A stretch of DNA of 64,000 bases, from NCBI GenBank assembly GCA_012728835.1, contig JAAYEJ010000003.1, positions 1 to 64,000 on the forward strand, in the 5' to 3' direction. Positions within the stretch are counted from its first letter, which is position 1, and each line of letters starts with the position of its first letter. Made by a program: the position numbers and the translations under genes. This document shows, in pieces, positions 1-64,000 of the stretch. This stretch comes from Candidatus Brocadiaceae bacterium. Lineage in GTDB: Bacteria; Planctomycetota; Brocadiia; SM23-32. Below the pieces are notes generated by a model, which was not told the origin of the DNA, did not search any database, and worked only from the letters and a program-made list of their open reading frames with translations.

Positions 1-50
1 CGTCCAGCGCCGGACCACCCCTGGCGCCAAGGCTACCAGAACATGCCCGC

Positions 51-118
51 GCATTTATAGCTGCGGCAACAACCGGACATTTCTATCTGCCGTGTATAGC
101 GGACATTTCTATCTGCGG
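51..118. repeat. Three imperfect direct repeats, possible insertion-sequence end remnant
   Basis: The 17-mer CGGACATTTCTATCTGC occurs exactly at 74-90 and 100-116, a 26-bp period. A diverged relative, GCATTTATAGCTGCGGCAAC, lies at 51-70. The block is much more AT-rich than its surroundings. Repeated GGACATTTCTA phrases of this kind remind me of multiple terminal repeats of some IS elements, but no transposase is visible here, so the origin is inference. The repeats end 24 bp before the -35 box at 142. Confidence 0.5.
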
Positions 119-141
119 TTGACAATCAGGAATTTTCTGTA

Positions 142-170
142 TTGACACGGATTCGGAGCTGGTGTAGACT
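142..170 (+). promoter_or_regulatory. Sigma-70-type promoter for the 74-residue ORF
   Basis: TTGACA (142-147), a 17-bp spacer, and TAGACT (165-170). Expected start is near 177, giving a leader of roughly 215 nt. The same -10 hexamer is used before dapL. Confidence 0.6.
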
Positions 171-392
171 TTCCAGTTCTTGTTAAGTTGCCGACCGGCA
201 ACCGTCCGCCCTGTGTGCGAGAAGCGGCTGAGGGTGTGGTGCGCCGCTGTGGACGTCCGCACGGTCGGTTGTTGACAGGTCCGGATTCTTGCCGCCACAG
301 GCACGTGCCTGCGTTGTCGCGGGGGCAGAGCGCAAGAAGCCCGCATCGGGCAGATCCGTCGGAAATCCACTATCGGGGAGAAGGATGTTCGT
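171..392 (+). other. Long 5' leader without recognised function
   Basis: This transcribed leader holds a clean hairpin, GTTGCC-GACC-GGCAAC (187-202), and a smaller one, GCCCG-CAT-CGGGC (338-350). A Shine-Dalgarno GGAGAAGG sits at 377-384. I could not match it to a riboswitch family. No convincing gene lies in bases 1-392. Confidence 0.3.
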
Positions 393-617
393 ATGGCCAG
401 CAATTCCACAACGGACGGCGGCGCGCCCTGCCAGGCCGCACGCCTCAGCAGACTCGAGTTGATCAAGAAGAGGCATCGCGAGTTGATCCTGAAGCCGCGC
501 GAGAGCATCGCCGCGGACTTCAATGATGAGTTCGGGGACCCGTTTGACGATGTCCTGGACGGCGACCCGATCGAAGTGCCCGAGACGATGGAGACGATGG
601 AGGCCGAGAACTACTGA
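393..617 (+). CDS. Small acidic hypothetical protein (74 aa)
   Basis: I do not recognise this protein. The N-terminal half is polar and basic around RLELIKKRHRELILKPR (roughly residues 19-35). The C-terminal half is strongly acidic (FNDEFGDPFDDVLDGDP and then E/T-rich), with no membrane segment or signal peptide. Reality is supported by a canonical promoter at 142-170, a strong ribosome binding site 8 nt before the ATG, and a perfect inverted repeat around its stop codon. It is convergent with holA, 22 bp away. A small regulatory or adaptor protein is possible, but function is unknown. Confidence 0.55.
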   Translation: MASNSTTDGGAPCQAARLSRLELIKKRHRELILKPRESIAADFNDEFGDPFDDVLDGDPIEVPETMETMEAENY

Positions 618-630
618 CGGGTTCTCGGCC
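602..630. terminator. Perfect 10-bp inverted repeat around the stop codon, terminator-like
   Basis: GGCCGAGAAC (602-611) pairs fully with GTTCTCGGCC (621-630). The 9-nt loop contains the TGA stop (615-617). Downstream sequence is pyrimidine-rich but has no real T run, so this is at best a weak intrinsic terminator between two convergent genes. Confidence 0.45.
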
Positions 631-639
631 GTCTCTCCC

Positions 640-1716
640 TCAGGCACGGCACAGCCGGACCAGCAGGCCCTCCAGCCACACCTGCTCCTCCTGCGTCCGC
701 AGGGATGCGGCCTTCGACTCCGCATCGGCTTCCGCGAGCAGGGCGATCTGCCGCGCGAATCGCCCCTCCGACAGTGAACCGACCACCCGCAACGCCCGGC
801 GAACGGCGAACGCCGGCGTATTGGCGCGTCGGCCCGCTTCCTGTTCGCTCAGCCCGGCCTGACGGAATCGCTTGATCTGCCAGAGTCGACGCAGTTGCAG
901 GGCCAGGACGGCCACGATGGCCTCCCGGCTCTCGCCCTGCAGCATGAGCCGACCGCACAACTGCAGTGCGGCCGGGGCGTCGGCCCGAGCCACCGCCTCG
1001 GCCAGGTCGAAGGCCGAACGGCTGCGCCCCTGCGAGGCCATCGCCTCGACCTCGCGTTCGGTCACGGCCGACGTGCCGGCCCGCGTGCACAACTTATCCA
1101 CCTCGGTGCGCAGGGCCGGCAGGTTCGGCCCCAACGCCTCCACCAGGGCGTCGGCCCCGCGCGGCGTCACGTTGCCGCCCAGGCTCTCGGCGTAGGTCCG
1201 CACCCACGCCTTGGCGTCCTGCCACGTCAGCCGGGCGCAGTCGATCACCACGCCCTCCGACGCCATCAGGCCCATGAGCGTCCGCCAGTCCGCCGCCCGG
1301 TCTGCCTGAGCATCGCCCCTGGCGCCGGAGCCGCGCGGGGGCGAGTTCGGGTTCAGGCGGCCGACGCACAGGATCAGCCGCCCGTCCGCGGACGGCTTCT
1401 GCAGGAAGCGCAGCAGCGGCGGCCAATGCGCCTGGAGGAAGGCATCGCCCCGCTCAACGACGACCACCCGACGGCCCGCCAGGCCCAGGAACGGGATCGT
1501 GCGCAGTTCCTCGAACACCTCGCGGGCCGAGGCCGGCCCCTCGAATACCCGCACGGTGCTGCCGGGCGAATCCGCCGGCGCCAGCGCGGACTTCAGAACC
1601 CCCAGGCAGTGCGAGCGCAGGCCGTCGTCGTCCCCCGACAGCACGAAGACCGGCGCCGCCACGACCTCCGCGAGCCGCGCGTCCAGCTCGAGCGCCTTCC
1701 AGGCCCTGCCGGCCAT
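640..1716 (-). CDS. holA: DNA polymerase III delta subunit
   Basis: This is the clamp-loader subunit that opens the beta sliding clamp on DNA. The 358-residue length fits the family (about 340). The N-terminal AAA+-like region reads VFVLSGDDDGLRSH (residues 18-31), followed by a FEELRTIPFLGLAGRRVVVV strand. The C-terminal helical domain has the usual FDLAEAVARAD and LALQLRRLW stretches. The start is the ATG at 1716, with GGGAGGTG just upstream; the reading frame stays open further upstream into the ankyrin gene, but only as a shadow. It lies 23 bp behind that gene, probably in one transcript. Confidence 0.88.
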   Translation of the reverse strand: MAGRAWKALELDARLAEVVAAPVFVLSGDDDGLRSHCLGVLKSALAPADSPGSTVRVFEGPASAREVFEELRTIPFLGLAGRRVVVVERGDAFLQAHWPPLLRFLQKPSADGRLILCVGRLNPNSPPRGSGARGDAQADRAADWRTLMGLMASEGVVIDCARLTWQDAKAWVRTYAESLGGNVTPRGADALVEALGPNLPALRTEVDKLCTRAGTSAVTEREVEAMASQGRSRSAFDLAEAVARADAPAALQLCGRLMLQGESREAIVAVLALQLRRLWQIKRFRQAGLSEQEAGRRANTPAFAVRRALRVVGSLSEGRFARQIALLAEADAESKAASLRTQEEQVWLEGLLVRLCRA

Positions 1717-1739
1717 GCTGCACCTCCCGCCAGAAGGGA

Positions 1740-3062
1740 CTACCGCCGGTACGGACGGCCGACCCTGGGGTCCATCCAGATCGGATCGCCCGCCCCCGCA
1801 TCCAGCGCAAACAGACGGCCTCCCTGGCTCAGCAGGTACTCGACCATCGCCTCTTGCCCCGCCTCGTCGGCCAGGGCGGCCGGTGTGCGGCCCTCGGCGT
1901 CGGCGCAGTTCACGTCTGCGCCGGAATCCAGGAGCAGCCCGGCCGTCTCGACGTCGCCCAGGCCGGCGGCGACGTGGAGCGGCGTGCGGCCCGACTGCCG
2001 GGTCGACCCGACGTAGGCGTCGCCGGCCAGCAGGGCCTTGACAAGCTCCGGGCGGCGCAGCATGACGGCCAGGTGCAGCGGGGTGAGCCGGTCCGGCCCC
2101 ACGACGCTGGCGTTCTGCCCCGCGTTCAGCAGTGCCGTCAGCGCCGCCGCGTCTCCTCGGTAGACGGCCGCCAGCAACTCGCCGCCCTCGGCATCGTGCC
2201 ACCAGGGCCGGGTGCCGAGGGGCGCCAGGCACTCGGCCAGTTCGAACTGGCCGCTCGCGACGGCGACAATGGCCGCCGAGGCGCCCTGGTCATCGCGGGC
2301 GTCCGCGTCGGCCCCGCCCGCCACCAGCAGCTCGGCAATGTCCGCCCGGCCCCAGCGTGCGGCCTGATGCAGCGCGGTCATCCCCCTGGCGTCACGCGCA
2401 TTCGGGTCCGCTCCGCGTTCGAGCAGCAGCGCTGCCATCGCCGCCTGGCCCCGCACGGTGACCACGTGCAGGGGCAGCAGGCCCGTACCGTCCGGCTCGT
2501 TCGGGTCGGCGCCCTCGTCCAGCACCTCGGTCAGCGCGCTGATGTCATCGGACTGGCACACCCCCACCACGTAGTCGGCGCGAAGGTCGCCGAACACGAG
2601 CTTCCCGCCGTAGCCGCGCAGCACGGCCAAGGCGTTCCCCTTGCCCGCCAGGAGGGCCGCGACCGCCGGGGTGAACCCCTGTGCGCTCAGGACGTTCGGG
2701 TCCGCGCCGCGGTCGAGAAACACCCGCAGCATCTCCGCGTCGTCGCGTTCAGCGGCGACGTGGAGGAGCGCTCGCCCGCCGACGGTCAGTGTCTCCGGCC
2801 GGGCGCCCTTCTCCAGAAGGAGCTTCACGAGGTCGTATTGGTCATTGGTCACCGCCGCGAAGAGCGGGTACCGGTCCCCTTCCCCTTCGTTGGGGTCCGC
2901 GCCGGCTTCCAGCTTCCTGATCACGGTCTCGGTCTCGCCGCGTTCGATCAACTCCGCCAGCGAGGGCTCATCCTCCGACCCCCTCAGACCGCCCAGGACG
3001 ATCCACGCGCCGCCGGCCAGCAGGGCCAGGCACACGAACACAACCACCGCCCATCTGTGCAT
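1740..3062 (-). CDS. Membrane-anchored ankyrin-repeat protein
   Basis: A 440-residue protein with an uncleaved or lipobox-less N-terminal hydrophobic segment (VVVFVCLALLAGGAWIVLGG, residues 6-25). This is followed by about ten ankyrin repeats; typical units read GADPNARDARGMTALHQAA and GADVNCADAEGRTPAAL. It should sit outside the cytoplasmic membrane or in the periplasm and bind other proteins; the partner is unknown. The ribosome binding site GGAGGT precedes the ATG. It is co-directional with holA, but that pairing may be only transcriptional. No enzyme domain is visible. Confidence 0.85.
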   Translation of the reverse strand: MHRWAVVVFVCLALLAGGAWIVLGGLRGSEDEPSLAELIERGETETVIRKLEAGADPNEGEGDRYPLFAAVTNDQYDLVKLLLEKGARPETLTVGGRALLHVAAERDDAEMLRVFLDRGADPNVLSAQGFTPAVAALLAGKGNALAVLRGYGGKLVFGDLRADYVVGVCQSDDISALTEVLDEGADPNEPDGTGLLPLHVVTVRGQAAMAALLLERGADPNARDARGMTALHQAARWGRADIAELLVAGGADADARDDQGASAAIVAVASGQFELAECLAPLGTRPWWHDAEGGELLAAVYRGDAAALTALLNAGQNASVVGPDRLTPLHLAVMLRRPELVKALLAGDAYVGSTRQSGRTPLHVAAGLGDVETAGLLLDSGADVNCADAEGRTPAALADEAGQEAMVEYLLSQGGRLFALDAGAGDPIWMDPRVGRPYRR

Positions 3063-3163
3063 GCCGAACCTCCATGGCTGCCGCTCAGCGCCCGCCCGGC
3101 CCGTGCCGGCCCGACATCATCAGTCTACGGGTGACTGCGGCGGCCTGCAACCGCCCGCCGCGC

Positions 3164-3191
3164 TTGACATGCGGCCGCCGGCGGGTAGACT
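3164..3191 (+). promoter_or_regulatory. Promoter for dapL
   Basis: TTGACA (3164-3169), a 16-bp spacer, and TAGACT (3186-3191), about 90 nt before the gene start. Confidence 0.65.
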
Positions 3192-3280
3192 GCTCGCACA
3201 CCCGCCGGCACCCGCCGGCGGTGCGCCTTCGGCGCGCGTGCCGCGCGGTCCGCATTTCGGAAGCTCCAGGAGTCTGCCCC

Positions 3281-4459
3281 ATGCCCTTCGAACCCGCCCG
3301 AAAGCTGGACAAACTGCCCCCCTATCTGTTCGCCGACCTGCGCCGCAAGCGCACGGCCGCCGTCCGGCGCGGCGTCGACGTCATCAACCTGAGCATCGGC
3401 GACCCCGACATGCCGACGCCCGAGCCCGTCGTGGCGGAGATGTGCCGGGCCCTGCGGGACACAGGGGATCCGAACCGCCACCGTTACGGCTGCGACGTGC
3501 CCGTGCCGGCGTTTGCAGAAGCGGCCCGCAGCTTCTACCGCCGGCGCTACGGCGTTGAGCTGGCCACCGACCAGGTCGTCCCCACGATGGGCGGCAAGGA
3601 TGCCATCGTCAAGCTCGCCCTGTCGATCCTCAATCCGGGCGACCTGGCCATCGCCCCCAGCCCCGGCTATCCGACCTACAACATCGGCCACGTCTTCTCG
3701 GGCGCCGTCACGTACCAGGCACCGCTGCTGAAGGAGAACGACTTCCTGGTGGATTTCGATGCCATCCCCCAGGAGGCGCGCCGGCTGGCCCGCGTGCTCT
3801 GGCTGAACTACCCGAACAACCCGACGACGGCGACGGCGGACCTCGCCTTCTTCGAACGCGCCGTCGAGTTCGCCCGCCGGCACGACGTCGTCATCGTCCA
3901 CGACAACGCCTACGGCGAGAACACCTACGACGGCTACCGCGCGCCGAGCATCCTGCAGGTGGAAGGGGCGTCCGAGGTCGCGGTCGAGCTGTTCTCTCTC
4001 AGCAAGGCGTTCTGCATGACGGGCTGGCGCGTCGCCTTCCTGGCCGGCAACGCGGACGTCGTACGGGCGCTCCAGGCGACCAAGGAGAACGTGGACAACG
4101 GCACCCTGCGGGCCGTGCAGTTCGCGGCGGCAAAAGCGCTGGACATGGCCGAGGAGCTGATCCCGCCCATCAACGCGGTCTACCGGCGCCGCCGGGACAT
4201 GGTCATCGACGCGCTGAACGCCGCCGGATGGTCGCTCGAGAAGCCGAAGGCGACCATGTACGTCTGGGCGCCTGTGCCGGACGGCTACGGGGGGTCGAGT
4301 GCGTCGTTCGCCACGGACCTGCTGGAACGCACCGGAGTGGTGGTCAGCCCGGGCCTCGGGTTCGGGCAGTGGGGCGAGGGCTACTTCCGCATCTCCCTCA
4401 CCTATCCGGACGACTCGATCCGCAAGGCGCTTTCGCGCATCACGGAAGACGGACCGTAG
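3281..4459 (+). CDS. dapL: LL-diaminopimelate aminotransferase (class I/II PLP enzyme)
   Basis: It likely converts tetrahydrodipicolinate plus glutamate to LL-diaminopimelate, the one-step route to lysine and peptidoglycan found in plants, cyanobacteria and the PVC group. The 392 residues begin with LPPYLFADL and INLSIGDPDMPTPE, typical of the DapL/ALD1 group. LNYPNNPT and the PLP-lysine motif SLSKAFCMTGWR (Lys242) are present. The chosen ATG has AGGAG 8 nt upstream; the longer open frame begins before the promoter. Other class I aminotransferases with similar motifs are the main alternative. lysC and asd of the same pathway lie elsewhere in the window. Confidence 0.75.
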   Translation: MPFEPARKLDKLPPYLFADLRRKRTAAVRRGVDVINLSIGDPDMPTPEPVVAEMCRALRDTGDPNRHRYGCDVPVPAFAEAARSFYRRRYGVELATDQVVPTMGGKDAIVKLALSILNPGDLAIAPSPGYPTYNIGHVFSGAVTYQAPLLKENDFLVDFDAIPQEARRLARVLWLNYPNNPTTATADLAFFERAVEFARRHDVVIVHDNAYGENTYDGYRAPSILQVEGASEVAVELFSLSKAFCMTGWRVAFLAGNADVVRALQATKENVDNGTLRAVQFAAAKALDMAEELIPPINAVYRRRRDMVIDALNAAGWSLEKPKATMYVWAPVPDGYGGSSASFATDLLERTGVVVSPGLGFGQWGEGYFRISLTYPDDSIRKALSRITEDGP

Positions 4460-4506
4460 CGCGAGGCAAGGAACCGCCACCGGGCGGAGCCACTGAGGAG
4501 AGAGGC

Positions 4507-5856
4507 GTGAGTCGAACGATCCGAGAGCCTGCGCGAGACGTGCCCATTGCCGACGAGGTGGATGTGCTGTCCGTGGGCGGGAGTGCCACCGGAGTGTTCG
4601 CTGCCGTGGCCGCGGCCCGGCTCGGCATGCGCGCCGCCGTCATCGAACGTCAGGGCTTCTTCGGCGGCACCGCCACCGCGGGGCTCGTCGCAATCTGGCA
4701 CGGGCTGCGCGACACGGCCGGACGGCGCGAGGTCATCGGCGGCCTCACCCGCGAAGTGATCGAGCGCCTCCGAGCGCGCGACGCCGTCGATGAGCGCCCG
4801 GATCACTTCGTGCTCAATACCGAGGAACTGAAGATCGAGCTGGACCGCCTGGTCATCGATGCCGGAGTGCAGCCGTTTCTGAACACCTGGTACGCCGGCG
4901 CGGTCGCCGAGGACGGCCGACCCGTGGCCGCCATCATCCAGGACAAATCCGGTCGCCGGGCAGTGCGCGCCCGCTGCTTCATCGACGCAAGCGGGGACGG
5001 GGACCTGATCCGCGACCTCGGGCTGACGGCCGAGAAATGGGACGACCTGCAGCCACCGACGACGTGCGCCAGGTTCTCAGGACTTCAAGCTGCCCTCGCC
5101 CGCGCGCCCGGGCTGTCGATTGAGAACGCGGTCTTCAACGAAGCGACGGGCGACCGGCTGCCGCTCGGCTTCCTCTGGTCCGCCAACCTGCCGGGTGTGG
5201 GCGACGCCGTGATGGTTGCCGGCACGCGCGTGCCCGGCGCGGACTGCTCCGAGGCCGATCAGTTGACCCGGGCCGAGATCGAGGGCCGCCGCCAGGTGCG
5301 CGTCATCCACGATGCGCTCCGCGAACGGCTGCCGGAGGGAAGGTCCATCGGTCTGGACGCCCTGCCGGCCACCATCGGCGTGCGCGAGACCCGCCATGCG
5401 CGCTGCCTGCACCGCATCACCGAGTCGGAGTTGCTCGGGGGCGTGCGGTTCCCCGATGCCATTGCCAACGGGACCTATCGCGTCGACGTCCACCACAGCG
5501 ACAAGCCGGGCCTGACCTTCCGCTACCTGGACGGACGCGAGACCTACCACGTGCCCGGTCGGCTGAGCGTCGAGGGGCGGTGGCGTGAACCGACGGGCGA
5601 GGACCCGACGTTCTACCAGGTGCCCTACCGCTGCCTCGTGCCCCGGGGCGCGTGCAACGTGCTCGTGGCCGGCCGCCTGATCGACGCCGACCGCGGGGCC
5701 TACGGCGCCCTGCGCGTGATGGTGAACTGCAACCAGTTCGGCGAGGCCGCCGGCACGGCCGCCGCGCTGTCGCTGCAGGCGGGAACCGATGTGGCCTCGG
5801 TCGACGCGCAGAGCCTGCGCCGGGCCCTGGCAGCCGCCGGCGCCGTGGTGATCTGA
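4507..5856 (+). CDS. FAD-dependent oxidoreductase (FAD_oxidored family)
   Basis: A 449-residue flavoprotein with an N-terminal Rossmann fold (VLSVGGSATGVFAAVAAARL, about 22-41, then VIERQGFFGGTATAG). Its C-terminal nucleotide-binding segment is CNVLVAGRLIDADRGAYGAL. These match the PF12831-type FAD-dependent oxidoreductases common beside sugar-degradation genes in planctomycetes; the substrate is unknown. The GTG start is chosen because GAGGAGAGAGG lies directly upstream. It follows dapL by 47 bp and runs convergently into the opine-dehydrogenase-like gene with 12 bp between stops. No signal peptide is seen, so it is probably cytoplasmic. Confidence 0.8.
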   Translation: MSRTIREPARDVPIADEVDVLSVGGSATGVFAAVAAARLGMRAAVIERQGFFGGTATAGLVAIWHGLRDTAGRREVIGGLTREVIERLRARDAVDERPDHFVLNTEELKIELDRLVIDAGVQPFLNTWYAGAVAEDGRPVAAIIQDKSGRRAVRARCFIDASGDGDLIRDLGLTAEKWDDLQPPTTCARFSGLQAALARAPGLSIENAVFNEATGDRLPLGFLWSANLPGVGDAVMVAGTRVPGADCSEADQLTRAEIEGRRQVRVIHDALRERLPEGRSIGLDALPATIGVRETRHARCLHRITESELLGGVRFPDAIANGTYRVDVHHSDKPGLTFRYLDGRETYHVPGRLSVEGRWREPTGEDPTFYQVPYRCLVPRGACNVLVAGRLIDADRGAYGALRVMVNCNQFGEAAGTAAALSLQAGTDVASVDAQSLRRALAAAGAVVI

Positions 5857-5868
5857 CGGGCGCGACGG

Positions 5869-6951
5869 TCAGCCCAGCAGGCGCTCCATCTCGTCGGCCG
5901 TCTTGCCCGCCAGGCCGAGGGACGCCATCGTGCGTTTCGCCTCCCCGGCGTAGTCGCGGCCCATGGCGGCCGACGCAAGTCGGATCACCGCGTCCATACA
6001 AGGCGTCGGCACGCGCACCTGCCGGGCAAGATCGGCCATGAAGACGAGGCCGTAGCCGACGTCCTCGTTCAGGTAGCGGTGGTCGAGCCGGCTCTGCGCC
6101 ATGATGCCCAGGAAGCCGGGCGCCTCCGAGTAGCCGGCGTCGTAGGTAGCCTCGGTCATGTAGCCCTGGCGGACGCCGAGCTCCGGATCGGGCAGCACCT
6201 CGACCCCCAGCCGTTTGCCGATCGCGATCCGCTCGCGGTCCAGCGCCTCGATCACGCGTCCCACGGCCGGCGTGACGCCGTCTTCGTAGAAGCGGAAGTC
6301 GCCGCCGGTCCGCTCGATCAGCGCGGCGTTCAGAAGCGTCACGGCCGGATGGATGACCGGATTCGCGTTCTGCAGGCTCGTCTGGAGGACGTTCCGTGCG
6401 GGCTCCAGGCAGGGATAGACGTCGCCCAGCGCCTCGATCACCGCCGGTGTATCCACCGCCGGCGCCGCGGCCACGAGGACGGCCGCCTTGAGCTTGAGGA
6501 AGATGCGGATACGGCCCGGCTCGCCCATGCGGACGGCATAGGGCAGCGTGTGGGTCTCGGCGATGACGATGCGGCGGTCGCCCAGGGACAGGCCGGCGAC
6601 GCTCTTGAACTCGACGGCCCCTCCGGACGAGCCGGGGCAGACGACGACCATCTGCCCCTCCCTCAGGTGCGGGCGGCAGGCAGCGGCAAAGTGGCGGATG
6701 CTGTAGGCCGGCCCGACGGCCAGGATCACGTCCGCGCCGTCCAGCGCCGCCTCGACGTCATGGCCGGCGTACGTGACCGGGGCGAACCCGTTCAGTTCGC
6801 CCTCGGCGCTAACGCCGCCTGCAGCAGCGACAGCCGCAACGGAGTCCGGGAACTCCTCGAAATCGAACAGCCGCACGTCATGGCCATGGCTCGCGCAGTC
6901 GAAGGCCACGGCACAGCCGCCGTTTCCCGAACCGAGGACCGCGGTGCGCAT
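5869..6951 (-). CDS. Opine/octopine dehydrogenase family oxidoreductase (copy 1)
   Basis: A 360-residue NAD(P)-dependent enzyme. The N-terminus has the dinucleotide-binding VLGSGNGGCAVAFDCASHG (about 5-23). The C-terminal octopine/nopaline dehydrogenase domain carries NANPVIHPAVTLLN, whose His is the family's catalytic candidate. Such enzymes reductively join an amino acid to a 2-oxo acid, or act in reverse; the real substrate here is unknown. GGGAGG precedes the ATG. It is the last gene of the xylose-isomerase-like/GH2-like operon, 32 bp after GH2. A second paralogue is at 16088-17179, also next to a glycosidase. Confidence 0.82.
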   Translation of the reverse strand: MRTAVLGSGNGGCAVAFDCASHGHDVRLFDFEEFPDSVAAVAAAGGVSAEGELNGFAPVTYAGHDVEAALDGADVILAVGPAYSIRHFAAACRPHLREGQMVVVCPGSSGGAVEFKSVAGLSLGDRRIVIAETHTLPYAVRMGEPGRIRIFLKLKAAVLVAAAPAVDTPAVIEALGDVYPCLEPARNVLQTSLQNANPVIHPAVTLLNAALIERTGGDFRFYEDGVTPAVGRVIEALDRERIAIGKRLGVEVLPDPELGVRQGYMTEATYDAGYSEAPGFLGIMAQSRLDHRYLNEDVGYGLVFMADLARQVRVPTPCMDAVIRLASAAMGRDYAGEAKRTMASLGLAGKTADEMERLLG

Positions 6952-6983
6952 CCGTCCTCCCTCCGTGCCCGTCCGTCCAGCGG

Positions 6984-9900
6984 CTACCAGCCGAAGGAAC
7001 GGTAGGGGTCGTCGAACTCCTCGGGCTGATCCAGATAGAAGCCGTCTGCCCAGCGCGGGGCCTCGCCTTGCGCCACCGGCTCTGAGAAACGCTCGACCAG
7101 TGGCGTCCGTGCGCCGCAGCCCATGTTGCTCAGGACGCGCGCAACCAGGAAAGCCGTGCGGCGGAACGTCCGTTTCTGGTTGTAGTACTTCTCGTAGTCG
7201 AACTGCCAGGGGGCCATCTGGCACAGGACTGCGTTCCCGTCCGCAGCGATCGCAAGCACACCGTTGCCGAGCGCCTGCGCGCCGCCCGTGATCAGCTCGA
7301 CCTCGCGCGGATCGCGGTTCATCACGTCCGCGGACCCGACGCCGGCCAGCATGGACGCCGCGTCCGGAGGCTCGAACACGGTGCAGATGTGTTCGCCCCT
7401 GGCGGTCCGCAGCGGCGCGGGCAGGAATGACCCCGCCTCGCTGCCCGACAGCCCGAGCGCGAGCAGGCGCCCGCCGGCCGCCAGCCACTGCCGGACGGCC
7501 GTCGCGTTCGCGGCCAGCGTCCGGCCGCCGCCGGGGCCGACCACGAGCACCTGGTCGGGGCTCAACGCTCCTCCCTGGTAAGCGGCCATCGACACGCCCG
7601 CCTTCTCGAGGTGGGCGCGGCCGGCATCTTCACCGACGTAGACCGCCGTGCGAGCCGCTTCCGGGCGATAGGACGCCGCGTAGTCGAGGATGTTGGCCGC
7701 AAGGCGCCGCGCGGCGGGGTCGTCCTCCGTGCGGCCGGTCACGTCGAACTGGCAGAGGATCATCATGCCGCTGCCCTCGCGGCTCACCATGAGGGGGCTG
7801 TACTGCAGGCTGAAGCCGCCGTCGGCCACGGGCAGGAAATCGCCCCGGCCCGGCTTCTCGATGAGCACGGAGGCCACGCTGCCCCAGTTGCCGCAGCGGG
7901 CGCGTCGCGTCATCTCGATGCCGCACCATTGCTTGAGCTTCTCGCCGCTGCGCTGGCGGATCGTGTAGCCTTCCAGGCGCGGCGGCAGAAGCGTGGCGGC
8001 GCCCTGCCAGTCGTGCAGGTTCTCGGTGGAAACGCCCGCCAGCAGCGGATGGTCCGGCACCCGTGCGAACGCCCGGCGCAGTCCGTACTCGGCGATGCGG
8101 AACCCGAACCGCCCCTCCAGCACGTCGGCCTTCTGCTCGAACATCACGACCCTCAGCCCGTCGCGAAGCCGGCTGATGTCGGGAGCCGGGCCGTCGACCG
8201 TCAGCGCGCCCTTCCCGACCACGAGCACGTCGTATCCATCCGGAACGGCATCCGCCGCGACGGGCCGGAAGGACACCCCCAGGGCGGTCAGGAGCCGGGC
8301 CGTCTCGCCGGCCGGGTCGAACAGCGCGATCTGCGCGCCGGAGGCGGGGGCAGCCGCCGGAGGCGGCGCCATGACGTCCACCTGGAACGCATCCTCCTGG
8401 GTCTCCCCGGTGCTGAACCGGACGACGGCCGTCAGCGAGTAGGCACCGGCGGACAGACCTTCCGGCAGGCGGAACGCAAGCGGGATCCGCTCCTGCAGGC
8501 CGGGCTCGATCGTCACGGACGTCTGCCCCGCCAGCGGCTGCGGGAGGCCCAGCGACCATGAGCAATCGGCGGTGACGGTCTCGCGCGAGTTGTTGATGAC
8601 GATGAGCTGCTTGTGCAACTCCTGTCCGGGCAGGGCGTTATGGTCCTTGGTCGTGAACCGCTCGGCCTTGCCGCCGATGTAGGCGAGCAGCGGCATGCTG
8701 TTGCGGTACAGCGCCCGGGCGGCCGCGCCCGGAATCCAGTCCTCGGCCTCATAGGCCGTCGCCATGTTCTCATGGGGCCGATCGACGTAATCCGGGCTGA
8801 ACCCCGGACGCTGCAGTTGGTCCCAGTCCACGGCAAAGTCCTGACGGCCCCGGTTCACGCCCTCGCGCAGCGACCAGAAGCTCCCGTAGCTGAACTGGTT
8901 GTAGCACGAGACGCCCCACGTGCGGAATGCGCGCACGTTGTCGGTGATGTACATCCCCCGGACCTGCTGCTTGATCGGGTTGCCCTGCGTGGAGGCCCCG
9001 ACGATGGCGCGCGGGTAGTCCCAGCGGTACCAGGAGTCGCGCGTTCGGAAGTTGTTGGCCTCCCAACGCAGGTTCGCCTTGTCGGTCTCGGGCAGGTCAA
9101 ACCCCTTGTCGCCAAGGAACTGCGAGGCCCACTCCGCCGGGCAGTACTCCCACTTCACCGGAGTCGAGCCGAACGATCTCTGGCCGTTGATCCAGCCGCG
9201 GTACATCGTCCAATCGAGGTCGTAGGGCGTGTCGTACTCGCACAACAGCAAGGGCTTGACGCCCTCCGTCGCCCAGTGCTCGAACCAGTCCGAGACCTCC
9301 CGGATCGGCGTGAAGTTCAGGTACAGGTTGTTCGTGTGCATGTTGCCGAGGTTGCCCGACGAGTGGTGGTAGACCACGCGCGTGGGATCGAAGCCTTCGA
9401 CGATCGATTGCACGAGCAGCCCCCGCTCTGCGCCGGCGTACAGGCGCGGCCCGATCTCCCCGCGCTCGTTGTGGAGCCCGTCGATCCTGTCGGGATCGGA
9501 AGAGCCTCCGTAGCTCAGGGCGTTGTGGTTCATGGTGTACATCACGACCGAGGGATGGTTCTGGGCCACCCGCACGTAAAACTCCGCGTGCCGCGCGTAG
9601 CCGTTCTTTTCCCGGGCGTCCGGCTCGTCCCACTGGTACTGCCCCAGGTGCGGCATCGAGAACGAGACCAGCATGCCCACGTCGTCGGCCGCCCGCAGGA
9701 GTTCGCGGTGGGACAGGTGCGTGCCCGGCTCGACGCCGAAGTGATGCGTGTGGACGACGTTGATGCCGAAGGTCTTGTGACGCAGCAGGGCCTCCCGGGC
9801 GGCCTCATACGTGGCCCAGGCGGCGCCGATCAGCGGCTCGTGGCTCGAGCCCAGGAAGCAGTTGATGCGTGTGCCGTTCAGGTAGAAGTCGCGTCCGTTG

Positions 9901-10922
9901 ATCCAGAACTCGCGGAATCCGAAGCGTTGCGGATAGAAGACGTCCAACTCCTGCCCCGAGGCCTCAGCCAGGGTCACCTGGACGTGGTACATGTTCTCGG
10001 GCGTGTGCGTATCCCAGAGCTTCTCCGGCTGCCAGGATTCGCTGAACGTGATGCGGCCGTTCTTCACGTCGGCCAACGTGAACGGCGCGCCGGCGATCTC
10101 CTTGACGGCTTCCTCGCCGTCCATGACGCGGGCCTGAAGCCGGTACGTGCGGTCAGGCGCAAGCCCGTTGACGGCCGTGTCGAAGGCGATTTGCCAGTTG
10201 CGCACGGACGTATCGACCTTCACGTCGTCCACGCGCGGGCCGGCCGGCGTCCCTGTCAGGAAGACGTCGCCGCAGAGCCCGCGCCGGGCCACCGAGCCCC
10301 TCCCCTGCCGAGGCGCGCCCGTGTCGCTGAAGATGGCCACCACTTCCGCCAGCGGCAGCGCCCGCACGCGCAGCGTCAGCACGTAGCGGCCGCCCGGACG
10401 GCAGGCCTCCGTCAGATCGACCTCTCCGGCGGGGTATGACAGGCGGCCGGCGCTCACGCCGTTTACGAACACGTCCACGTGGGAGTTCACGTACTCGGCC
10501 CACAGCGTGACCCGGCGCCCGTCCCAGTCCGCAGGCACGGCGATCTCCCGCTGATACCAGGCCGTGTTGACATCCCGCAGGCGGGTGTCGGCCCAGCTCG
10601 GGTGCGGATAGAGCGTCTGGCTTTCCTTCTGGATGTAGGACGTGATGCCCGGCCACGGCCCGGGGACCTTGTAGAAGCCCCAGGCGCGCTGCGGCGCGGC
10701 CTCCTCCGCCTCGACGGCCGGCTGCCAGCGCCACAGTCCGTTGATGCAGATGCGCTCACGAGTGGGTGTGCCCTCGCGCCACGCCTTCCCGACGTCCCAC
10801 TCCGCCTTGACCCCCGCGGGCAGGGTCGCCTGCGCCTGAGCGGACACGGCGGCCTCCAGGCAGAAGAGAGAAGCGATCAGCAGACACAGAACGGTCGCAC
10901 GTCGTTCGGCATACCGGTCCAT
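6984..10922 (-). CDS. Secreted GH2-like glycosidase-fold protein with altered acid/base motif
   Basis: A 1312-residue protein with a signal peptide (VLCLLIASLFCLEAAVSAQA). A sugar-binding jelly roll (about 70-200; AWYQREIAVPADWDGRRVTL) is followed by an Ig-like domain (about 225-330) and a TIM barrel (about 340-650; HKTFGINVVHTHHFG). GH2 enzymes normally have an acid/base Glu in a WxxxNE motif. Here the equivalent stretch is HPSVVMYTMNHNALS, so the position is His466. A probable nucleophile remains at LLLCEYDTP (Glu562). The last 500 residues include an Ig-like region and a ThuA/glutamine-amidotransferase-like part (ALGLSGSEAG). The start with GAAGGAGG is preferred over the ATG 42 nt upstream. 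Confidence 0.78.
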   Translation of the reverse strand: MDRYAERRATVLCLLIASLFCLEAAVSAQAQATLPAGVKAEWDVGKAWREGTPTRERICINGLWRWQPAVEAEEAAPQRAWGFYKVPGPWPGITSYIQKESQTLYPHPSWADTRLRDVNTAWYQREIAVPADWDGRRVTLWAEYVNSHVDVFVNGVSAGRLSYPAGEVDLTEACRPGGRYVLTLRVRALPLAEVVAIFSDTGAPRQGRGSVARRGLCGDVFLTGTPAGPRVDDVKVDTSVRNWQIAFDTAVNGLAPDRTYRLQARVMDGEEAVKEIAGAPFTLADVKNGRITFSESWQPEKLWDTHTPENMYHVQVTLAEASGQELDVFYPQRFGFREFWINGRDFYLNGTRINCFLGSSHEPLIGAAWATYEAAREALLRHKTFGINVVHTHHFGVEPGTHLSHRELLRAADDVGMLVSFSMPHLGQYQWDEPDAREKNGYARHAEFYVRVAQNHPSVVMYTMNHNALSYGGSSDPDRIDGLHNERGEIGPRLYAGAERGLLVQSIVEGFDPTRVVYHHSSGNLGNMHTNNLYLNFTPIREVSDWFEHWATEGVKPLLLCEYDTPYDLDWTMYRGWINGQRSFGSTPVKWEYCPAEWASQFLGDKGFDLPETDKANLRWEANNFRTRDSWYRWDYPRAIVGASTQGNPIKQQVRGMYITDNVRAFRTWGVSCYNQFSYGSFWSLREGVNRGRQDFAVDWDQLQRPGFSPDYVDRPHENMATAYEAEDWIPGAAARALYRNSMPLLAYIGGKAERFTTKDHNALPGQELHKQLIVINNSRETVTADCSWSLGLPQPLAGQTSVTIEPGLQERIPLAFRLPEGLSAGAYSLTAVVRFSTGETQEDAFQVDVMAPPPAAAPASGAQIALFDPAGETARLLTALGVSFRPVAADAVPDGYDVLVVGKGALTVDGPAPDISRLRDGLRVVMFEQKADVLEGRFGFRIAEYGLRRAFARVPDHPLLAGVSTENLHDWQGAATLLPPRLEGYTIRQRSGEKLKQWCGIEMTRRARCGNWGSVASVLIEKPGRGDFLPVADGGFSLQYSPLMVSREGSGMMILCQFDVTGRTEDDPAARRLAANILDYAASYRPEAARTAVYVGEDAGRAHLEKAGVSMAAYQGGALSPDQVLVVGPGGGRTLAANATAVRQWLAAGGRLLALGLSGSEAGSFLPAPLRTARGEHICTVFEPPDAASMLAGVGSADVMNRDPREVELITGGAQALGNGVLAIAADGNAVLCQMAPWQFDYEKYYNQKRTFRRTAFLVARVLSNMGCGARTPLVERFSEPVAQGEAPRWADGFYLDQPEEFDDPYRSFGW

Positions 10923-10973
10923 CGGAGCCTCCTTCAGGCCACAGCGTCCGTCGTCAGGGGACATCGGAAGCGA

Positions 10974-12008
10974 CTACCGGCCCAGAAGGTGCCGGGTGAT
11001 GAGCAGATCGAGCGCCTCGTACTGCCGCTCGGCGATCAGCGCGTCCACGGCCGCGGTGTCCAGGCTGCGGACAAGGTCGAGCAGCATCAGGAAGACCTCC
11101 CGGCTGTTGGACAGGTGCGTCGTAACGCCCGTGCCGCGCTCCGAGCGCATGGCCTTCACGTCGAGGCCGACGAACTCGCCGCGGGAACCATAGTCGTACC
11201 GGTCCAGGATGCGCACCTGGTTGAACGCGCGCCGCAGGTCGACGGCGCCGAACGAGCGGTCCTGGTCGAACTTCAGCCCGTTCTGATCGTTCAGGTGCAC
11301 GGTGAACAGCTTGTCGAACGCCAGCGCGAAGCCCATCTCATCGGAGGGATCGAGCCCCGCCAGGATGGCGTGCGCACTCTCGATGTTCACGCCCACCCGC
11401 GCCGGATCGCTCGCCAGCAGGCCCAGGGCCATCGCGTGGCCGGTGGTCGGCATGTAGGCATGGTCCATCGGCTCATTGGGCTTCGGTTCGACGGCGATCC
11501 TGACCTCCGGGTCGTAGTCCAGCATGTCGTTGACCGCCTCGACGATACGGTCCACGGCGACCTTGCTGTCCTTGGACTCCCGGATGTAGGTGCCCTCGCG
11601 GGCCAGCCAGAGCACGATCAGCTTCGTGCCCAGCTCGTTGGCGATGTCGATGGCCAGGCGGCTGCGATCCAACGCCCACTGCCGGCAGGCCGGATCGTTG
11701 GAGGTGTAGGCGCCGTCGACGCCGCGCACGTCCTCCCAGAGGCGCGGGGCGACGAACTCCGCCGTCAGCCCCTCCCCGTCGAGCACCCGGCGCACCTCGG
11801 CCGCCTCCTCGACCACCTCGGGCGCAGTCATGCTGCTCAGCTCGGGCACGGCGTCGTCATCATGGAACTGGACGCCCTCGAAACCGAGCCCCGCGTAGAG
11901 CTTGAGCTTCTCCGCAAACGGCAGCGGCTCCCGGACGGTCGGCCCGAAGGGATCGTTGCCCTCATGGATGTTCCACGGGCCAAAGGAGAAGCGAAACGTC
12001 CCTGCCAT
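10974..12008 (-). CDS. Xylose-isomerase-like TIM-barrel protein
   Basis: The 344 residues align by eye with actinobacterial-type xylose isomerase: FGPWNIHEGNDPFG at the N-terminus, FHDDD (His49), VEPKPNEP (Glu174, Lys176, Glu179), NIESAHAILAGL (Glu210, His213) and NDQNGLKFDQD (Asp248, Asp250). One metal ligand differs: the Asp of the canonical DLNGQNG motif is His238 in VHLNDQNG. A D-xylose isomerase is possible, but a related sugar isomerase or a PF01261 lyase is equally plausible. A strong site, GAAGGAGG, precedes the ATG. It is the first gene of a three-gene operon with the GH2-like and opine-dehydrogenase-like genes (51 and 32 bp gaps). Confidence 0.8.
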   Translation of the reverse strand: MAGTFRFSFGPWNIHEGNDPFGPTVREPLPFAEKLKLYAGLGFEGVQFHDDDAVPELSSMTAPEVVEEAAEVRRVLDGEGLTAEFVAPRLWEDVRGVDGAYTSNDPACRQWALDRSRLAIDIANELGTKLIVLWLAREGTYIRESKDSKVAVDRIVEAVNDMLDYDPEVRIAVEPKPNEPMDHAYMPTTGHAMALGLLASDPARVGVNIESAHAILAGLDPSDEMGFALAFDKLFTVHLNDQNGLKFDQDRSFGAVDLRRAFNQVRILDRYDYGSRGEFVGLDVKAMRSERGTGVTTHLSNSREVFLMLLDLVRSLDTAAVDALIAERQYEALDLLITRHLLGR

Positions 12009-12061
12009 GACCCTGCCTCCTTCACACTGTGCTCGCAGGCATCGTTCCCAGATACGCTCCC

Positions 12062-12090
12062 ATCATAGCGCCCGACCTCCCGGCGGGCAA
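12062..12090 (-). promoter_or_regulatory. Promoter for the xylose-isomerase-like operon
   Basis: On the minus strand: TTGCCC (12090-12085), a 17-bp spacer, and TATGAT (12067-12062). The leader is about 45 nt. Confidence 0.5.
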
Positions 12091-12251
12091 ACACACCGGG
12101 CAGAGATGCGCACATGCACGGCCGCCTGCCCGGCAGGGCGGCGCCCCCCCCCTGTGCACGCCGTGCATTGCATCCGCCCTGCCGGGGCAGGTAGGCTGAC
12201 CGGCGTGGACGAAGACCCTTGCGGCCCGCCGACAGAGGCCCGGAGGCCCCC

Positions 12252-12959
12252 ATGCCCAGGACGCCCGCCGACCCGCGCCGGAGGATCGGCACGCTCAACG
12301 AGAAGCCCTTGCACGCCGCCCTCAAGGAATGGTACCGCGAGCCGGGCGACCTGACCGAGACCCCGGTGGACGGCTTCCTGGTGGACCTGGTCCGCGGCGA
12401 CCTGCTGATCGAGATCCAGACGGGCAACCTGGGCGCCGTCCGGCGCAAGCTGCAGCGACTGGCGCAGGGCCATCGCGTGCGGCTCGTCTACCCGATCGCC
12501 GAGCGGAAGTGGATCGTGCGCATGTCGCAGGAGGGCGACCGGCGGCTGGGGCGCCGCAGGTCCCCCCGGCGCGGCGCCCTGCACGACGTGTTCGAGGAGA
12601 TGGTGAGCCTGCCGCAACTGCTGGCCCTGCCCGGCGTGTCGCTGGAGGTGCTGATGATCCACGAGGAGGAGGTCCGCCGCTACGACCCGCAGCGCGCCTG
12701 GCGGCGCCGCCACTGGGTCGTCCAGGAGCGCCGGCTGCTGGAAGTCCTGCACGGCTACCGCTTTGAGACGACCGGAGACCTCCGAGCCCTGCTGCCGAGG
12801 TCGCTGCAGGAGCCCTTCACCACGGCCGACCTGGCCGAGGCGGTCGACTCCACGCGCCGCCGCGCCCAGCAGATGGCCTACTGCCTGCGCACCCTCGGGG
12901 AGATCGTGCCCACCGGCCGCCGGCGCGCCGGAATCCTCTACCGCCGCGCCACGGCGTAG
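12252..12959 (+). CDS. Conserved hypothetical, possible nuclease-fold plus winged-helix protein
   Basis: A 235-residue protein whose sequence pattern I associate with a widespread uncharacterised bacterial family beginning LNEKPLHAALKEWY. The stretch VDGFLVDLVRGDLLIEIQTG (about 41-60) has the D...E-x-Q spacing of a PD-(D/E)XK-like core. The C-terminal LAEAVDSTRRRAQQMAYCLR looks like a winged-helix recognition segment. Both assignments are inference. It is very basic, with no membrane segment. GGAGG lies 5 nt before the chosen ATG. It is divergent from the xylose-isomerase-like operon. A DNA-related role is suspected but unproven. Confidence 0.65.
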   Translation: MPRTPADPRRRIGTLNEKPLHAALKEWYREPGDLTETPVDGFLVDLVRGDLLIEIQTGNLGAVRRKLQRLAQGHRVRLVYPIAERKWIVRMSQEGDRRLGRRRSPRRGALHDVFEEMVSLPQLLALPGVSLEVLMIHEEEVRRYDPQRAWRRRHWVVQERRLLEVLHGYRFETTGDLRALLPRSLQEPFTTADLAEAVDSTRRRAQQMAYCLRTLGEIVPTGRRRAGILYRRATA

Positions 12960-13049
12960 CGGCCCGCACCGGCGGAATCCCTCCGTGCTTGCGGTCCCGA
13001 CGTGCTATGATCCGTGATGATGGGCACATTCGCTTGCGGGGGATCCTCG

Positions 13050-14660
13050 ATGGTGCAGACACAGGACAGCGCATGCCGCCGGCGCCGCAGATTCCGCATG
13101 GTGATTCCGGCGTATCCGGCGTTCAACATCTACTCCGGCGTCGCGGACAAGATGACGGCCCTCGGCCCCATCTGCGTGGCCACGGCCGTCAACGACATCG
13201 AGGGGTGGGACGTCGAGGTGATCGACGAGAACAACTACCGCCGGGGGGCGCCGCGCGATGAGGCCGGCCTGCCGGACCACCGCACTCTCCAGAGCGCACG
13301 GCCGGCGGACGCCGTGGGCTTCTACGGCGGGCTGACCAGCACGATCCCGCGGCTCCTGCAGGTGGCCGCCGTCTACCATGAACTCGGCGTGGCCACCGTG
13401 GCGGGCGGACAGCACTTCGTCGAGGAGAACGTGCCCGAGGCGCTGGACGGCGGCTTGGACTACGTGGCGGACGGCGAGGGCGAGGAGGTGATGCGCGAAC
13501 TGCTGGAGGTCTTCGACGGCCGGCGGCGCCGGGAAGACGTCCGGGGCGTGGCCTACCGGGACGAGACCGGCCGCGTCCGCCGGTCGCCCCGCGCATCCAT
13601 CGAGGACCTGAACGCCCTGCCCGTGCCCGACTTCTCCCTGCTGCGGTACGGGCAGGTCAGCATCTACCCGGTCGGCCGGGTGCGCGGATGCGGCATGAAC
13701 TGCGAGTTCTGCACCGTCAAGGGCAGGCCGCGCTACGCCTCGCCCGAGCGGCTCATGGACCAGTTCACGGCGCTGTTCGAAAGGCACGGTGCGCGCAAGT
13801 TCTTCATCGTCGACGACCTGTTCGGCCAGGACCGCGACGAGACGCTGCGGCTGTGCGGGATGCTCCGCGACTACCAGGACCTCGTGGGGGCGCGGTTCAG
13901 CATCACGGTGCAGATCCGCCTCGACAAAGCCCGCGACGCCGAGCTGCTGCGCCACATGCGCGCGGCCCGCATCAATACGGTGGCCATCGGGTTCGAGTCG
14001 CCCATCACCGAGGAGCTCGACGCCATGAACAAGCACCTGAAGCCCGAGGCCATGATCGCCCTGGCGCACCTCTACCGCCGGGCGGGCTTCTGGGTGCACG
14101 GCATGTTCATCTTCGGCTACCCGATGCAGCCGGGACACGAGTTCCACATGGAGGCCGGCGAGCGAGTGAAGCGCTTCCGCCGGTTCATCCGCAAGGCGCG
14201 CATCGACACGGTGCAGGTGCTCCTGCCCGTGCCACTGCCGGGCACCGAGTTGCGCCGCCGGCTGGCCGGGCAGAACCGCGTCTACTCGACCCGCCACGTC
14301 GGATGGGAGTACTACGACGGGAACTTCCCGCTGTTCGAACCGGACGCCCCGCTGACGGCCGAGGAGCTGCAGGCGTCGATCCGCAGGATCATGGGCCGCT
14401 TCTACCGCTTCACGCACGTCTTCTCGGTCGGGCTGAACGTCCTGTCGTTCCCCGGCATCGTGCTCCACCTGCACAACCTGCGGGCCGGATGGCAGCGATG
14501 GTCGCACCGGTGGTGGAACAGCCTGGTGGGCGTCGCCGGATGGCGCATCATCCGCAAGTGGACGGAGCGGTTCCGCAAGGGGAGCTTCACGCAGAAGCTC
14601 GGGCACGCCCGGGACGCGCTGCACGGCAGCGGCACGGCCTCCGGCGCGCCGACTCCGTAA
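13050..14660 (+). CDS. B12-binding radical SAM protein
   Basis: The 536 residues contain an N-terminal cobalamin-binding-like domain (GGQHFVEENVPEALDGGLDY and DGEGEEVM) and a radical SAM core with the cluster motif CGMNCEFCTVKG (Cys-x3-Cys-x2-Cys). Barrel motifs include FFIVDDLFGQD and IGFESPITEELDAMNK. Related enzymes methylate or rearrange lipids, tetrapyrroles or natural products; the substrate here is not predictable. The C-terminal extension (about 430-536) has RFTHVFSVGLNVLSF and a Trp-rich region. GGGGGAT precedes the ATG at 13050. A TATGAT at 13006 would place transcription start past the earlier in-frame starts. Confidence 0.8.
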   Translation: MVQTQDSACRRRRRFRMVIPAYPAFNIYSGVADKMTALGPICVATAVNDIEGWDVEVIDENNYRRGAPRDEAGLPDHRTLQSARPADAVGFYGGLTSTIPRLLQVAAVYHELGVATVAGGQHFVEENVPEALDGGLDYVADGEGEEVMRELLEVFDGRRRREDVRGVAYRDETGRVRRSPRASIEDLNALPVPDFSLLRYGQVSIYPVGRVRGCGMNCEFCTVKGRPRYASPERLMDQFTALFERHGARKFFIVDDLFGQDRDETLRLCGMLRDYQDLVGARFSITVQIRLDKARDAELLRHMRAARINTVAIGFESPITEELDAMNKHLKPEAMIALAHLYRRAGFWVHGMFIFGYPMQPGHEFHMEAGERVKRFRRFIRKARIDTVQVLLPVPLPGTELRRRLAGQNRVYSTRHVGWEYYDGNFPLFEPDAPLTAEELQASIRRIMGRFYRFTHVFSVGLNVLSFPGIVLHLHNLRAGWQRWSHRWWNSLVGVAGWRIIRKWTERFRKGSFTQKLGHARDALHGSGTASGAPTP

Positions 14661-14690
14661 GGCTGCGCCGGCGGAGACGGGGCTCGGCCC

Positions 14691-16049
14691 CTACGTGCCG
14701 GCCGCGCGACACAGCAGGGCCACCCACTGGCCCGACGCCGGCGGGGCCAGCGGCACGACGTCGCCGCCGGAGACCTCCCGCGTCCCGGCCCATCGGCTCC
14801 CGTCCACGGCCAGCCACCGGCACTCGAACCGCCCGGTCGCCCGCCGCAGGTCCAGTCCCACGCGGCCGCCGTCCGGGAAGTAGACGGCGTACTGCTCCCC
14901 GTCGATGCGCGTCAGGTAGGCGGCGTTCGTCTCCCGGCCCACCAGGAGCGAGTGGCCCGAATCGGGCTCGCAGCGGAAGATGTCGAGTTCCGCCAGCAGC
15001 AGGCGCGCGCTGCGGAGCTGGGCCTGCGCCGTCTCGCTGAGCCCCAGGCCCGACGGCGGCCGATGGAAGCGGCTGGAGGCGAAGCCGCCGAGGATGTTCC
15101 GCCAGAACGTCTGCATCCCGTGGGTGGAGTCGATGCCGCGGTCCAGCCACTTCGACGTGTCGGCCCCGTAGATCTTCGTCTCGTTCATGGGGCGCGGGTG
15201 GTCGGCCAGGTATGCGCGCACCCATTGGGCGTTGTCCCAGTTCGCCTCCCCGGTCGTCTGGCTGTTCTGCGAGATGTCGACGAACGTGTACAGCTCCGGA
15301 TGGTCGAACGTGGCCCGGTGCATCGGCCCGGTCACGTCCCACTGGTCCCACATCTCGGTCAGTTCAACCGTCACGCCGGCCCCCCGTGCCCGGTCACGGA
15401 TGTACCCCGCCCAGTAGGCGCCCCATTCCGGCACCCCGCACGTCTCGTTGTCCATGCAGTAGAGGACGTGATCGTGCGGGAGAGTGTACGACAGCACCTT
15501 GTCCACGAACTTCTTCTGGAACGGCAGCACGACGGCGTTGTTCTGCAACGTCGGCACCGTGAAGAAGAACGGCTGCTTGTTGTGGAGCGGGTGCTCCGGG
15601 TATTCGGGCGCGAGACCCGACTCCTCAAAGGTGTAATTGACGTTGTTCCCCGGGTTGAACGGGTCGCTCTCCCAGTTGCCCCGGCTGTGGTCGAAGCGGT
15701 CCCACAGCTCGATCTGCACCACAACATCGCGCTCGGCCGTGAGGCGAAGCATGGTCTCGAAGCGATCCCAGTAGACGTCATTCCACTGATTGAGCTCGTA
15801 GCGCCCGTCGTCCAATCGCTTGAAGGCCTTGACCTCGTAGCCCTGGTCCGGCCGGTCGCTCATCGTGTTGCGGATGTAGTTGCCGCCGACGGAGGCGAGC
15901 AGGTCCAGGTGCTCCTCCAGGTCCGGGATCTGGAACAGGTTGTCGTCGACCGTGCCGCCGAGCAACACGACGGGACGGCCCTTGTGCTGCCAGTAACGGG
16001 GGTTGCCGGCGTACGGCCGGATGCGCCGAGCCTCGCGCGCCGCGTCCAT
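14691..16049 (-). CDS. Putative TIM-barrel glycosidase with C-terminal beta domain
   Basis: A 452-residue protein of the kind annotated DUF4038/apiosidase-like. NPRYWQHKGRPVVLLGGTVD at the N-terminus, the barrel segment LYCMDNETCGVPEWG (Asn201-Glu202 as candidate acid/base) and the end EQYAVYFPDGGRVGLDL resemble the putative collagen-binding-like beta domain of that group. No signal peptide is seen, so it may act on imported oligosaccharides. GGAGGG precedes the ATG. It lies 38 bp behind the second opine-dehydrogenase-like gene, with which it is probably co-transcribed. Family-level assignment is tentative and specificity unknown. Confidence 0.65.
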   Translation of the reverse strand: MDAAREARRIRPYAGNPRYWQHKGRPVVLLGGTVDDNLFQIPDLEEHLDLLASVGGNYIRNTMSDRPDQGYEVKAFKRLDDGRYELNQWNDVYWDRFETMLRLTAERDVVVQIELWDRFDHSRGNWESDPFNPGNNVNYTFEESGLAPEYPEHPLHNKQPFFFTVPTLQNNAVVLPFQKKFVDKVLSYTLPHDHVLYCMDNETCGVPEWGAYWAGYIRDRARGAGVTVELTEMWDQWDVTGPMHRATFDHPELYTFVDISQNSQTTGEANWDNAQWVRAYLADHPRPMNETKIYGADTSKWLDRGIDSTHGMQTFWRNILGGFASSRFHRPPSGLGLSETAQAQLRSARLLLAELDIFRCEPDSGHSLLVGRETNAAYLTRIDGEQYAVYFPDGGRVGLDLRRATGRFECRWLAVDGSRWAGTREVSGGDVVPLAPPASGQWVALLCRAAGT

Positions 16050-16087
16050 CGAAGGCCCTCCATGCAGAACGGGGATCTGTCGGTCGG

Positions 16088-17179
16088 TCAGCCCTCGATC
16101 ACTTCCAGGATGCCGGCCTTGTCCAGGCCGGCCAGCCCGAGCTTGTCCAGCGTCCGGCCCGTCTGCCAGTAGTCCTCCCCGCACACCGCGGAGCCGATGG
16201 ACACGATGCCGTCGGTCAACGGCGTGCGGAGGCCGACCGCCTGCCCGAACTGCGAGCGCGGCACCAGCCCGAAGGGCAGGTCCTCGGTGATGTAGCGATC
16301 ATGCACCGTGCGGGGGCCGACGATGCCCGCCAGGACGCCCGCCGTGTCGAACGGGGCCGTGAACTCCACGCCCATGATGCTGGAGGTCGTGCGGAAGTCG
16401 ATGTCGCGATACTCGGTCATGTCGAACTCGAGCGCGCGCGCCACATTGCGCGATTCCTCGTAGACGCCCCGAATGACCCGCGCGACCGACTCGGTGATGC
16501 CCTCGCGGTACATGTTGAAGTCGCCCCCCGAATACTCGATGCGGCCCGTGCTGAGCAGCGAGCCCGGGGGATGGACGATCGGATTGACGTTGTTGAACGC
16601 CGCCGCGAGCACGTTGCGGCAGGGCGAGATGCACGGGAACATCTCGTGCAGGGCCTGGACGACCTCGGCCGTGCAAGCCGCCGGCAGCGCCCCCGCAAGC
16701 ACGTGCGGGGCCGTCAGCAGAAGCTTGATCCGGCCCGGGCCGGTGATCCGCGTGCCGTACGGCAGGGTGCTCGTCTCGAGGATCGTGACGGCCCCGAGCC
16801 GGCCGGCCTCCTCCAGCATCCGGCGCAAGCGCAGCGAGCCGAAATCCCCGGCCCACACCACCACCTTGTGCCCGTCGCGGAACAGAGGGATCATCTCCCG
16901 GAAGAACACCTCATGGCCAATGGCGGGCATGACGACGTGCAGCCATTCGGCTTCGGCGAGGGCCGCCGGAATATCGGTGCCGACCCTGTGGATCGGGAAG
17001 GTGCCCTGCGGCCCGATGCCCGTGGCCTCGATGGCCTGGGCGTCCAGGGTGGCCTGGAACGTCCCCGCGAAATCCGGATGCTCGCACAGGTGAACATCGT
17101 AGCCCCGGTCGGTCAGGTCGACCGCCATCGTGTGCGCCCCTGCTCCCCCGCCCAGAACGGCCACCGTCTGTCGACCCAT
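16088..17179 (-). CDS. Opine/octopine dehydrogenase family oxidoreductase (copy 2)
   Basis: The 363 residues are paralogous to the product of 5869-6951. The nucleotide-binding loop is VLGGGAGAHTMAVDLTDRG (about 7-25), and the domain motif NNVNPIVHPPGSLL contains the conserved His. The C-terminal part, RTPLTDGIVSIGSAVCGEDY, matches copy 1 (TPCMDAVIRLASAAMGRDY). It is probably an NAD(P)-dependent dehydrogenase acting on a sugar-derived or amino-acid-derived substrate. GGGAGGG precedes the ATG. It is the first gene of a two-gene operon with the glycosidase, behind a readable promoter. Confidence 0.8.
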   Translation of the reverse strand: MGRQTVAVLGGGAGAHTMAVDLTDRGYDVHLCEHPDFAGTFQATLDAQAIEATGIGPQGTFPIHRVGTDIPAALAEAEWLHVVMPAIGHEVFFREMIPLFRDGHKVVVWAGDFGSLRLRRMLEEAGRLGAVTILETSTLPYGTRITGPGRIKLLLTAPHVLAGALPAACTAEVVQALHEMFPCISPCRNVLAAAFNNVNPIVHPPGSLLSTGRIEYSGGDFNMYREGITESVARVIRGVYEESRNVARALEFDMTEYRDIDFRTTSSIMGVEFTAPFDTAGVLAGIVGPRTVHDRYITEDLPFGLVPRSQFGQAVGLRTPLTDGIVSIGSAVCGEDYWQTGRTLDKLGLAGLDKAGILEVIEG

Positions 17180-17226
17180 CAGACGCCCTCCCTTCGGCAC
17201 TCGGGCCGGCGTGGCCCGCGCACGGC

Positions 17227-17255
17227 ATGATACGCGCCCCCGCGCCCGCAGGCAA
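17227..17255 (-). promoter_or_regulatory. Promoter for the second dehydrogenase/glycosidase pair
   Basis: On the minus strand: TTGCCT (17255-17250), a 17-bp spacer, and TATCAT (17232-17227). The plus-strand 14-mer GGCATGATACGCGC over the -10 (17224-17237) recurs exactly at the GH9 promoter (27720-27733). Confidence 0.55.
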
Positions 17256-17359
17256 TCGCCTCCCCCAAGAACGCGCGGCGGTCCGGGGTAGGCCATCGGA
17301 ACGGGTGGCCGGCCGGAGCCGCCGCGCAGGGCCGCAGCACGGCGCCCGAAGGCGCGTGA

Positions 17360-19843
17360 TCAGAAGCCGGCGGCCTTCATGGCGTTGACCGCGAAGATGT
17401 AGTGGCCGATCTCGCCGATGGTCGACTCCATGTTGGCCACGTTGCCGTCGTCCAGGAAGTAGAGGGCGTTGTCCTGCGGCCGGTAAGGGCGGATCGTCGT
17501 GTAGCCCGGCACGGGCACGCCCGGCACGATGCCGCCCTCGGGCGCGTAGACGTGAAACAGGTGCCCCGAGTGCAGGTGCTTCGGCCCGTCGAGGCCGATG
17601 CCGGAGACGAACACGTGGTCGCTGATCGGATGGAGGCCGTACAGCCACAGCATGGGGAGCACGGCCTTCTCCAGGAGCCTGCGCTCCGGCAGGACCTTCG
17701 AGATCCAGTAGGCGTCGTAGACGCGCTGGGCGGCGAAGACGGCGTTCCCGCACTTGCCGAAGTCGGTGTAGTGCCCGGCCCAGGGCCGGCCGCCGAGCAT
17801 ACCATCCAGGTAGTCGGCGTTCTGCCGGCAGACCTTCAGGATGGCCTCCTTCAGAGCACCGTCGGGCAGGCCGGGCACGAGCCGGACCAGCACGGGGGGC
17901 GCGAACCAGAACGACCCGCTGCCGGATGCCTCCCTGGCGGGCCAGTCCATCGGCAGGTTGTCGATCTTGTCCGTCATCGCCTCGAGTTCCTGCAGGTAGC
18001 GGGGATCGCCGGTGGTCATGTGAAGCTCGGCCAGCGCACAGGCGACGTTGCCGTCGCGGCCGATGGTCCGCGTGTTGAAGTACGCCGTGTTGCGGTAGAC
18101 CTCCTCGTGCGTACGGAAGTACTCGTAGGCCCGCCGGGCGGCCTCGATGCACTCCGCCGACAGCGCGGGGTTGGACGCCCTCAGAACCCGACCGGCGGCG
18201 CAGAGCGCGGTCGCCTGCATGCACTGGAGTTCGGCATGGTAGTCGACGTAGACCTCGCGCTCGTCGCCGGTGCCCGGCACGTTGTCGGTGGACTTGTCCC
18301 AGCCGCCCGGGCTGCTGCGCCGCGTCGGCTGGTCGACCACCCCGACGTAGCTGCGCCCGTCCGGCTGCATCATGCTCAGCAGCCAGAGGGCACCCCACTC
18401 GACCTGTTGGAGGATGTCCGGCGTCTCATCCGGCCGACCGAGCGTCCAGGTCCGGGCGTCGAAGTCGGCCGTCGCAACATCGCGGCTCAGCCCGAACTCC
18501 TCGTAGGCCAGCGCCAGTTGAAGGACCGCGAAGCCCTGCGCGTAGATGTTCAGGTCGCAGTCGCCGGCGTCGTGCCAGCCGCCCCTGGCGCAGGGGATCG
18601 GGTCTCCGGCGTCATACGGCGTGCCCTCGCACTCGTAGGACCGAAAGCCGTCGACGCTCCCCCGGCCGCCGCGGGCCGGCACGCGGATGCCGTCGTCCAT
18701 GTGGCAGGCCGGATGCCCGGCGCAGTCCGGCCCCAGGTCGACCGCGGCATGGCACATCTGGAACGGCAGGAAGTAGTCGAGGGTCGGCTCCCAGAGCGCA
18801 TCCTCGAAGACGCTCGGGCGGACGGCGACGTCGAGCGCACCCCGGGCCCAGACGATGCGGTAGTCGCCCGCCTCGACGACCTCGGAGAAATCGAAGACCG
18901 CGAAGTCGCTCTGCATGTGCTCGTACGGCCGGACGGTGTCGGCAAAGCGCCCCTGCTTCACGACGGTTCCGTCGGCCCGTTCCAGGCGCACGGAGTCGTC
19001 GGCGGGTCGCCGCAGATGCCGGGGCCATTCGAGCACGACCTTCTTCTCCCCCGCGGCGGGGTAGCCGACCAGGGAACGGCGAACCGCCCAGGTCGACTCC
19101 TCGCTGACCTGGGGGAGCGTCAGGTAGAGGTCGACGGGCCGGCCGGGCTCGGCCGGGAAGCCAACGTCGATGAGGTAGCGGAGGTCCTTCCACCGCCGGC
19201 GGTCGCTGACGCTCATGCCGTGGTCGCATTCGAGTATGAGGTTCAGCGACGGATCGTCGAGGCTGCACTCGATCCGGCGCGCGTCGCGCACGAGGGTCAC
19301 GTGATCCGGCGAGAACGTCTCCGGCAGCTTGATGGCCTCGCCATCCGCACGGATGGTGGTTCCGCGAAAGTTCTGGAACGGCAGCTCGAAGAAGAAACCC
19401 TCCCAGGCGCTCGTGTCGCCCGCCCAGTCGCCGTTGCGGACCAGCCGGATGCGGACTCGGTCCCCCTCGATGGAGACCTGCTGGTCATAGGTGACGGTCG
19501 TGCCGGGCACCTCCCCGTGGACGGCGAACGTGCCGAGCCCGAGGACGCCCATCGCCTCCTCCCGCTCCTGGCCCTCCACCAGCGTCTTCCTCCCCGCCAT
19601 GCGGTCGAAGGGGAAGTAGCCCGCCCTGCCCTGGCAGTAGATGCCGGCGTTGTAGACGACGATCTCCGAACCGCGCATGACGTGGAGCCCGCCGGTGACG
19701 TCGCCGAAGACCATGTACGGCCCCTGCCGGATGCGGCCCCTCTCCAGGGGCGTCAGGGCCTGCGGCTGGGCCAGGCAGACCGAGCCCCCCAGCAGCAACG
19801 CACCGACCGCGACGACCATGCACGCCTTCCACACCGTCCCCAT
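17360..19843 (-). CDS. Secreted GH9-type glycoside hydrolase (paralogue A)
   Basis: An 827-residue enzyme with a signal peptide (VVAVGALLLGGSVCLAQ). An N-terminal domain of about 250 residues that I do not recognise begins RIRQGPYMVFGDVTGG. A cellulase N-terminal Ig-like domain follows (about 265-335; GDYRIVWARG). The GH9 barrel carries GGWHDAGDCDLNIYAQG (421-437, catalytic Asp pair) and a C-terminal acid Glu806 in NMESTIGEIG. The HPH region is degenerate (LYGLHPISDHVF). GH9 enzymes cleave beta-1,4-glucans or related polymers. The start was chosen because GGGAGGG is 7 nt before this ATG; an ATG 6 nt upstream is too close. It is separated from its two paralogues by 2.9 kb. Confidence 0.78.
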   Translation of the reverse strand: MGTVWKACMVVAVGALLLGGSVCLAQPQALTPLERGRIRQGPYMVFGDVTGGLHVMRGSEIVVYNAGIYCQGRAGYFPFDRMAGRKTLVEGQEREEAMGVLGLGTFAVHGEVPGTTVTYDQQVSIEGDRVRIRLVRNGDWAGDTSAWEGFFFELPFQNFRGTTIRADGEAIKLPETFSPDHVTLVRDARRIECSLDDPSLNLILECDHGMSVSDRRRWKDLRYLIDVGFPAEPGRPVDLYLTLPQVSEESTWAVRRSLVGYPAAGEKKVVLEWPRHLRRPADDSVRLERADGTVVKQGRFADTVRPYEHMQSDFAVFDFSEVVEAGDYRIVWARGALDVAVRPSVFEDALWEPTLDYFLPFQMCHAAVDLGPDCAGHPACHMDDGIRVPARGGRGSVDGFRSYECEGTPYDAGDPIPCARGGWHDAGDCDLNIYAQGFAVLQLALAYEEFGLSRDVATADFDARTWTLGRPDETPDILQQVEWGALWLLSMMQPDGRSYVGVVDQPTRRSSPGGWDKSTDNVPGTGDEREVYVDYHAELQCMQATALCAAGRVLRASNPALSAECIEAARRAYEYFRTHEEVYRNTAYFNTRTIGRDGNVACALAELHMTTGDPRYLQELEAMTDKIDNLPMDWPAREASGSGSFWFAPPVLVRLVPGLPDGALKEAILKVCRQNADYLDGMLGGRPWAGHYTDFGKCGNAVFAAQRVYDAYWISKVLPERRLLEKAVLPMLWLYGLHPISDHVFVSGIGLDGPKHLHSGHLFHVYAPEGGIVPGVPVPGYTTIRPYRPQDNALYFLDDGNVANMESTIGEIGHYIFAVNAMKAAGF

Positions 19844-19980
19844 CGCCATACCCTCCCAAGTTCCGTGGCTTGCCCCACCGCAAACGATACCTGAGCGCCC
19901 CCCTGCACGCCAGCACCGTCGGCACAGGACCATCCGCCCGCAGACGCAGCCGCGACCGGCCGGAAGGTACCGGCAGACGT

Positions 19981-21342
19981 TCAGTCGACCGACGGAGGCG
20001 GGGCCGGCGCGCCGGCCGGCGTCTCCTTCTCCAGGCGCTCCAGGCAGCGGCCCAGTTGCCCCAGCATCCGGTCGATCTCCTCCGCCGTGACGTCCAGCAC
20101 CGGCCGGAAGCGGATCGTCTGCGTCCCCGCCCCGAGCAGGAGGAGTTGCTCGGCCTCCAGGGCGATCTGGCGCAGGCGCCCCTTGTGCTCCGCCACCCGA
20201 AGGGTGAAGCCCTGGTAGAGGCCCATGCCGCGGATGTTGAAGATGAGGTCGTGGAAGCGGTCCGCCAGGTCCTGGAGGCCCGTCACGAGTCGTTCGGCCT
20301 TCGCCGGCACCTGCTCGATCAGGCCCTCCTCTTCGACCACGCGCATCTCCTGCACGAACCGCACCATGTCGGCCAGGTTGCCGCCCCAGGTGGAATCGAG
20401 CACGCCGCGGTCGCTCATCGGATAGAGCATGTAGACGGCGCCGTTGGCGAACTTCTTGGCCGTCGCCACGGCCTGCGGGGGATACGGCAGGTCGAACTGG
20501 TCGATGGCGAACACCGTGCCCGTCTGTCCGCCCGCCGTCTGCACCTCGTCGAAGCCCAGGAAGACGTCGTACCGGTGCGCGAGTTCGCTGAGCCCGCGGA
20601 AGAAGGCCGGATCGGCCGCGCGCTGGCCGCCGGCGCCCTGGATCGGCTCGACGATCATGCCGACCACCTCGCCCCGGTAGCTGCGCAGGCAGTCCTCGAC
20701 GATCGACAGGCTGGTGGCCATGCGCCGCTCGTTCCGCTCGGCGGGCTGGCTGCTGTCGGTGGACGGGAACGGCACCTGCAGGTTGCCCGGCACGAAGCCC
20801 CGGAAGTCCCGCGTGACGACGGGGTCATGCTCGAGCTGCGTCACGCCGAGCGCGAAGACCGTGCGCCCGTGGAACGCCCGGTCGAAGTAGACGAAGCGGC
20901 GAACGCTCGGGATCTGCCCCCGCTTCATCAGCTTCTCGTCATGCAGGTTGATGAAGTACTTCATCATGTTCTCGACCGCCTCGGCGCCCGAGTTGACGGC
21001 GTAGACCTCCAGGCGCTCGTTGCGCATGCAGCGCGGGGCCAGGCGGTGGAGGAGCCGGTAGTACTCGAGGCACTCGGGCGTCAGGAAGTCGGGGTTCGCC
21101 GTCTTGTTGTTGGCCGCCCGGGCCAGTCGGGCCAGGTACGCCGGCTCCTGCAGGCGCGGGTGGTTGTGCCCCAGGAGCTTGGAGCCGTAGTAGCCCGCCC
21201 AGTCGAAGATGCGCTCGCCGTCCACGGTCACCAGGTACATGCCGCTGCAGCGTTCCAGGTCAAGCACGAACGGATGCGGCTCCACAATGACGTAGCGCTT
21301 CAACTGGTCGATGATCTCGCGGCTGCGGGGACCCGGGAACAT
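19981..21342 (-). CDS. Class III aminotransferase, L-lysine 6-transaminase-like
   Basis: A 453-residue PLP enzyme. VYAVNSGAEAVENMMKYF, FDRAFHGRTVFALGVT, FLGFDEVQTAGGQTG and the distinctive DSTWGGNLADMVRF match lysine-epsilon-aminotransferase (LAT) proteins, which turn lysine into 2-aminoadipate semialdehyde. The PLP Lys lies in AVATAKKFANG. General class III enzymes (GABA or ornithine aminotransferase) are the alternative. The ribosome binding site is weak (AAAGG). It is upstream of GH9 paralogue A on the same strand by 137 bp, perhaps with no functional link. The C-terminal tail is Pro/Ala-rich. Confidence 0.7.
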   Translation of the reverse strand: MFPGPRSREIIDQLKRYVIVEPHPFVLDLERCSGMYLVTVDGERIFDWAGYYGSKLLGHNHPRLQEPAYLARLARAANNKTANPDFLTPECLEYYRLLHRLAPRCMRNERLEVYAVNSGAEAVENMMKYFINLHDEKLMKRGQIPSVRRFVYFDRAFHGRTVFALGVTQLEHDPVVTRDFRGFVPGNLQVPFPSTDSSQPAERNERRMATSLSIVEDCLRSYRGEVVGMIVEPIQGAGGQRAADPAFFRGLSELAHRYDVFLGFDEVQTAGGQTGTVFAIDQFDLPYPPQAVATAKKFANGAVYMLYPMSDRGVLDSTWGGNLADMVRFVQEMRVVEEEGLIEQVPAKAERLVTGLQDLADRFHDLIFNIRGMGLYQGFTLRVAEHKGRLRQIALEAEQLLLLGAGTQTIRFRPVLDVTAEEIDRMLGQLGRCLERLEKETPAGAPAPPPSVD

Positions 21343-21450
21343 GGGCGGACCTTTCAGGGCAGGGGGTAAGCTGCTTGCAGACAAGAACTCCCGGCAGCGG
21401 CGCAAAGGTCGATCCCGGTCGCACGGAAGCACGCCGTTGCATCCGTCGCA

Positions 21451-21480
21451 AGCGTAGCACAAACGGGAAGGCGACCGCAA
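21451..21480 (-). promoter_or_regulatory. Possible promoter for the aminotransferase
   Basis: On the minus strand: TTGCGG (21480-21475), an 18-bp spacer, and TACGCT (21456-21451). The implied leader is about 100 nt. Confidence 0.35.
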
Positions 21481-21551
21481 CCCATGCCCGGCCGCCCGGG
21501 TCGTCGATTGCATTCCGGGCGCCGGTCGAGGACGATGTGCAGGGGTGACCC

Positions 21552-21857
21552 ATGAGGAAGACATCGATCCTGATCGCGCTCCTGCTGCTCTGCCTGGGCG
21601 TGGCCGCCGCCGGCGGGCTGGTGAACGCCCGGTCGGTCGGGACGTGGTACGCCGATCTGCAGAAGCCCGCATGGACCCCGCCCGGCTGGCTGTTCGCGCC
21701 GGTCTGGACGGTGCTCTATGCGGCCATGGCCGTGGCGGCCTGGCTGGTATGGACCCGGAACGGCGCCCGCGCCGCGGCACTGCTCATGTTCCCCTACCTG
21801 GCCTGGGTGACGTTCGCAACGGCCCTGAACTTCGCGATCTGGCGCTTGAACCTCTGA
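21552..21857 (+). CDS. Shortened TspO/MBR-like membrane protein
   Basis: At 101 residues this is about 55 shorter than usual TspO proteins (about 155, five helices). Helix 1 (SILIALLLLCLGVAAAGGL) and the Trp-rich loop-helix 2 region (WYADLQKPAWTPPGWLFAPV) are intact. The sequence then passes from WLVWTRNGARAAALLM directly into the family's last helix, PYLAWVTFATALNFAIWRLN. Helices 3 and 4 are thus missing in frame. TspO binds porphyrins and related ligands in membranes; whether this three-helix form can is unknown. It reads AGGGGTGA before ATG and lies 17 bp upstream of the YprB-like gene. Confidence 0.7.
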   Translation: MRKTSILIALLLLCLGVAAAGGLVNARSVGTWYADLQKPAWTPPGWLFAPVWTVLYAAMAVAAWLVWTRNGARAAALLMFPYLAWVTFATALNFAIWRLNL

Positions 21858-21874
21858 CCAGGGAACCTCCCGGC

Positions 21875-22714
21875 ATGCTCCGCAACACGTTCTGCCACAT
21901 CCCCGGCATCGGCCCCAAGGCGGAAGAACGCCTCTGGAGTGAAGGCATCCGTTCGTGGCAGGACGCGTGCGCGGGCACGGCGCTGCCGCTCTCGCCGGCC
22001 CGCTGCGACCTGGTGCGCCGCCATGCGGAGGAGTCCCTCGCTCGGCTCGCGGCGAAAGACGCCGGTTACTTCGCCGACGGCCTTCCGTCCACGCTGCACT
22101 GGCGGCTCTTCCCGGAGTTCCGCGATTCGACGGCCTACCTGGACATCGAGACGACGGGCCTGGGCGGCGCGTGGGACCACGTGACCACAATCGCCCTCTA
22201 CGACGGCCGTGCCGTGCGCACCTACGTGCATGGACAGAACCTGGAGGCGTTCCCGGACGATGTGCGCGACTGCCGCCTGCTGGTCACCTACAACGGCAAA
22301 ACGTTCGACATCCCGTTCCTGGAGCGGCAGTTCGGCATCCGCCTGCCGCAGGCCCACGTGGACCTGCGCTACGTGCTGCACCGCCTGGGCTACCGGGGCG
22401 GCCTCAAAGGCTGCGAGCGCCGGCTCGGCCTGGACCGCGGCGAGCTGACCGGGGTGGACGGGTTCTTCGCCGTGCTGCTCTGGCAGGAGTACCGCCGCAG
22501 CGGCGACCCCCGCGCACTGGAGACGCTGCTGGCCTACAACGTCCAGGACACCGTGGGCCTGGAGACGCTGCTGGTGATGGCCTACAACATGCACGTCGGC
22601 CGCACGTCCTTCGCCGAGACCCACTCCCTGCCGCTGCCCGCCGTGCCGCCCGCGCAGTTCGTCCCGCACCGGCCGACCATCCGCCGCATCCAGCGGCAGT
22701 GCGGCTGGGCGTAG
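21875..22714 (+). CDS. YprB-type ribonuclease H-like exonuclease-fold protein
   Basis: A 279-residue protein with an N-terminal helix-hairpin-helix (HIPGIGPKAEERLW, about 8-21) and a DnaQ-like fold. The acidic residues appear in YLDIETTGLGG, LLVTYNGKTFDIPFL and AYNVQDTVGLE, the pattern of RNase_H_2/YprB proteins, which are thought to act as 3'-5' exonucleases or structure-specific nucleases. Its short N-terminal domain suggests DNA binding. It starts 17 bp after the mini-TspO gene and is probably co-transcribed. It is convergent with GH9 paralogue B, and a 17-bp inverted repeat covers its stop codon. Confidence 0.78.
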   Translation: MLRNTFCHIPGIGPKAEERLWSEGIRSWQDACAGTALPLSPARCDLVRRHAEESLARLAAKDAGYFADGLPSTLHWRLFPEFRDSTAYLDIETTGLGGAWDHVTTIALYDGRAVRTYVHGQNLEAFPDDVRDCRLLVTYNGKTFDIPFLERQFGIRLPQAHVDLRYVLHRLGYRGGLKGCERRLGLDRGELTGVDGFFAVLLWQEYRRSGDPRALETLLAYNVQDTVGLETLLVMAYNMHVGRTSFAETHSLPLPAVPPAQFVPHRPTIRRIQRQCGWA

Positions 22715-22732
22715 CCCCAGCCGCACTGCCGC
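22693..22732. terminator. Perfect 17-bp inverted repeat spanning the yprB-like stop codon
   Basis: GCGGCAGTGCGGCTGGG (693-709) is perfectly complementary to CCCAGCCGCACTGCCGC (716-732). The 6-nt loop CGTAGC contains the TAG stop. There is no T tract on either side, so it may act as a Rho-independent pause, an mRNA 3'-end stabiliser, or a barrier between convergent genes. Confidence 0.5.
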
Positions 22733-22758
22733 CCGGCCCGACCCACAGAAGGCCCGTC

Positions 22759-25194
22759 TCAGTAGCCTGCGCTCTGCATCGCGGGCACCGAGAACAGGTA
22801 GGTGCACAGCCCGGCAATCGTGTACTCGCAGTTCGCGACGTTGCCGTCGTCGAAATCGTACAGGATGTTGTCCGAATAGTACGGCCGCACGGCCGTCATG
22901 CCCGGCACCAGGCCGCCCGGCAGGGAGCCCTTCTCGGGCCTGAACAGGAAGCCCAGGTGCCCGCAATGCAGGGCCTTGGGGCCGTCCAGGCCGGGGGCCG
23001 CGTAGTAGGACCGGTTGTGGATCGGGTGGAAACCGTAGAGCCACAGCATCGGCATCACGGCCTTGTCGAGCGAGACGACCTCGGGGACAACCTTCGAGAT
23101 CCAGTAGGTGTCGTAGACGCGCGTCGGCCAGCAGTGCGCGCTGCCGAGCTTGCCGAAGTCGGTGTAGTGCCCCGGCCAGGGCCGGTCCCTCAGCAGCCCG
23201 GCATGGTACTGCGCGCCCCTGCGGCAGGTGCTCAGGCAGGCCTGCTTCAGCGGACCGTCGGGCAGCTCGAGAGCCAGTCGGGCGAGGGCCGGTCCGGCGT
23301 ACCAGAACGATGAGCAGCCGGACTCCCGCTTGTTGGGGTAGCTCAGGTTCAGGTCCGCGATCTGCCGGGTCATGGCCTCCAGCTCGCGCAGGTAGGAGGG
23401 GTCCTTCGTGGTCAGGTACAGCTCCACGAGCGCGCCGATCACGCCCTGGTCACGGCTTCCCTTATGGTTGTTGTAGAAGTAGGCGGTCGGGCGGTAGAGG
23501 CTCTGGTCCTCGAACGCGCGGAAGTGGTCATAGGCCTTCCGGGCCGCCTCCAGGCACGTGCGGGCCAGTTGCGGCCGGCTCTCCCTCAGCACACGGCTGA
23601 CCGCGCAGAGGGTCGTGGCCTGCAGCAACTGCAGTTCGGGGTGATGGTCCACGTAGACGTGCCGCTCGTCGTCCGTGCCGGGGGTGTTGTCGGTCGCCTT
23701 GTCCCACCCGCCCGGGGTGCTCCGCCGGCTGGGCTGCTCGACAACGCCGACGTAGCTGCGGCCGTCCGGCTGCATCATGCTCAGCAGCCAGAGGGCGCCC
23801 CATTCGACCTGCTGGAGGATGTCCGGCTGGCCGTCCGGCTGACCGAGCCGGAACGTCTGGGCGCCCACGTCCAGCGTGGCGGCATCGCGATCCAGGCCGA
23901 ACTCCTCGTAGGCCAGGGCCAGCACCAGGGTCGAGAATCCCTGGGCATAGATGTTCAGGTCGCAGTCGCCCGCGTCGTGCCAGCCGCCCCGTCCGCACGG
24001 GACGTGATCGCCGGCGTTGTAGGGCGTACCCGTGCATTCGTAGGACCGGAAGCCGTCCGTGCCTGAGTAGTTCGCCGGAACGCGGCTGCCGTCGTCCATG
24101 TGACAGAACGAATGCCCGGGCAGGCTCGCCCCCAGGTTCACGTCGGCGTGGCACATCTGGAACGGGATCATGCAGTCGAGCGTCGGCTGCCACAGCCCGT
24201 CCCCGAACACGCTCTCGCGGATGGGGAACTCCACCGTGCCCCGCGCCCAGACGATGCGATAGTCACCGGGCTCGCGGACCTCGGAGAAGTCGAACATGGC
24301 GAATGCCGCCTGCATGTGGGGCGGCGCCACCGTCTCGCCGAAGACGCCCTGCTTGACGAGCGAGCCGTCCGCCCGCTGAAGCTGGACGCGCGCATCGCCG
24401 GGCCGGTTCAGGTGCTTGGGCCATTCCAGGACGACCTTCTTCTCGCCGCGCACGGGGTAGCCGATCGGCGAGTAGCGGACCGCCCACGAGTCCTGTTCGG
24501 CCATCGGCGGCAGGGTCAGGTACAGGTCCGTGTACTCGCCCGGCGCGCTCGGCAGCGAGATGCCGACCAGGTACTTCAGGTCGCTCCAACGGCGCCGGTC
24601 GCTGACGGTCATCCCCCGGTCGCACTCGAGAATCAGGTTCAGGGACGGATCATCCACGTTGCACTCGACCCTGCGCACCCGGGAGGCGATCGTCTGCTTG
24701 TCCTCCGAGTAGGTCTCCGGCAGGCGGATGGTCTGGCCGTCCGCCCGGATGGTCGCCGCGCGGTAGTTGTTGAACGGCAGCTCGAAGAAGAAGCTCTCCC
24801 AGGCGCTGCCCGTCCAGGTGCCCGTCCGACGGAAGCGGATGCGGACCCGGTTGCCCTCGATGGACACGTGCTGCTCGTAGGCCACGCCCGCCTGAGGGAT
24901 GCGGCCCTGGAACGCGATCGTGCCGACGCCCAGGTCGACGTCCTTCTCGGGCATCCGCCCGAAGGGGAAGTAGCCGGCCTGCCCCTGGCAGTAGATGCCG
25001 GCGTTGAAGACGATGATCTCCGTGCCTTTCATCACGTGCAGGCCGCCGTTCAAGTCGCCCTGCACCATGTACGGCCCCTGCTGGATGCGGCCGTCCGGGT
25101 GCGCCCGGAGGGCCTGGACCTGGCCGTTGGCCACCGACGCCGCCAGCATGCACGTCAGAACGCCCGCCATCGATAGTGCACGAACACGTCTCAT
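22759..25194 (-). CDS. Secreted GH9-type glycoside hydrolase (paralogue B)
   Basis: The 811 residues have the same architecture as the product of 17360-19843: signal peptide (LSMAGVLTCMLAASVANG), unknown N-terminal domain, Ig-like domain (GDYRIVWARGTVEF) and GH9 barrel with GGWHDAGDCDLNIYAQG and the terminal Glu in NCEYTIAGL. Here the His region is closest to the classic form (YGFHPIHNRSY). The C-terminus departs from its paralogues by having Cys residues (NCEYTIAGLCTY). GGGAGGG lies 9 nt before the ATG. It is 22 bp behind paralogue C and almost certainly in the same transcript. Confidence 0.78.
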   Translation of the reverse strand: MRRVRALSMAGVLTCMLAASVANGQVQALRAHPDGRIQQGPYMVQGDLNGGLHVMKGTEIIVFNAGIYCQGQAGYFPFGRMPEKDVDLGVGTIAFQGRIPQAGVAYEQHVSIEGNRVRIRFRRTGTWTGSAWESFFFELPFNNYRAATIRADGQTIRLPETYSEDKQTIASRVRRVECNVDDPSLNLILECDRGMTVSDRRRWSDLKYLVGISLPSAPGEYTDLYLTLPPMAEQDSWAVRYSPIGYPVRGEKKVVLEWPKHLNRPGDARVQLQRADGSLVKQGVFGETVAPPHMQAAFAMFDFSEVREPGDYRIVWARGTVEFPIRESVFGDGLWQPTLDCMIPFQMCHADVNLGASLPGHSFCHMDDGSRVPANYSGTDGFRSYECTGTPYNAGDHVPCGRGGWHDAGDCDLNIYAQGFSTLVLALAYEEFGLDRDAATLDVGAQTFRLGQPDGQPDILQQVEWGALWLLSMMQPDGRSYVGVVEQPSRRSTPGGWDKATDNTPGTDDERHVYVDHHPELQLLQATTLCAVSRVLRESRPQLARTCLEAARKAYDHFRAFEDQSLYRPTAYFYNNHKGSRDQGVIGALVELYLTTKDPSYLRELEAMTRQIADLNLSYPNKRESGCSSFWYAGPALARLALELPDGPLKQACLSTCRRGAQYHAGLLRDRPWPGHYTDFGKLGSAHCWPTRVYDTYWISKVVPEVVSLDKAVMPMLWLYGFHPIHNRSYYAAPGLDGPKALHCGHLGFLFRPEKGSLPGGLVPGMTAVRPYYSDNILYDFDDGNVANCEYTIAGLCTYLFSVPAMQSAGY

Positions 25195-25216
25195 GGACAC
25201 GTTCCCTCCCGAGATA

Positions 25217-27652
25217 TCAGAAACCGGCCTTCCCCATCGCGTTGACCGCGAACACATAGGCCGCCGTCTCGGCGATCGTGCTCTCGCCGTTCGGGACGTT
25301 GCCTTCGTCGAAGTAGTAGAGCACCCCGTCCGGGAAGTACGGCCGGATGGCCGTCATGCCCGGCACCGGCGCGCCCGGCACGGTGCCCAGCAGGGGTTTG
25401 AGCACAGCCCGCAAGTGGAGCGAGAAGATGCTCTTCGGACTGTCGGGGCCGATCCCCGACACGAACGAGACGTTGCTGAAGGGGTGGAACCCGTAGGTCC
25501 ACAGCATCGGCTGGACGGCCTGCCCCATCGAGACGACGTCGCCGGCGACCTGGGAGAGCCAGTAGACGTCGAACGCCCGCCGGTGCGGGGCCGCCGTGTT
25601 GCCCACCTTGCCGAAGTCCGTATAGTGCCCCGCCCAGGGGCGCCCGCCCAGGCGCTCGGCGTGGAACCGGGCGGCCCGGCGGCAGGTGCTCACGCAGGCC
25701 GACCGCAGCCGGCCCTCCGGCAGACGCCGCGCCAGGCGCGCCAGCACGGGCGGCGCATACCAGTAGGACGAACTGGTCGACTCCTGCTTGGACGGGTAGT
25801 CCAGGTCCAGGGCCTCGATCGTCTCCGTCATCGCCTCCAGTTGGCGCAGATAAGCGGGGTCGGCGGTGGTCATGTACAGCTCGCCCAGCGCCGTCAGGAC
25901 GTTCCCGTCCCGCCCCTTCGTGTTCGGGTAGAAGTAGGCGGTCTTGCGGTAGACCTCCTGGCGGGAGCCGAAGTGCTCGTATGCACGCCGCGCCCCCTCG
26001 ACGCACCGGCGCGCCAGTTCCGGCCGCGCCTCCCGCAGTGCGCGAGCGGCCGCGCTCAGAGCCGCCGCCTGCATGCACTGCAGGTCGGCGTGGTAGTCCA
26101 CGTACACGTGCCGTTCGTCCCCGGTGCCGGGCCGGTTGTCCGTCATCTCGTTCCAGGGGACATCGTTGCGGCGGAGGTTCGCCTGCACCACGACGCCGAC
26201 GTAGCTCCGGCCGTCCTCCTGCAGCATGCTCAGCAGCCAGAGCGCGCCCCACTCCACCTGCTGCAGCACGTCGGGCGTCCCATCGGGCCGGCCGGCCTGG
26301 AACGTCCGCGTGCTCACGTCCAGCGTCGAGACGTCGCGGTCCAGGCCGAACTCCTCATAGGCCAGCGCCAGAAGATACGTCGCGTAGCCCTGCGCGTAGA
26401 TGTTCAGGTCGCAGTCTCCGGCGTCGTGCCATCCGCCCACGCCGCAGGGGATCGGATCGCCGGCCTCGTAGGGCGTGCCGGTGCACTCGTAGCCGACGAA
26501 GCCGTCCGTGCCCGCGTAATGCGCCGGCACGCGGATGCCGTCATCCATGTGGCAGTGCGCGTGGCCGACGATGCCCGGCCCCAGGTCCACGTGGGCGTGG
26601 CACATCTGGAACGGGATGAAGCAGTCGAGTGTCGGCTCCCAGAGGGCGTCCTGGAAGATGCTCTCGCGCAGGGAGAACCGCACCTCGCCGCCGGCCCAGA
26701 GGGCGCGGTAGTCGCCCGGCTCGCGGACGTCCGTGAAGTCGAACGGCGCGAAGCTCGCCTGCATGTGCCGGTACGTCACCGTCCGCCCGAAGCGCCCCTC
26801 CCTCACCACCGCCCCGTCCGCCCGCTGGATGCGAACGCGGTCGTCCGCCGGACGTTCCAGGTGGTTGGGCCATTCGAGCACCACGGTCTTCTCGCCGCGC
26901 ACGGGGTAGCCGATCGGCGAATAGCGCACGGCGTAGCCCGCTTCGTCCGGCAGGTCCGGCAGCGTCACGTAGACGTCCACCGGCTGGCCGGACGCCTCCG
27001 GAATCTCCACGCTGAGCAGGTAGCACGGGTCGCTGATGCCGCGCCGGTCGGCCAGGCGGATGCCGCGCTCGCACTCGAAGACCAGGTTCAGGGACGGATC
27101 GGCGACGTGGCACTCGAGGCGACGGGCGCCCGCGACGATCACCTCGCCCTCCCTGGAGTAGGTCCTCGGCAGGTCGATCGTGCGGCCGTCTGCACGGACG
27201 CGCGCACCCAGGTAGTTGTTGAAGGGCAGCCGGACGAAGAAGCTCTCCCAGTGGCGGTCGTTCCACGTCCCCTCGCGGCGGATGCGGATCCGGACGCGTT
27301 CGCCCTCGATCGAAACCTGCTGATGATACGAAACGCCGGCCTGCGGGATCGCGCCGCGGAACCCGATCGTCCCGTCGCCGTAGTCCAGGGCCTTCTCGGG
27401 CATCCGGTCGTAGGGCCAGTAGCCCGACTTGCCCGTGAAGCCGCAGAAGACGCCGGCACCCATGACGGTGATCTCGGAACCCCTCATCACGCCCAGCCCG
27501 CCCAGGGGATCCCCGAACAGCAGATACGGCCCCCGCTGGATGCGGCCGTCGGACAGCGGTCTCAGGCCCTGCTCCTGCGCCGCGCAGATCGACCCTCCGT
27601 GGGCCACTGCCGCCAGGACGGCCATGTACACGATCGTCCGCCATGCGCTCAC
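25217..27652 (-). CDS. Secreted GH9-type glycoside hydrolase (paralogue C)
   Basis: The 811 residues share the paralogue layout: signal peptide (TIVYMAVLAAVAHGGSICAA), the 250-residue unknown domain beginning RIQRGPYLLFGDPLGG, Ig-like domain (GDYRALWAGG), then the GH9 barrel with GGWHDAGDCDLNIYAQG and terminal Glu in NGESTIAETAAY. The GTG at 27652 is chosen because GGGAGGG lies 6 nt upstream of it; an in-frame ATG 6 nt earlier directly abuts the site. It is the first gene of the C-B pair behind a strong promoter. Substrate specificity may differ from the paralogues, since the barrel loop VVVQANLRRNDVPWNE is unique. Confidence 0.78.
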   Translation of the reverse strand: MSAWRTIVYMAVLAAVAHGGSICAAQEQGLRPLSDGRIQRGPYLLFGDPLGGLGVMRGSEITVMGAGVFCGFTGKSGYWPYDRMPEKALDYGDGTIGFRGAIPQAGVSYHQQVSIEGERVRIRIRREGTWNDRHWESFFVRLPFNNYLGARVRADGRTIDLPRTYSREGEVIVAGARRLECHVADPSLNLVFECERGIRLADRRGISDPCYLLSVEIPEASGQPVDVYVTLPDLPDEAGYAVRYSPIGYPVRGEKTVVLEWPNHLERPADDRVRIQRADGAVVREGRFGRTVTYRHMQASFAPFDFTDVREPGDYRALWAGGEVRFSLRESIFQDALWEPTLDCFIPFQMCHAHVDLGPGIVGHAHCHMDDGIRVPAHYAGTDGFVGYECTGTPYEAGDPIPCGVGGWHDAGDCDLNIYAQGYATYLLALAYEEFGLDRDVSTLDVSTRTFQAGRPDGTPDVLQQVEWGALWLLSMLQEDGRSYVGVVVQANLRRNDVPWNEMTDNRPGTGDERHVYVDYHADLQCMQAAALSAAARALREARPELARRCVEGARRAYEHFGSRQEVYRKTAYFYPNTKGRDGNVLTALGELYMTTADPAYLRQLEAMTETIEALDLDYPSKQESTSSSYWYAPPVLARLARRLPEGRLRSACVSTCRRAARFHAERLGGRPWAGHYTDFGKVGNTAAPHRRAFDVYWLSQVAGDVVSMGQAVQPMLWTYGFHPFSNVSFVSGIGPDSPKSIFSLHLRAVLKPLLGTVPGAPVPGMTAIRPYFPDGVLYYFDEGNVPNGESTIAETAAYVFAVNAMGKAGF

Positions 27653-27722
27653 GGACATCCCTCCCTGCGCCCAGAGGACGGTTCGGCGCGATTCTGCACG
27701 TGCGATGCGCCGCCTGTGAGGC

Positions 27723-27752
27723 ATGATACGCGCGCCGGCGCAAGGGTGTCAA
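27723..27752 (-). promoter_or_regulatory. Promoter for GH9 pair C-B
   Basis: On the minus strand: TTGACA (27752-27747), an 18-bp spacer, and TATCAT (27728-27723). The leader is about 65 nt. Its -10 region shares an exact 14-mer with the promoter at 17227-17255. Confidence 0.6.
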
Positions 27753-27776
27753 TCAGACGCACGGCACCCGGTCCGC

Positions 27777-27805
27777 TTGACTCCCCGGCGGGGGGCCGAT
27801 AGCAT
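27777..27805 (+). promoter_or_regulatory. Promoter for the HAD/kinase/SIS operon
   Basis: TTGACT (27777-27782), a 17-bp spacer, and TAGCAT (27800-27805). It lies back to back with the GH9 promoter, with 24 bp between the two -35 boxes. Confidence 0.6.
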
Positions 27806-27884
27806 GGCGGCGTACGGCCTGTCACGGCGGGTGCCTTGCCGGCGCCTGCGCCCGATGCCTGCCCTTCCCTTCTGCAGAGCCCTC

Positions 27885-28763
27885 ATGCCCGCCATCATGA
27901 ACGAACCACACCGCCCCGAGCGGCCCGACTCCGTCCGCGTGCTCCCCGGCACGTCCATCGAGATCCTCCGCCAACGCCGCCCGGCACAGCCCCCCTGCGA
28001 GGTCCTGTTCGACTTCGACGGCACCCTGAGCCTCATCCGCGAGGGCTGGCCGGACGTGATGGTGCCCATGATGGTCGAGATCCTGCAGGCCACCGGCACG
28101 GACGAGACGCCGGAGGCCCTCGAACAGGTCTGCCGCACGTTCGTCATGGACCTGTGCGGCAAGCAGACGATCTACCAGATGATCCGCCTCGCCGAAGAGG
28201 TCAAGGCCCGCCGAGGGACGCCTCAGGACCCCTTCGCCTACAAGCAACTCTACCATGAGCGCCTGATGGACCGCATCCGCCACCGCCGCGAGGCGCTCTC
28301 CTCGGGCCGCGCACGCCCCGAGGAGATGCTCGTGCCGGGCTCCGTCGAGCTGCTCGATGCGCTCCGTGAACGTGACGTCCGCCTCTACCTCGCCAGCGGC
28401 ACGGACCAGGAATACGTCGACGAGGAGGCGCGCCTGCTCGGCATGGATGCCTACTTCGGCCCGCACGTCTACGGCGCCCAGCGGGACTACAAACGGTTCT
28501 CCAAGCAGGCGGTCATCGACCGCATCCTGAGCGACAACCGGGTCGACGGCTCGCGCCTGCTCGGGTTCGGCGACGGCTATGTCGAGATCGAAAACGTCCG
28601 GTCCGTCGGCGGCCTGGCCGTCGGTGTGGCCAGCGACGAGGCCGGCCGCAGCGGGCGGCCCGACCCCTGGAAGCGCGAACGCCTGATCGGCGTCGGCGCC
28701 GACATCATCGTGCCCGACTTCGGCGACTGGCGCCCGCTGATCGACTACATCTGGGGCGCCTGA
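27885..28763 (+). CDS. HAD-superfamily sugar-phosphatase-like protein
   Basis: A 292-residue hydrolase with HAD motif I FDFDGTLS (nucleophile first Asp), motif II LYLASGTDQEYV, a Lys in KRFSKQAVIDRIL and motif IV GFGDGYVEIENV. An alpha-helical cap lies between motifs I and II. As first gene of a four-gene operon with a PfkB kinase and a GmhA-like isomerase, it probably dephosphorylates a sugar bisphosphate or phosphosugar. It is not the GmhB (DDDD) type. The start is uncertain (27885 or 27897); both lack a good ribosome binding site. A 7-bp hairpin surrounds its stop codon (28753-28770). Confidence 0.72.
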   Translation: MPAIMNEPHRPERPDSVRVLPGTSIEILRQRRPAQPPCEVLFDFDGTLSLIREGWPDVMVPMMVEILQATGTDETPEALEQVCRTFVMDLCGKQTIYQMIRLAEEVKARRGTPQDPFAYKQLYHERLMDRIRHRREALSSGRARPEEMLVPGSVELLDALRERDVRLYLASGTDQEYVDEEARLLGMDAYFGPHVYGAQRDYKRFSKQAVIDRILSDNRVDGSRLLGFGDGYVEIENVRSVGGLAVGVASDEAGRSGRPDPWKRERLIGVGADIIVPDFGDWRPLIDYIWGA

Positions 28764-28794
28764 GCGCCCCCGGCCCTGCCTGGGAGGCCCCGCG

Positions 28795-29763
28795 ATGCCC
28801 TTCCCGCAGTTCGACCGCAGCCGGCTGCGTCTGCGGCCCCTCGCCGAGCGCCGGCACGACCTGGACTCCTCCGTCTTCATCCGCCCCGACGGGCCGCGCG
28901 TGCCCTTCGAGCACGCCGCCCTGCCCGTGCTCGCCGACCGCATCGTGTCCGCCCGCCGCAGCGGGGCCACCGTCCTGTTCGCATGCGGCGCGCACGTGCT
29001 CCGAAAAGGCAACGGCCCCCTGCTGATCGACCTGATGGAACGCCGCCTGCTCACCCACCTGGCGCTCAACGGCGCGGGCGCCATCCATGACTTCGAGCTG
29101 GCCATGATCGGCCAGACCTGCGAGAGCGTGGCCCGCTACGTGAGCGACGGCCAGTTCGGCCTCTGGAACGAGACCGGCCGCCTCAACGACGCCGTCCGGG
29201 CGGGGGCCGAGGCCGGGCTCGGCTTCGGCGAAGCCGTCGGGCGCATGATCGAGGACGAACGCTTCCCCGGCCGGGAGGCAAGCGTCCTGGCCGCCGGCGC
29301 GCGCCTGGGCGTGCCCGTCACGGTGCACGTGGCCATCGGACAGGACATCGTCCACGAGCACCCCAACTTCGACGGCGCCGCCGCCGGCGCTGCCTCCTAT
29401 ACGGATTTCCTCGTGTTCGCACAGAGCGTGGCAGGGCTGGAAGGCGGCGCCTTCCTCAACATCGGCACCGCCGTCATGGGCCCCGAGGTCTACCTGAAGG
29501 CCCTCGCCATGGCCCGCAACGTCGCCCATCAGCGGGGCGAACGGATACGCCGATTCACCACGGCCGTCTTCGACATGCTCCCCCTGCCGGCGGACGTCTC
29601 CGTGGAGGCGCCGAAGACCGAGGCCGCCTACTACTTCCGCCCCTACAAGACCGTGCTGGTGCGCACCGTCGCCGACGGCGGCGAAAGCCACTATGTCCGC
29701 GGCGACCACGCCGCCACCGTCCCGGCACTCTACGACCGCATCATCGAGAAGGCCCGCCCATGA
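28795..29763 (+). CDS. Conserved protein, possibly deoxyhypusine-synthase-like fold
   Basis: A 322-residue protein whose exact function I do not know. ATVLFACGAHVLRKGNGPLL, LALNGAGAIHDFELAMIGQT and the segment HEHPNFDGAAAGAASYTDF suggest a Rossmann-type ligand-binding fold resembling deoxyhypusine synthase; such proteins occur next to heptose-kinase-like genes in other bacteria, as far as I recall. The end of the protein carries PKTEAAYYFRPYKTVLVR. GGGAGG precedes the ATG, and its stop overlaps the next start (ATGA). Its tight position between phosphatase and kinase argues for a step in the same sugar route. Confidence 0.6.
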   Translation: MPFPQFDRSRLRLRPLAERRHDLDSSVFIRPDGPRVPFEHAALPVLADRIVSARRSGATVLFACGAHVLRKGNGPLLIDLMERRLLTHLALNGAGAIHDFELAMIGQTCESVARYVSDGQFGLWNETGRLNDAVRAGAEAGLGFGEAVGRMIEDERFPGREASVLAAGARLGVPVTVHVAIGQDIVHEHPNFDGAAAGAASYTDFLVFAQSVAGLEGGAFLNIGTAVMGPEVYLKALAMARNVAHQRGERIRRFTTAVFDMLPLPADVSVEAPKTEAAYYFRPYKTVLVRTVADGGESHYVRGDHAATVPALYDRIIEKARP

Positions 29764-30824
29764 AACCGATTCCGCCCATGACCCAGGACCGACTGCGCGA
29801 GCTGACCGACCGTTTCCCCTCCCTCCGCATCGCCGTGATCGGGGACTTCTTCCTGGACAAGTACCTCGACTGCGATCCCCGCATCGCCGAGAAGAGCGTC
29901 GAGTCCGGCCGCACCGCCCACCAGGTCATGCGCGTGCGCCACAGCCCCGGAGCCGCAGGCACCGTGGTGCAGAACCTCGCCGCGCTGGATGCCGGGGCCC
30001 TGCACGCCGTCGGATTCACCGGCGACGACGGCGAAGCCTGCGACCTGCGCAAGGACCTGCACGCGCTCGGCTGCTCGACCGACCTGCTCCTGACCGCGCC
30101 CGACCGCATGACCATGCAGTACCTCAAGCCCCGCAACCTGACCGATGCCACACTCGCGGGCGAGCACGAACGCTACGACACAAAGAACCGCACGGCCACC
30201 CCGGCCGAACTGGAGGACCGCATCATCGCCGCGTTCGACCGGGCACTCGCCCGGGCCGACGCCGTCATCGTGGCCGACCAGGTGGAGGCCGACGACTGCG
30301 GCGCCGTCACCGCGCGAGTGCGCGCAGCACTCAGCGAGAGGGCACGCGCGCACCCCGGCGTGGTCTTCTTCGCCGACAGCCGCACGCACATCGGCCGGTT
30401 CCGCGGCCTCATCATCAAGCCGAATCAGTTCGAAGTCGCCGGCGTGGCCCAACCCCTGCCCGGCATGGAAGTCGACGCCGACACGCTGCGCGCCGGGCTC
30501 CGGCGGCTGCGCGACGAGGTGGGCGCCCCCGTGATCGCCACACGCGGCGAGAAGGGCGCCATCGTCACCGACCCCGAGCCGACCGTCGTGCCCGGCGTGC
30601 GCGTGGACGGGCCGACCGACACCACCGGGGCCGGCGACAGCATGACGGCCGGCTGCGTGCTGGCGCTGGCCGCCGGCGCCTCCCTGCCGGAGGCCGCCCT
30701 GGTCGGCTGCCTGGTCGCCTCGATCACCATACAGCAACTGGCCACCACCGGCACGGCCCGGCGCGACGAACTGCCCGACCGCCTGGGACTCTGGCTGACG
30801 CAGCAACAGGAGGCACAGCCGTGA
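29760..30824 (+). CDS. PfkB-family carbohydrate kinase (HldE/RfaE-kinase-like)
   Basis: The 354 residues show the ribokinase fold: IAVIGDFFLDKYLDCDP at the N-terminus, SPGAAGTVVQNLAAL for the substrate-binding loop, and the anion hole/catalytic base motif GPTDTTGAGDSMTAG. The start pattern VIGDFFLDKYL resembles the kinase half of heptose-7-phosphate kinases. The adenylyltransferase half of HldE is absent. It overlaps the upstream gene by 4 nt and the SIS gene by 4 nt (GTGA), implying translational coupling. Phosphorylation of a seven- or six-carbon sugar phosphate is inferred from context. Confidence 0.75.
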   Translation: MKPIPPMTQDRLRELTDRFPSLRIAVIGDFFLDKYLDCDPRIAEKSVESGRTAHQVMRVRHSPGAAGTVVQNLAALDAGALHAVGFTGDDGEACDLRKDLHALGCSTDLLLTAPDRMTMQYLKPRNLTDATLAGEHERYDTKNRTATPAELEDRIIAAFDRALARADAVIVADQVEADDCGAVTARVRAALSERARAHPGVVFFADSRTHIGRFRGLIIKPNQFEVAGVAQPLPGMEVDADTLRAGLRRLRDEVGAPVIATRGEKGAIVTDPEPTVVPGVRVDGPTDTTGAGDSMTAGCVLALAAGASLPEAALVGCLVASITIQQLATTGTARRDELPDRLGLWLTQQQEAQP

Positions 30825-31387
30825 CACAACAGCACTTCGCGCGCAACTACCTCGACGGACTCTGCAGCGTCCTGCCCCGCCTGGACACCGGCGCCATCCA
30901 TCGTGCAATCGACGCCATGCGGCGGGCGCGCGATGCCGGCCGCACCATCTATAGCTGCGGCAACGGCGGCAGCGCCAGCATCGCCTCGCAGATGGTGGTC
31001 GACATCGTCAAGGGGGCGTCCTATGGCCGCCAGAAGCGCATGAAGATGATGGCGCTCACGGACAGCATCGCCACCATCACGGCCCTGGCGAACGACGTGG
31101 ACTACGAATCGGTCTTCGTCGAACCGCTCAGGAACTTCGCCGCCAAGGGCGACGTGCTGATCGCCATCAGCGGCAGCGGCAACAGCGCCAACGTGCTGCG
31201 CGCGGTCGAGTACGCCAACGGGGCGGGCGTCACCACGGTGGGCCTGACCACGTCGACTGGCGGCCGGCTCAAGGACATGGTCGAGGTCCCCCTGCTCGTC
31301 CCCACCGACCACATGGGGCACCTGGAGGATGCCTTCTTCGTCCTCACGCACATCCTCGTCTACGCCTTCATTGAACGCGCCTGCTGA
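30821..31387 (+). CDS. SIS-domain sugar isomerase, GmhA-like
   Basis: The 188 residues include SCGNGGSASIASQMVVDI (the GmhA/DiaA-type GNGGSA motif), ALTDSIATITALANDVDYES and ISGSGNSANVLRAV. GmhA isomerises sedoheptulose-7-phosphate to D-glycero-heptose-7-phosphate, which fits an HldE-like kinase neighbour. DiaA-like or other phosphosugar roles cannot be excluded. The GTG start has AGGAGG 7 nt upstream and overlaps the kinase stop. It ends the operon, as the next gene has its own promoter. Confidence 0.78.
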   Translation: MTQQHFARNYLDGLCSVLPRLDTGAIHRAIDAMRRARDAGRTIYSCGNGGSASIASQMVVDIVKGASYGRQKRMKMMALTDSIATITALANDVDYESVFVEPLRNFAAKGDVLIAISGSGNSANVLRAVEYANGAGVTTVGLTTSTGGRLKDMVEVPLLVPTDHMGHLEDAFFVLTHILVYAFIERAC

Positions 31388-31808
31388 GCGGCTGCGCCCC
31401 GGCCGGACGGCGGAGGCCCGTTCTCGCGCTTGACATTCGCCATGGGAAGGGTTACGGTAGAGGTACTCGCGTCAAGGGGCATTCATTCCGTTCGTTGCGT
31501 TGCCGGGCGCTTCCAGGGCGTCTGACCGCAAACTGACCTGCCGGGAAGCGCATCCAGAGCAGCAACCGCGATGAGATGTCCCGTCCGCTTCTGCGGAGGG
31601 ATCGCTCGCGCGGCGCCAGGCTCCCGCCGGCCCGGCCCCCCTCAACAGGGCGCCCGGGGACGGGTGGGCGCCGATGGTCCTCGGTGCCCGGCACTGCGCC
31701 GCCGTAGCGGTCTGCGGCGGAGATGTTGCGCGGTTCAATCTCAACGACGTGCAGAGTCCCACGTACGTTTCTCAGCCTGATTCACCACAACTCAGCTCGC
31801 CCGGCGAC
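31388..31808 (+). other. Intergenic region and long polA leader
   Basis: It holds the polA promoter and about 345 nt of leader. The only clear structures are small hairpins such as TCCGC-TTCT-GCGGA near 31587 and CCGCCG...CGGCGG near 31700. The last 70 bases (31730-31800) are notably AT-richer. No conserved RNA family or coding signal was found. Confidence 0.4.
31430..31458 (+). promoter_or_regulatory. Promoter for polA-coaE-rho
   Basis: TTGACA (31430-31435), a 17-bp spacer, and TACGGT (31453-31458). Confidence 0.5.
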
Positions 31809-34553
31809 ATGCCGAAGACGTGTTTCGTCATCGACGCGTTTGCGCACATCTACCAGTTCTTCTATGCCATCAAGGGCCTCACCGGCCCCGATGGAGAACC
31901 GGTGAACGCGGTCTATGGCTTCGCCCGCATGATCGAGATGATCCTGGAACGCTACAGGCCCGACTACCTGGCCGTCGCCTTCGACGGACCCGGCGAACTG
32001 GCCAGGCACCAGGTCTATGAGCAGTACAAGGCCAACCGGCCCCCGATGCCCGAACCCCTGGAGCGGCAGTTGCCCCTCATCACCGAACTCCTGGACGCGC
32101 ACGAGATACCGCGGCTGACCTCGCCGGGCCACGAAGCCGACGACGTGCTGGCCGCCGTGGCCGCCCGGGCCGCTCAGGAGGACATCGACACGGTGATCGT
32201 GACGACGGACAAGGACGCCGAACAACTGATCGGCCCCCGCACACGCGTGCTGCACATCCGCAAGAGCGGCGAGGAGATGCTCGACGACAGAGCCCTGAAG
32301 GAACGCAAGGGCATCGAACCCCGGCAGGTGGTCGACCTGATGTCGCTGACCGGCGACAGCACCGACAACGTGCCCGGCGTCCCCGGCATCGGGCCGAAGA
32401 CGGCCCTCGAACTGATCCGGCGGTTCGACACCGTGCGCAATCTCTACGAGCACCTCGACCAGGTGCCGCGCGACTCCATCCGCAAGAAGCTGAAAGAGCA
32501 TCGGGACGCCGTCGAGACCGCCGAACGCCTCGTGCGGCTGAACCCCGACGTGCCCATCGACCTGGACCTGGCGCGGTGCCGGGCCGGCACGGCCGACCGG
32601 GCGAAGATCCACGCCTTCTACCGTGCCCTGGGCTTCGGCTCGCTGATCCGGGAGGCGCCGCCGGTGCAGCGCGCCCGGCAGTCGGGCCTGTTCGGCCAGG
32701 ACCAGGAACCGCCGCCGGCCCCGCACGCCACACTCGACACGATCCGCACCGTGGAGACGGACTACTCGGTCGTCACCGACGCGGACGGGCTGGCCCGGCT
32801 GGTCGAGGAACTGGCGCGCCAGGACGCCTTCGCCTTCGACCTGGAAACGACCAGCCTCCAGCCGAGGGACGCCCGCATCGTCGGCATCGCCCTGAGCTGG
32901 CGGCCCCGCCAGGCCGTCTACGTGGCCACCGACGGCCCGCCCGGCGCCCCCCTCTGCCCCCTGGAGGCCGCGATCGAGGCGCTCCGCCCCCTCCTGGAAG
33001 CCGAACGCCCCGCCAAGCTCGGGCAGAACCTGAAATACGACATCACCGTGCTGCGCAACCACGACGTGCGCGTCGCCGGCCTCCGGTGCGACGCCATGGT
33101 GGCCTCCTACCTGCTGGACCCGGGCAGCCGGGGCCACGGCCTCGACGCGCTGGCGCGGCGTCACCTGAACTACGAGACCGTCAAGATCGCCGAACTCATC
33201 GGCGAGGGACGCAACGCGATCACCATGGACCGCGTGCCGGTGGACAGGGCCGCCCCCTACGCCTGCGAAGACGCCGACGTGGCCCTGCAGCTCTGCCGGC
33301 TGCTGTCGGAACGGCTCGACCGCGAAGACCTGGGCGACCTGATGGCACGCATCGAGATGCCGCTGATCCCCGTCCTGGCGGACATGGAGTGGGTGGGCAT
33401 CCGCGTGGCCGCCGATCAACTGGCGGCCATCAGCGCACAGATCGCCCAGGAACTGGCCGCCCTGGAGCGCCGGATCCACGGGCACGCCGGCCACGAGTTC
33501 AACGTGAACTCGCCCCGGCAGCTCAGCCGCGTGCTGTTCGAGGAACTGGGCCTGCCCGCTCGCGGCGGACGCCGGACGACCGGCCACTCCACCGCCAGCG
33601 ACGTGCTGGAGACGCTCCGCGACAGGCACCCGATCGCCGACTGCGTCCTGCGCTACCGCGAACTGGCCAAGCTCAAGTCCACCTATGCCGATGCCCTCGT
33701 CGGCATGGTCAGCCCCAAGACCGGGCGCGTGCACACGTCGTTCAACCAGACGGTCACGGCCACCGGCCGGCTCTCCAGCAGCGACCCCAACCTGCAGAAC
33801 ATCCCCGTGCGCACGCCGCTGGGGCGCCGCATCCGGCAGGCGTTCATCGCCGGCGCGGACGACATGTCGCTCCTGAGCGCGGACTACTCCCAGGTGGAGC
33901 TGCGAGTGCTGGCGCACTGCTCGGGCGACCCCGCCCTGCGCCGTGCGTTCGAGGAAGACCGGGACATCCACCGGTTCGTGGCGGCCCAGGTGAACGACGT
34001 GGCCGAGCAGGACGTGACCGACGCGATGCGCCAGCAGGCGAAGGCCGTGAACTTCGGCATCATCTACGGGCTCAGCGCCTACGGGCTGAGCAACCAGATC
34101 GGGTTGCCCGTGCCCGAGGCGGAGCGCTTCATCCGCAGCTACTTCGACCGCTACCCGATGGTGAGGCGCTTCATCGGCGCCACCATCGACCGCGCCCGGC
34201 GCGACGGCTTCGTGCGGACGCTGGCCGGCCGCCGGCGGCGCGTCGAAGGCATCAACGCCTCCGGCGCCGCCCGCAGCGCCGCCGAGCGCATCGCCGTCAA
34301 TACCGTCATCCAGGGCAGCGCCGCCGACATGATCAAGCTGGCCATGATCGACATCCACGGCGGGCTCCCGGCCGTCAGTGCGCGGGCGCGCATGTGCCTG
34401 CAGATCCACGACGAACTGGTCTTCGAGGTGCCCCACGCCGAGCGGGACGCCGTCGGCCGGTTCGTCACCGAGCGGATGCGCAACGCGTTGCCGCTGGACG
34501 TGCCGGTGAAGGTCTCCCTGGCCGTCGGCAGGAACTGGGCGGAGGCGAAGTGA
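31809..34553 (+). CDS. polA: DNA polymerase I
   Basis: This is the repair and lagging-strand polymerase, 914 residues. The 5' nuclease domain (about 1-290) has AVAFDGPGELARHQVYEQYK and DSTDNVPGVPGIGPKTA. The 3'-5' exonuclease domain keeps its acidic pair in FAFDLETTSL (Asp344, Glu346), so proofreading looks active. The polymerase has motif A ADYSQVELRVLAH, motif B KAVNFGIIYGLSAYG and motif C IHDELVFEVP. The start at 31809 (KTCFVIDAFAHIYQFFYAIK next) matches family N-termini; the open frame upstream is leader. Its stop overlaps the coaE start. Confidence 0.95.
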   Translation: MPKTCFVIDAFAHIYQFFYAIKGLTGPDGEPVNAVYGFARMIEMILERYRPDYLAVAFDGPGELARHQVYEQYKANRPPMPEPLERQLPLITELLDAHEIPRLTSPGHEADDVLAAVAARAAQEDIDTVIVTTDKDAEQLIGPRTRVLHIRKSGEEMLDDRALKERKGIEPRQVVDLMSLTGDSTDNVPGVPGIGPKTALELIRRFDTVRNLYEHLDQVPRDSIRKKLKEHRDAVETAERLVRLNPDVPIDLDLARCRAGTADRAKIHAFYRALGFGSLIREAPPVQRARQSGLFGQDQEPPPAPHATLDTIRTVETDYSVVTDADGLARLVEELARQDAFAFDLETTSLQPRDARIVGIALSWRPRQAVYVATDGPPGAPLCPLEAAIEALRPLLEAERPAKLGQNLKYDITVLRNHDVRVAGLRCDAMVASYLLDPGSRGHGLDALARRHLNYETVKIAELIGEGRNAITMDRVPVDRAAPYACEDADVALQLCRLLSERLDREDLGDLMARIEMPLIPVLADMEWVGIRVAADQLAAISAQIAQELAALERRIHGHAGHEFNVNSPRQLSRVLFEELGLPARGGRRTTGHSTASDVLETLRDRHPIADCVLRYRELAKLKSTYADALVGMVSPKTGRVHTSFNQTVTATGRLSSSDPNLQNIPVRTPLGRRIRQAFIAGADDMSLLSADYSQVELRVLAHCSGDPALRRAFEEDRDIHRFVAAQVNDVAEQDVTDAMRQQAKAVNFGIIYGLSAYGLSNQIGLPVPEAERFIRSYFDRYPMVRRFIGATIDRARRDGFVRTLAGRRRRVEGINASGAARSAAERIAVNTVIQGSAADMIKLAMIDIHGGLPAVSARARMCLQIHDELVFEVPHAERDAVGRFVTERMRNALPLDVPVKVSLAVGRNWAEAK

Positions 34554-35191
34554 CACCGACCGGAGACAAAACGCGCCGTGCGCCGGTCATCGGCCTCGTG
34601 GGCGGCCTGGCCGCCGGCAAGAGCACCGTGGCCCGCTTGATGCGCGAGCGCGGAGCGTGCGTGGTCGATGCGGATCGCATCGGACACGAGGTGCTGGAGC
34701 TTCCGCACGTCCGTACGGCCCTGACGGACGCATTCGGCCACGGGATACTCGGCCCGGACGGGCGTGTGGACCGCGGGCGGCTGGCCGCCGTCGCCTTCGG
34801 CACGCCCGAGAGGGTGGAACGTCTCAACGGAATCGTTCATCCCATCATCATCCAAAGGATCAGTGATCTGTTGAGGGAGTTCAGCGCCCGGCCGGACGTG
34901 CCGCTGGTGGCGCTGGACGCTCCGCTGCTGATGGAGACGCAACTGCACAGGGACGTCTGCCGCGCGCTGCTGTACGTCGAGGCGCCGGAGGACGAACGGC
35001 GCCGGCGCGCCGCGCAGAACCGGGGCATCGCGCCCGAGCAGTTCGCCGTGCGCGAACAGGCGCAGATGCCCACCGACGTCAAGGCCGCAGTGGCCGACTA
35101 CACAGTCATCAATACAGGCTCAATCGAGGAGCTGGCCAGGCAGATCGATCGGATCTGGCCTGACCTGTGCCGACTTTCAGGAGGTGTTTGA
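34550..35191 (+). CDS. coaE: Dephospho-CoA kinase
   Basis: It phosphorylates dephospho-CoA in the last step of CoA synthesis. The 213 residues have the P-loop [16 protein letters not shown] and [14 protein letters not shown], with the lid region [13 protein letters not shown]. The GTG start overlaps the polA stop (GTGA), with GGAGG upstream, and its own C-terminal codons carry the ribosome binding site of rho. This polA-coaE-rho order is common in bacteria. Confidence 0.92.
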
Positions 35192-35192
35192 C

Positions 35193-36641
35193 TTGGCCGC
35201 AGACAGCGAACGCAACACGTCGAATTCGTCGGGCAAGAACGGAAGAAAGCGGATGCCGAACGGACGCCGACCGCGGAACAGCAACGGAAACGGCAACAAC
35301 GCCGGCGGCGGCAACGCCGCCGGCGGGAATCGCGCGGCGAACACCCAGGTGGCCACCGAGACGCCCGCGAGCCAGTTCCACATCGTCGACCTGCAAAGGA
35401 TGACGGTCAAGCAACTGCTTGAGGCATCCAAGGAAGAGGGCCTGGAGAACACGAGCGGGCTCAAAAAGCAGGACCTGATCTTCCAGATCCTGAAGAAGCG
35501 CGTCTCCAAGAGCGGCGCCATGTACGGCGAGGGCGTCCTGGAGGTGCTGCCCGACGGAGGCTTCGGGTTCCTGCGCTCGCCGGACTACAGCTACATGCCG
35601 AGCCCGGACGACATCTACGTCTCGCCCAGCCAGATCCGCCGCTTCGGCCTGCGCACGGGCAACCTGGTCACCGGCCAGATCCGGCCTCCGAAGGAGAACA
35701 AGGAGCACTACTTCGCCCTGCTGAAGGTCGAGGCCGTCAACTACCAGAGCCCCGAGACGGTCGCGAACCTGACCGTCTTCGAGGACCTGACCCCGTTCCA
35801 CCCGACCGAGCGCCTGATGCTGGAGCGCGACGGCAAAGAACTCGACATGCGCATCGTCGATCTGGTCACCCCGATCGGCAAGGGCCAGCGCGGCCTGATC
35901 GTCGCCGCCCCGCGCACCGGCAAGACCATCCTGCTGCAGCAGATCGGCAACTCCATCGCCAGGAACCACCCCGAGGTGCAGTTGATCATCCTGCTGATCG
36001 ACGAACGCCCCGAGGAAGTCACCGACATGCAGCGCACCGTGCCGGCCGCGCAGGTCATCAGCTCCACCTTCGACGAGCCCGCCAGCCGGCACGTGCAGGT
36101 CGCCAAGATGGTCATCGAGATGGCCCGCCGGCAGGTCGAATACGGCAAGGACGTCGTGATCCTGCTCGACAGCATCACGCGGCTGGCCCGGGCGCACAAC
36201 ACGGAGGTGCCCCACAGCGGGAAGATCCTCAGCGGCGGCGTCGAGGCCGGCGCGCTGCAGAAGCCGAAGAAGTTCTTCGGCAGCGCCCGCAAGCTCGAGG
36301 AAGGCGGCAGCCTGACCATCATCGCCACCGCCCTGATCAACACCGGCAGCCGCATGGACGAGGTCATCTACGAGGAGTTCAAGGGCACGGGCAACATGGA
36401 GCTGCACCTGGACCGCGCCCTGGCCGACCGGCGCATCTGGCCGGCCCTGGACATCACCCGCAGCGGCACCCGCAAGGAAGAACTCCTGCTGGACCCGGAG
36501 GAGCTGCGCCGCATCCAGCTCCTGCACCGGATGTTGAACGAGATGAACCCCATCGACGCCATCGAACTGATGCGCAACCGGCTCTCCAAGACCCAGAACA
36601 ACGCCGAATTCCTGATGAGCATCAACGTGGACGGGCGCTGA
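35193..36641 (+). CDS. rho: Transcription termination factor Rho
   Basis: The 482 residues form the hexameric RNA helicase that ends transcription. After an Asn/Gly-rich low-complexity insert (about 15-50; [20 protein letters not shown]), the Rho N-terminal domain begins at [13 protein letters not shown]. The RNA-binding cold-shock-like part is [18 protein letters not shown], Walker A is [18 protein letters not shown], and the core includes [16 protein letters not shown] chose a TTG start: AGGAGGTG lies 6 nt upstream and coaE ends one base before it, while the GTG at 35184 is part of that binding site. A 5-bp hairpin holds its stop. Confidence 0.9.
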
Positions 36642-36772
36642 GCGCCGGCGGACCCGCCAACCGGGCGGGCGATGGAGCATGCGGGCAGAGGCGTCCCGCC
36701 TCCGACCTGTCCGCAAAGGGACGGGGACGGGCGTGCGAAGGGATGGCCATGCGCCGCATGGCCTCTCGGCGC

Positions 36773-36801
36773 TTGACGCCGGGGGCCGGCGGCCCTATAA
36801 T
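36773..36801 (+). promoter_or_regulatory. Strong promoter for the ilv leader and ilvBN
   Basis: TTGACG (36773-36778), a 17-bp spacer, and a perfect TATAAT (36796-36801). The predicted start is about 36808-36812, so the leader peptide would be nearly or fully leaderless. Confidence 0.8.
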
Positions 36802-36811
36802 GGTGTGCATC

Positions 36812-36859
36812 ATGGATCGGACTGCAACCCCACTCAGCGCAATCGTCCTAGTAGCGTAG
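36812..36859 (+). CDS. Branched-chain amino acid leader peptide (15 aa)
   Basis: The peptide reads MDRTATPLSAIVLVA and then TAG. The final codons ATC GTC CTA GTA form an Ile-Val-Leu-Val run, one codon before the stop's Ala, covering all three branched-chain amino acids. The ATG is 10 bases after the -10 box, with no room for a ribosome binding site, so leaderless initiation is likely. Position, composition and the hairpins that follow match classic ilv attenuator leaders (inference from known enterobacterial systems). It would sense charged branched-chain tRNAs by ribosome stalling. Confidence 0.75.
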   Translation: MDRTATPLSAIVLVA

Positions 36860-36898
36860 GCCCCTTCCGCGCTCGGATGCGATCCGAGCGGTGGGGCC
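36859..36898 (+). promoter_or_regulatory. Attenuator stem 1:2 (protector/pause hairpin)
   Basis: GGCCCC (36859-36864) pairs with GGGGCC (36893-36898). Inside, CGCTCGGAT (870-878) pairs with ATCCGAGCG (882-890) around a GCG loop. The left arm begins in the leader-peptide stop codon, so a ribosome stalled on the Ile-Val-Leu-Val codons would cover it. Confidence 0.75.
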
Positions 36899-36943
36899 GA
36901 GAGGGTTGTTGTCCGTTCCGTCGAACGGCGCGAATAGGCCCTC
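36893..36943 (+). promoter_or_regulatory. Alternative antiterminator pairing
   Basis: The right arm of the first hairpin, GGGCC (36894-36898), can instead pair with GGCCC (36937-36941). The adjacent GAGGG (901-905) is also able to pair with CCCTC (939-943). Both use the left arm of the terminator, so this pairing excludes termination. A small independent hairpin, CCGTTC-CGTC-GAACGG (913-928), lies in the loop. Confidence 0.6.
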
Positions 36944-36977
36944 CCGCCTCACACAGGTGGAGGGCTTTCTTCTTTTT
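36938..36977 (+). terminator. Intrinsic terminator of the ilv attenuator
   Basis: GCCCTCC (938-944) pairs with GGAGGGC (959-965), extended by CCT/AGG across a small internal loop. It is followed by the U-rich run TTTCTTCTTTTT (966-977). It is the only clear hairpin-plus-U-tract terminator I found in the window and lies 64 nt before ilvB. Confidence 0.8.
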
Positions 36978-37041
36978 GGGGCGCGTGGAGGTCCCCCGGA
37001 GCCCCGGGCTCCGGAACCGCGCCAGGGAGGAACCGGCCGAC

Positions 37042-38721
37042 ATGGGCAGGACTGGAGCCAACATTCTGGTTGATTCCCTGTTGGAGCATCAGGTCGAACA
37101 CGTCTTCGGACTGCCGGGCGGGGCGGTGATCGCCCTCTTCGACGTCCTCTACGATTCGCCCCTGAAGGTGATCCTCACACGCCACGAGCAGGGCGCCGGC
37201 CACATGGCCGACGGCTACGCGCGCGCCACGGGCAAGGTCGGCGTCTGCATCGCCACCAGCGGCCCCGGCGCGACGAACCTCGTCACCGCCATCGCCACGG
37301 CCCACATGGACAGTGTGCCCATGGTCGCCCTGACCGGCCAGGTGAAGACCCACCTGATCGGCAACGACGCCTTCCAGGAAGCCGACATGACGGGCATCAC
37401 CCGCCCCGTGACCAAGCACAACTACCTGGTCAAGGACGTCGCGGACCTCGCCCGCGTGGTCAAGGAGGCCTTCCACATCGCCTCGACCGGCCGGCCCGGC
37501 CCCGTCCTGATCGACCTGCCCAGCGACGTCATGACGGACACCCTCGAGGACGAACCCGACACGACCATGCGCCTGCCCGGCTACAAGCCGACGACCGGCG
37601 GCCACGTGCGCCAGATCCAGCGCGCCGCCGAGGCGATCAACGCCGCCGAGCGCCCGGTCCTCTACGTCGGCGGCGGCGTCATCTCCGCCGGGGCCAGCGA
37701 GGAACTCCGGGAACTGGCCCGCAAGGCCAACATCCCCGTCACCACCACGCTGATGGGCATCGGCACGTTCCCGGTCGACGACCCCCTCTCCCTGCACATG
37801 CTCGGAATGCACGGCACGGTGTATGCGAACTACGCCGTCACGCACTGCGACCTGCTGATCGCCGTCGGCGCCCGCTTCGACGACCGGATCACCGGCAAGG
37901 TCGAGAAGTTCGCCAAGAAAGCGAAGGTCGTCCACATCGACGTCGACCCGACCTCCATCAGCAAGAGCGTGCCGGTGGACATCCCCGTCGTCGGCGACGC
38001 CCGCAGCGTGCTCTCGGTGCTGCAGACCCTGGTGGAGCACCGCGAACGCAAGGAGTGGATGGACCGCATCCTCGCCTGGAAGCGCGACTTCCCCCTCACC
38101 TACAAGCGGCAGCCCGGCGTCATCAAGCCGCAGGCCGTCATCGAGAAGGTCTCCGAACTCACCGGCGGCGAGGCCATCCTGTGCACCGACGTCGGACAGC
38201 ACCAGATGTGGGCAGCCCAGTACTACCGCTTCCGACGGCCGCGCACGTTCCTCAGCTCCGGCGGCCTCGGCACAATGGGCTACGGCCTGCCGGCCGCCAT
38301 CGGCGCCGCCTTCGGCTGCCCGGACCGCAAAACCGTCCTGATCACCAGCGACGGCTCGATCCAGATGAACATCCAGGAGATGGCCACGGCCGTCTACCAC
38401 AAGCTGCCCATCGCCCTCGTCGTCCTGAACAACGGATACCTCGGCATGGTGCGCCAGTGGCAGGAGCTGTTCTTCAACCGGCGCTACTCCCATACGCACC
38501 TGGCGCCGGCGAACCCGGACTTCATCAGGCTCGCCGAGGCATACGGCGCGCGCGGCATCGCCGTGAGCGATCCCGACCAGGTCGAACCGGCCCTCCGGGA
38601 AGCCCTCGCCGTCGGCGACGGCCCCGTGCTCCTGGACGTGCGCACGGCCCCCGAGGAGAACGTGTTTCCCATGGTGGCCGCCGGCCAGCCCATCGACAAG
38701 ATGATCGGCGGCATCGCATGA
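37042..38721 (+). CDS. ilvB: Acetolactate synthase, large (catalytic) subunit
   Basis: A ThDP enzyme of valine, leucine and isoleucine synthesis that joins two pyruvates, or pyruvate and 2-oxobutyrate. The 559 residues have the N-terminal PYR domain (FGLPGGAVIALFDVLYD; HEQGAGHMADGYARATG with the catalytic Glu), the central FAD domain (YVGGGVISAGASEELREL) and the C-terminal PP domain (SDGSIQMNIQEMATA and NNGYLGMVRQWQELFF). The chosen ATG has GGGAGG 11 nt upstream; the long open frame further upstream overlaps the leader. It is controlled by the attenuator at 36812-36977 and followed by ilvN after 38 bp. Confidence 0.95.
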   Translation: MGRTGANILVDSLLEHQVEHVFGLPGGAVIALFDVLYDSPLKVILTRHEQGAGHMADGYARATGKVGVCIATSGPGATNLVTAIATAHMDSVPMVALTGQVKTHLIGNDAFQEADMTGITRPVTKHNYLVKDVADLARVVKEAFHIASTGRPGPVLIDLPSDVMTDTLEDEPDTTMRLPGYKPTTGGHVRQIQRAAEAINAAERPVLYVGGGVISAGASEELRELARKANIPVTTTLMGIGTFPVDDPLSLHMLGMHGTVYANYAVTHCDLLIAVGARFDDRITGKVEKFAKKAKVVHIDVDPTSISKSVPVDIPVVGDARSVLSVLQTLVEHRERKEWMDRILAWKRDFPLTYKRQPGVIKPQAVIEKVSELTGGEAILCTDVGQHQMWAAQYYRFRRPRTFLSSGGLGTMGYGLPAAIGAAFGCPDRKTVLITSDGSIQMNIQEMATAVYHKLPIALVVLNNGYLGMVRQWQELFFNRRYSHTHLAPANPDFIRLAEAYGARGIAVSDPDQVEPALREALAVGDGPVLLDVRTAPEENVFPMVAAGQPIDKMIGGIA

Positions 38722-38759
38722 GGCCCACCGCTCCTACCGCACGAAAGGCGCGCACACAC

Positions 38760-39245
38760 ATGGCAAAGCACATCATCTCCGCCCTGGTCGCCAACCGCCC
38801 CGGCGTCCTGGCCCACGTGGCCGGGCTGTTCAGCGCGCGTGGATTCAACATCGACAGCCTGGCCGTCGGCGAGACCGAGCAGCCCGACCTCAGCCGCATG
38901 ACCATCGTCGTGGACGGCGATGAGGCCATCCTCGAACAGGTCCGCAAGCAGCTCGGCAAGGTCATCGACATCGTCAAGATCCAGGACTACAGCGCCATCC
39001 CCCACGTGGAGCGCGACCTGGCCCTGGTGCGCGTGCACGCCCCGCAGGAGCGGCGCAGCGCCATTCTGGAACTGGTCGACATCTTCCGCGCCCGCGTCGT
39101 CGACGTCGGCCGCAACGACCTGATGATCGAGACCTCCGGCGCCGAGGAGAAGATCGAGGCGTTCCTGGACCTCCTGCGCCCCTTCGGCATCCGCGAGATG
39201 GCCCGCACCGGCCGCATCGCCCTGGCCCGGGCCCCGCGCGACTGA
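38760..39245 (+). CDS. ilvN: Acetolactate synthase, small (regulatory) subunit
   Basis: The 161 residues carry an N-terminal ACT domain (ISALVANRPGVLAHVAGLFS, then RGFNIDSLAVG) and the C-terminal ALS_ss_C domain (EERRSAI-type helix QERRSAILELVDIFRARVVD). It binds IlvB, stimulates it and gives valine feedback inhibition in the family. The symbol ilvH would be equally valid. Spacing and orientation show an operon with ilvB. A 13-bp inverted repeat lies 15 bp after its stop. Confidence 0.93.
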   Translation: MAKHIISALVANRPGVLAHVAGLFSARGFNIDSLAVGETEQPDLSRMTIVVDGDEAILEQVRKQLGKVIDIVKIQDYSAIPHVERDLALVRVHAPQERRSAILELVDIFRARVVDVGRNDLMIETSGAEEKIEAFLDLLRPFGIREMARTGRIALARAPRD

Positions 39246-39249
39246 GCCG

Positions 39250-39501
39250 TCAGGCCGAGGGTGCGGAGGCTGTGGCCCGCAGCCTCCGCACCACCTGGCC
39301 CACCACCAGCGGCATCAGCGCGCAGGCGCCGATCACCAACCAGTCCGCCCGCTTCGGCGGCACCGTCTTCAGCACCGTCCTCAGCCCGGGTGCGTACACG
39401 GCCACCGCCTGCAGCGCGATCGTCAGCGCCACCGCGCCCAGCACATACCTGTTGGCAAACCACTCCCGGCCCCCCAATGGCCTTCCGCATCTCATTCCCA
39501 A
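39250..39501 (-). pseudogene. C-terminal remnant of a cation-transporting P-type ATPase
   Basis: An 83-codon open frame whose product (FANRYVLGAVALTIALQAVA, then VYAPGLRTVLKTVPPKRADW) matches the last two or three membrane helices of PacL/Ca2+-type P-type ATPases. There the chain ends shortly after a P-L/K-x-x-x-W segment. Nothing upstream in any minus frame continues the protein: the A, N and P domains and earlier helices (about 800 residues) are absent. It is most likely a deletion remnant, and an expressed miniprotein is the less likely alternative. Confidence 0.65.
39260..39292. terminator. 13-bp inverted repeat after ilvN
   Basis: GGTGCGGAGGCTG (260-272) and CAGCCTCCGCACC (280-292) pair perfectly around a 7-nt loop. 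There is no T tract. It lies inside the 3' end of the ATPase remnant and could end ilvBN transcription together with Rho. Confidence 0.45.
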
Positions 39502-39583
39502 GTGCGCGCCTCGGCACGTTGCGCCTACACTGACGGCCCGCAGAGACCGCCTGCAACCGAATGCCCGCCGGGCGCCCCTGCCC

Positions 39584-40840
39584 TCAGGCGTCCTCGGCCA
39601 CGGGGGCCTTCCCGTAGCGGCGCCAGGCCGCGACCATCACGGCCACCCCGGCCAGCACCATCACGGCCCCCCCCAGGAAGACCCAGCGCATGGGGAACAA
39701 CTGCGCGTCGACGATCCAGGCCAGCCCGAAGGTGATCGCCGTCCAGCGAAGGCCCCAGATGGTGAAGTGCAGCGCCATCCCGTGCTGCGTCTCGGACGCC
39801 CGCGTGAAGTGCATGACGATGGGGTAGAACGCGAGGTTGTTCCCCGACTGGAACAGCCCCCGCGCCGCCACCAGCACGAAGAACGCCGGCCAGGTCGAGA
39901 CGAAGAACAGCGCCACGAAGAGGCCCAGTTGCAGCAGCCACGACATCACGGCCGTCACCGGCGCGCCGAAACGGTCCATCACCACCCCCCACGGATACAG
40001 GCTCAGCACGATGGCGACCTGGTAGGCGGCCAGCGCGTAGCCGTACTGGCGCGTCGTCAGGTCCAGGCAGTCGCTGGCAAACAGGGGCAGGATCTTGATC
40101 GCGCTGACGCTGCCCAGAGTCGTCACCGAGTAGCCCAGCAGGAACAGCAGCAGGCCGTGGTTGCCCAGCGCGACGCGCGCCGAGCGGGCCGCCTGGGCCA
40201 GCACGCCCCGGCCGCCGACCGCCGCGTCCTCGGTGCGGTCGCCGCGACTGCCCCGGATGCCTCGGAACAGCAGGCCGCCCACCAGCAGCGCGACCCCCGC
40301 CGCCGGGAAGACGCAGCGGTGCAGCGCCAGATCGCGCTCGAGCATCAGCCCCACCACGGCCAGTGCCACCACCTGCGCCAGCACGTCGACCGCGTTCGGC
40401 AGGCTCAGCAGCTTGCCCCTCCACCGGTCCGGGTAGACCTGGCGGAAGGCCACGCCCATGCTCGGCCTGGACAACGCGGTCATGAGCATGCCGCCGGCCA
40501 GCACCAGCGCCAGCGCCCACAGGCTCTGCGCCAGCCCGCTGAGGAGCACCAGGAGCCCGCCGGCCATGAAGGAGAGCCCGGTGAACCGGACGGGGTTGCG
40601 CCGCCGGAGGAACGGCCCCCACAGGAACGCGAAGATGAGGGGAACCGCCAGCCCGAGGTCGATGATGAGGCTCTGGAAGGCCGATCCGTTCAGCTTGCGG
40701 ATGACGAACGGCCCCTGGCCGGCCACGACCGCAGTGAACGTGCCGCAGAAGACGGCACTGGCGGTATGCCGGTAGCCTCGCTTCCGGTACTCCGCCGGCA
40801 CGGAACGGAAGCCCAGGCCGGCGGGCGTTTGTTCGGCCAT
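39584..40840 (-). CDS. Major facilitator superfamily transporter
   Basis: A 418-residue inner-membrane protein with about twelve hydrophobic segments (for example FTGLSFMAGGLLVLLSGLAQ and WVFLGGAVMVLAGVAVMVAA). The MFS-like loops PSMGVAFRQVYPDRWRGKLL after helix 4 and VVMDRFGAPVT between later helices are present. The substrate is unknown. The ATG lacks a strong ribosome binding site. It starts 44 bp after asd on the same strand, so it may be transcribed with gcvH-like and asd. Confidence 0.78.
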   Translation of the reverse strand: MAEQTPAGLGFRSVPAEYRKRGYRHTASAVFCGTFTAVVAGQGPFVIRKLNGSAFQSLIIDLGLAVPLIFAFLWGPFLRRRNPVRFTGLSFMAGGLLVLLSGLAQSLWALALVLAGGMLMTALSRPSMGVAFRQVYPDRWRGKLLSLPNAVDVLAQVVALAVVGLMLERDLALHRCVFPAAGVALLVGGLLFRGIRGSRGDRTEDAAVGGRGVLAQAARSARVALGNHGLLLFLLGYSVTTLGSVSAIKILPLFASDCLDLTTRQYGYALAAYQVAIVLSLYPWGVVMDRFGAPVTAVMSWLLQLGLFVALFFVSTWPAFFVLVAARGLFQSGNNLAFYPIVMHFTRASETQHGMALHFTIWGLRWTAITFGLAWIVDAQLFPMRWVFLGGAVMVLAGVAVMVAAWRRYGKAPVAEDA

Positions 40841-40884
40841 CGCAGCGGTTGCGCGTGCGCAAGGAGGGGTTGGCCCGCACAGGC

Positions 40885-41913
40885 TCAGAGGAGGCCCATC
40901 TCCACGGCCTTCTCGGCGATCTGCACGGCGTTCAGAGCGGCGCCCTTTCGTACGTTGTCCGCAACGCACCACAGGTCCAGGCAGTTCGGCCTGGACGGGT
41001 CCTTGCGGATGCGCCCCACGAAAACCTCGTCCCGGCCCGAGACCTCCCGGGCGGTGGGATACTGCGAGGCGGCCGGGTCGTCCACCACCCGGATGCCCGG
41101 GAAGCCGGCCAGCAGGCGCCGCGCTTCCTCGACGCTGATCTCGCGCTCGAACTCGGCGTTGATGGCCTCGCTGTGCCCGTTTTGCACCGGCACGCGCGCA
41201 CACGTGGCGCTCACCCCGAGGTCCGGGCAACCGAAGATCTTGCGGGTCTCCTCGATCATCTTGATCTCTTCGCTGTAGTAGCCCGGGCAGTGCTCCTTCA
41301 GGCTGCCCACCTGGGGCAGCACGTTGCCGTAGATCGGATGGGGATACGGCCCCGTGTCGGCCTCGCCCCCGGCCGGCGCCGCCTGCGCCTGCTGCTGCAG
41401 GGCGCGCACGCCCGCCCGCCCCGTGCCGCTGACGGCCTGGTAGGTGCTCACGACGACGCGCCTCAGCCCGGCGGCCCTGTGCAGGGGCGCCAGCGCGGCC
41501 ACCATCTGGATCGTGCTGCAGTTCGGGTTGGCGATGAAGCCCTGGTGCCCGCGCATCGCCTCGGCATTCACCTCGGGCACGATGAGCGGCACGCGCGGGT
41601 CCATGCGGAAGTCCCCGCCGTTGTCGATCACCAGGATGCCCTGCTCGGCGGCCGGCCAGCCGTAGAGCCGGCTCGCCCCGGACTCCCCCTCCGTCCCGGC
41701 GAACAGAGCGATGTCCAGCCCCTCGAACGCCTCCGGCGAGGCGGCGATCACGTCGCGCTCCCGCCCCCCGAACACCTGGCGGCGCGCGCTGGTCGCCATG
41801 ATCCGCAGCGCCCGCACGGGGAATCCCCGCTCCTCGAGCACCTCGACGAGTATCTCTCCGACCATGCCGGCGCCGACGATGCCGACCGCGTATCCCCGCT
41901 CATCCCTCTTCAT
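40885..41913 (-). CDS. asd: Aspartate-semialdehyde dehydrogenase
   Basis: It reduces aspartyl phosphate to the semialdehyde, the second step of the aspartate family. The 342 residues have the NADP site VGIVGAGMVGEILVEVL, the catalytic Cys132 in FIANPNCSTIQMV and the substrate motif VPVQNGHSEAIN. The start overlaps the end of the GcvH-like gene by 14 nt, so translation is likely coupled. lysC (57987) and dapL (3281) of the same pathway lie apart. Confidence 0.9.
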   Translation of the reverse strand: MKRDERGYAVGIVGAGMVGEILVEVLEERGFPVRALRIMATSARRQVFGGRERDVIAASPEAFEGLDIALFAGTEGESGASRLYGWPAAEQGILVIDNGGDFRMDPRVPLIVPEVNAEAMRGHQGFIANPNCSTIQMVAALAPLHRAAGLRRVVVSTYQAVSGTGRAGVRALQQQAQAAPAGGEADTGPYPHPIYGNVLPQVGSLKEHCPGYYSEEIKMIEETRKIFGCPDLGVSATCARVPVQNGHSEAINAEFEREISVEEARRLLAGFPGIRVVDDPAASQYPTAREVSGRDEVFVGRIRKDPSRPNCLDLWCVADNVRKGAALNAVQIAEKAVEMGLL

Positions 41914-42313
41914 CGGCAGGCCCGCCCTCCGGCGCCTCTGCGGCACAGAACTGCTCGTAGGCCTCGGCGTTCATCAGGCCGGCCAGGTCGTCCGGCCCCC
42001 GAACCTCGATCCGCAGAAGCCAGCCCTCTCCGTAAGGGTCCTTCTCGAGCTTCGCGGTGTTCCAGATGAGTTCCCGATTCACCTCGACGATCCGCGACTC
42101 GACCGGCGAGTGGAGCTGCACCGTCCCCTCGAGGCCCTCCAGGTCCCCGAACGGCAGCTCGAGCTTCAGCTCGTCGTCGGGGTCCGGCAGATCCACCGAC
42201 ACGAGCGCGCCCACGCGCCGAAGCAGCGCCTCGGTCGCACCCAGCTCCAGCAGCGTCGTGCCGAGACGGGCCCACACGTGATGCTTCGTATACACACGGT
42301 CGTCAGGAACCAT
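41900..42313 (-). CDS. GcvH-like protein lacking the lipoyl lysine
   Basis: The 137 residues follow glycine-cleavage H protein: YTKHHVWARLGTTLLELGAT at the start, LHSPVESRIVEVNRELIWN and EKDPYGEGWLLRIEV at the end. In true GcvH the arm is swung by lipoyl-lysine in ESVKA. Here the aligned stretch is DLEGLEGTVQL, so Glu62 replaces that Lys and no other Lys is close. It cannot be lipoylated there and probably has a binding or regulatory role, or is decaying. No other gcv genes are seen. It overlaps asd by 14 nt and has its own promoter. Confidence 0.75.
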   Translation of the reverse strand: MVPDDRVYTKHHVWARLGTTLLELGATEALLRRVGALVSVDLPDPDDELKLELPFGDLEGLEGTVQLHSPVESRIVEVNRELIWNTAKLEKDPYGEGWLLRIEVRGPDDLAGLMNAEAYEQFCAAEAPEGGPADEEG

Positions 42314-42355
42314 CGGTCTGGTCCGGCTGCGTGGAATGGAGTACAGCTTTTGCCT

Positions 42356-42384
42356 ATCATATCATGACCCGAGGACGGCCGCAA
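42356..42384 (-). promoter_or_regulatory. Promoter for gcvH-like-asd
   Basis: On the minus strand: TTGCGG (42384-42379), a 17-bp spacer, and TATGAT (42361-42356). The leader is about 36 nt. Confidence 0.5.
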
Positions 42385-42421
42385 ACTCAGATCCGTTCGA
42401 CCGCCTGCCTGAGGTGACTCG

Positions 42422-42901
42422 GTGCCCGAACCACACGTCGTCCACATCGGCCTGGGCAGCAACCTGGGCGACCGCGAATCGACCCTCCGCGCCGCACTGC
42501 GTGTGCTGGACGCCGAGGACGACATCGAGGTGCTCGCCGCCTCGCCGTTCATCGAAACCCTGCCCGTCGGCGGCCCCCCGCAGGGGCCCTTCCTGAACGC
42601 GGCCGCCGCCCTGGCCACGCCCCTGCCGCCCCGCGTGCTGCTCGATCGGCTCCACAGGGTCGAACAGGGCTTCGGACGCCGGCGCATCGCCCGCTGGGGC
42701 CCCCGCACCCTCGATCTCGACATCCTCCTCTGCGGCGACCTGATCGTCGCCGAAGCCGACCTCCGGGTGCCCCATCCGCTCATGCACGTGCGCCGGTTCG
42801 TCCTGGAACCGCTCGACCACATCGCGGCGGACGCCGTCCATCCGGTCCTCCGCAAGACCGTCCGCCGGCTGCTCCGCGACCTGCCCGAGGAGAGGCCATG
42901 A
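42422..42901 (+). CDS. folK: 6-hydroxymethyl-7,8-dihydropterin pyrophosphokinase
   Basis: It transfers pyrophosphate to the dihydropterin in folate synthesis. The 159 residues contain IGLGSNLGDRESTLRAALRV, GPFLNAAAALAT and the signature RWGPRTLDLDILLCGD followed by VPHPLMHVRRFVLEPL. The GTG start has GAGGTG 5 nt upstream. Its stop overlaps the next start (ATGA), so it is coupled to the flavoprotein gene. No other folate gene lies nearby. Confidence 0.92.
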   Translation: MPEPHVVHIGLGSNLGDRESTLRAALRVLDAEDDIEVLAASPFIETLPVGGPPQGPFLNAAAALATPLPPRVLLDRLHRVEQGFGRRRIARWGPRTLDLDILLCGDLIVAEADLRVPHPLMHVRRFVLEPLDHIAADAVHPVLRKTVRRLLRDLPEERP

Positions 42902-44169
42902 CCCCCGCCCAACAGGTCGTGGTCGTCGGCGCCGGCCCCGCGGGCATGATGGCCGCCGCACGGGCAGCGGAACGGGGCGCACGCGTGCAACTGCTGGAGC
43001 GAGGGCCGGAACCGGGCCGCAAGCTCCTGATGACCGGCAACGGCCGCTGCAACCTGAGCAACGCCGCCCCCGCGGCGCAGTTCCTGCACGCCTACGGCCC
43101 CGCCGGCCGGTTCCTGCGCACGGCCCTGGCCACCCTGGACCTGCGCGCACTGACCGCCTGGCTGGCCGCGCACGGCATCCGGACGGTGCAGGAGGACCAC
43201 GGGCGCGTCTTCCCGGCCGACCGCCGCGCGCGGTCCGTGCGCGACGCCCTGGTGGGCGCCCTGCACGCGGCGGGTGCAGAACTCCTGCACGGACAGCGCG
43301 TGGAGGGGCTCCTGATCGAGGACGGCCGGCTGCTCGGCGTGCGCACGGCCGACCGCGTGCACGCGGCCGGGTGCGTCATCGTCGCCACCGGCGGCCTCAG
43401 CTACCCGGCCACGGGCAGCACGGGCGACGGCTACGAACTGGCCCGGCAGGCCGGCCATGCCGTGCACGCCCCCTACGCCGCCGTCACCGCGCTCCGCACG
43501 GTCGAGACGTGGCCCGGGCGGCTGCAGGGCACGGCGGCCCGGGGCGCCGCCGTGCGCACGCGCATCGACGGCGACGCGACGCCCGGCCGCCACGCCGGCG
43601 ACCTCATGTGGACCCACTACGGCGTGTCCGGCCCGGCCGTGCTGGCCGTCAGCCTGGCCGTGACGCGCGCCCTCCAGGAAGGACGGAGCGTGGTGCTGGA
43701 GATCGACCTGGTCGCCTCGACCCCGCAGGACGCCCTGCAGGCCGACCTGAAGCGAATGGCCGACTCGGGAAGCCGCCACACCGTCCTTCGCGTCCTGCGC
43801 GAGCGGCTGCCGGAACGGACCGCGCGCGTGCTGGCCGACGTCCTGGCGCTCGACCCGGCCCTGCCGGTGGCCCGGTGCACGCGCGCCGAACGCGTGCGCA
43901 TCGTGCAAACGCTCAAGTGCCTGCCGCTCCGCGTGGCCGGCCCCCGCCCCATCGCCGAGGCGATCGTGACCGGGGGCGGCGTCGCTCCCGACGAAGTCGA
44001 CCCGCGCACGATGGAATCCCTGCGCGTGCCGGGCCTCTTCTTCGCCGGCGAACTGCTCGACGCCCACGGCCCCACCGGCGGCCACAACCTGCACGCCGCA
44101 CTCGCCACCGGCTACCTGGCGGGCGAGCACGCGGCCTCGCGCATTCACACGGCCGGCGGCCCGTGTTAG
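42898..44169 (+). CDS. HI0933/YhiN-type flavoprotein
   Basis: The 423 residues begin with the FAD site VVVVGAGPAGMMAAARAAERG and continue with the family marker GRKLLMTGNGRCNLSN. It has VIVATGGLSYPATGSTGDGY and the C-terminal GLFFAGELLDAHGPTGGHNL. The family (PF03486) is widespread, with poorly known function (some members are annotated as aminoacetone oxidases or tRNA-associated). It is translationally coupled to folK. Near its 3' end lies a promoter for rlmN. Confidence 0.85.
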   Translation: MTPAQQVVVVGAGPAGMMAAARAAERGARVQLLERGPEPGRKLLMTGNGRCNLSNAAPAAQFLHAYGPAGRFLRTALATLDLRALTAWLAAHGIRTVQEDHGRVFPADRRARSVRDALVGALHAAGAELLHGQRVEGLLIEDGRLLGVRTADRVHAAGCVIVATGGLSYPATGSTGDGYELARQAGHAVHAPYAAVTALRTVETWPGRLQGTAARGAAVRTRIDGDATPGRHAGDLMWTHYGVSGPAVLAVSLAVTRALQEGRSVVLEIDLVASTPQDALQADLKRMADSGSRHTVLRVLRERLPERTARVLADVLALDPALPVARCTRAERVRIVQTLKCLPLRVAGPRPIAEAIVTGGGVAPDEVDPRTMESLRVPGLFFAGELLDAHGPTGGHNLHAALATGYLAGEHAASRIHTAGGPC

Positions 44170-44172
44170 GAT
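44144..44172 (+). promoter_or_regulatory. Promoter for rlmN
   Basis: TTCACA (44144-44149), a 17-bp spacer, and TAGGAT (44167-44172), overlapping the end of the flavoprotein gene. Confidence 0.5.
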
Positions 44173-44199
44173 GCTCTCTCCCTCAGACCCCGGGCACAG

Positions 44200-45252
44200 A
44201 TGACCCCTCAGCAACACGACATCCTGACGGCCACCCCCCGCGAACTGGCCCACTGGCTGGCCGACCAGGGCCAGCCGAGCTACCGACTCGAGCAGCTCCT
44301 GCGCTGGCTGCACACCGAACACGTCGACTCGTTCGAGGCCATGACGAACCTGTCCCTGGACCTGCGCCGGCGGCTGGAGGAAGGCTACTCCTTCCCGGTG
44401 CTCCGGCCCGTCCGGCAGCAGACGTCGCAGGACGGCGGCACCGGCAAGAGCCTCCTGGAACTGGCCGACGGCGAGCAGATCGAATGCGTCTGGATGGGCA
44501 AGGGCGACCGCGTCACGTTCTGCATCTCTTCGCAGACCGGGTGCGCCCTCGGCTGCCGGTTCTGCGCCACCGGCGGCGGCGGACCGGGCCGCAACCTCGC
44601 CGCCGGCGAGGTCCTGGGCCAGGTGCAGCATCTGGCCCGCGAACGCGCCTGGCCGGCGAACGTCGTCTTCATGGGCATGGGCGAGCCGCTGCTGAACCTG
44701 GACGCCCTGCTGCCCGCCCTGGAGGCCCTCACGGACGCCCAGCGCCTCGCCCTCGGCAGCCGCCGCATCACCGTGTCCACGGCCGGCCTGCCGGACGGCA
44801 TCCGCGCGCTGGCCCGCTCGCCCGTGCGCCCGAGACTCGCCCTGTCGCTCAACAGCCCGTTCGAGGAGCAGCGCAGCGAGCTGATGCCGGTCAACCGCAT
44901 GCACCCCCTGGCCGAGGTGCTGAATGCCTGCCGCGAGTACTCCGAGACCACCGGCCGGCGCGTCTCGCTCGAATACGTGCTCCTCGGCGGCGTGAACACC
45001 TCCGCCGCCGCCGCACGCGCCGTCGGCCGCATCGCCAGGGACCTGAACGCCCTCGTCAACCTCATCCCGTTCAACTCCGTGCCGGACTCCCCGTTCCGAC
45101 CGCCCTCCACCAACGAGGTGCAGTTCTTCCGCTCCGTCCTGGAGGAAGGGCACGTGAACATCACCGAGCGCTACCGGCGCGGACGCGACATATCGGCCGC
45201 CTGCGGCCAACTGCGAGCCGGCCGTCGCCCCAGGCCCCGCAAAGGCTCGTAA
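44200..45252 (+). CDS. rlmN: Dual-specificity RNA methyltransferase RlmN-like
   Basis: It methylates C2 of adenosine 2503 in 23S rRNA (and some tRNAs). The 350-residue radical SAM enzyme has the cluster motif TGCALGCRFCATG and FMGMGEPLLNLDAL. The ISTAG-type segment is RRITVSTAGLPDGI, and the second catalytic Cys lies near the end in RRGRDISAACGQL. LIPFNSVPDSPF is a family marker. No strong ribosome binding site is seen. It is followed 4 bp later by the HAD phosphatase gene. Confidence 0.9.
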   Translation: MTPQQHDILTATPRELAHWLADQGQPSYRLEQLLRWLHTEHVDSFEAMTNLSLDLRRRLEEGYSFPVLRPVRQQTSQDGGTGKSLLELADGEQIECVWMGKGDRVTFCISSQTGCALGCRFCATGGGGPGRNLAAGEVLGQVQHLARERAWPANVVFMGMGEPLLNLDALLPALEALTDAQRLALGSRRITVSTAGLPDGIRALARSPVRPRLALSLNSPFEEQRSELMPVNRMHPLAEVLNACREYSETTGRRVSLEYVLLGGVNTSAAAARAVGRIARDLNALVNLIPFNSVPDSPFRPPSTNEVQFFRSVLEEGHVNITERYRRGRDISAACGQLRAGRRPRPRKGS

Positions 45253-45256
45253 CGCC

Positions 45257-45910
45257 ATGAAGGAATCGCCCATCCGGCTGGTCGCCTTCGACATGGAGGG
45301 CTGCCTCACCGCCGACCCGACCGTGTGGGAACTCATGCACCGCCGGCTGGACACGTGGACGTCGCACGGACTGCCCTACTGGGAGCGCTACCGGGCCGGC
45401 GGGCTCGATTACGACGAGTTCGCCCGCATGGACGTGGCCGTCTGGCGGGGAGCCCCCGTCGAGGACCTCCGCGCCGCATCGGCCGACGTGCCCCTGATGG
45501 CCGGCTGCCCGGAGGTGCTGGCGGCCCTGGCCGAACGCGGCGTCGCCGTCGCCGTCGTCTCCAACGGCCTCCTGTGCGTCGCCGAGCGCTTTTCGAAGGG
45601 CTTCGCCGTCGCGCACACGCACGCCAACCGCGTGGTCGTCCGCGACGGCCGGCTCACGGGCGAACTGGACGTCCGCGTGCCCTACGCCGCCAAGGGCATT
45701 CTGCTGGGGCGCCTGGCCGCCCGACTGGGACTGGACCGCTCCGCCGTGGCGTCCGTCGGCGACAGCCCGTCCGACGTGGCCATGTTCCGCCGCTCGCGCA
45801 TCGGCATCGCCTTCGGCGCCGCCGACGCCGTCACCCGCGCGGGCGCCGCCCACGTCGTGCCCGGCGAGGACCTGCGGGCGGTGCTGCCCATCCTGCTGGA
45901 CGGGTCATGA
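45257..45910 (+). CDS. HAD phosphatase, phosphoserine-phosphatase-like
   Basis: The 217 residues have HAD motif I FDMEGCLT, where the second acidic residue is Glu instead of the usual Asp. Motif II is VAVVSNGLL, Lys is in YAAKGILL and motif IV is SVGDSPSDVAMF. The layout (helical cap after motif I, SerB-like core) suggests a small phosphometabolite phosphatase; some archaeal and bacterial SerB-like proteins also read DME. It ends in a 6-bp tail-to-tail overlap with the next gene. The substrate is unknown. Confidence 0.75.
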   Translation: MKESPIRLVAFDMEGCLTADPTVWELMHRRLDTWTSHGLPYWERYRAGGLDYDEFARMDVAVWRGAPVEDLRAASADVPLMAGCPEVLAALAERGVAVAVVSNGLLCVAERFSKGFAVAHTHANRVVVRDGRLTGELDVRVPYAAKGILLGRLAARLGLDRSAVASVGDSPSDVAMFRRSRIGIAFGAADAVTRAGAAHVVPGEDLRAVLPILLDGS

Positions 45911-47239
45911 GGGGGCGGCCTCTTCGGCCAGGCGCAGGGCCAGCACCCGCGCCTCCTCCTCGGTCGTCACCTCGCCGTCGAGCTGGGCGTCGCGCACGGC
46001 ATCGAGCACCCGCCCGAAGAGCGGGCCCGGCGGGTAGCCCATCGCGATCAGATCGTCGCCCGTGAGCAGCGGCACCGGCTCGACCTGGTCGTCGGCCAGC
46101 TCGCGGCGCTTCGCCATCACGTAGTCGTAGATCTCCAGGTTGCCCCAGCTCGCCAGGGCGTCCGCCCGGTGCAGGGCGGCCAGTTGGCGGAAACCCGGAT
46201 GGGCGAACGCCTTCTTGAGCGTGCTCGGCCGCATCTTGAAGGCATCGCGGAAGTAGAGGTGCCGGTTCACCAGCCAGAAGATGCGCTCGGTCTCGGCGGT
46301 GGGCAGGCGCAGGCGCCGGCAGACGTTCCGGGCGATCGCAGCGCCAAGCTGGCAGTGCTCCGGGAACAGCTTCGCCCCGCTGCGGCGGGCCGCCTCGGGC
46401 TTGCCGGCGTCGTGCAGGAGCGCTGCCATGGCCAGCTCGAAGTCGGGATGCGGGCCCAGCTTCTCGACCGTCAGGAGCGTGTGGACGAACACGTCGCCCT
46501 CGGGATGGTAGTTCTCCGGCTGCTCGCAGCCCCGCATGTCGGCCAGCTCGGGGAAGACGACGTCCAGCAGGCCCAGCGAGTCCATCAGCCGCAGCGCGGC
46601 GGCCGGGTCGCGGTCGGTCAGCAGCAGGCGCAGTTCCCTCTGGATCCGCTCCGGGCTGACCCGGGCCAGCAGGGGCGCCATCCTCCGTATGGCCGCCCGG
46701 GTGACCGGCTCGACGCGGAATCCCAGCCGTGCGGCGAAGCGCACGGCCCGGAGCAGCCGCAGGTGGTCCTCGCCGAACCGCTCCTCCGGCTCCCCGATGG
46801 CGCGCAGGACGCCCTGCTCGAGGTCCCGCCGCCCGCCGACGACATCCAGCAGACGGCCCTCGACGGGATCCCAGAACATGCCGTTGATCGTGAAGTCGCG
46901 ACGCCGCGCGTCCTCCTCGATCCCGCAGAACGCAACGGCGTCCGGACGGCGTCCGTCCGAATAGCCCGACTCGGTGCGGAAGGCCGCCACCTCGTAGGTG
47001 TGGCCGTCGAGCACCACCAGGGTCACGCCGAACCGGCGGCCGACGGGGCGGGTGTCCGCAAAGAGCGCCTCCACGTCCCCGGGCCGCGCGTCGGTGGCCA
47101 CGTCGTAGTCGCCGGGCGTTGCGCCGCACAGCAGATCGCGCACGCAGCCCCCGGCCAGCACGGCGTCGTGCCCGGCCTCCTGCAGGCGGCGCACAACGCG
47201 CACGGCGCCCCGGTAGTTCTGGTCGTCCGGCGTCCGCAT
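45905..47239 (-). CDS. CCA-adding enzyme / poly(A) polymerase family nucleotidyltransferase
   Basis: The 444 residues start with AVLAGGCVRDLLCGATPGDY and DVATDARPGDVEALF, the class II nucleotidyltransferase site (GG...RD, DxD). RRRDFTINGMFWDP, EDHLRLLRAVRFAARLGFRV and an HD-type segment (MAALLHDAGKPEAARR) follow. Enzymes of this set either add CCA to tRNA or poly(A) to RNA; the HD domain favours a CCA-adding enzyme with phosphohydrolase activity. A GTG 3 nt before the ATG is an alternative start. Confidence 0.85.
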   Translation of the reverse strand: MRTPDDQNYRGAVRVVRRLQEAGHDAVLAGGCVRDLLCGATPGDYDVATDARPGDVEALFADTRPVGRRFGVTLVVLDGHTYEVAAFRTESGYSDGRRPDAVAFCGIEEDARRRDFTINGMFWDPVEGRLLDVVGGRRDLEQGVLRAIGEPEERFGEDHLRLLRAVRFAARLGFRVEPVTRAAIRRMAPLLARVSPERIQRELRLLLTDRDPAAALRLMDSLGLLDVVFPELADMRGCEQPENYHPEGDVFVHTLLTVEKLGPHPDFELAMAALLHDAGKPEAARRSGAKLFPEHCQLGAAIARNVCRRLRLPTAETERIFWLVNRHLYFRDAFKMRPSTLKKAFAHPGFRQLAALHRADALASWGNLEIYDYVMAKRRELADDQVEPVPLLTGDDLIAMGYPPGPLFGRVLDAVRDAQLDGEVTTEEEARVLALRLAEEAAPS

Positions 47240-47281
47240 CACGGCGTGTTCCTGCGGGAGCAGAGGAGCCTTCCACGGGCG

Positions 47282-47311
47282 ATTATAGGCGCCGAGCCGC
47301 CGGGCTGTCCA
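47282..47311 (-). promoter_or_regulatory. Promoter for the nucleotidyltransferase
   Basis: On the minus strand: TGGACA (47311-47306), an 18-bp spacer, and a perfect TATAAT (47287-47282). Confidence 0.6.
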
Positions 47312-47333
47312 CCGGCCGCCCCGGCGGTCCCCT

Positions 47334-47363
47334 TTGCAGCCGGCATCCGGGCGGACGTATAAT
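47334..47363 (+). promoter_or_regulatory. Promoter for the M24 peptidase/acc operon
   Basis: TTGCAG (47334-47339), an 18-bp spacer, and a perfect TATAAT (47358-47363). Transcription would start near 47370, which rules out the in-frame start at 47363. Confidence 0.6.
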
Positions 47364-47389
47364 TGCCTGCTACTGCAGAGGTGCCCCGA

Positions 47390-48496
47390 ATGGACCACGC
47401 CGGCCGCCTGGACCGATTCCGCCGGATGACGGACGCCGAAGGACTGGACGGCTACTGGGTCGTCGATGCGGCGAACGTCCGCTACCTCTGCGGCTTCAGC
47501 GGCCACGACAGCACGCTGGTCGTCTCCGGCTCCGAATGCGTGCTGATCACCGACAGCCGGTACGCCGAGCAGGCGGAGCACGAGGTCTGTGCCGACCGGG
47601 TCATCAACCGCCGGCGCCCCATGGTCGCCGAGCTGGGCGCCGTCTGTGCGGCGGCCGGCATCCGCCGACTGGGCATCACGGCCTCGAACGTGAGCCACGC
47701 GCAGTATGAAGCGGCCGTGGCGGCCTGCGAACCGACGGCGGTCGTGAGCCGTTCGGACGGACCGGCCGAGCGGATGCGGCTGTGCAAGGACGCCGACGAG
47801 GTGGAGGCCGTGCGTGCGGCCCTCGCAGTGGCCGAGGAATCGTTCCAGGCGCTTCTGAACCGCGTGGAGCCGGGAGGCCCGGAGCGCGCACTGGCGGCCC
47901 GCCTGGACTACGAGATGCGCCTGCGGGGGGCCGAAGGCCCCGCCTTCGAGACGATCTGTGCCGCCGGCCCGCGCGCCAGCATGCCGCACGCGACCAGCAG
48001 CGCGGCGCCGGTGCCGCCCGATTCGGCCGTCCTGTTCGACTGGGGCGCCCGGCTCGACGGCTACTGCTCCGACTTGACACGCGTGGTGGGCACCGGTAGA
48101 ATCCCGGACGGCCTCCACGCACTTGTCGAGGTCGTTCTGGAGGCCCAGGAAGCCGTTTTCCAGTGCCTGAAGCCCGGCAGCCGCTGCGGGGACGTCGACG
48201 CGGCGGGACGGGCCGTGATCGCCGCGGCCGGATACGGAGATCGATTCGGACACGGCATCGGCCACGGCGTGGGTCTGGCCGTGCACGAGGCCCCCCGCCT
48301 GGGGCCCGACAGCGAGACGGTGCTGCAGCCGGGCATGATCGTCACCGTGGAACCGGGCATCTATCTGCCCGGCCAGGCCGGCGTGAGAATCGAAGACATG
48401 GTGGTCATCACGGCCGACGGCCACCGGACGTTGAGTACTCTGCCCCGGCGCCCGGACGCTCTGGCGCCGCCCGATTCGGCTGAACACCGACATTGA
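47390..48496 (+). CDS. M24 metallopeptidase (Xaa-Pro aminopeptidase-like)
   Basis: A 368-residue pita-bread-fold peptidase. The creatinase-like N-terminal domain reads VDAANVRYLCGFSGHDSTLV. The metal ligands are visible in FDWGARLDGYCSDLTRVVG (two Asp), FGHGIGHGVGLAVHE (His), TVEPGIYLPG (Glu) and GVRIEDMVVI (Glu). It trims N-terminal residues before proline. AGAGGTG is 6 nt before the ATG. As in many bacteria it precedes accB-accC, although the usual efp between them is absent here. Confidence 0.87.
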   Translation: MDHAGRLDRFRRMTDAEGLDGYWVVDAANVRYLCGFSGHDSTLVVSGSECVLITDSRYAEQAEHEVCADRVINRRRPMVAELGAVCAAAGIRRLGITASNVSHAQYEAAVAACEPTAVVSRSDGPAERMRLCKDADEVEAVRAALAVAEESFQALLNRVEPGGPERALAARLDYEMRLRGAEGPAFETICAAGPRASMPHATSSAAPVPPDSAVLFDWGARLDGYCSDLTRVVGTGRIPDGLHALVEVVLEAQEAVFQCLKPGSRCGDVDAAGRAVIAAAGYGDRFGHGIGHGVGLAVHEAPRLGPDSETVLQPGMIVTVEPGIYLPGQAGVRIEDMVVITADGHRTLSTLPRRPDALAPPDSAEHRH

Positions 48497-48508
48497 GGAA
48501 GTCCATAG

Positions 48509-48997
48509 ATGGATGCGGTGGAAAGGGTCCGCCAGCTGATCGAGATCATGTCGAGCAACGACCTGGCCGAACTCGAGGTGGATGAGCCCGACCTGAGGAT
48601 CAAGCTGCGCAGGAACGTGCCCATTCAGTACAGCCCGCCGCCGGGCCTGGCCTACGCGGCCCTGCCGCCGCAGGGGTCTGTGCCCCCTCAGACGGCGCTC
48701 CAGGTGCCCGGCCTGGGCGGAGAGCCCGGCGGCCCCGTCCATGACAACACCCTCCTGGAGATCACCTCGCCCATGGTCGGGACGTTCTACCGGTCGTCCA
48801 GCCCGGGGGCCGAGCCCTACGTCAGCATCGGCACCGAGGTCGACCCCGAGACGGTCGTCTGCATCATCGAGGCGATGAAGGTCATGAACGAGATGAAGGC
48901 CGAGGTGCCGGGCACCGTCGTGGAGATTCTGGTGGAAGACGGCGAACCCGTCGAATTCGGGCAGGTCCTCTTCCTGCTGGAACCCATCGCCGAGTAG
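48509..48997 (+). CDS. accB: Biotin carboxyl carrier protein of acetyl-CoA carboxylase
   Basis: The 162 residues have the N-terminal helical region ([20 protein letters not shown]), a Pro/Gly-rich linker and the biotinyl domain with [12 protein letters not shown] (biotin on Lys124). [20 protein letters not shown] holds the thumb-containing segment of AccB. TGAGGAAG is 7 nt before the ATG. It is co-transcribed with the M24 gene (12-bp gap) and accC. Confidence 0.94.
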
Positions 48998-49048
48998 CCG
49001 CTGCTTCCAGGGCGGGCGAACGATACCCTTGCAGAGGTAGTGTCCGGC

Positions 49049-50395
49049 ATGTTCACCCGGGTATTGGTGGCCAACCGGGGCGAGATCGCCCTGCGCATCA
49101 TCCGCGCCTGCAAGGAACTGGGCGTCGAAGCCGTCGCCGTCTACTCGAAGGCCGACGCCGGCTCCCAGTACCTCGAGCTGGCCGACGACTCCGTCTGCAT
49201 CGGCCCGGCGCCCCCGGCCGAAAGCTACCTCAACGTGGCCCACATCATCAGCGCCGCCGAGGTCACCAACGTCGACGCCATCCACCCCGGCTACGGCTTT
49301 CTGGCCGAGGACGACACCTTCGCGGAGATCTGCGAGGAGTCCAACATCGTCTTCATCGGCCCGCGGTCGGACGTCATGCGCAAGATGGGCAACAAGGCCG
49401 AGGCGCGCAGGATCGCCAAAGAGAACCGCGTCCCCGTCATCCCCGGCAGCGAAGGAGTGGTCGGCGACGAGGACGAGGCCCTCGGCCTGGCCCACCAGCT
49501 CGGCTACCCCGTCATGATCAAGGCCGCAGCCGGCGGCGGCGGCCGCGGCATGCGCATCGCCCACAACGACATCAGCCTGAAGAACATGCTGGCGCTGGCC
49601 CGCAACGAAGCCGGCGCCGCCTTCAAGGACTCCTCGGTCTACGTGGAGAAGGTCGTCAGCCCCGCCCGCCACGTTGAGGTCCAGATCCTGGGCGACTCCC
49701 ACGGCAACGTCCTCCATCTGGGCGAACGGGACTGCTCGATCCAGCGCCGCTTCCAGAAGCTCATCGAGGAGACCCCCAGCCCGGGCATCGACAGCGACCT
49801 GCGAAGCAAGATCACCCGCGCCGCCGTGCGCATCGCACGCGCCGTCAACTACACCGGGGCCGGAACCATCGAGTTCCTGGTCAACCCCGAAGGCCAGTTC
49901 TTCTTCATCGAGATGAACACGCGCCTCCAGGTCGAACACCCCGTCACCGAAGAGGTCACCGGACTCGACCTGGTCAAGGAGCAGATCCGCATCGCCGCCG
50001 GAGAGGAGCTGACGCTGCAGCAGAAGCGCGTGGAATTCCGCGGCTGCGCCATCGAATGCCGCATCAACGCGGAGAACCCGGCCGACGGCTTCCGCGCCTC
50101 GCCCGGCACCGTCCGCCGCTTCAACCCCCCCGGCGGCCGCGGCGTCCGAATCGATTCGCACTGCTACAGCGGCTACGAAGTGAAGCCCTGCTACGACTCC
50201 ATGATCGGCAAGCTCATCGTCCATCAGCCGACCCGCGCCGAAGCCCTCGCCTGCCTCCGACGCGCACTCACCGAGTTCACCATCGAGGGCATCCACACAA
50301 CCATCCCCTTCTACCGCGATCTGATCAACCACGGCGGCTACGCCAGCGGCCGGTTCGACACGCACTTCGTCGAGGACTTCCTCGAAGGCGCCTGA
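49049..50395 (+). CDS. accC: Biotin carboxylase subunit of acetyl-CoA carboxylase
   Basis: It carboxylates biotin on AccB using ATP and bicarbonate, the first step of fatty-acid synthesis. The 448 residues contain VLVANRGEIALRIIRACKEL, the ATP-grasp loop AAAGGGGRGMRIAHN, ILGDSHGNVLHLGERDCSIQ and FFFIEMNTRLQVEHPVTEEV. The ATG at 49049 is preferred because AGAGGT is 10 nt upstream; the GTG 9 nt earlier abuts the site. Confidence 0.95.
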   Translation: MFTRVLVANRGEIALRIIRACKELGVEAVAVYSKADAGSQYLELADDSVCIGPAPPAESYLNVAHIISAAEVTNVDAIHPGYGFLAEDDTFAEICEESNIVFIGPRSDVMRKMGNKAEARRIAKENRVPVIPGSEGVVGDEDEALGLAHQLGYPVMIKAAAGGGGRGMRIAHNDISLKNMLALARNEAGAAFKDSSVYVEKVVSPARHVEVQILGDSHGNVLHLGERDCSIQRRFQKLIEETPSPGIDSDLRSKITRAAVRIARAVNYTGAGTIEFLVNPEGQFFFIEMNTRLQVEHPVTEEVTGLDLVKEQIRIAAGEELTLQQKRVEFRGCAIECRINAENPADGFRASPGTVRRFNPPGGRGVRIDSHCYSGYEVKPCYDSMIGKLIVHQPTRAEALACLRRALTEFTIEGIHTTIPFYRDLINHGGYASGRFDTHFVEDFLEGA

Positions 50396-50445
50396 GCGCG
50401 GCCCCGCCGCTCCGGGCGCCCGCCGTACGTCGCGGAATCCACACC

Positions 50446-51486
50446 ATGTTCGAGCCCATTCTTCCCCCCGTCCTGCCGGCGCACCCGCCCCGCGACCGCC
50501 TCGTGGCAATCACCTCGACCCTGCCCGTCGAGGTCCTCCTGGCCGCCGGGCTCGTTCCGGTGGACGTCAACAACCTGTTCATGGCCAGCCCCCACCGCGC
50601 CGAACTGGTCGAGTCCGCCGAACGCGCCGGCTTCCCCCGCACCTGCTGCTGCTGGACCCGGGGCCTCTACGGCGCCGTCCACGACGCCCGCATCGGCCGC
50701 GTCGTCGGCGTCGTGCGGGGCGACTGCAGCAACACCGAGGCCCTCCTGGAAGTGCTCCGCAGCGAGGGCATCGACTGCATCGCCTTCGACTACCCGCGCG
50801 CACCCGAGCCCCGCCGCATGCAGGCGGCCCTGCGCGAACTGGCCGAAACGCTCGGCGCGGACCTCGCCGAGGCCGAGCGGTGGCGCGCCCGGCTGCAGCC
50901 GGCCCGCGAGGCCGCCGCGCAGATCGACCGCCTGGCCTGGGAACACGACCGGGTGACGGGCCTCGAGAACCACCTCTGGCTGGTCAGCACGAGCGACTTC
51001 TGCGCGGACCCCGACCGCTACCGGGCCGAGGCCCATCGGTTCCTGGACCGCGCCGGGCACCGCCCGCCCATCCCGCACCTGCTGCGCCTGGGGCTCTGCG
51101 GAGTGCCCCCCATCGTGCCCGAACTCTACGGATTCGTGGAGAGCATGGGCGCCCTGGTCGTCTACAACGAGACGCAGCGGCAGTTCTCCATGCCGGTCGG
51201 TGGCGACTCGCTCTCTGCCCAGTACACCCGCTACACCTACCCGTACGGCCTGACGCCGCGCATCGAGGACATCCGGGCGGAGTGCGGCCGGCGCCGCCTG
51301 CACGGGCTCATCCACTACGTGCAGAGCTTCTGCCACCGCCGCATCGAGGACGGCCTCCTGCGCCGCAACCTGGGTCTGCCCGTTCTGACGCTCGAAGCCG
51401 ACCGCCCCGGCCCCCTCTCCGGCCAGGTCAGGACGCGCCTGGAGGCCTTCGTGCAGATGCTCACCGCGCGCAGGCGGCGTGAATAA
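50446..51486 (+). CDS. 2-hydroxyacyl-CoA dehydratase subunit D/HgdB-like protein
   Basis: The 346 residues begin with TSTLPVEVLLAAGLVPVDVN, the family opening, and have Cys clusters in FPRTCCCWTRGLYG and VVRGDCSNTE. Late in the chain are HYVQSFCHRRIEDGLLRRNL and TLEADRPGPLSGQVRTRLEA. These resemble the [4Fe-4S]-binding PF06050 proteins. A partner subunit and the ATP-dependent activator are not next to it, so it could be a stand-alone homologue (benzoyl-CoA reductase-like or double-cubane cluster type). The ribosome binding site is poor. Confidence 0.68.
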   Translation: MFEPILPPVLPAHPPRDRLVAITSTLPVEVLLAAGLVPVDVNNLFMASPHRAELVESAERAGFPRTCCCWTRGLYGAVHDARIGRVVGVVRGDCSNTEALLEVLRSEGIDCIAFDYPRAPEPRRMQAALRELAETLGADLAEAERWRARLQPAREAAAQIDRLAWEHDRVTGLENHLWLVSTSDFCADPDRYRAEAHRFLDRAGHRPPIPHLLRLGLCGVPPIVPELYGFVESMGALVVYNETQRQFSMPVGGDSLSAQYTRYTYPYGLTPRIEDIRAECGRRRLHGLIHYVQSFCHRRIEDGLLRRNLGLPVLTLEADRPGPLSGQVRTRLEAFVQMLTARRRRE

Positions 51487-51550
51487 AGCGGCGGGGCGAT
51501 GCGTATCCTTCCGCAGAAAAGCCGTGCGCCCGCAACAGGAGGGACCGCCG

Positions 51551-52291
51551 ATGGGCGAACGCAACAACAGGTGGATGGTGCCGCATCCGACAGTCGAGTC
51601 AGATAGCTTCTTCGCGCTCATCCCGGAAGCGTTCGTCTATCCGTTGCGGGGGAACGGCAAGTACCTGCTCCTGATGGGAGCGGTCTTGCTCAGCATCCTG
51701 GGGTTGATGTGCATGGTGCCGATCTACGGCTTCCTGGCTACGTTTCTGATCCTTGGCTACATGGCGTCCTTCATGTTCGAGGTGGTGGCGCAGTCGGCAT
51801 CGGGTCACGTAGACATGCCCCGGTGGCCGTCGCTGACGAGCTTCTACGACGACGTCTTCGTTCCCGCCGCCTGGCTGATCGTCACGTTCGCCACCTGCAT
51901 GCTGCCCTTCATCGCACTGCTGATATGGGGGCACGCAGTCGATCGAGACATTGGCCCTGCAACAGGCATTCTTCGCGTTGTCGGCCTGGCCTGCTTCCCG
52001 ATGGCCTTGCTGGGGGTCGCGCTGAACCGGACCGTCAGTGCGCTCAACCCCCTGGCGATCGTCGCCGGGATCGCGCGTGTTCCCCTCGAGTACGCAGCGA
52101 TCTGCACGCTCTTCGTCGGCATCAGCGCCGTTCGGGCCCTTGCGCTGCCCTCACTGATCGCATCTGGTCCCTTCCTGGGCTATCTGCTGCAGAATGGCGT
52201 TTGGATCTACCTCACCACCGTCCAGATGCGGCTCCTGGGCCTGCTCTACTACACGAAGGCGGACGCCCTGGGCTGGTTCGCCGTGGAGTAG
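51551..52291 (+). CDS. Multi-pass membrane protein of unknown function
   Basis: The 246 residues have about six hydrophobic segments, including YLLLMGAVLLSILGLMCMVP, FLATFLILGYMASFMFEVVA, VPAAWLIVTFATCMLPFIAL and VVGLACFPMALLGVALNRTV. A conserved-looking cytoplasmic start, FFALIPEAFVYPLRGNG, precedes them. It might belong to a DUF4013-type group, but I could not confirm that. AGGAGGG lies 7 nt before the ATG. Its codon choice is less GC-extreme than that of its neighbours. Confidence 0.68.
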   Translation: MGERNNRWMVPHPTVESDSFFALIPEAFVYPLRGNGKYLLLMGAVLLSILGLMCMVPIYGFLATFLILGYMASFMFEVVAQSASGHVDMPRWPSLTSFYDDVFVPAAWLIVTFATCMLPFIALLIWGHAVDRDIGPATGILRVVGLACFPMALLGVALNRTVSALNPLAIVAGIARVPLEYAAICTLFVGISAVRALALPSLIASGPFLGYLLQNGVWIYLTTVQMRLLGLLYYTKADALGWFAVE

Positions 52292-52696
52292 GCGCGGCGA
52301 GCGCCGGGCGTCGCGCCCGGCGGCCATGCGCGCGGTTGCTGCCCGCCGTCGGCGGCGTCTCACGCGGCGCCGACCCCCGGAGTGTCATCCTCCTATGAGG
52401 CCTCGGTTCAAGCGGAAAGAGGATTCGGCGCCGGTCGTGCGCAGGGAGGCCGGTGTGTCATCCTGAGCGCCGCTCAGGCGGCGTGAAGGATCTCGCCGTT
52501 CGAACACAGGACACCCAAGCAGCGGCAAGATGCTGCGGCGCGAAGAACCTCGCCGTTGCCGGTGTGGCACAGCCTCACCCGGCTGCGGCCGCTGTCCCCC
52601 GCCCCACGCGGCCGAGGACGGCCGCGCTACCCGTTCCTGCCTGGACGCATGCGCCCGCCCCTTGATGTCATCCTGGGGCCCGCTCAGGCGGCCCGC
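52292..52696. other. Gene-free region with dispersed repeats
   Basis: 405 bp without a credible gene, between the membrane protein and a convergent gene. It contains three TGTCATCCT phrases (see the repeat entry) and otherwise GC-rich sequence such as CGGCGTCTCACGCGGCGCCG. It may act as a 3' boundary for both operons; no T-tract terminator is present. Confidence 0.5.
52456..52692. repeat. Two copies of a TGTCATCCTG-N5-CGCTCAGGCGGC repeat
   Basis: TGTCATCCTG plus CGCTCAGGCGGC after a 5-nt gap occurs at 52456-52482 and 52666-52692. The first copy ends in GTGAAGGATCT. A third, partial TGTCATCCT lies at 52383-52391. The TGTCATCCTGAGCG...AAGGATCT phrase is a dispersed intergenic element in many bacterial genomes; this identity is from memory. 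Confidence 0.65.
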
Positions 52697-53245
52697 TCAG
52701 CGGCCCGGCTGGTCCAGGGCGGCCGTCTGCACCGGAATGCCCTCGACGCGATTGAGCCGGTTCTCCAGCATGGCCACCCTGTTGCCCAGGCGGCTGAGCC
52801 AGATGCCGCCTACCAGGACCACGACGACGAGTGCCACGCCGAGGACGAATCCGGTAGAGAACCTGCGCTCGGGCAGGCCCGAGCCGAACACGGCCAGCTC
52901 CGCCCGCGCCGCCTCTTCGTCCGTGGGCGGAGGCCCGTGTGTGGCAAACGGGTTGCGGCCGTTCGGGGCCGGCGGGGGCGCCAGGACGACCGTCCGGGTC
53001 CTCTCCTCCGCGTCCGGCTGTTTCTGGGCGTCGGCCGGCGGGGCGACGGTCGTGATGGGCGCGACGCGGCGCAACGGGGCGGGCTGGTCGCTCGCCTCGC
53101 CGTCCTCGGCGCGGGTCTTCACGCGAAGCTGCGGCCGATTGGCTATCTCCTCGCCGGGACGGCGGATGGTCGGCACGGCGGTTGGGGGCGCGGCGCCCGG
53201 CCGGCCGGGGCCGGCGCTCCTGGTCACGGACTGCTCGTTGGTCAT
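52697..53245 (-). CDS. Single-pass membrane protein with Pro-rich N-terminus, parA neighbour
   Basis: The 182 residues start with a long disordered cytoplasmic region rich in Pro, Ala and Arg (VVLAPPPAPNGRNPF is typical). One helix, TGFVLGVALVVVVLVGGIWL (about 131-150), follows, and then a short coiled-coil-like tail, RLGNRVAMLENRLNRVEG. I do not recognise a family. GAGGAGG precedes the ATG. It follows parA by about 50 bp on the same strand and is probably co-transcribed, which suggests a membrane partner for the ParA ATPase in place of ParB. Confidence 0.65.
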   Translation of the reverse strand: MTNEQSVTRSAGPGRPGAAPPTAVPTIRRPGEEIANRPQLRVKTRAEDGEASDQPAPLRRVAPITTVAPPADAQKQPDAEERTRTVVLAPPPAPNGRNPFATHGPPPTDEEAARAELAVFGSGLPERRFSTGFVLGVALVVVVLVGGIWLSRLGNRVAMLENRLNRVEGIPVQTAALDQPGR

Positions 53246-53271
53246 CCCGTCCTTGCCTCCTCAGGTACGAC

Positions 53272-53307
53272 GCATCCTATGCGACCGCAGCATCCTATGC
53301 GACCGCA
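53272..53307 (-). repeat. 18-bp tandem duplication across the parA stop codon
   Basis: GCATCCTATGCGACCGCA stands twice in tandem (272-289, 290-307). On the minus strand each unit encodes Asp-Ala-Ala-Val-Ala-stop, so parA ends in the first copy and an identical ending lies in frame just behind it. Confidence 0.85.
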
Positions 53308-54098
53308 GCATCGGCTGCGGCGGGCGGCGCTGCGGCGCCCGCTTCCATCGCGACCACCTCCGCGGCCAGCGCTCTGTAGTCCGCCGCCCCGTTGCACTCG
53401 GGCTCGTAGAGCGTGATCGGCAGGCCGAACCCCGGCGCCTCGGCCAGGCGCACGTTCTTGCGGATGATCGTGCCGAACACCTTCGGCCCGAAGTGTTTGC
53501 GGATGTCGGACAGTATCTCGTGCGCCAAGCACGTGCGCCGGTCGTGCATGCACGGCAGCACGCCGGTGATCTCCAGGGCCGGGTTGGCCTTGGCCCGCAC
53601 CAGGTCCACGGTGTGCGTCAGCTTCCCGAGCCCCTGCAGCGCGAAGAACTCCGTCTGGAGCGGGATGAAGATCTCCCGGGCCGCGCACATGCCGTTGATC
53701 GTCACGAGCCCCAGTGACGGCGGCGAGTCGATCAGCACGTAGTCGAAGCCGTCCGGCACCTGCGCCAGGCACCTGCGCAGGGCGAACAGCCGGTCGGGCT
53801 GGCCGGCCAGCTCGACGGCCAGCCCGGCCATGTCGATGTTGGACGGGATGATGCCCAGCCCCGGCATCGACGTGGCGCGGACGACGTCGCGGACGGTGCT
53901 CTCCCCCATGATGAAGGTATAGAGGGACGGCTGGCCGCGTTCGAGTTCGATCCCGAAGTGGATCGACAGGTTGGCCTGCGGGTCGGCGTCGACCATGAGG
54001 ACCTTCCGGCCCCGTTCGGCCAGGGCGGCGCCGAGGTTGGCCACGGTGGTGGTCTTGCCCACGCCGCCTTTCTGGTTGAGCACGAGGATCTTCCGCAT
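53295..54098 (-). CDS. ParA/Soj-type ATPase
   Basis: A 267-residue Walker-type ATPase: the deviant Walker A is KGGVGKTTTVANLGAALAER (signature Lys early), then MVDADPQANLSIHFG and YVLIDSPPSLGLVTING. It has LPCMHDRRTCLAHEILSDI, typical of ParA/Soj. ParA proteins position chromosomes, plasmids or other cargo by ATP-driven gradients. No parB is present; the adjacent gene is a membrane protein, so cargo other than the chromosome is possible. The start at 54098 has a GGGGA site; the open frame extends 60 nt further without support. The Ala-rich C-terminus ends in a duplicated unit. Confidence 0.85.
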   Translation of the reverse strand: MRKILVLNQKGGVGKTTTVANLGAALAERGRKVLMVDADPQANLSIHFGIELERGQPSLYTFIMGESTVRDVVRATSMPGLGIIPSNIDMAGLAVELAGQPDRLFALRRCLAQVPDGFDYVLIDSPPSLGLVTINGMCAAREIFIPLQTEFFALQGLGKLTHTVDLVRAKANPALEITGVLPCMHDRRTCLAHEILSDIRKHFGPKVFGTIIRKNVRLAEAPGFGLPITLYEPECNGAADYRALAAEVVAMEAGAAAPPAAADAAVA

Positions 54099-54403
54099 CG
54101 GTCGGTCATCCCCGACAGGGTGCACTGGGGTGCGGTTGCCACATGACAGCCCGTACATGAGAGGGCATTCCGGCCGGCCGAATCAAGGCGGCGGATTGCA
54201 TTCGGCCGCGGCTTCTCGTTACCCTATGATCGGTGCCTCCGGCAGCCCTGCGGGGCGGCCGGGGGTGCCAGATGTCGTATGGCGGTGCATGTCCTTGCGC
54301 GCGCGACACTTGGAACAGCGGAACGCAATGGCAGCCGCCGAGGGCCGCCGGCACACGGGCGCGGCGACCTCGGAGGGCGCGCGCCGGAAGCGATGGAGGC
54401 GAC
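54099..54403. other. Divergent intergenic region, parA/top6B
   Basis: 305 bp. A TATGAT at 54225-54230 could be a -10 for top6B, but no good -35 lies 16-18 bp upstream (TTGCAT at 54196 is 23 bp away). GGAGG at 54395 is the top6B ribosome binding site. No other gene or structure was recognised. Confidence 0.35.
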
Positions 54404-55987
54404 ATGGCGAAAAAGCAGGCCCAAAAAGCCCGAACGCCCCTGACGGCGGCCGACATGGCCCTGCAGCAGCGGGAGATCAGCATCAGCGAGTTCTTCACGA
54501 AGAACCGCCACCTGCTCGGCTTCGACAACCCCCGCCGCGCCCTGCTGACCACCGTCAAGGAAGCGGTCGACAACTCCCTGGACGCCTGCGAGGAGTCCGG
54601 CACGCTCCCCGAGGTGTCCGTGGACATCCGCCAGACCAACGGCGACGAGCGGTTCACGGTCTGCGTGCGCGACAACGGCCCGGGAATCGTCAAGGAGCAG
54701 ATTCCCCGCATCTTCGGCAAGCTCCTCTACGGCAGCAAGTTCCACCGCCTGAAGATGAGCCGCGGCCAGCAGGGCATCGGCATCAGCGCCGCCGGCATGT
54801 ACGGCCATCTGACCACCGGCCGGCCCGTCGCCATCACCAGCCGCACCGCCCCGGACCAGCCGGCCCACTACTACCAGGTCGCCATCAACACGAAGGTGAA
54901 CGAGCCGGCCATCCTGAAGGAAGCCACCATCGACTGGGAGCACGGCCGCGGCACCGAGGTGGTCATCGAGCTGGAGGGCATCTACCAGCGCGGCCTCTGG
55001 AGCGTCGACGAGTACCTGGAGCAGACCGCCACCGCCAACCCCCACGTGCAGATTGTGTACTCGGCCCCGGACGGCAAGCGGACGGTGCTGGAGCGCGCGG
55101 CCGACGTCCTTCCGCAGGAACCCCGCGAGATCAAGCCGCACCCGTACGGCATCGAACTGGGCATGCTGATCAAGATGCTGCAGGAGACCGGGTCCAACAC
55201 CCTCCAGGGCTTCCTCCACAGCGATTTCAGCCGGGTCAGCCGCGCCAACGCCCTGGAGATCTGCCGGCGCGCGGGTGTCTACGAGAACGCCCGCCCGCGC
55301 CGAATCGCCCAGCAGGAGGCCGACAGCCTGCTGGCCGCCATCCGCGACACGAAGCTGATGAACCCGCCGATGGACTGCATCTCGCCCATCGGGAAGGACC
55401 TGATCGAAGCGGGCATGAGGAAGCACTTCGCGGCGGACTTCTACGCCTGCGTCACCCGGCCGCCGACCGTCTACCGCGGCATTCCCTTCCTGGTCGAGGC
55501 CGGCCTCGCCTACGGCGGCGAGATGAAGGAGGGCACCTCGGCCAAGCTCATGCGGTTCGCCAACCGCGTGCCCCTGCTCTACAACACGGGCGCCTGCGTC
55601 ATCAGCCAGGCCATCGCGCACGCCAACTGGCGCCAGTACGGCGTCGATCAGTCCAACGGCAGTCTGCCGACCGGCCCCCTGCTGATCCTGGTCCACGTGG
55701 CCAGCCCGTGGGTGCCCTTCACCAGCGAGAGCAAGGAGGCCATCGCCTCCTACCCCGAGATCGAACGCGAGATCGTGCTGGCCCTGCAGGAATGCGCGCG
55801 CGGGCTGCGACGCTACATCAGCGGCCGCCGCCGGCACCTCGAAGAGCAGCGCCGACGCGAGTACATCAGCACGTACATCGACCACATCGGCGAGGCGCTG
55901 CAGGAGATCCTGGCCTTCGACGACGGCCGCAAGCGGCTGCTGGTCGAGAACCTGGGCGAGATCCTCAGGAAGGCCCGCGGCGGGTAG
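54404..55987 (+). CDS. top6B: DNA topoisomerase VI subunit B
   Basis: The ATPase half of the archaeal-type topoisomerase VI. The 527 residues show the GHKL sites: VKEAVDNSLDACEESG (Glu53, Asn57), VRDNGPGIVKEQIPRIFGKL (DNGPGI at 90-95) and RGQQGIGISAAGMYGHLTTG (121 onward). The transducer domain with TPYxQAxxN-like and PFTSESKEAIA segments follows. YGSKFHRLK is a Top6B hallmark. No Spo11-like A subunit lies within the window. GGAGG is 4 nt before the ATG. It is more similar to archaeal Top6B than to GyrB or MutL. Confidence 0.88.
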   Translation: MAKKQAQKARTPLTAADMALQQREISISEFFTKNRHLLGFDNPRRALLTTVKEAVDNSLDACEESGTLPEVSVDIRQTNGDERFTVCVRDNGPGIVKEQIPRIFGKLLYGSKFHRLKMSRGQQGIGISAAGMYGHLTTGRPVAITSRTAPDQPAHYYQVAINTKVNEPAILKEATIDWEHGRGTEVVIELEGIYQRGLWSVDEYLEQTATANPHVQIVYSAPDGKRTVLERAADVLPQEPREIKPHPYGIELGMLIKMLQETGSNTLQGFLHSDFSRVSRANALEICRRAGVYENARPRRIAQQEADSLLAAIRDTKLMNPPMDCISPIGKDLIEAGMRKHFAADFYACVTRPPTVYRGIPFLVEAGLAYGGEMKEGTSAKLMRFANRVPLLYNTGACVISQAIAHANWRQYGVDQSNGSLPTGPLLILVHVASPWVPFTSESKEAIASYPEIEREIVLALQECARGLRRYISGRRRHLEEQRRREYISTYIDHIGEALQEILAFDDGRKRLLVENLGEILRKARGG

Positions 55988-55994
55988 CGCGCGC

Positions 55995-56828
55995 TCAGAA
56001 CTCCAGCCACTGCGCTCCCACCCACATCATGCCGGCCAGGTCGGCATCGATGTCGGGGTCGTCGCCCGGAGTGTCGTCGGCGAAAACGTTGGTGTCCTGG
56101 TAGATGACCAGGCCGCCGGCCACGCCGCCCCTGGCCTGCAGGTTGGGCACGTACGGCTCCGAGGCGCCCTTCTTGTACGGCGCGCCCGTCCACTCCACCG
56201 GCAGCCATGCCACGTGCTTGTCGGCGAACAGGAAGCTGCCGCCTTCGGCCGGATGGTTGTTCTGCCCGAGCCAGAACCCCTTGCCGCTGTCGTCCTCCCA
56301 GTAGCCGTGGACGCACTCGTCGCCGTAGACCACGCGCGTCGGCGGGGCGTCGCGAGGGATGGGGGCGCTGCCGGGCCCGGCGCAGTCGTAGAAGTAGCTG
56401 GGCGGATACGGCGGCCGTCTCCCGTCCGGCTCGCCGCGCGCGACCCGGGTGCCCGGCGGCACGTCGAAGTGCTCGCAGTTCCGGAAGTCGTTGCCCTCGT
56501 CGTTCAGGATCACGACGTCGCCCGCAGCGGGGCACTGGAACAGGTAGGTCTTGGAGGCGTACTCGGGGTAGAGCACGGCCAGGGAGGCGGTGGGATCGGC
56601 GCCGTCGGGCCGCTGCGGGCACACGCTCAGGCGCGCCGACGGCCACTCCCCCTGGTGGCCCATCTGGTACATCTCGAAGGCCAGGGCCACCTGGCGGATG
56701 CGCCCCAGGCACTTGGTGCGCACCGCCTCGGTGCGCGCCTGATCGAGCATCGGCACGAGCATCGCGCCCAGGATGGCGACGATCACCAGCACGACGACCA
56801 GCTCCAGCGCCGTGAATCCGCGCTTCAT
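55995..56828 (-). CDS. Type II secretion/pseudopilin-like protein with DUF1559-style end
   Basis: The 277 residues start with the prepilin peptidase site MKRGFTALELVVVLVIVAIL (cleavage after Gly4, Glu at +5). A helix MLDQARTEAVRTKCLGRIRQ follows, and later NNHPAEGGSFLFADKHVAWL (H-x-G-G...LFAD-H), as in planctomycete DUF1559 proteins. It should be assembled in or near the inner membrane and exported as a surface fibre or secretion pseudopilin. No pilus machinery is nearby. GGGGGAGGG precedes the ATG. Confidence 0.8.
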   Translation of the reverse strand: MKRGFTALELVVVLVIVAILGAMLVPMLDQARTEAVRTKCLGRIRQVALAFEMYQMGHQGEWPSARLSVCPQRPDGADPTASLAVLYPEYASKTYLFQCPAAGDVVILNDEGNDFRNCEHFDVPPGTRVARGEPDGRRPPYPPSYFYDCAGPGSAPIPRDAPPTRVVYGDECVHGYWEDDSGKGFWLGQNNHPAEGGSFLFADKHVAWLPVEWTGAPYKKGASEPYVPNLQARGGVAGGLVIYQDTNVFADDTPGDDPDIDADLAGMMWVGAQWLEF

Positions 56829-56892
56829 GCGGCTGCCCTCCCCCCCCGCTGAGTCCAGGAGTGTGAACACGGCACTCCGCACTGCCGACTGT

Positions 56893-56920
56893 ATCCTACC
56901 CGTGCCCCCCCGATTGTCAA
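56893..56920 (-). promoter_or_regulatory. Promoter for the pseudopilin gene
   Basis: On the minus strand: TTGACA (56920-56915), a 16-bp spacer, and TAGGAT (56898-56893). Confidence 0.6.
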
Positions 56921-56939
56921 GGCCGAAAACGCGTGGCGG

Positions 56940-57740
56940 TCACCGGGGGCGGGGCCGCCCGAACAGGGCCCCATGCCCCAGCGGCCCCGAGCACCGGCCC
57001 ACGTCCAGGGCCGCCTGCAGGCCGGCCTGCACGGCGTCGCGCGCCCACTCCACGGCGGCGGGCACGGCCAGCCCCCAGGCCAGCCCCGTGGCGATGGCCG
57101 CCGAATACGTGCAGCCGGTGCCGTGGCGGTTGGGCGTGGGCACGCGCGGCCGCCGCACCTCCAGGAAGCCGTGCCCGTCGAACAGCACGTCCACCGGGTC
57201 GCCGCACAGATGACCGCCCTTGACGAGCACCCAGCGGCAGCCGAACCCGTGCAGACGCCGGGCCGCCTCCTTCATCGTCGGCACGTCCCCGATGCGCATC
57301 CCCGTCAGGACCTCCGCCTCGGGCAGGTTCGGCGTCGCCACCTCCGCCAGGGGCAGCATCACGTCGCGCATGGCAGCCCGCGCGTCGTCCTCCAGCAGGT
57401 GGGCGCCGCTCTCGGCCACCATGACGGGGTCCACCACGAGCGGCCGGATCGCGTGCACGCGCACGCGGTCGGCCACGGCTTCCAGAACGGGGCGCCCCGC
57501 CAGCATGCCCGTCTTGGCCGCGTCGGTGCCGATGTCCTCCAGGACCATGTCGATCTGGTCGGCCACGAACGCGGGCTCCACGGACATGACTCGCCGGACG
57601 CCGCAGGTGTTCTGCGCCGTCAGGGCTGTGATGGCGCTGGTGCCGAAGGCGCCGAGGGCGGTGATGGTCTTCAGGTCGGCCTGGATGCCGGCCCCTCCGC
57701 CGCTGTCGCTGCCGGCGATGGTGAGCACACGGGGGATCAT
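56940..57740 (-). CDS. thiD: Hydroxymethylpyrimidine/phosphomethylpyrimidine kinase
   Basis: It phosphorylates HMP and HMP-P for thiamine synthesis. The 266 residues contain [50 protein letters not shown] and the anion-hole motif [24 protein letters not shown] lies about 11 nt before the ATG. No other thiamine gene adjoins. It diverges from lysC and shares a -10 region with it. Confidence 0.9.
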
Positions 57741-57768
57741 CTGCGGGGCCGCCTCCTGGGCCGCAACC

Positions 57769-57797
57769 TTGACAACGGACGGACACACCACTAAGAT
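57769..57797 (+). promoter_or_regulatory. Promoter for lysC-cimA
   Basis: TTGACA (57769-57774), a 17-bp spacer, and TAAGAT (57792-57797). The leader to lysC is about 180 nt. Confidence 0.7.
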
Positions 57798-57821
57798 ACC
57801 TTCAGCGGATGGGTGCGACAA
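57793..57821 (-). promoter_or_regulatory. Promoter for thiD
   Basis: On the minus strand: TTGTCG (57821-57816), a 17-bp spacer, and TATCTT (57798-57793). Its -10 occupies the same base pairs as the lysC -10. Confidence 0.45.
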
Positions 57822-57986
57822 GCCGCGGCGCTCCCGGGCAGTCTGCAGGGGGTGTGTGCACGCCGGGCCGGCGAGCGGCACGGCGTGTGTCGGCAGTCCC
57901 GTCCGATCGCGAGGTTGTTCCTTCCGCCCGACGACTTCCCCCATGCACGAACGGCCCGGGCCGGATCGTGAGAGGTTGACCCACGC
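57805..57986 (+). other. Structured leader upstream of lysC, function unknown
   Basis: Hairpin CACGCCG (859-865)/CGGCGTG (881-887) with an inner GCCG/CGGC, and a palindrome CGGCCCGGGCCG (952-963) just before the ribosome binding site AGAGGT (971-976). An open frame of 56 codons starts at 57809, right at the transcript start, and ends 7 bp before lysC, but it shows no amino-acid bias. It does not match the lysine riboswitch pattern I know. Confidence 0.35.
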
Positions 57987-59222
57987 ATGGCTCTTGTAGT
58001 GCAGAAATTCGGCGGCAGTTCGCTGGCCACGGCCGACAAGGTGCTCAACGCCGCACGGCGCGCCGTGGCTGAGTTCGAGGCCGGACACCAGGTGCTGATG
58101 GTCTGCAGCGCGCAGGGCAAGATGACCGACGAGCTGATCGAGCGCGCCCGGCGCATCCACGCCGAACCCAGCCGGCGGGAGGTGGACATGCTCCTGGCGG
58201 TCGGAGAGCAGATGTCGATCTCGCTGATGGCCATCGCCCTGCACAGCATGGGTTACGAGGCGATCAGCCTGACGGGCGCCCAGGCAGGCATCCGCACCGA
58301 CAACCTCTTCGGCAAGGCGAAGATCCGGACCATCGACACCTCGCGGGTGCGCCGCGAGCTGGACAAGGGCCAGATCGTCATCGTGGCCGGCTTCCAGGGC
58401 GCCGACGAGGAAGGGAACATCACGACGATCGGCCGCGGCGGGTCCGATGCGACCGCCATCGCGCTGGCCGCCGTTCTGGGCGCCGCCCGCTGCGAGATCT
58501 TCACGGACGTCGACGGCATCTACACGGCCGATCCGCGGATCGTCTCGAGCGCCGCATGGATCCGGCAGATCGATTACGATGAACTGCTCGAGCTGGCCAG
58601 CCTCGGCCTCAAGGCGATGCAGAGCCGGGCGGTGGAACTGGCCAAGCGGCTCGGCGTATCCTTTCGGGTACGTTCGAGCCTGAACAACTCGGAGGGAACC
58701 CTCGTGACCCACGTCACCGGCGAAATGGAATTCGTGGACGTGCGCGCGGCCGCCCTGGACCGCAATCAGGCCAAGATCACCATCCGCCACGTGCCCGACA
58801 CGCCGGGGGTCGCCGCCACGATCTTCAGCGACCTCGGCCGCGAGCACGTCAACGTCGACATGATCGTGCAGAACGTGGGCGAAGGGGGGATGACGGACGT
58901 GAGCTTCACCGTGGAACAGACCGATCTGGCGCGGGCGATCCGGGTGACGAGCGCCCTGGCGGAGAGGATCGGCGCAGGGGCGGTGGAGAGCGATGAGGAG
59001 GTCGCAAAGGTCAGCGTCGTCGGAATCGGCATGCGCAGCCACAGCGGCGTGGCCGAGAAGATGTTCCGCGCGCTGGCCGAAGCCATGATTAACATCATGA
59101 TGATCAGCACGTCGGAGATCAAGATTTCCTGCGTCGTGGAGGCCGCGCGCGCCGAAGACGCGCTGCGCGTCGTGCACGATGCCTTCGATCTGAAACAAGG
59201 AACGCTGAGTCATCATGGGTAA
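57987..59222 (+). CDS. lysC: Aspartate kinase
   Basis: It makes aspartyl phosphate, the entry to lysine, threonine and methionine. The 411 residues contain [15 protein letters not shown], the kinase-core segment [15 protein letters not shown] and [15 protein letters not shown]. Two C-terminal ACT domains (about 270-411) include [17 protein letters not shown] and the typical [15 protein letters not shown], which give feedback control. Its last 8 bases overlap cimA. It has its own promoter and a long leader. Confidence 0.94.
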
Positions 59223-60783
59223 CGGCAACAAGCAGGTCTACGCATACGATACGACGCTCCGGGACGGCTGCCAGGCCGAAGGCGTGAGCCTGACCGTGGA
59301 ACAGAAGCTGGAGGTCGCGCAGCGTCTGGACGAACTGGGCATCCACTTCATCGAGGGAGGCTACCCGCTCTCCAACCCGAAGGACCAGGAGTTCTTCCAC
59401 CGCGTCCGCAAGCTCCGGCTCCGCAACGCCCGTGTCGCCTCCTTCGGGAGCACGCGCAAGGCCGCCACGACGGCCGCCGAAGACCGCGGGCTGCGCGCCC
59501 TCCTGGACGCCGAGACGGAGGTCGTCGCCATCGTCGCCAAGGCGTGGGATCTCCACGTCGAGAAGGTGCTGCGCACTACACTGGACGAGAACCTGCGGAT
59601 GGTGGAGGACTCGGTGCGCTTCCTCAAGGACGCCGGGCGCACCGTCATCCTCGACGCCGAGCACTTCTTCGACGGCTACAGGGCGAATCCCGACCATGCC
59701 ATGAAGGTGGCCGAGGTCGCCGCCGAGGCCGGCGCCGACTGCGTCGTGCTCTGCGACACCAACGGCGGCACCCTGACGGCCGACGTGGCCCGCCGGACGG
59801 CCGAGGTCGTCGAGCGGATCGCCTGCAGCGTGGGCATCCACTGCCACAACGACAGCGGCCTGGCCGTCGCCAACTCCGTGGCCGCCGTGCAGAGCGGCGC
59901 CGTGCAGGTGCAGGGCACCGTCAACGGCCTGGGCGAACGAGTCGGCAACGCCGATCTCTGCAGCATCATCGCCATACTGAACCTGAAGACGGACTTCCGG
60001 TGCATCACCGACGAGCAGCTCCGGAAGCTCACGGAGGTCTCCCGGTTCGTCGACGAGGTGGCCAACCTGATCCCGAACCCCTACCAGCCGTTCGTGGGCA
60101 AGAGCGCGTTCGCCCACAAGGGCGGCCTGCATCACGACGCCATGCGCAAGGCCGAGCACTCCTACGAGCACATCGACCCCGCGCTCGTGGGCAACGAGCA
60201 GCGTTTCCTGCTGAGCGAACTCTCCGGCCGCGCCAGCATGCTGGCCAAGATGCAGAAGTCCGAAATCACGCAGGACCCCGCCGTCGTGCGGCAACTGCTG
60301 GATCGGTTGCAGAACCTGGAGAACGAGGGCTACCAGTTCGAGGCCGCCGAGGCCTCCTTCGAACTGGTCGCCCAGAAGGCGGTCGGCCGCTTCCGGCCGC
60401 ATTTCGACGTCAGGGCCTACCACATCAGTGTGATCCGTCAGTCCGACGGGTCCGTCATCACCGACGCCACGGTCAAGCTGAACGTCAACGGCACGCCCAT
60501 GCACACCGCCGCCGAGGGCAACGGACCGGTGAACGCCCTGGACGGCGCGCTCCGCAAGGCGCTCGAACCGCACTACCCGGCCTTGAAAGACATGCACCTG
60601 ACGGACTACAGCGTGCGCGTCATCAACCCGAAGGCCGCCACCCAGGCCCGCGTGCGCGTGGTCATCCAGAGCGCCGACGACCGCCGCATTTGGGGCACCG
60701 TCGGCGTCAGCGAAAACATCATCGAAGCCAGCTGGCAGGCCCTGATCGACAGCTTCGAGTACAGACTCCTGATGGAGGAGTAA
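59215..60783 (+). CDS. cimA: Citramalate synthase
   Basis: It condenses acetyl-CoA and pyruvate to citramalate, giving 2-oxobutyrate for isoleucine without threonine deaminase. The 522 residues begin [20 protein letters not shown]; the CQAEGV (not QTPG) pattern with [20 protein letters not shown] and a long C-terminal LeuA-dimer domain marks the cimA (TIGR00977-like) group rather than 2-isopropylmalate synthase. It overlaps lysC. The allosteric domain (about 400-522) probably binds isoleucine. Confidence 0.9.
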
Positions 60784-60835
60784 CGGGCAGATCGCCTGCC
60801 GCTCTCCTTCACCCAGCCCGGGAACCACCTGAGCC

Positions 60836-63520
60836 ATGGCAAGTGAACTGCCGACCCGGTATGAACCGGAGCAGATTGAAGGCAAGACCTACGCCTTCTG
60901 GACGCAGCGCAACCTGTTCCATGCGGAGCCCGACCGGCCCGGCGAGCCCTACACGATCGTGATCCCGCCGCCGAACGTCACGGCCGAACTCCACATGGGC
61001 CACGCGCTCAACAACACGCTCCAGGACGTCTTCGTCCGCTACCGCCGCATGACCGGCCGCAACGCCCTGTGGCTGCCCGGCACGGACCATGCCGGGATCG
61101 CCACCCAGAACGTCGTCGAACGCGGACTCGCCGCCGAGGGCCGCCATCGCACGGACCTCGGACGCGAGAAGTTCATCGACCGCGTCTGGCAGTGGCGCGA
61201 GAAGTACGGCGGCCGCATCATCCACCAGCTCAAGCGGCTCGGCTGCTCCTGCGACTGGGAACGGGAACGCTTCACCATGGACGAAGGTCTCAGCCGCGCC
61301 GTGGTTGAGACCTTCGTCCGTCTGCACGAAAAGGGCCTGATCTACCGCGGCAAGTACATCGTCAACTGGTGCCCGCGATGCCGCACTGCCCTGTCCGACA
61401 TCGAGTCCGAACACGAGGAACACGACGGGCAGCTGTGGTTCATCCGCTACCCGCTCCGGGACGACCCCCGGCGCACCGTCCTGGTCGCCACCACCCGGCC
61501 CGAGACGATGCTGGGCGACACGGCCGTGGCCGTGCATCCGGACGACGAACGCTACGCCGGCCTGGTCGGCCGCACAGTCGTCCTGCCGATCATCGGCCGT
61601 GAGATCCCCGTCGTCGCCGACGAATGGGTGGACCGCGGCTTCGGCACGGGCGCCGTGAAGGTCACGCCCGCCCACGACCCGAACGACTTCAACCTGGCGC
61701 GCCGCCACGGCCTGCCCGAGGTGGTCGTCATCGACGAAGACGGCCGCATGACGATCGAGGCGGGCGCGCAGTACGAGGGCATGGACCGGTTCGAGTGCCG
61801 TGAGGCGCTCCTGGAGGACCTCCGGGCACTCGAACTGCTCGAGCGGGTCGAACCGCACCGCCACTCCGTCGGCCACTGCTACCGCTGCCACACCGTGGTG
61901 GAGCCCTACCTGTCCGACCAGTGGTACGTGAAGGTGAAGCCCCTGGCCCGGCGCGCCGCCGAGGCCGCACGGGACGGGCGCATCCGCTTCCATCCCGCCC
62001 GTTGGCGGGACTTCTACCTGAGCTGGCTCGACGAGGCCCGGGACTGGTGCGTCAGCCGCCAGATCTGGTGGGGCCACCGCATACCCGTCTACTACTGCAC
62101 CTCCTGCGGCAACCCCGTCGTCGCCCCCCAGGAGCCGACCGAGTGCCCGGCCTGCGGCGCGGCCGAGCTGCGCCGCGACGAAGACGTGCTCGACACCTGG
62201 TTCTCCAGCGCCCTCTGGCCCTTCAGCACGCTCGGCTGGCCGGACCGCACGCCCGAACTGGAACGCTACTACCCCACCAGCACGCTCGTCACCGACCGCG
62301 GCATCATCTACTTCTGGGTCGCCCGCATGGTCATGATGGGCCTGGAGTTCATGGGCGACGTGCCCTTCACCGACGTCTACATCAACGGCACCGTGCTGGA
62401 CGACCAGGGGCGCAAGATGTCCAAGTCCCTCGGCAACGGCATCGACCCGGTCAAGTTGATCGACCTCTACGGCGCCGACGCCGTGCGCTTCTCGCTCGTG
62501 ATGCTGGCCACCGAGGGCCAGGACCTGAAGCTCAGCGAGTCCAAGTTCGAGATGGGCCGCAACTTCGCCAACAAGGTGTGGAACGCCGCCCGGTTCGTGC
62601 TGATGAACCTGGAGGCGGCTCCGGCCGGCCCGGCCGCCGAGCCCGAGCCCGCCTTCGAGGACCGCTGGATCCTCAGCCGCCTGGAAGCCGCCGTGCAGTC
62701 GGTCACAGACGCCCTGGAGGCATTCCGCACGCACGAGGTCGCCCAGGCCGCCTACGAGTTCTTCTGGCACGAGTTCTGCGACTGGTACCTGGAGATCGTC
62801 AAGCCCCGCCTCCTGCCGGACGCCCCCCCCGCCACGGCCGCGGCCGCCCGCGAGACGCTGGCCACGGTGCTGGACAGCTCCCTGCGGCTGCTGCACCCGG
62901 TGGTGCCGTTCGTCAGCGAGGAACTCTGGCAGCACCTGCGCGAGACCGCCCGGGCCGCCGGCCTGCAGGCGGCCGAAGCCATGGACGCCGAGGCGCTGAT
63001 CGTCGCCCCCTGGCCCGCCGCCCGGCCCGCTCGCCGCGACGAAGGGCTCGAAGGCGAGATGGCGCTCGTGCAGGACGTCGTCCGCGCGATCCGCAGCATC
63101 CGCAAAGAGAAGGGCGTCCATGACCGCAAGCCCGTCCGCGTCACCATCAGCACGCCCGACGAGGCGACCGACCGCCTGATCGCGGCCCGCCTGCCCTTCC
63201 TGCGCGAGATGGCGGTGCTGGAAGGCGTCGAACACGGCGTCTTCGCCCCGAAGCCCCACCGCTGCCTCACCACGGTCGTGGGCACGATCGAGTTGTTCGT
63301 GCAACTGGAGGGCCTGGTGGACATCGAGGGCGAGCGCGCACGCCTGGAGAAGCAGCGCGCGGAGGTCGAGCGGCTCATCGCCGGCGTCGAATCCGCGCTG
63401 CACAACGAGGCATTCCGCGCCAACGCACCCGAGGCCGTCGTGCAGCAGCGCCTGGACCGCGCCGAGGAACTGCGCGCCCAGCTCACCAAGATCATCCAGA
63501 ACCTGGCGGATCTGGAGTAG
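60836..63520 (+). CDS. valS: Valyl-tRNA synthetase
   Basis: The 894-residue class I synthetase has PNVTAELHMGHALNN (HMGH near 53-56), an editing domain (TTRPETMLGDTAVAVHPDDE), Zn-like Cys motifs (YYCTSCGNPV and CPACG) and KMSKS in DDQGRKMSKSLGNGIDP (about 527). A C-terminal coiled coil (LEKQRAEVERLIAGVESALH) follows. It lies 52 bp after cimA in the same direction, so valine use and isoleucine synthesis genes may be co-transcribed. Its 3' end overlaps the next gene by 29 bp. Confidence 0.95.
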   Translation: MASELPTRYEPEQIEGKTYAFWTQRNLFHAEPDRPGEPYTIVIPPPNVTAELHMGHALNNTLQDVFVRYRRMTGRNALWLPGTDHAGIATQNVVERGLAAEGRHRTDLGREKFIDRVWQWREKYGGRIIHQLKRLGCSCDWERERFTMDEGLSRAVVETFVRLHEKGLIYRGKYIVNWCPRCRTALSDIESEHEEHDGQLWFIRYPLRDDPRRTVLVATTRPETMLGDTAVAVHPDDERYAGLVGRTVVLPIIGREIPVVADEWVDRGFGTGAVKVTPAHDPNDFNLARRHGLPEVVVIDEDGRMTIEAGAQYEGMDRFECREALLEDLRALELLERVEPHRHSVGHCYRCHTVVEPYLSDQWYVKVKPLARRAAEAARDGRIRFHPARWRDFYLSWLDEARDWCVSRQIWWGHRIPVYYCTSCGNPVVAPQEPTECPACGAAELRRDEDVLDTWFSSALWPFSTLGWPDRTPELERYYPTSTLVTDRGIIYFWVARMVMMGLEFMGDVPFTDVYINGTVLDDQGRKMSKSLGNGIDPVKLIDLYGADAVRFSLVMLATEGQDLKLSESKFEMGRNFANKVWNAARFVLMNLEAAPAGPAAEPEPAFEDRWILSRLEAAVQSVTDALEAFRTHEVAQAAYEFFWHEFCDWYLEIVKPRLLPDAPPATAAAARETLATVLDSSLRLLHPVVPFVSEELWQHLRETARAAGLQAAEAMDAEALIVAPWPAARPARRDEGLEGEMALVQDVVRAIRSIRKEKGVHDRKPVRVTISTPDEATDRLIAARLPFLREMAVLEGVEHGVFAPKPHRCLTTVVGTIELFVQLEGLVDIEGERARLEKQRAEVERLIAGVESALHNEAFRANAPEAVVQQRLDRAEELRAQLTKIIQNLADLE

Positions 63521-64000
63521 CGCCGGCCGGCGGCTCCGCCCGGTCGCCCCGCGGCCCGTTCCGGTCGGCGGGCCGCTTCCGCGCCAGCAGCGTCCACGCA
63601 ACGTTCACAAACGCCCAGCCCCCCAGCGCCGCCACGGTGCTCAGCACCAGCGAACCCGTCCACAGATAGGCGGCCTGGTTGAGGAACATCGCGTACCGCC
63701 TGTCCGGGGGGATGAACCCCTGGATCAGGTCGAACAGCCAGGTATCGTGCAGCATGTGGACCCCGAGCCTGCGCGCGGCCAGGAAGACGGGCACGGCGGT
63801 GACCGGGTTGGTCACCCAGACCCCCGCGACGGCTGCGGGCAGGTTGACCTTCAGCAGCAGCGCGCCGGCGGCGGCCAGCAGCATCTGGAACGGAATCGTC
63901 GGCGTGAACGCGATGAACAGCCCGAGGGCCACCCCGCCGGCCACCGCCCTCCGATCGGGTGCCCAGAGTGCCGTTCGGAACAGGTGCTCGCCCAACCAGC
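63492..64000 (-). CDS. DUF2062 membrane protein (partial at window edge)
   Basis: About 168 residues are seen; the true start is probably beyond base 64000, since the frame is still open there and DUF2062 proteins have more N-terminal sequence. RRAVAGGVALGLFIAFTPTI and GVWVTNPVTAVPVFLAARRL are family motifs, with three or four helices. The function is not known. The C-terminal tail is Arg/Pro-rich. It is convergent with valS. Confidence 0.75.
   Translation of the reverse strand, partial: WLGEHLFRTALWAPDRRAVAGGVALGLFIAFTPTIPFQMLLAAAGALLLKVNLPAAVAGVWVTNPVTAVPVFLAARRLGVHMLHDTWLFDLIQGFIPPDRRYAMFLNQAAYLWTGSLVLSTVAALGGWAFVNVAWTLLARKRPADRNGPRGDRAEPPAGATPDPPGSG

Follow-up and report, generated by a model that had tools for sequence, protein, structure and literature searches.

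A predicted ribosome-mediated transcription attenuator with a probably leaderless leader peptide upstream of planctomycete ilvBN

Does translation of a very short open reading frame (ORF) decide whether transcription reaches the acetolactate synthase genes of a planctomycete? The question is raised by a locus in the window, the 64,000-nucleotide stretch analysed here, which is part of a 3.07-Mb draft genome of a Candidatus Brocadiaceae bacterium. At 230 nt upstream of ilvB it shows, in this order, a promoter, the ORF MDRTATPLSAIVLVA, a hairpin beginning at its stop codon and a terminator, and ilvN follows ilvB (Table 1). Both IlvB and IlvN score above the NCBIfam curated cut-offs, so that the gene under control makes the amino acids that the leader would sense. 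Ribosome-mediated transcription attenuation of ilvBN is the best explanation of this arrangement, a prediction that we hold with considerable confidence; translation of the leader peptide would then probably determine whether transcription stops or continues. Such an attenuator, with a probably leaderless peptide, had been proposed in a preliminary description of this DNA, and we retain that proposal while replacing the details of its pairing scheme.

Table 1. Features of the ilvBN leader region and the genes downstream (window coordinates; RNA pairings are predicted)
Feature	Position	Strand	Details
Sigma-70-type promoter	36773-36801	+	-35 TTGACG 36773-36778; 17-nt spacer; -10 TATAAT 36796-36801
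Segment 1 (5' half of ORF, start codon included)	36810-36835	+	22 bp predicted with segment 2
Leader ORF	36812-36859	+	MDRTATPLSAIVLVA and stop; 15 residues; ATG at 36812
Stop-codon hairpin	36859-36898	+	outer stem GGCCCC:GGGGCC; inner stem CGCTCGGAT:ATCCGAGCG
Antiterminator extension GUGGGGC	36891-36897	+	pairs with 36946-36952 once the stop-codon hairpin has lost its outer stem
Segment 2	36899-36924	+	pairs with segment 1 in the termination state
Antiterminator inner hairpin	36909-36933	+	from the predicted pair list
Intrinsic terminator	36936-36977	+	stem 36936-36967, -20.4 kcal/mol, then U-rich tail
ilvB, acetolactate synthase large subunit	37042-38721	+	TIGR00118, 847 bits (cut-off 538); Shine-Dalgarno AGGGAGGA
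ilvN, acetolactate synthase small subunit	38760-39245	+	TIGR00119, 216 bits (cut-off 57)

The predicted fold of the free RNA from 36808 is dominated by a 22-bp helix between segments 1 and 2, which closes a loop containing the 40-nt stop-codon hairpin and leaves the terminator free. This duplex has a predicted energy of -32.0 kcal/mol, where shuffled sequences average -21.6 and 16 of 2000 do as well, and the RNA 36808-36980 folds with a z-score of -4.85. In the alternative predicted state the first part of segment 2 (36899-36907) forms an antiterminator with the terminator arm 36937-36944. The predicted pairings are mutually exclusive, in keeping with the 1:2, 2:3, 3:4 logic first ascribed to the leader, with different partners: in the 1:2 helix, 36899-36924 joins the ORF's 5' half. 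The hairpin-plus-U-run terminator originally described was recovered, its stem and tail coming from folding; a simple terminator scan listed none.

We represented the ribosome as an unpaired mask that reached back 12-20 nt from the P site and forward 13-16 nt. When codons 7-12, which include Leu8, Ile11 and Val12, occupy the A site, most footprints cover segment 1, and 36899-36907 then pairs with 36937-36944. The antiterminator probability reaches 0.92-0.93 at Ile11 and Val12, as against 0.01 without a ribosome and 0.04 with the ribosome at the stop codon. In the latter two states the segment 1:2 helix is still intact by the time the terminator arm is made, and termination is predicted for the full-length transcript (0.86-0.87). 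Stalls at Leu13 and Val14 give antitermination if the mask trails by about 18-20 nt, and not with shorter trailing edges. At transcript ends 36953-36958 the equilibrium also permits the antiterminator (0.7-0.9) with a ribosome at the stop codon, and some leak is therefore to be expected.

These folds bear directly on the scheme as first drawn, in which the stop-codon hairpin acts as a protector and its freed 3' arm forms GGGCC:GGCCC with the terminator arm. That complementarity exists on paper (36894-36898 and 36937-36941), and the 3' arm of the hairpin does enter the extended antiterminator, though with 36946-36952; the GGGCC:GGCCC pairing itself, however, never exceeds a probability of 0.01 in the states tested. 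Moreover, a ribosome at Ile11 or Val12 falls short of the hairpin, which stays closed in that stall until the antiterminator extends, whereas the hairpin is opened furthest when the ribosome has reached the stop codon, and the switch would then work with the wrong sign. We regard this version as very improbable. Folding with and without a ribosome mask, the check suggested at the outset, accordingly returns a ribosome-dependent switch that operates through another pairing.

The switch score was defined only after a first inspection of the folds; by this score none of 400 sequences in which the terminator was kept and the rest shuffled equalled the observed switch at transcript end 36951. When several transcript ends were averaged, 3 of 1200 shuffles reached the terminator score, 10 of 1200 the antiterminator score and 0 of 1200 both. 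As a positive control, the Escherichia coli trpL leader under identical masks gave a high antiterminator probability at Trp11 and Arg12 and a low one at the stop codon and without a ribosome, in agreement with the published trp control region (PMC1183508). E. coli ilvL, ivbL and most other leaders tried, including planctomycete ones, gave no clean switch by the mask method, and for this reason we claim no mechanism for the other planctomycete leaders discussed below.

The sequence and its predicted folds show the elements and their exclusive pairings; the transcript start, translation, the ribosome footprint and the amino acid response are inferred. In the mechanism that we propose for the ilvBN attenuator, transcription would begin 3-5 nt 5' of the leader start codon and the ribosome would load at the 5' end of the RNA without a Shine-Dalgarno sequence. 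With branched-chain aminoacyl-tRNA plentiful, it would proceed to the stop codon, allowing segment 1 to emerge behind it and pair with segment 2, and the terminator would be free to form. An untranslated leader would terminate as well, because the segment 1:2 helix sequesters the start codon too. Under shortage of Leu, Ile or Val, the ribosome would halt at Leu8, Ile11 or Val12, perhaps also at Leu13 or Val14, and cover segment 1; segment 2 would then be free to take up the terminator's 5' arm, allowing transcription of ilvBN. The design is compact in that the start of the ORF forms part of the switch, and this doubling as a switching segment may be the local novelty of the leader.

The proposed entry of the ribosome depends on where the transcript starts. 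The promoter, initially called perfect, matches 11 of the 12 consensus bases, one short of that description, and is the sole promoter-like site in the 900 bases 36400-37300 scanned on both strands (shuffles mean 0.1); the same scan found no second consensus promoter between the terminator and ilvB. The promoter spacing would place the transcript start at about 36807-36809, and, with the leader ATG 10 nt past the -10 box, the 5' UTR would measure 3-5 nt, too short to hold a Shine-Dalgarno sequence. No in-frame start codon occurs within the ORF after the ATG, and the leader ORF is probably leaderless. The frame is nevertheless open from upstream (MAMRRMASRRLTPGAGGPIMVCIMDRTATPLSAIVLVA), and the Shine-Dalgarno-like GAAGGGATGG precedes in-frame ATGs near 36749, which would suit a longer, Shine-Dalgarno-led leader ORF that attenuates likewise, its transcript coming from a promoter further upstream or from readthrough out of rho. 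Against this, the scanned stretch holds no promoter-like site upstream of 36773, and the longer ORF would contain the near-consensus promoter inside it; we judge this alternative very improbable. A pattern search of the whole genome for an ATG closely behind such promoters returned 14 places. At two of these, L222 and L224, the ATG opens a long ORF (at least 500 codons) 6-9 nt behind a near-consensus promoter. One product resembles Lon (MTAQKARTEVLPVLALRGTVVFPG...) and the other is a membrane protein; both are likely leaderless genes, and the promoter-ATG arrangement is not unique to the leader.

The putatively leaderless ORF ends, as originally described, in an ATC-GTC-CTA-GTA run (ATC11 at 36842, GTC12 at 36845, CTA13 at 36848, GTA14 at 36851); a fifth branched-chain codon, CTC8 at 36833, had been overlooked when sensing was attributed to four codons. 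The run closes with two adjacent codons, CTA and then GTA, that are among the rarest in neighbouring genes: counted over the window's long genes, CTA makes up 3 of 1504 Leu codons (0.2%) and GTA 24 of 1336 Val codons (1.8%). Rare control codons are a recognised feature of attenuators, as with the CUA codons in the leu leader of E. coli. Chance readily supplies runs of four I/L/V codons within short ORFs: 30 dinucleotide-shuffled versions of the 64-kb window held about 6 each. Coincidence of such a run with a terminator or promoter was seen in 0 of the 30 shuffled windows, and the real window has one, with both. The about 0.65 Mb sampled from this genome, in partly overlapping pieces, yielded no credible attenuator other than the ilvB one. 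The leader matches no Rfam family above the curated cut-off. A T-box or ppGpp riboswitch was also considered and rejected, there being no riboswitch family among the Rfam matches up to E = 10.

In our class sample of 75 genomes, 70 contain ilvB. The ilvBN genes lie behind rho in the window (35184-39245), whereas in the family-mates compared (L006-L008, L010, L253-L258) they lie behind a spoVG-like gene; the spoVG of the window's genome is on a different contig. This gene order indicates that the ilvBN operon has moved in the window's lineage. The preliminary description had looked to relatives for conservation of the codon run and pairings, and within the family this expectation finds no support: the four family-mates with an intact region upstream of ilvB (L006, L007, L008, L010) have the spoVG-like gene there and no attenuator. 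Behind rho, family-mates have another gene or nothing comparable, and no leader. As family-mates have none in either place, the leader is specific to the window's lineage among the genomes compared, and the family offers no orthologous leader in which to compare covariation or codons. With the leader DNA as a query, relatives gave matches solely to the ilvB coding sequence. That the terminator is plain and constitutive, or part of the rho transcript, and the I-V-L-V run a chance ORF would fit both the family-mates that do without an attenuator and the frequency of such runs in shuffled sequence, but the leader, placed before ilvB with a strong promoter on one side and the gene on the other, includes two rare codons and has a predicted ribosome-dependent switch seldom equalled in shuffles, which makes this reading very improbable.

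We also surveyed ilvB leaders elsewhere. Our leader-plus-terminator detector is unspecific on its own (15 of 133 and 7 of 60 reversed controls were also positive), and other planctomycete leaders were therefore chosen by reading the promoter, Shine-Dalgarno sequence, codon run and terminator. Shine-Dalgarno-led ilvB leaders with terminators were thus found in an order-mate (L129, genome G009), two class-mates of family f3 (L012 and L018) and three genomes of family f43 (L148, L153 and L169). The leader of L129 (338-489), upstream of a second ilvB copy, starts with TTG and ends in ...NRVPVVVRAVALRRPRA, with the terminator about 27 nt past its stop; the other ilvB copy of that genome (L009) has no such leader. 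Those of L012 (G010) and L018 (G012), MSRNLLLALAPITAAVTPVTVGLVLVRAAGGG and MSRILLGTLGLTTATTGIVVVVALVRSPGGG, precede strong terminators, and their ORF ends appear complementary to the terminator arms. The f43 leaders, MNKFLMNLSVVVLVVLVVVVTT, MIQSVGMVVLVAVGESIAIDHIRMEP and MFATLAIISVIIEPIAIGDAMHGPA, contain I/L/V runs and are likewise followed by terminators. All six have the same layout as the window leader, namely promoter, I/L/V-rich ORF, terminator and ilvB, but differ from it in being 22-33 residues long, in having the ORF well behind the promoter and mostly a recognisable Shine-Dalgarno sequence, and often in longer V/L runs; they show no evident sequence similarity to it. In four loci of family f53 (L155, L157, L159, L160) a G+C-rich terminator-like hairpin immediately before ilvB follows a short leader that encodes no evident I/L/V peptide, possibly reflecting a different kind of control. 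Among Desulfobacterales and other Deltaproteobacteria (L061, L071, L082, L086, L108, L109) we noticed that a related type of ilvB leader recurs (...NLI.LILLLV..II.C...RG); the sequence around its stop, GGGGTTGATAATGG, can pair with the terminator arm, and it has no Rfam match. When twelve other leaders were compared with Rfam, none scored above cut-off.

Attenuation of ilv genes has so far been described in enterobacteria and Actinomycetota, and upstream-ORF attenuation of ilvB has already been proposed to be widespread (PMC10272879). Our literature search found no description of such an ilv attenuator for Planctomycetota; the type of switch is familiar, and the window's leader is apparently undescribed in this phylum. 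The case suggests that leaderless attenuators have independent origins, and that in deep planctomycete lineages termination can be coupled to the ribosome and translation can closely trail transcription. As a tentative scenario, for which we would claim somewhat less than an even chance, a leaderless "trailing-edge" attenuator would have originated in a single lineage of planctomycetes as ilvBN took up its position behind rho. Its segment 1 would consist of the first leader codons, start codon included, such that ribosome entry, sensor and anti-antiterminator are combined in one 5'-terminal sequence, convergent with actinobacterial ilvB leaders.

In the enterobacterial trp, ilvGMEDA and ilvBN systems the position of the ribosome sets exclusive 1:2, 2:3 and 3:4 pairings, as predicted here; their leader ORFs are, in contrast, Shine-Dalgarno-led and begin well downstream of the transcript start, and those of the ilv systems, with 32 residues, are also longer. 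The Mycobacterium tuberculosis ilvB1NC operon has an upstream ORF with four regulatory codons (LVVI), a terminator about 40 nt before ilvB1 and a premature transcript (PMC13236596). That attenuator has been shown experimentally, whereas the window's is predicted, and in its model a ribosome at the stop codon masks the antiterminator RNA, whereas in the window the trailing edge of the ribosome would free segment 1 (PMC13236596). The closest known case is that of Corynebacterium ilvBNC, from a different phylum and with no evident sequence relation. Its leader (the ilvB-II motif) has an ORF of 15-17 residues with I/L/V mainly at four positions, which spans most of the upstream stem P1, and a terminator before ilvB; in C. 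glutamicum the 15-residue IlvL MTIIRLVVVTARRLP has its transcription start site one nucleotide from the leader start codon (PMC11857589, PMC10272879). Leaderless translation and four-codon sensing, which had seemed odd features of the window's peptide, therefore have a precedent there. Unlike the Corynebacterium leader, that of the window, known here from its sequence, has a 40-nt hairpin nested within the long predicted segment 1:2 helix. In ORF length, four I/L/V positions, a 5' stem and a terminator stem the window leader agrees with the ilvB-II motif, which speaks for likeness and not for homology.
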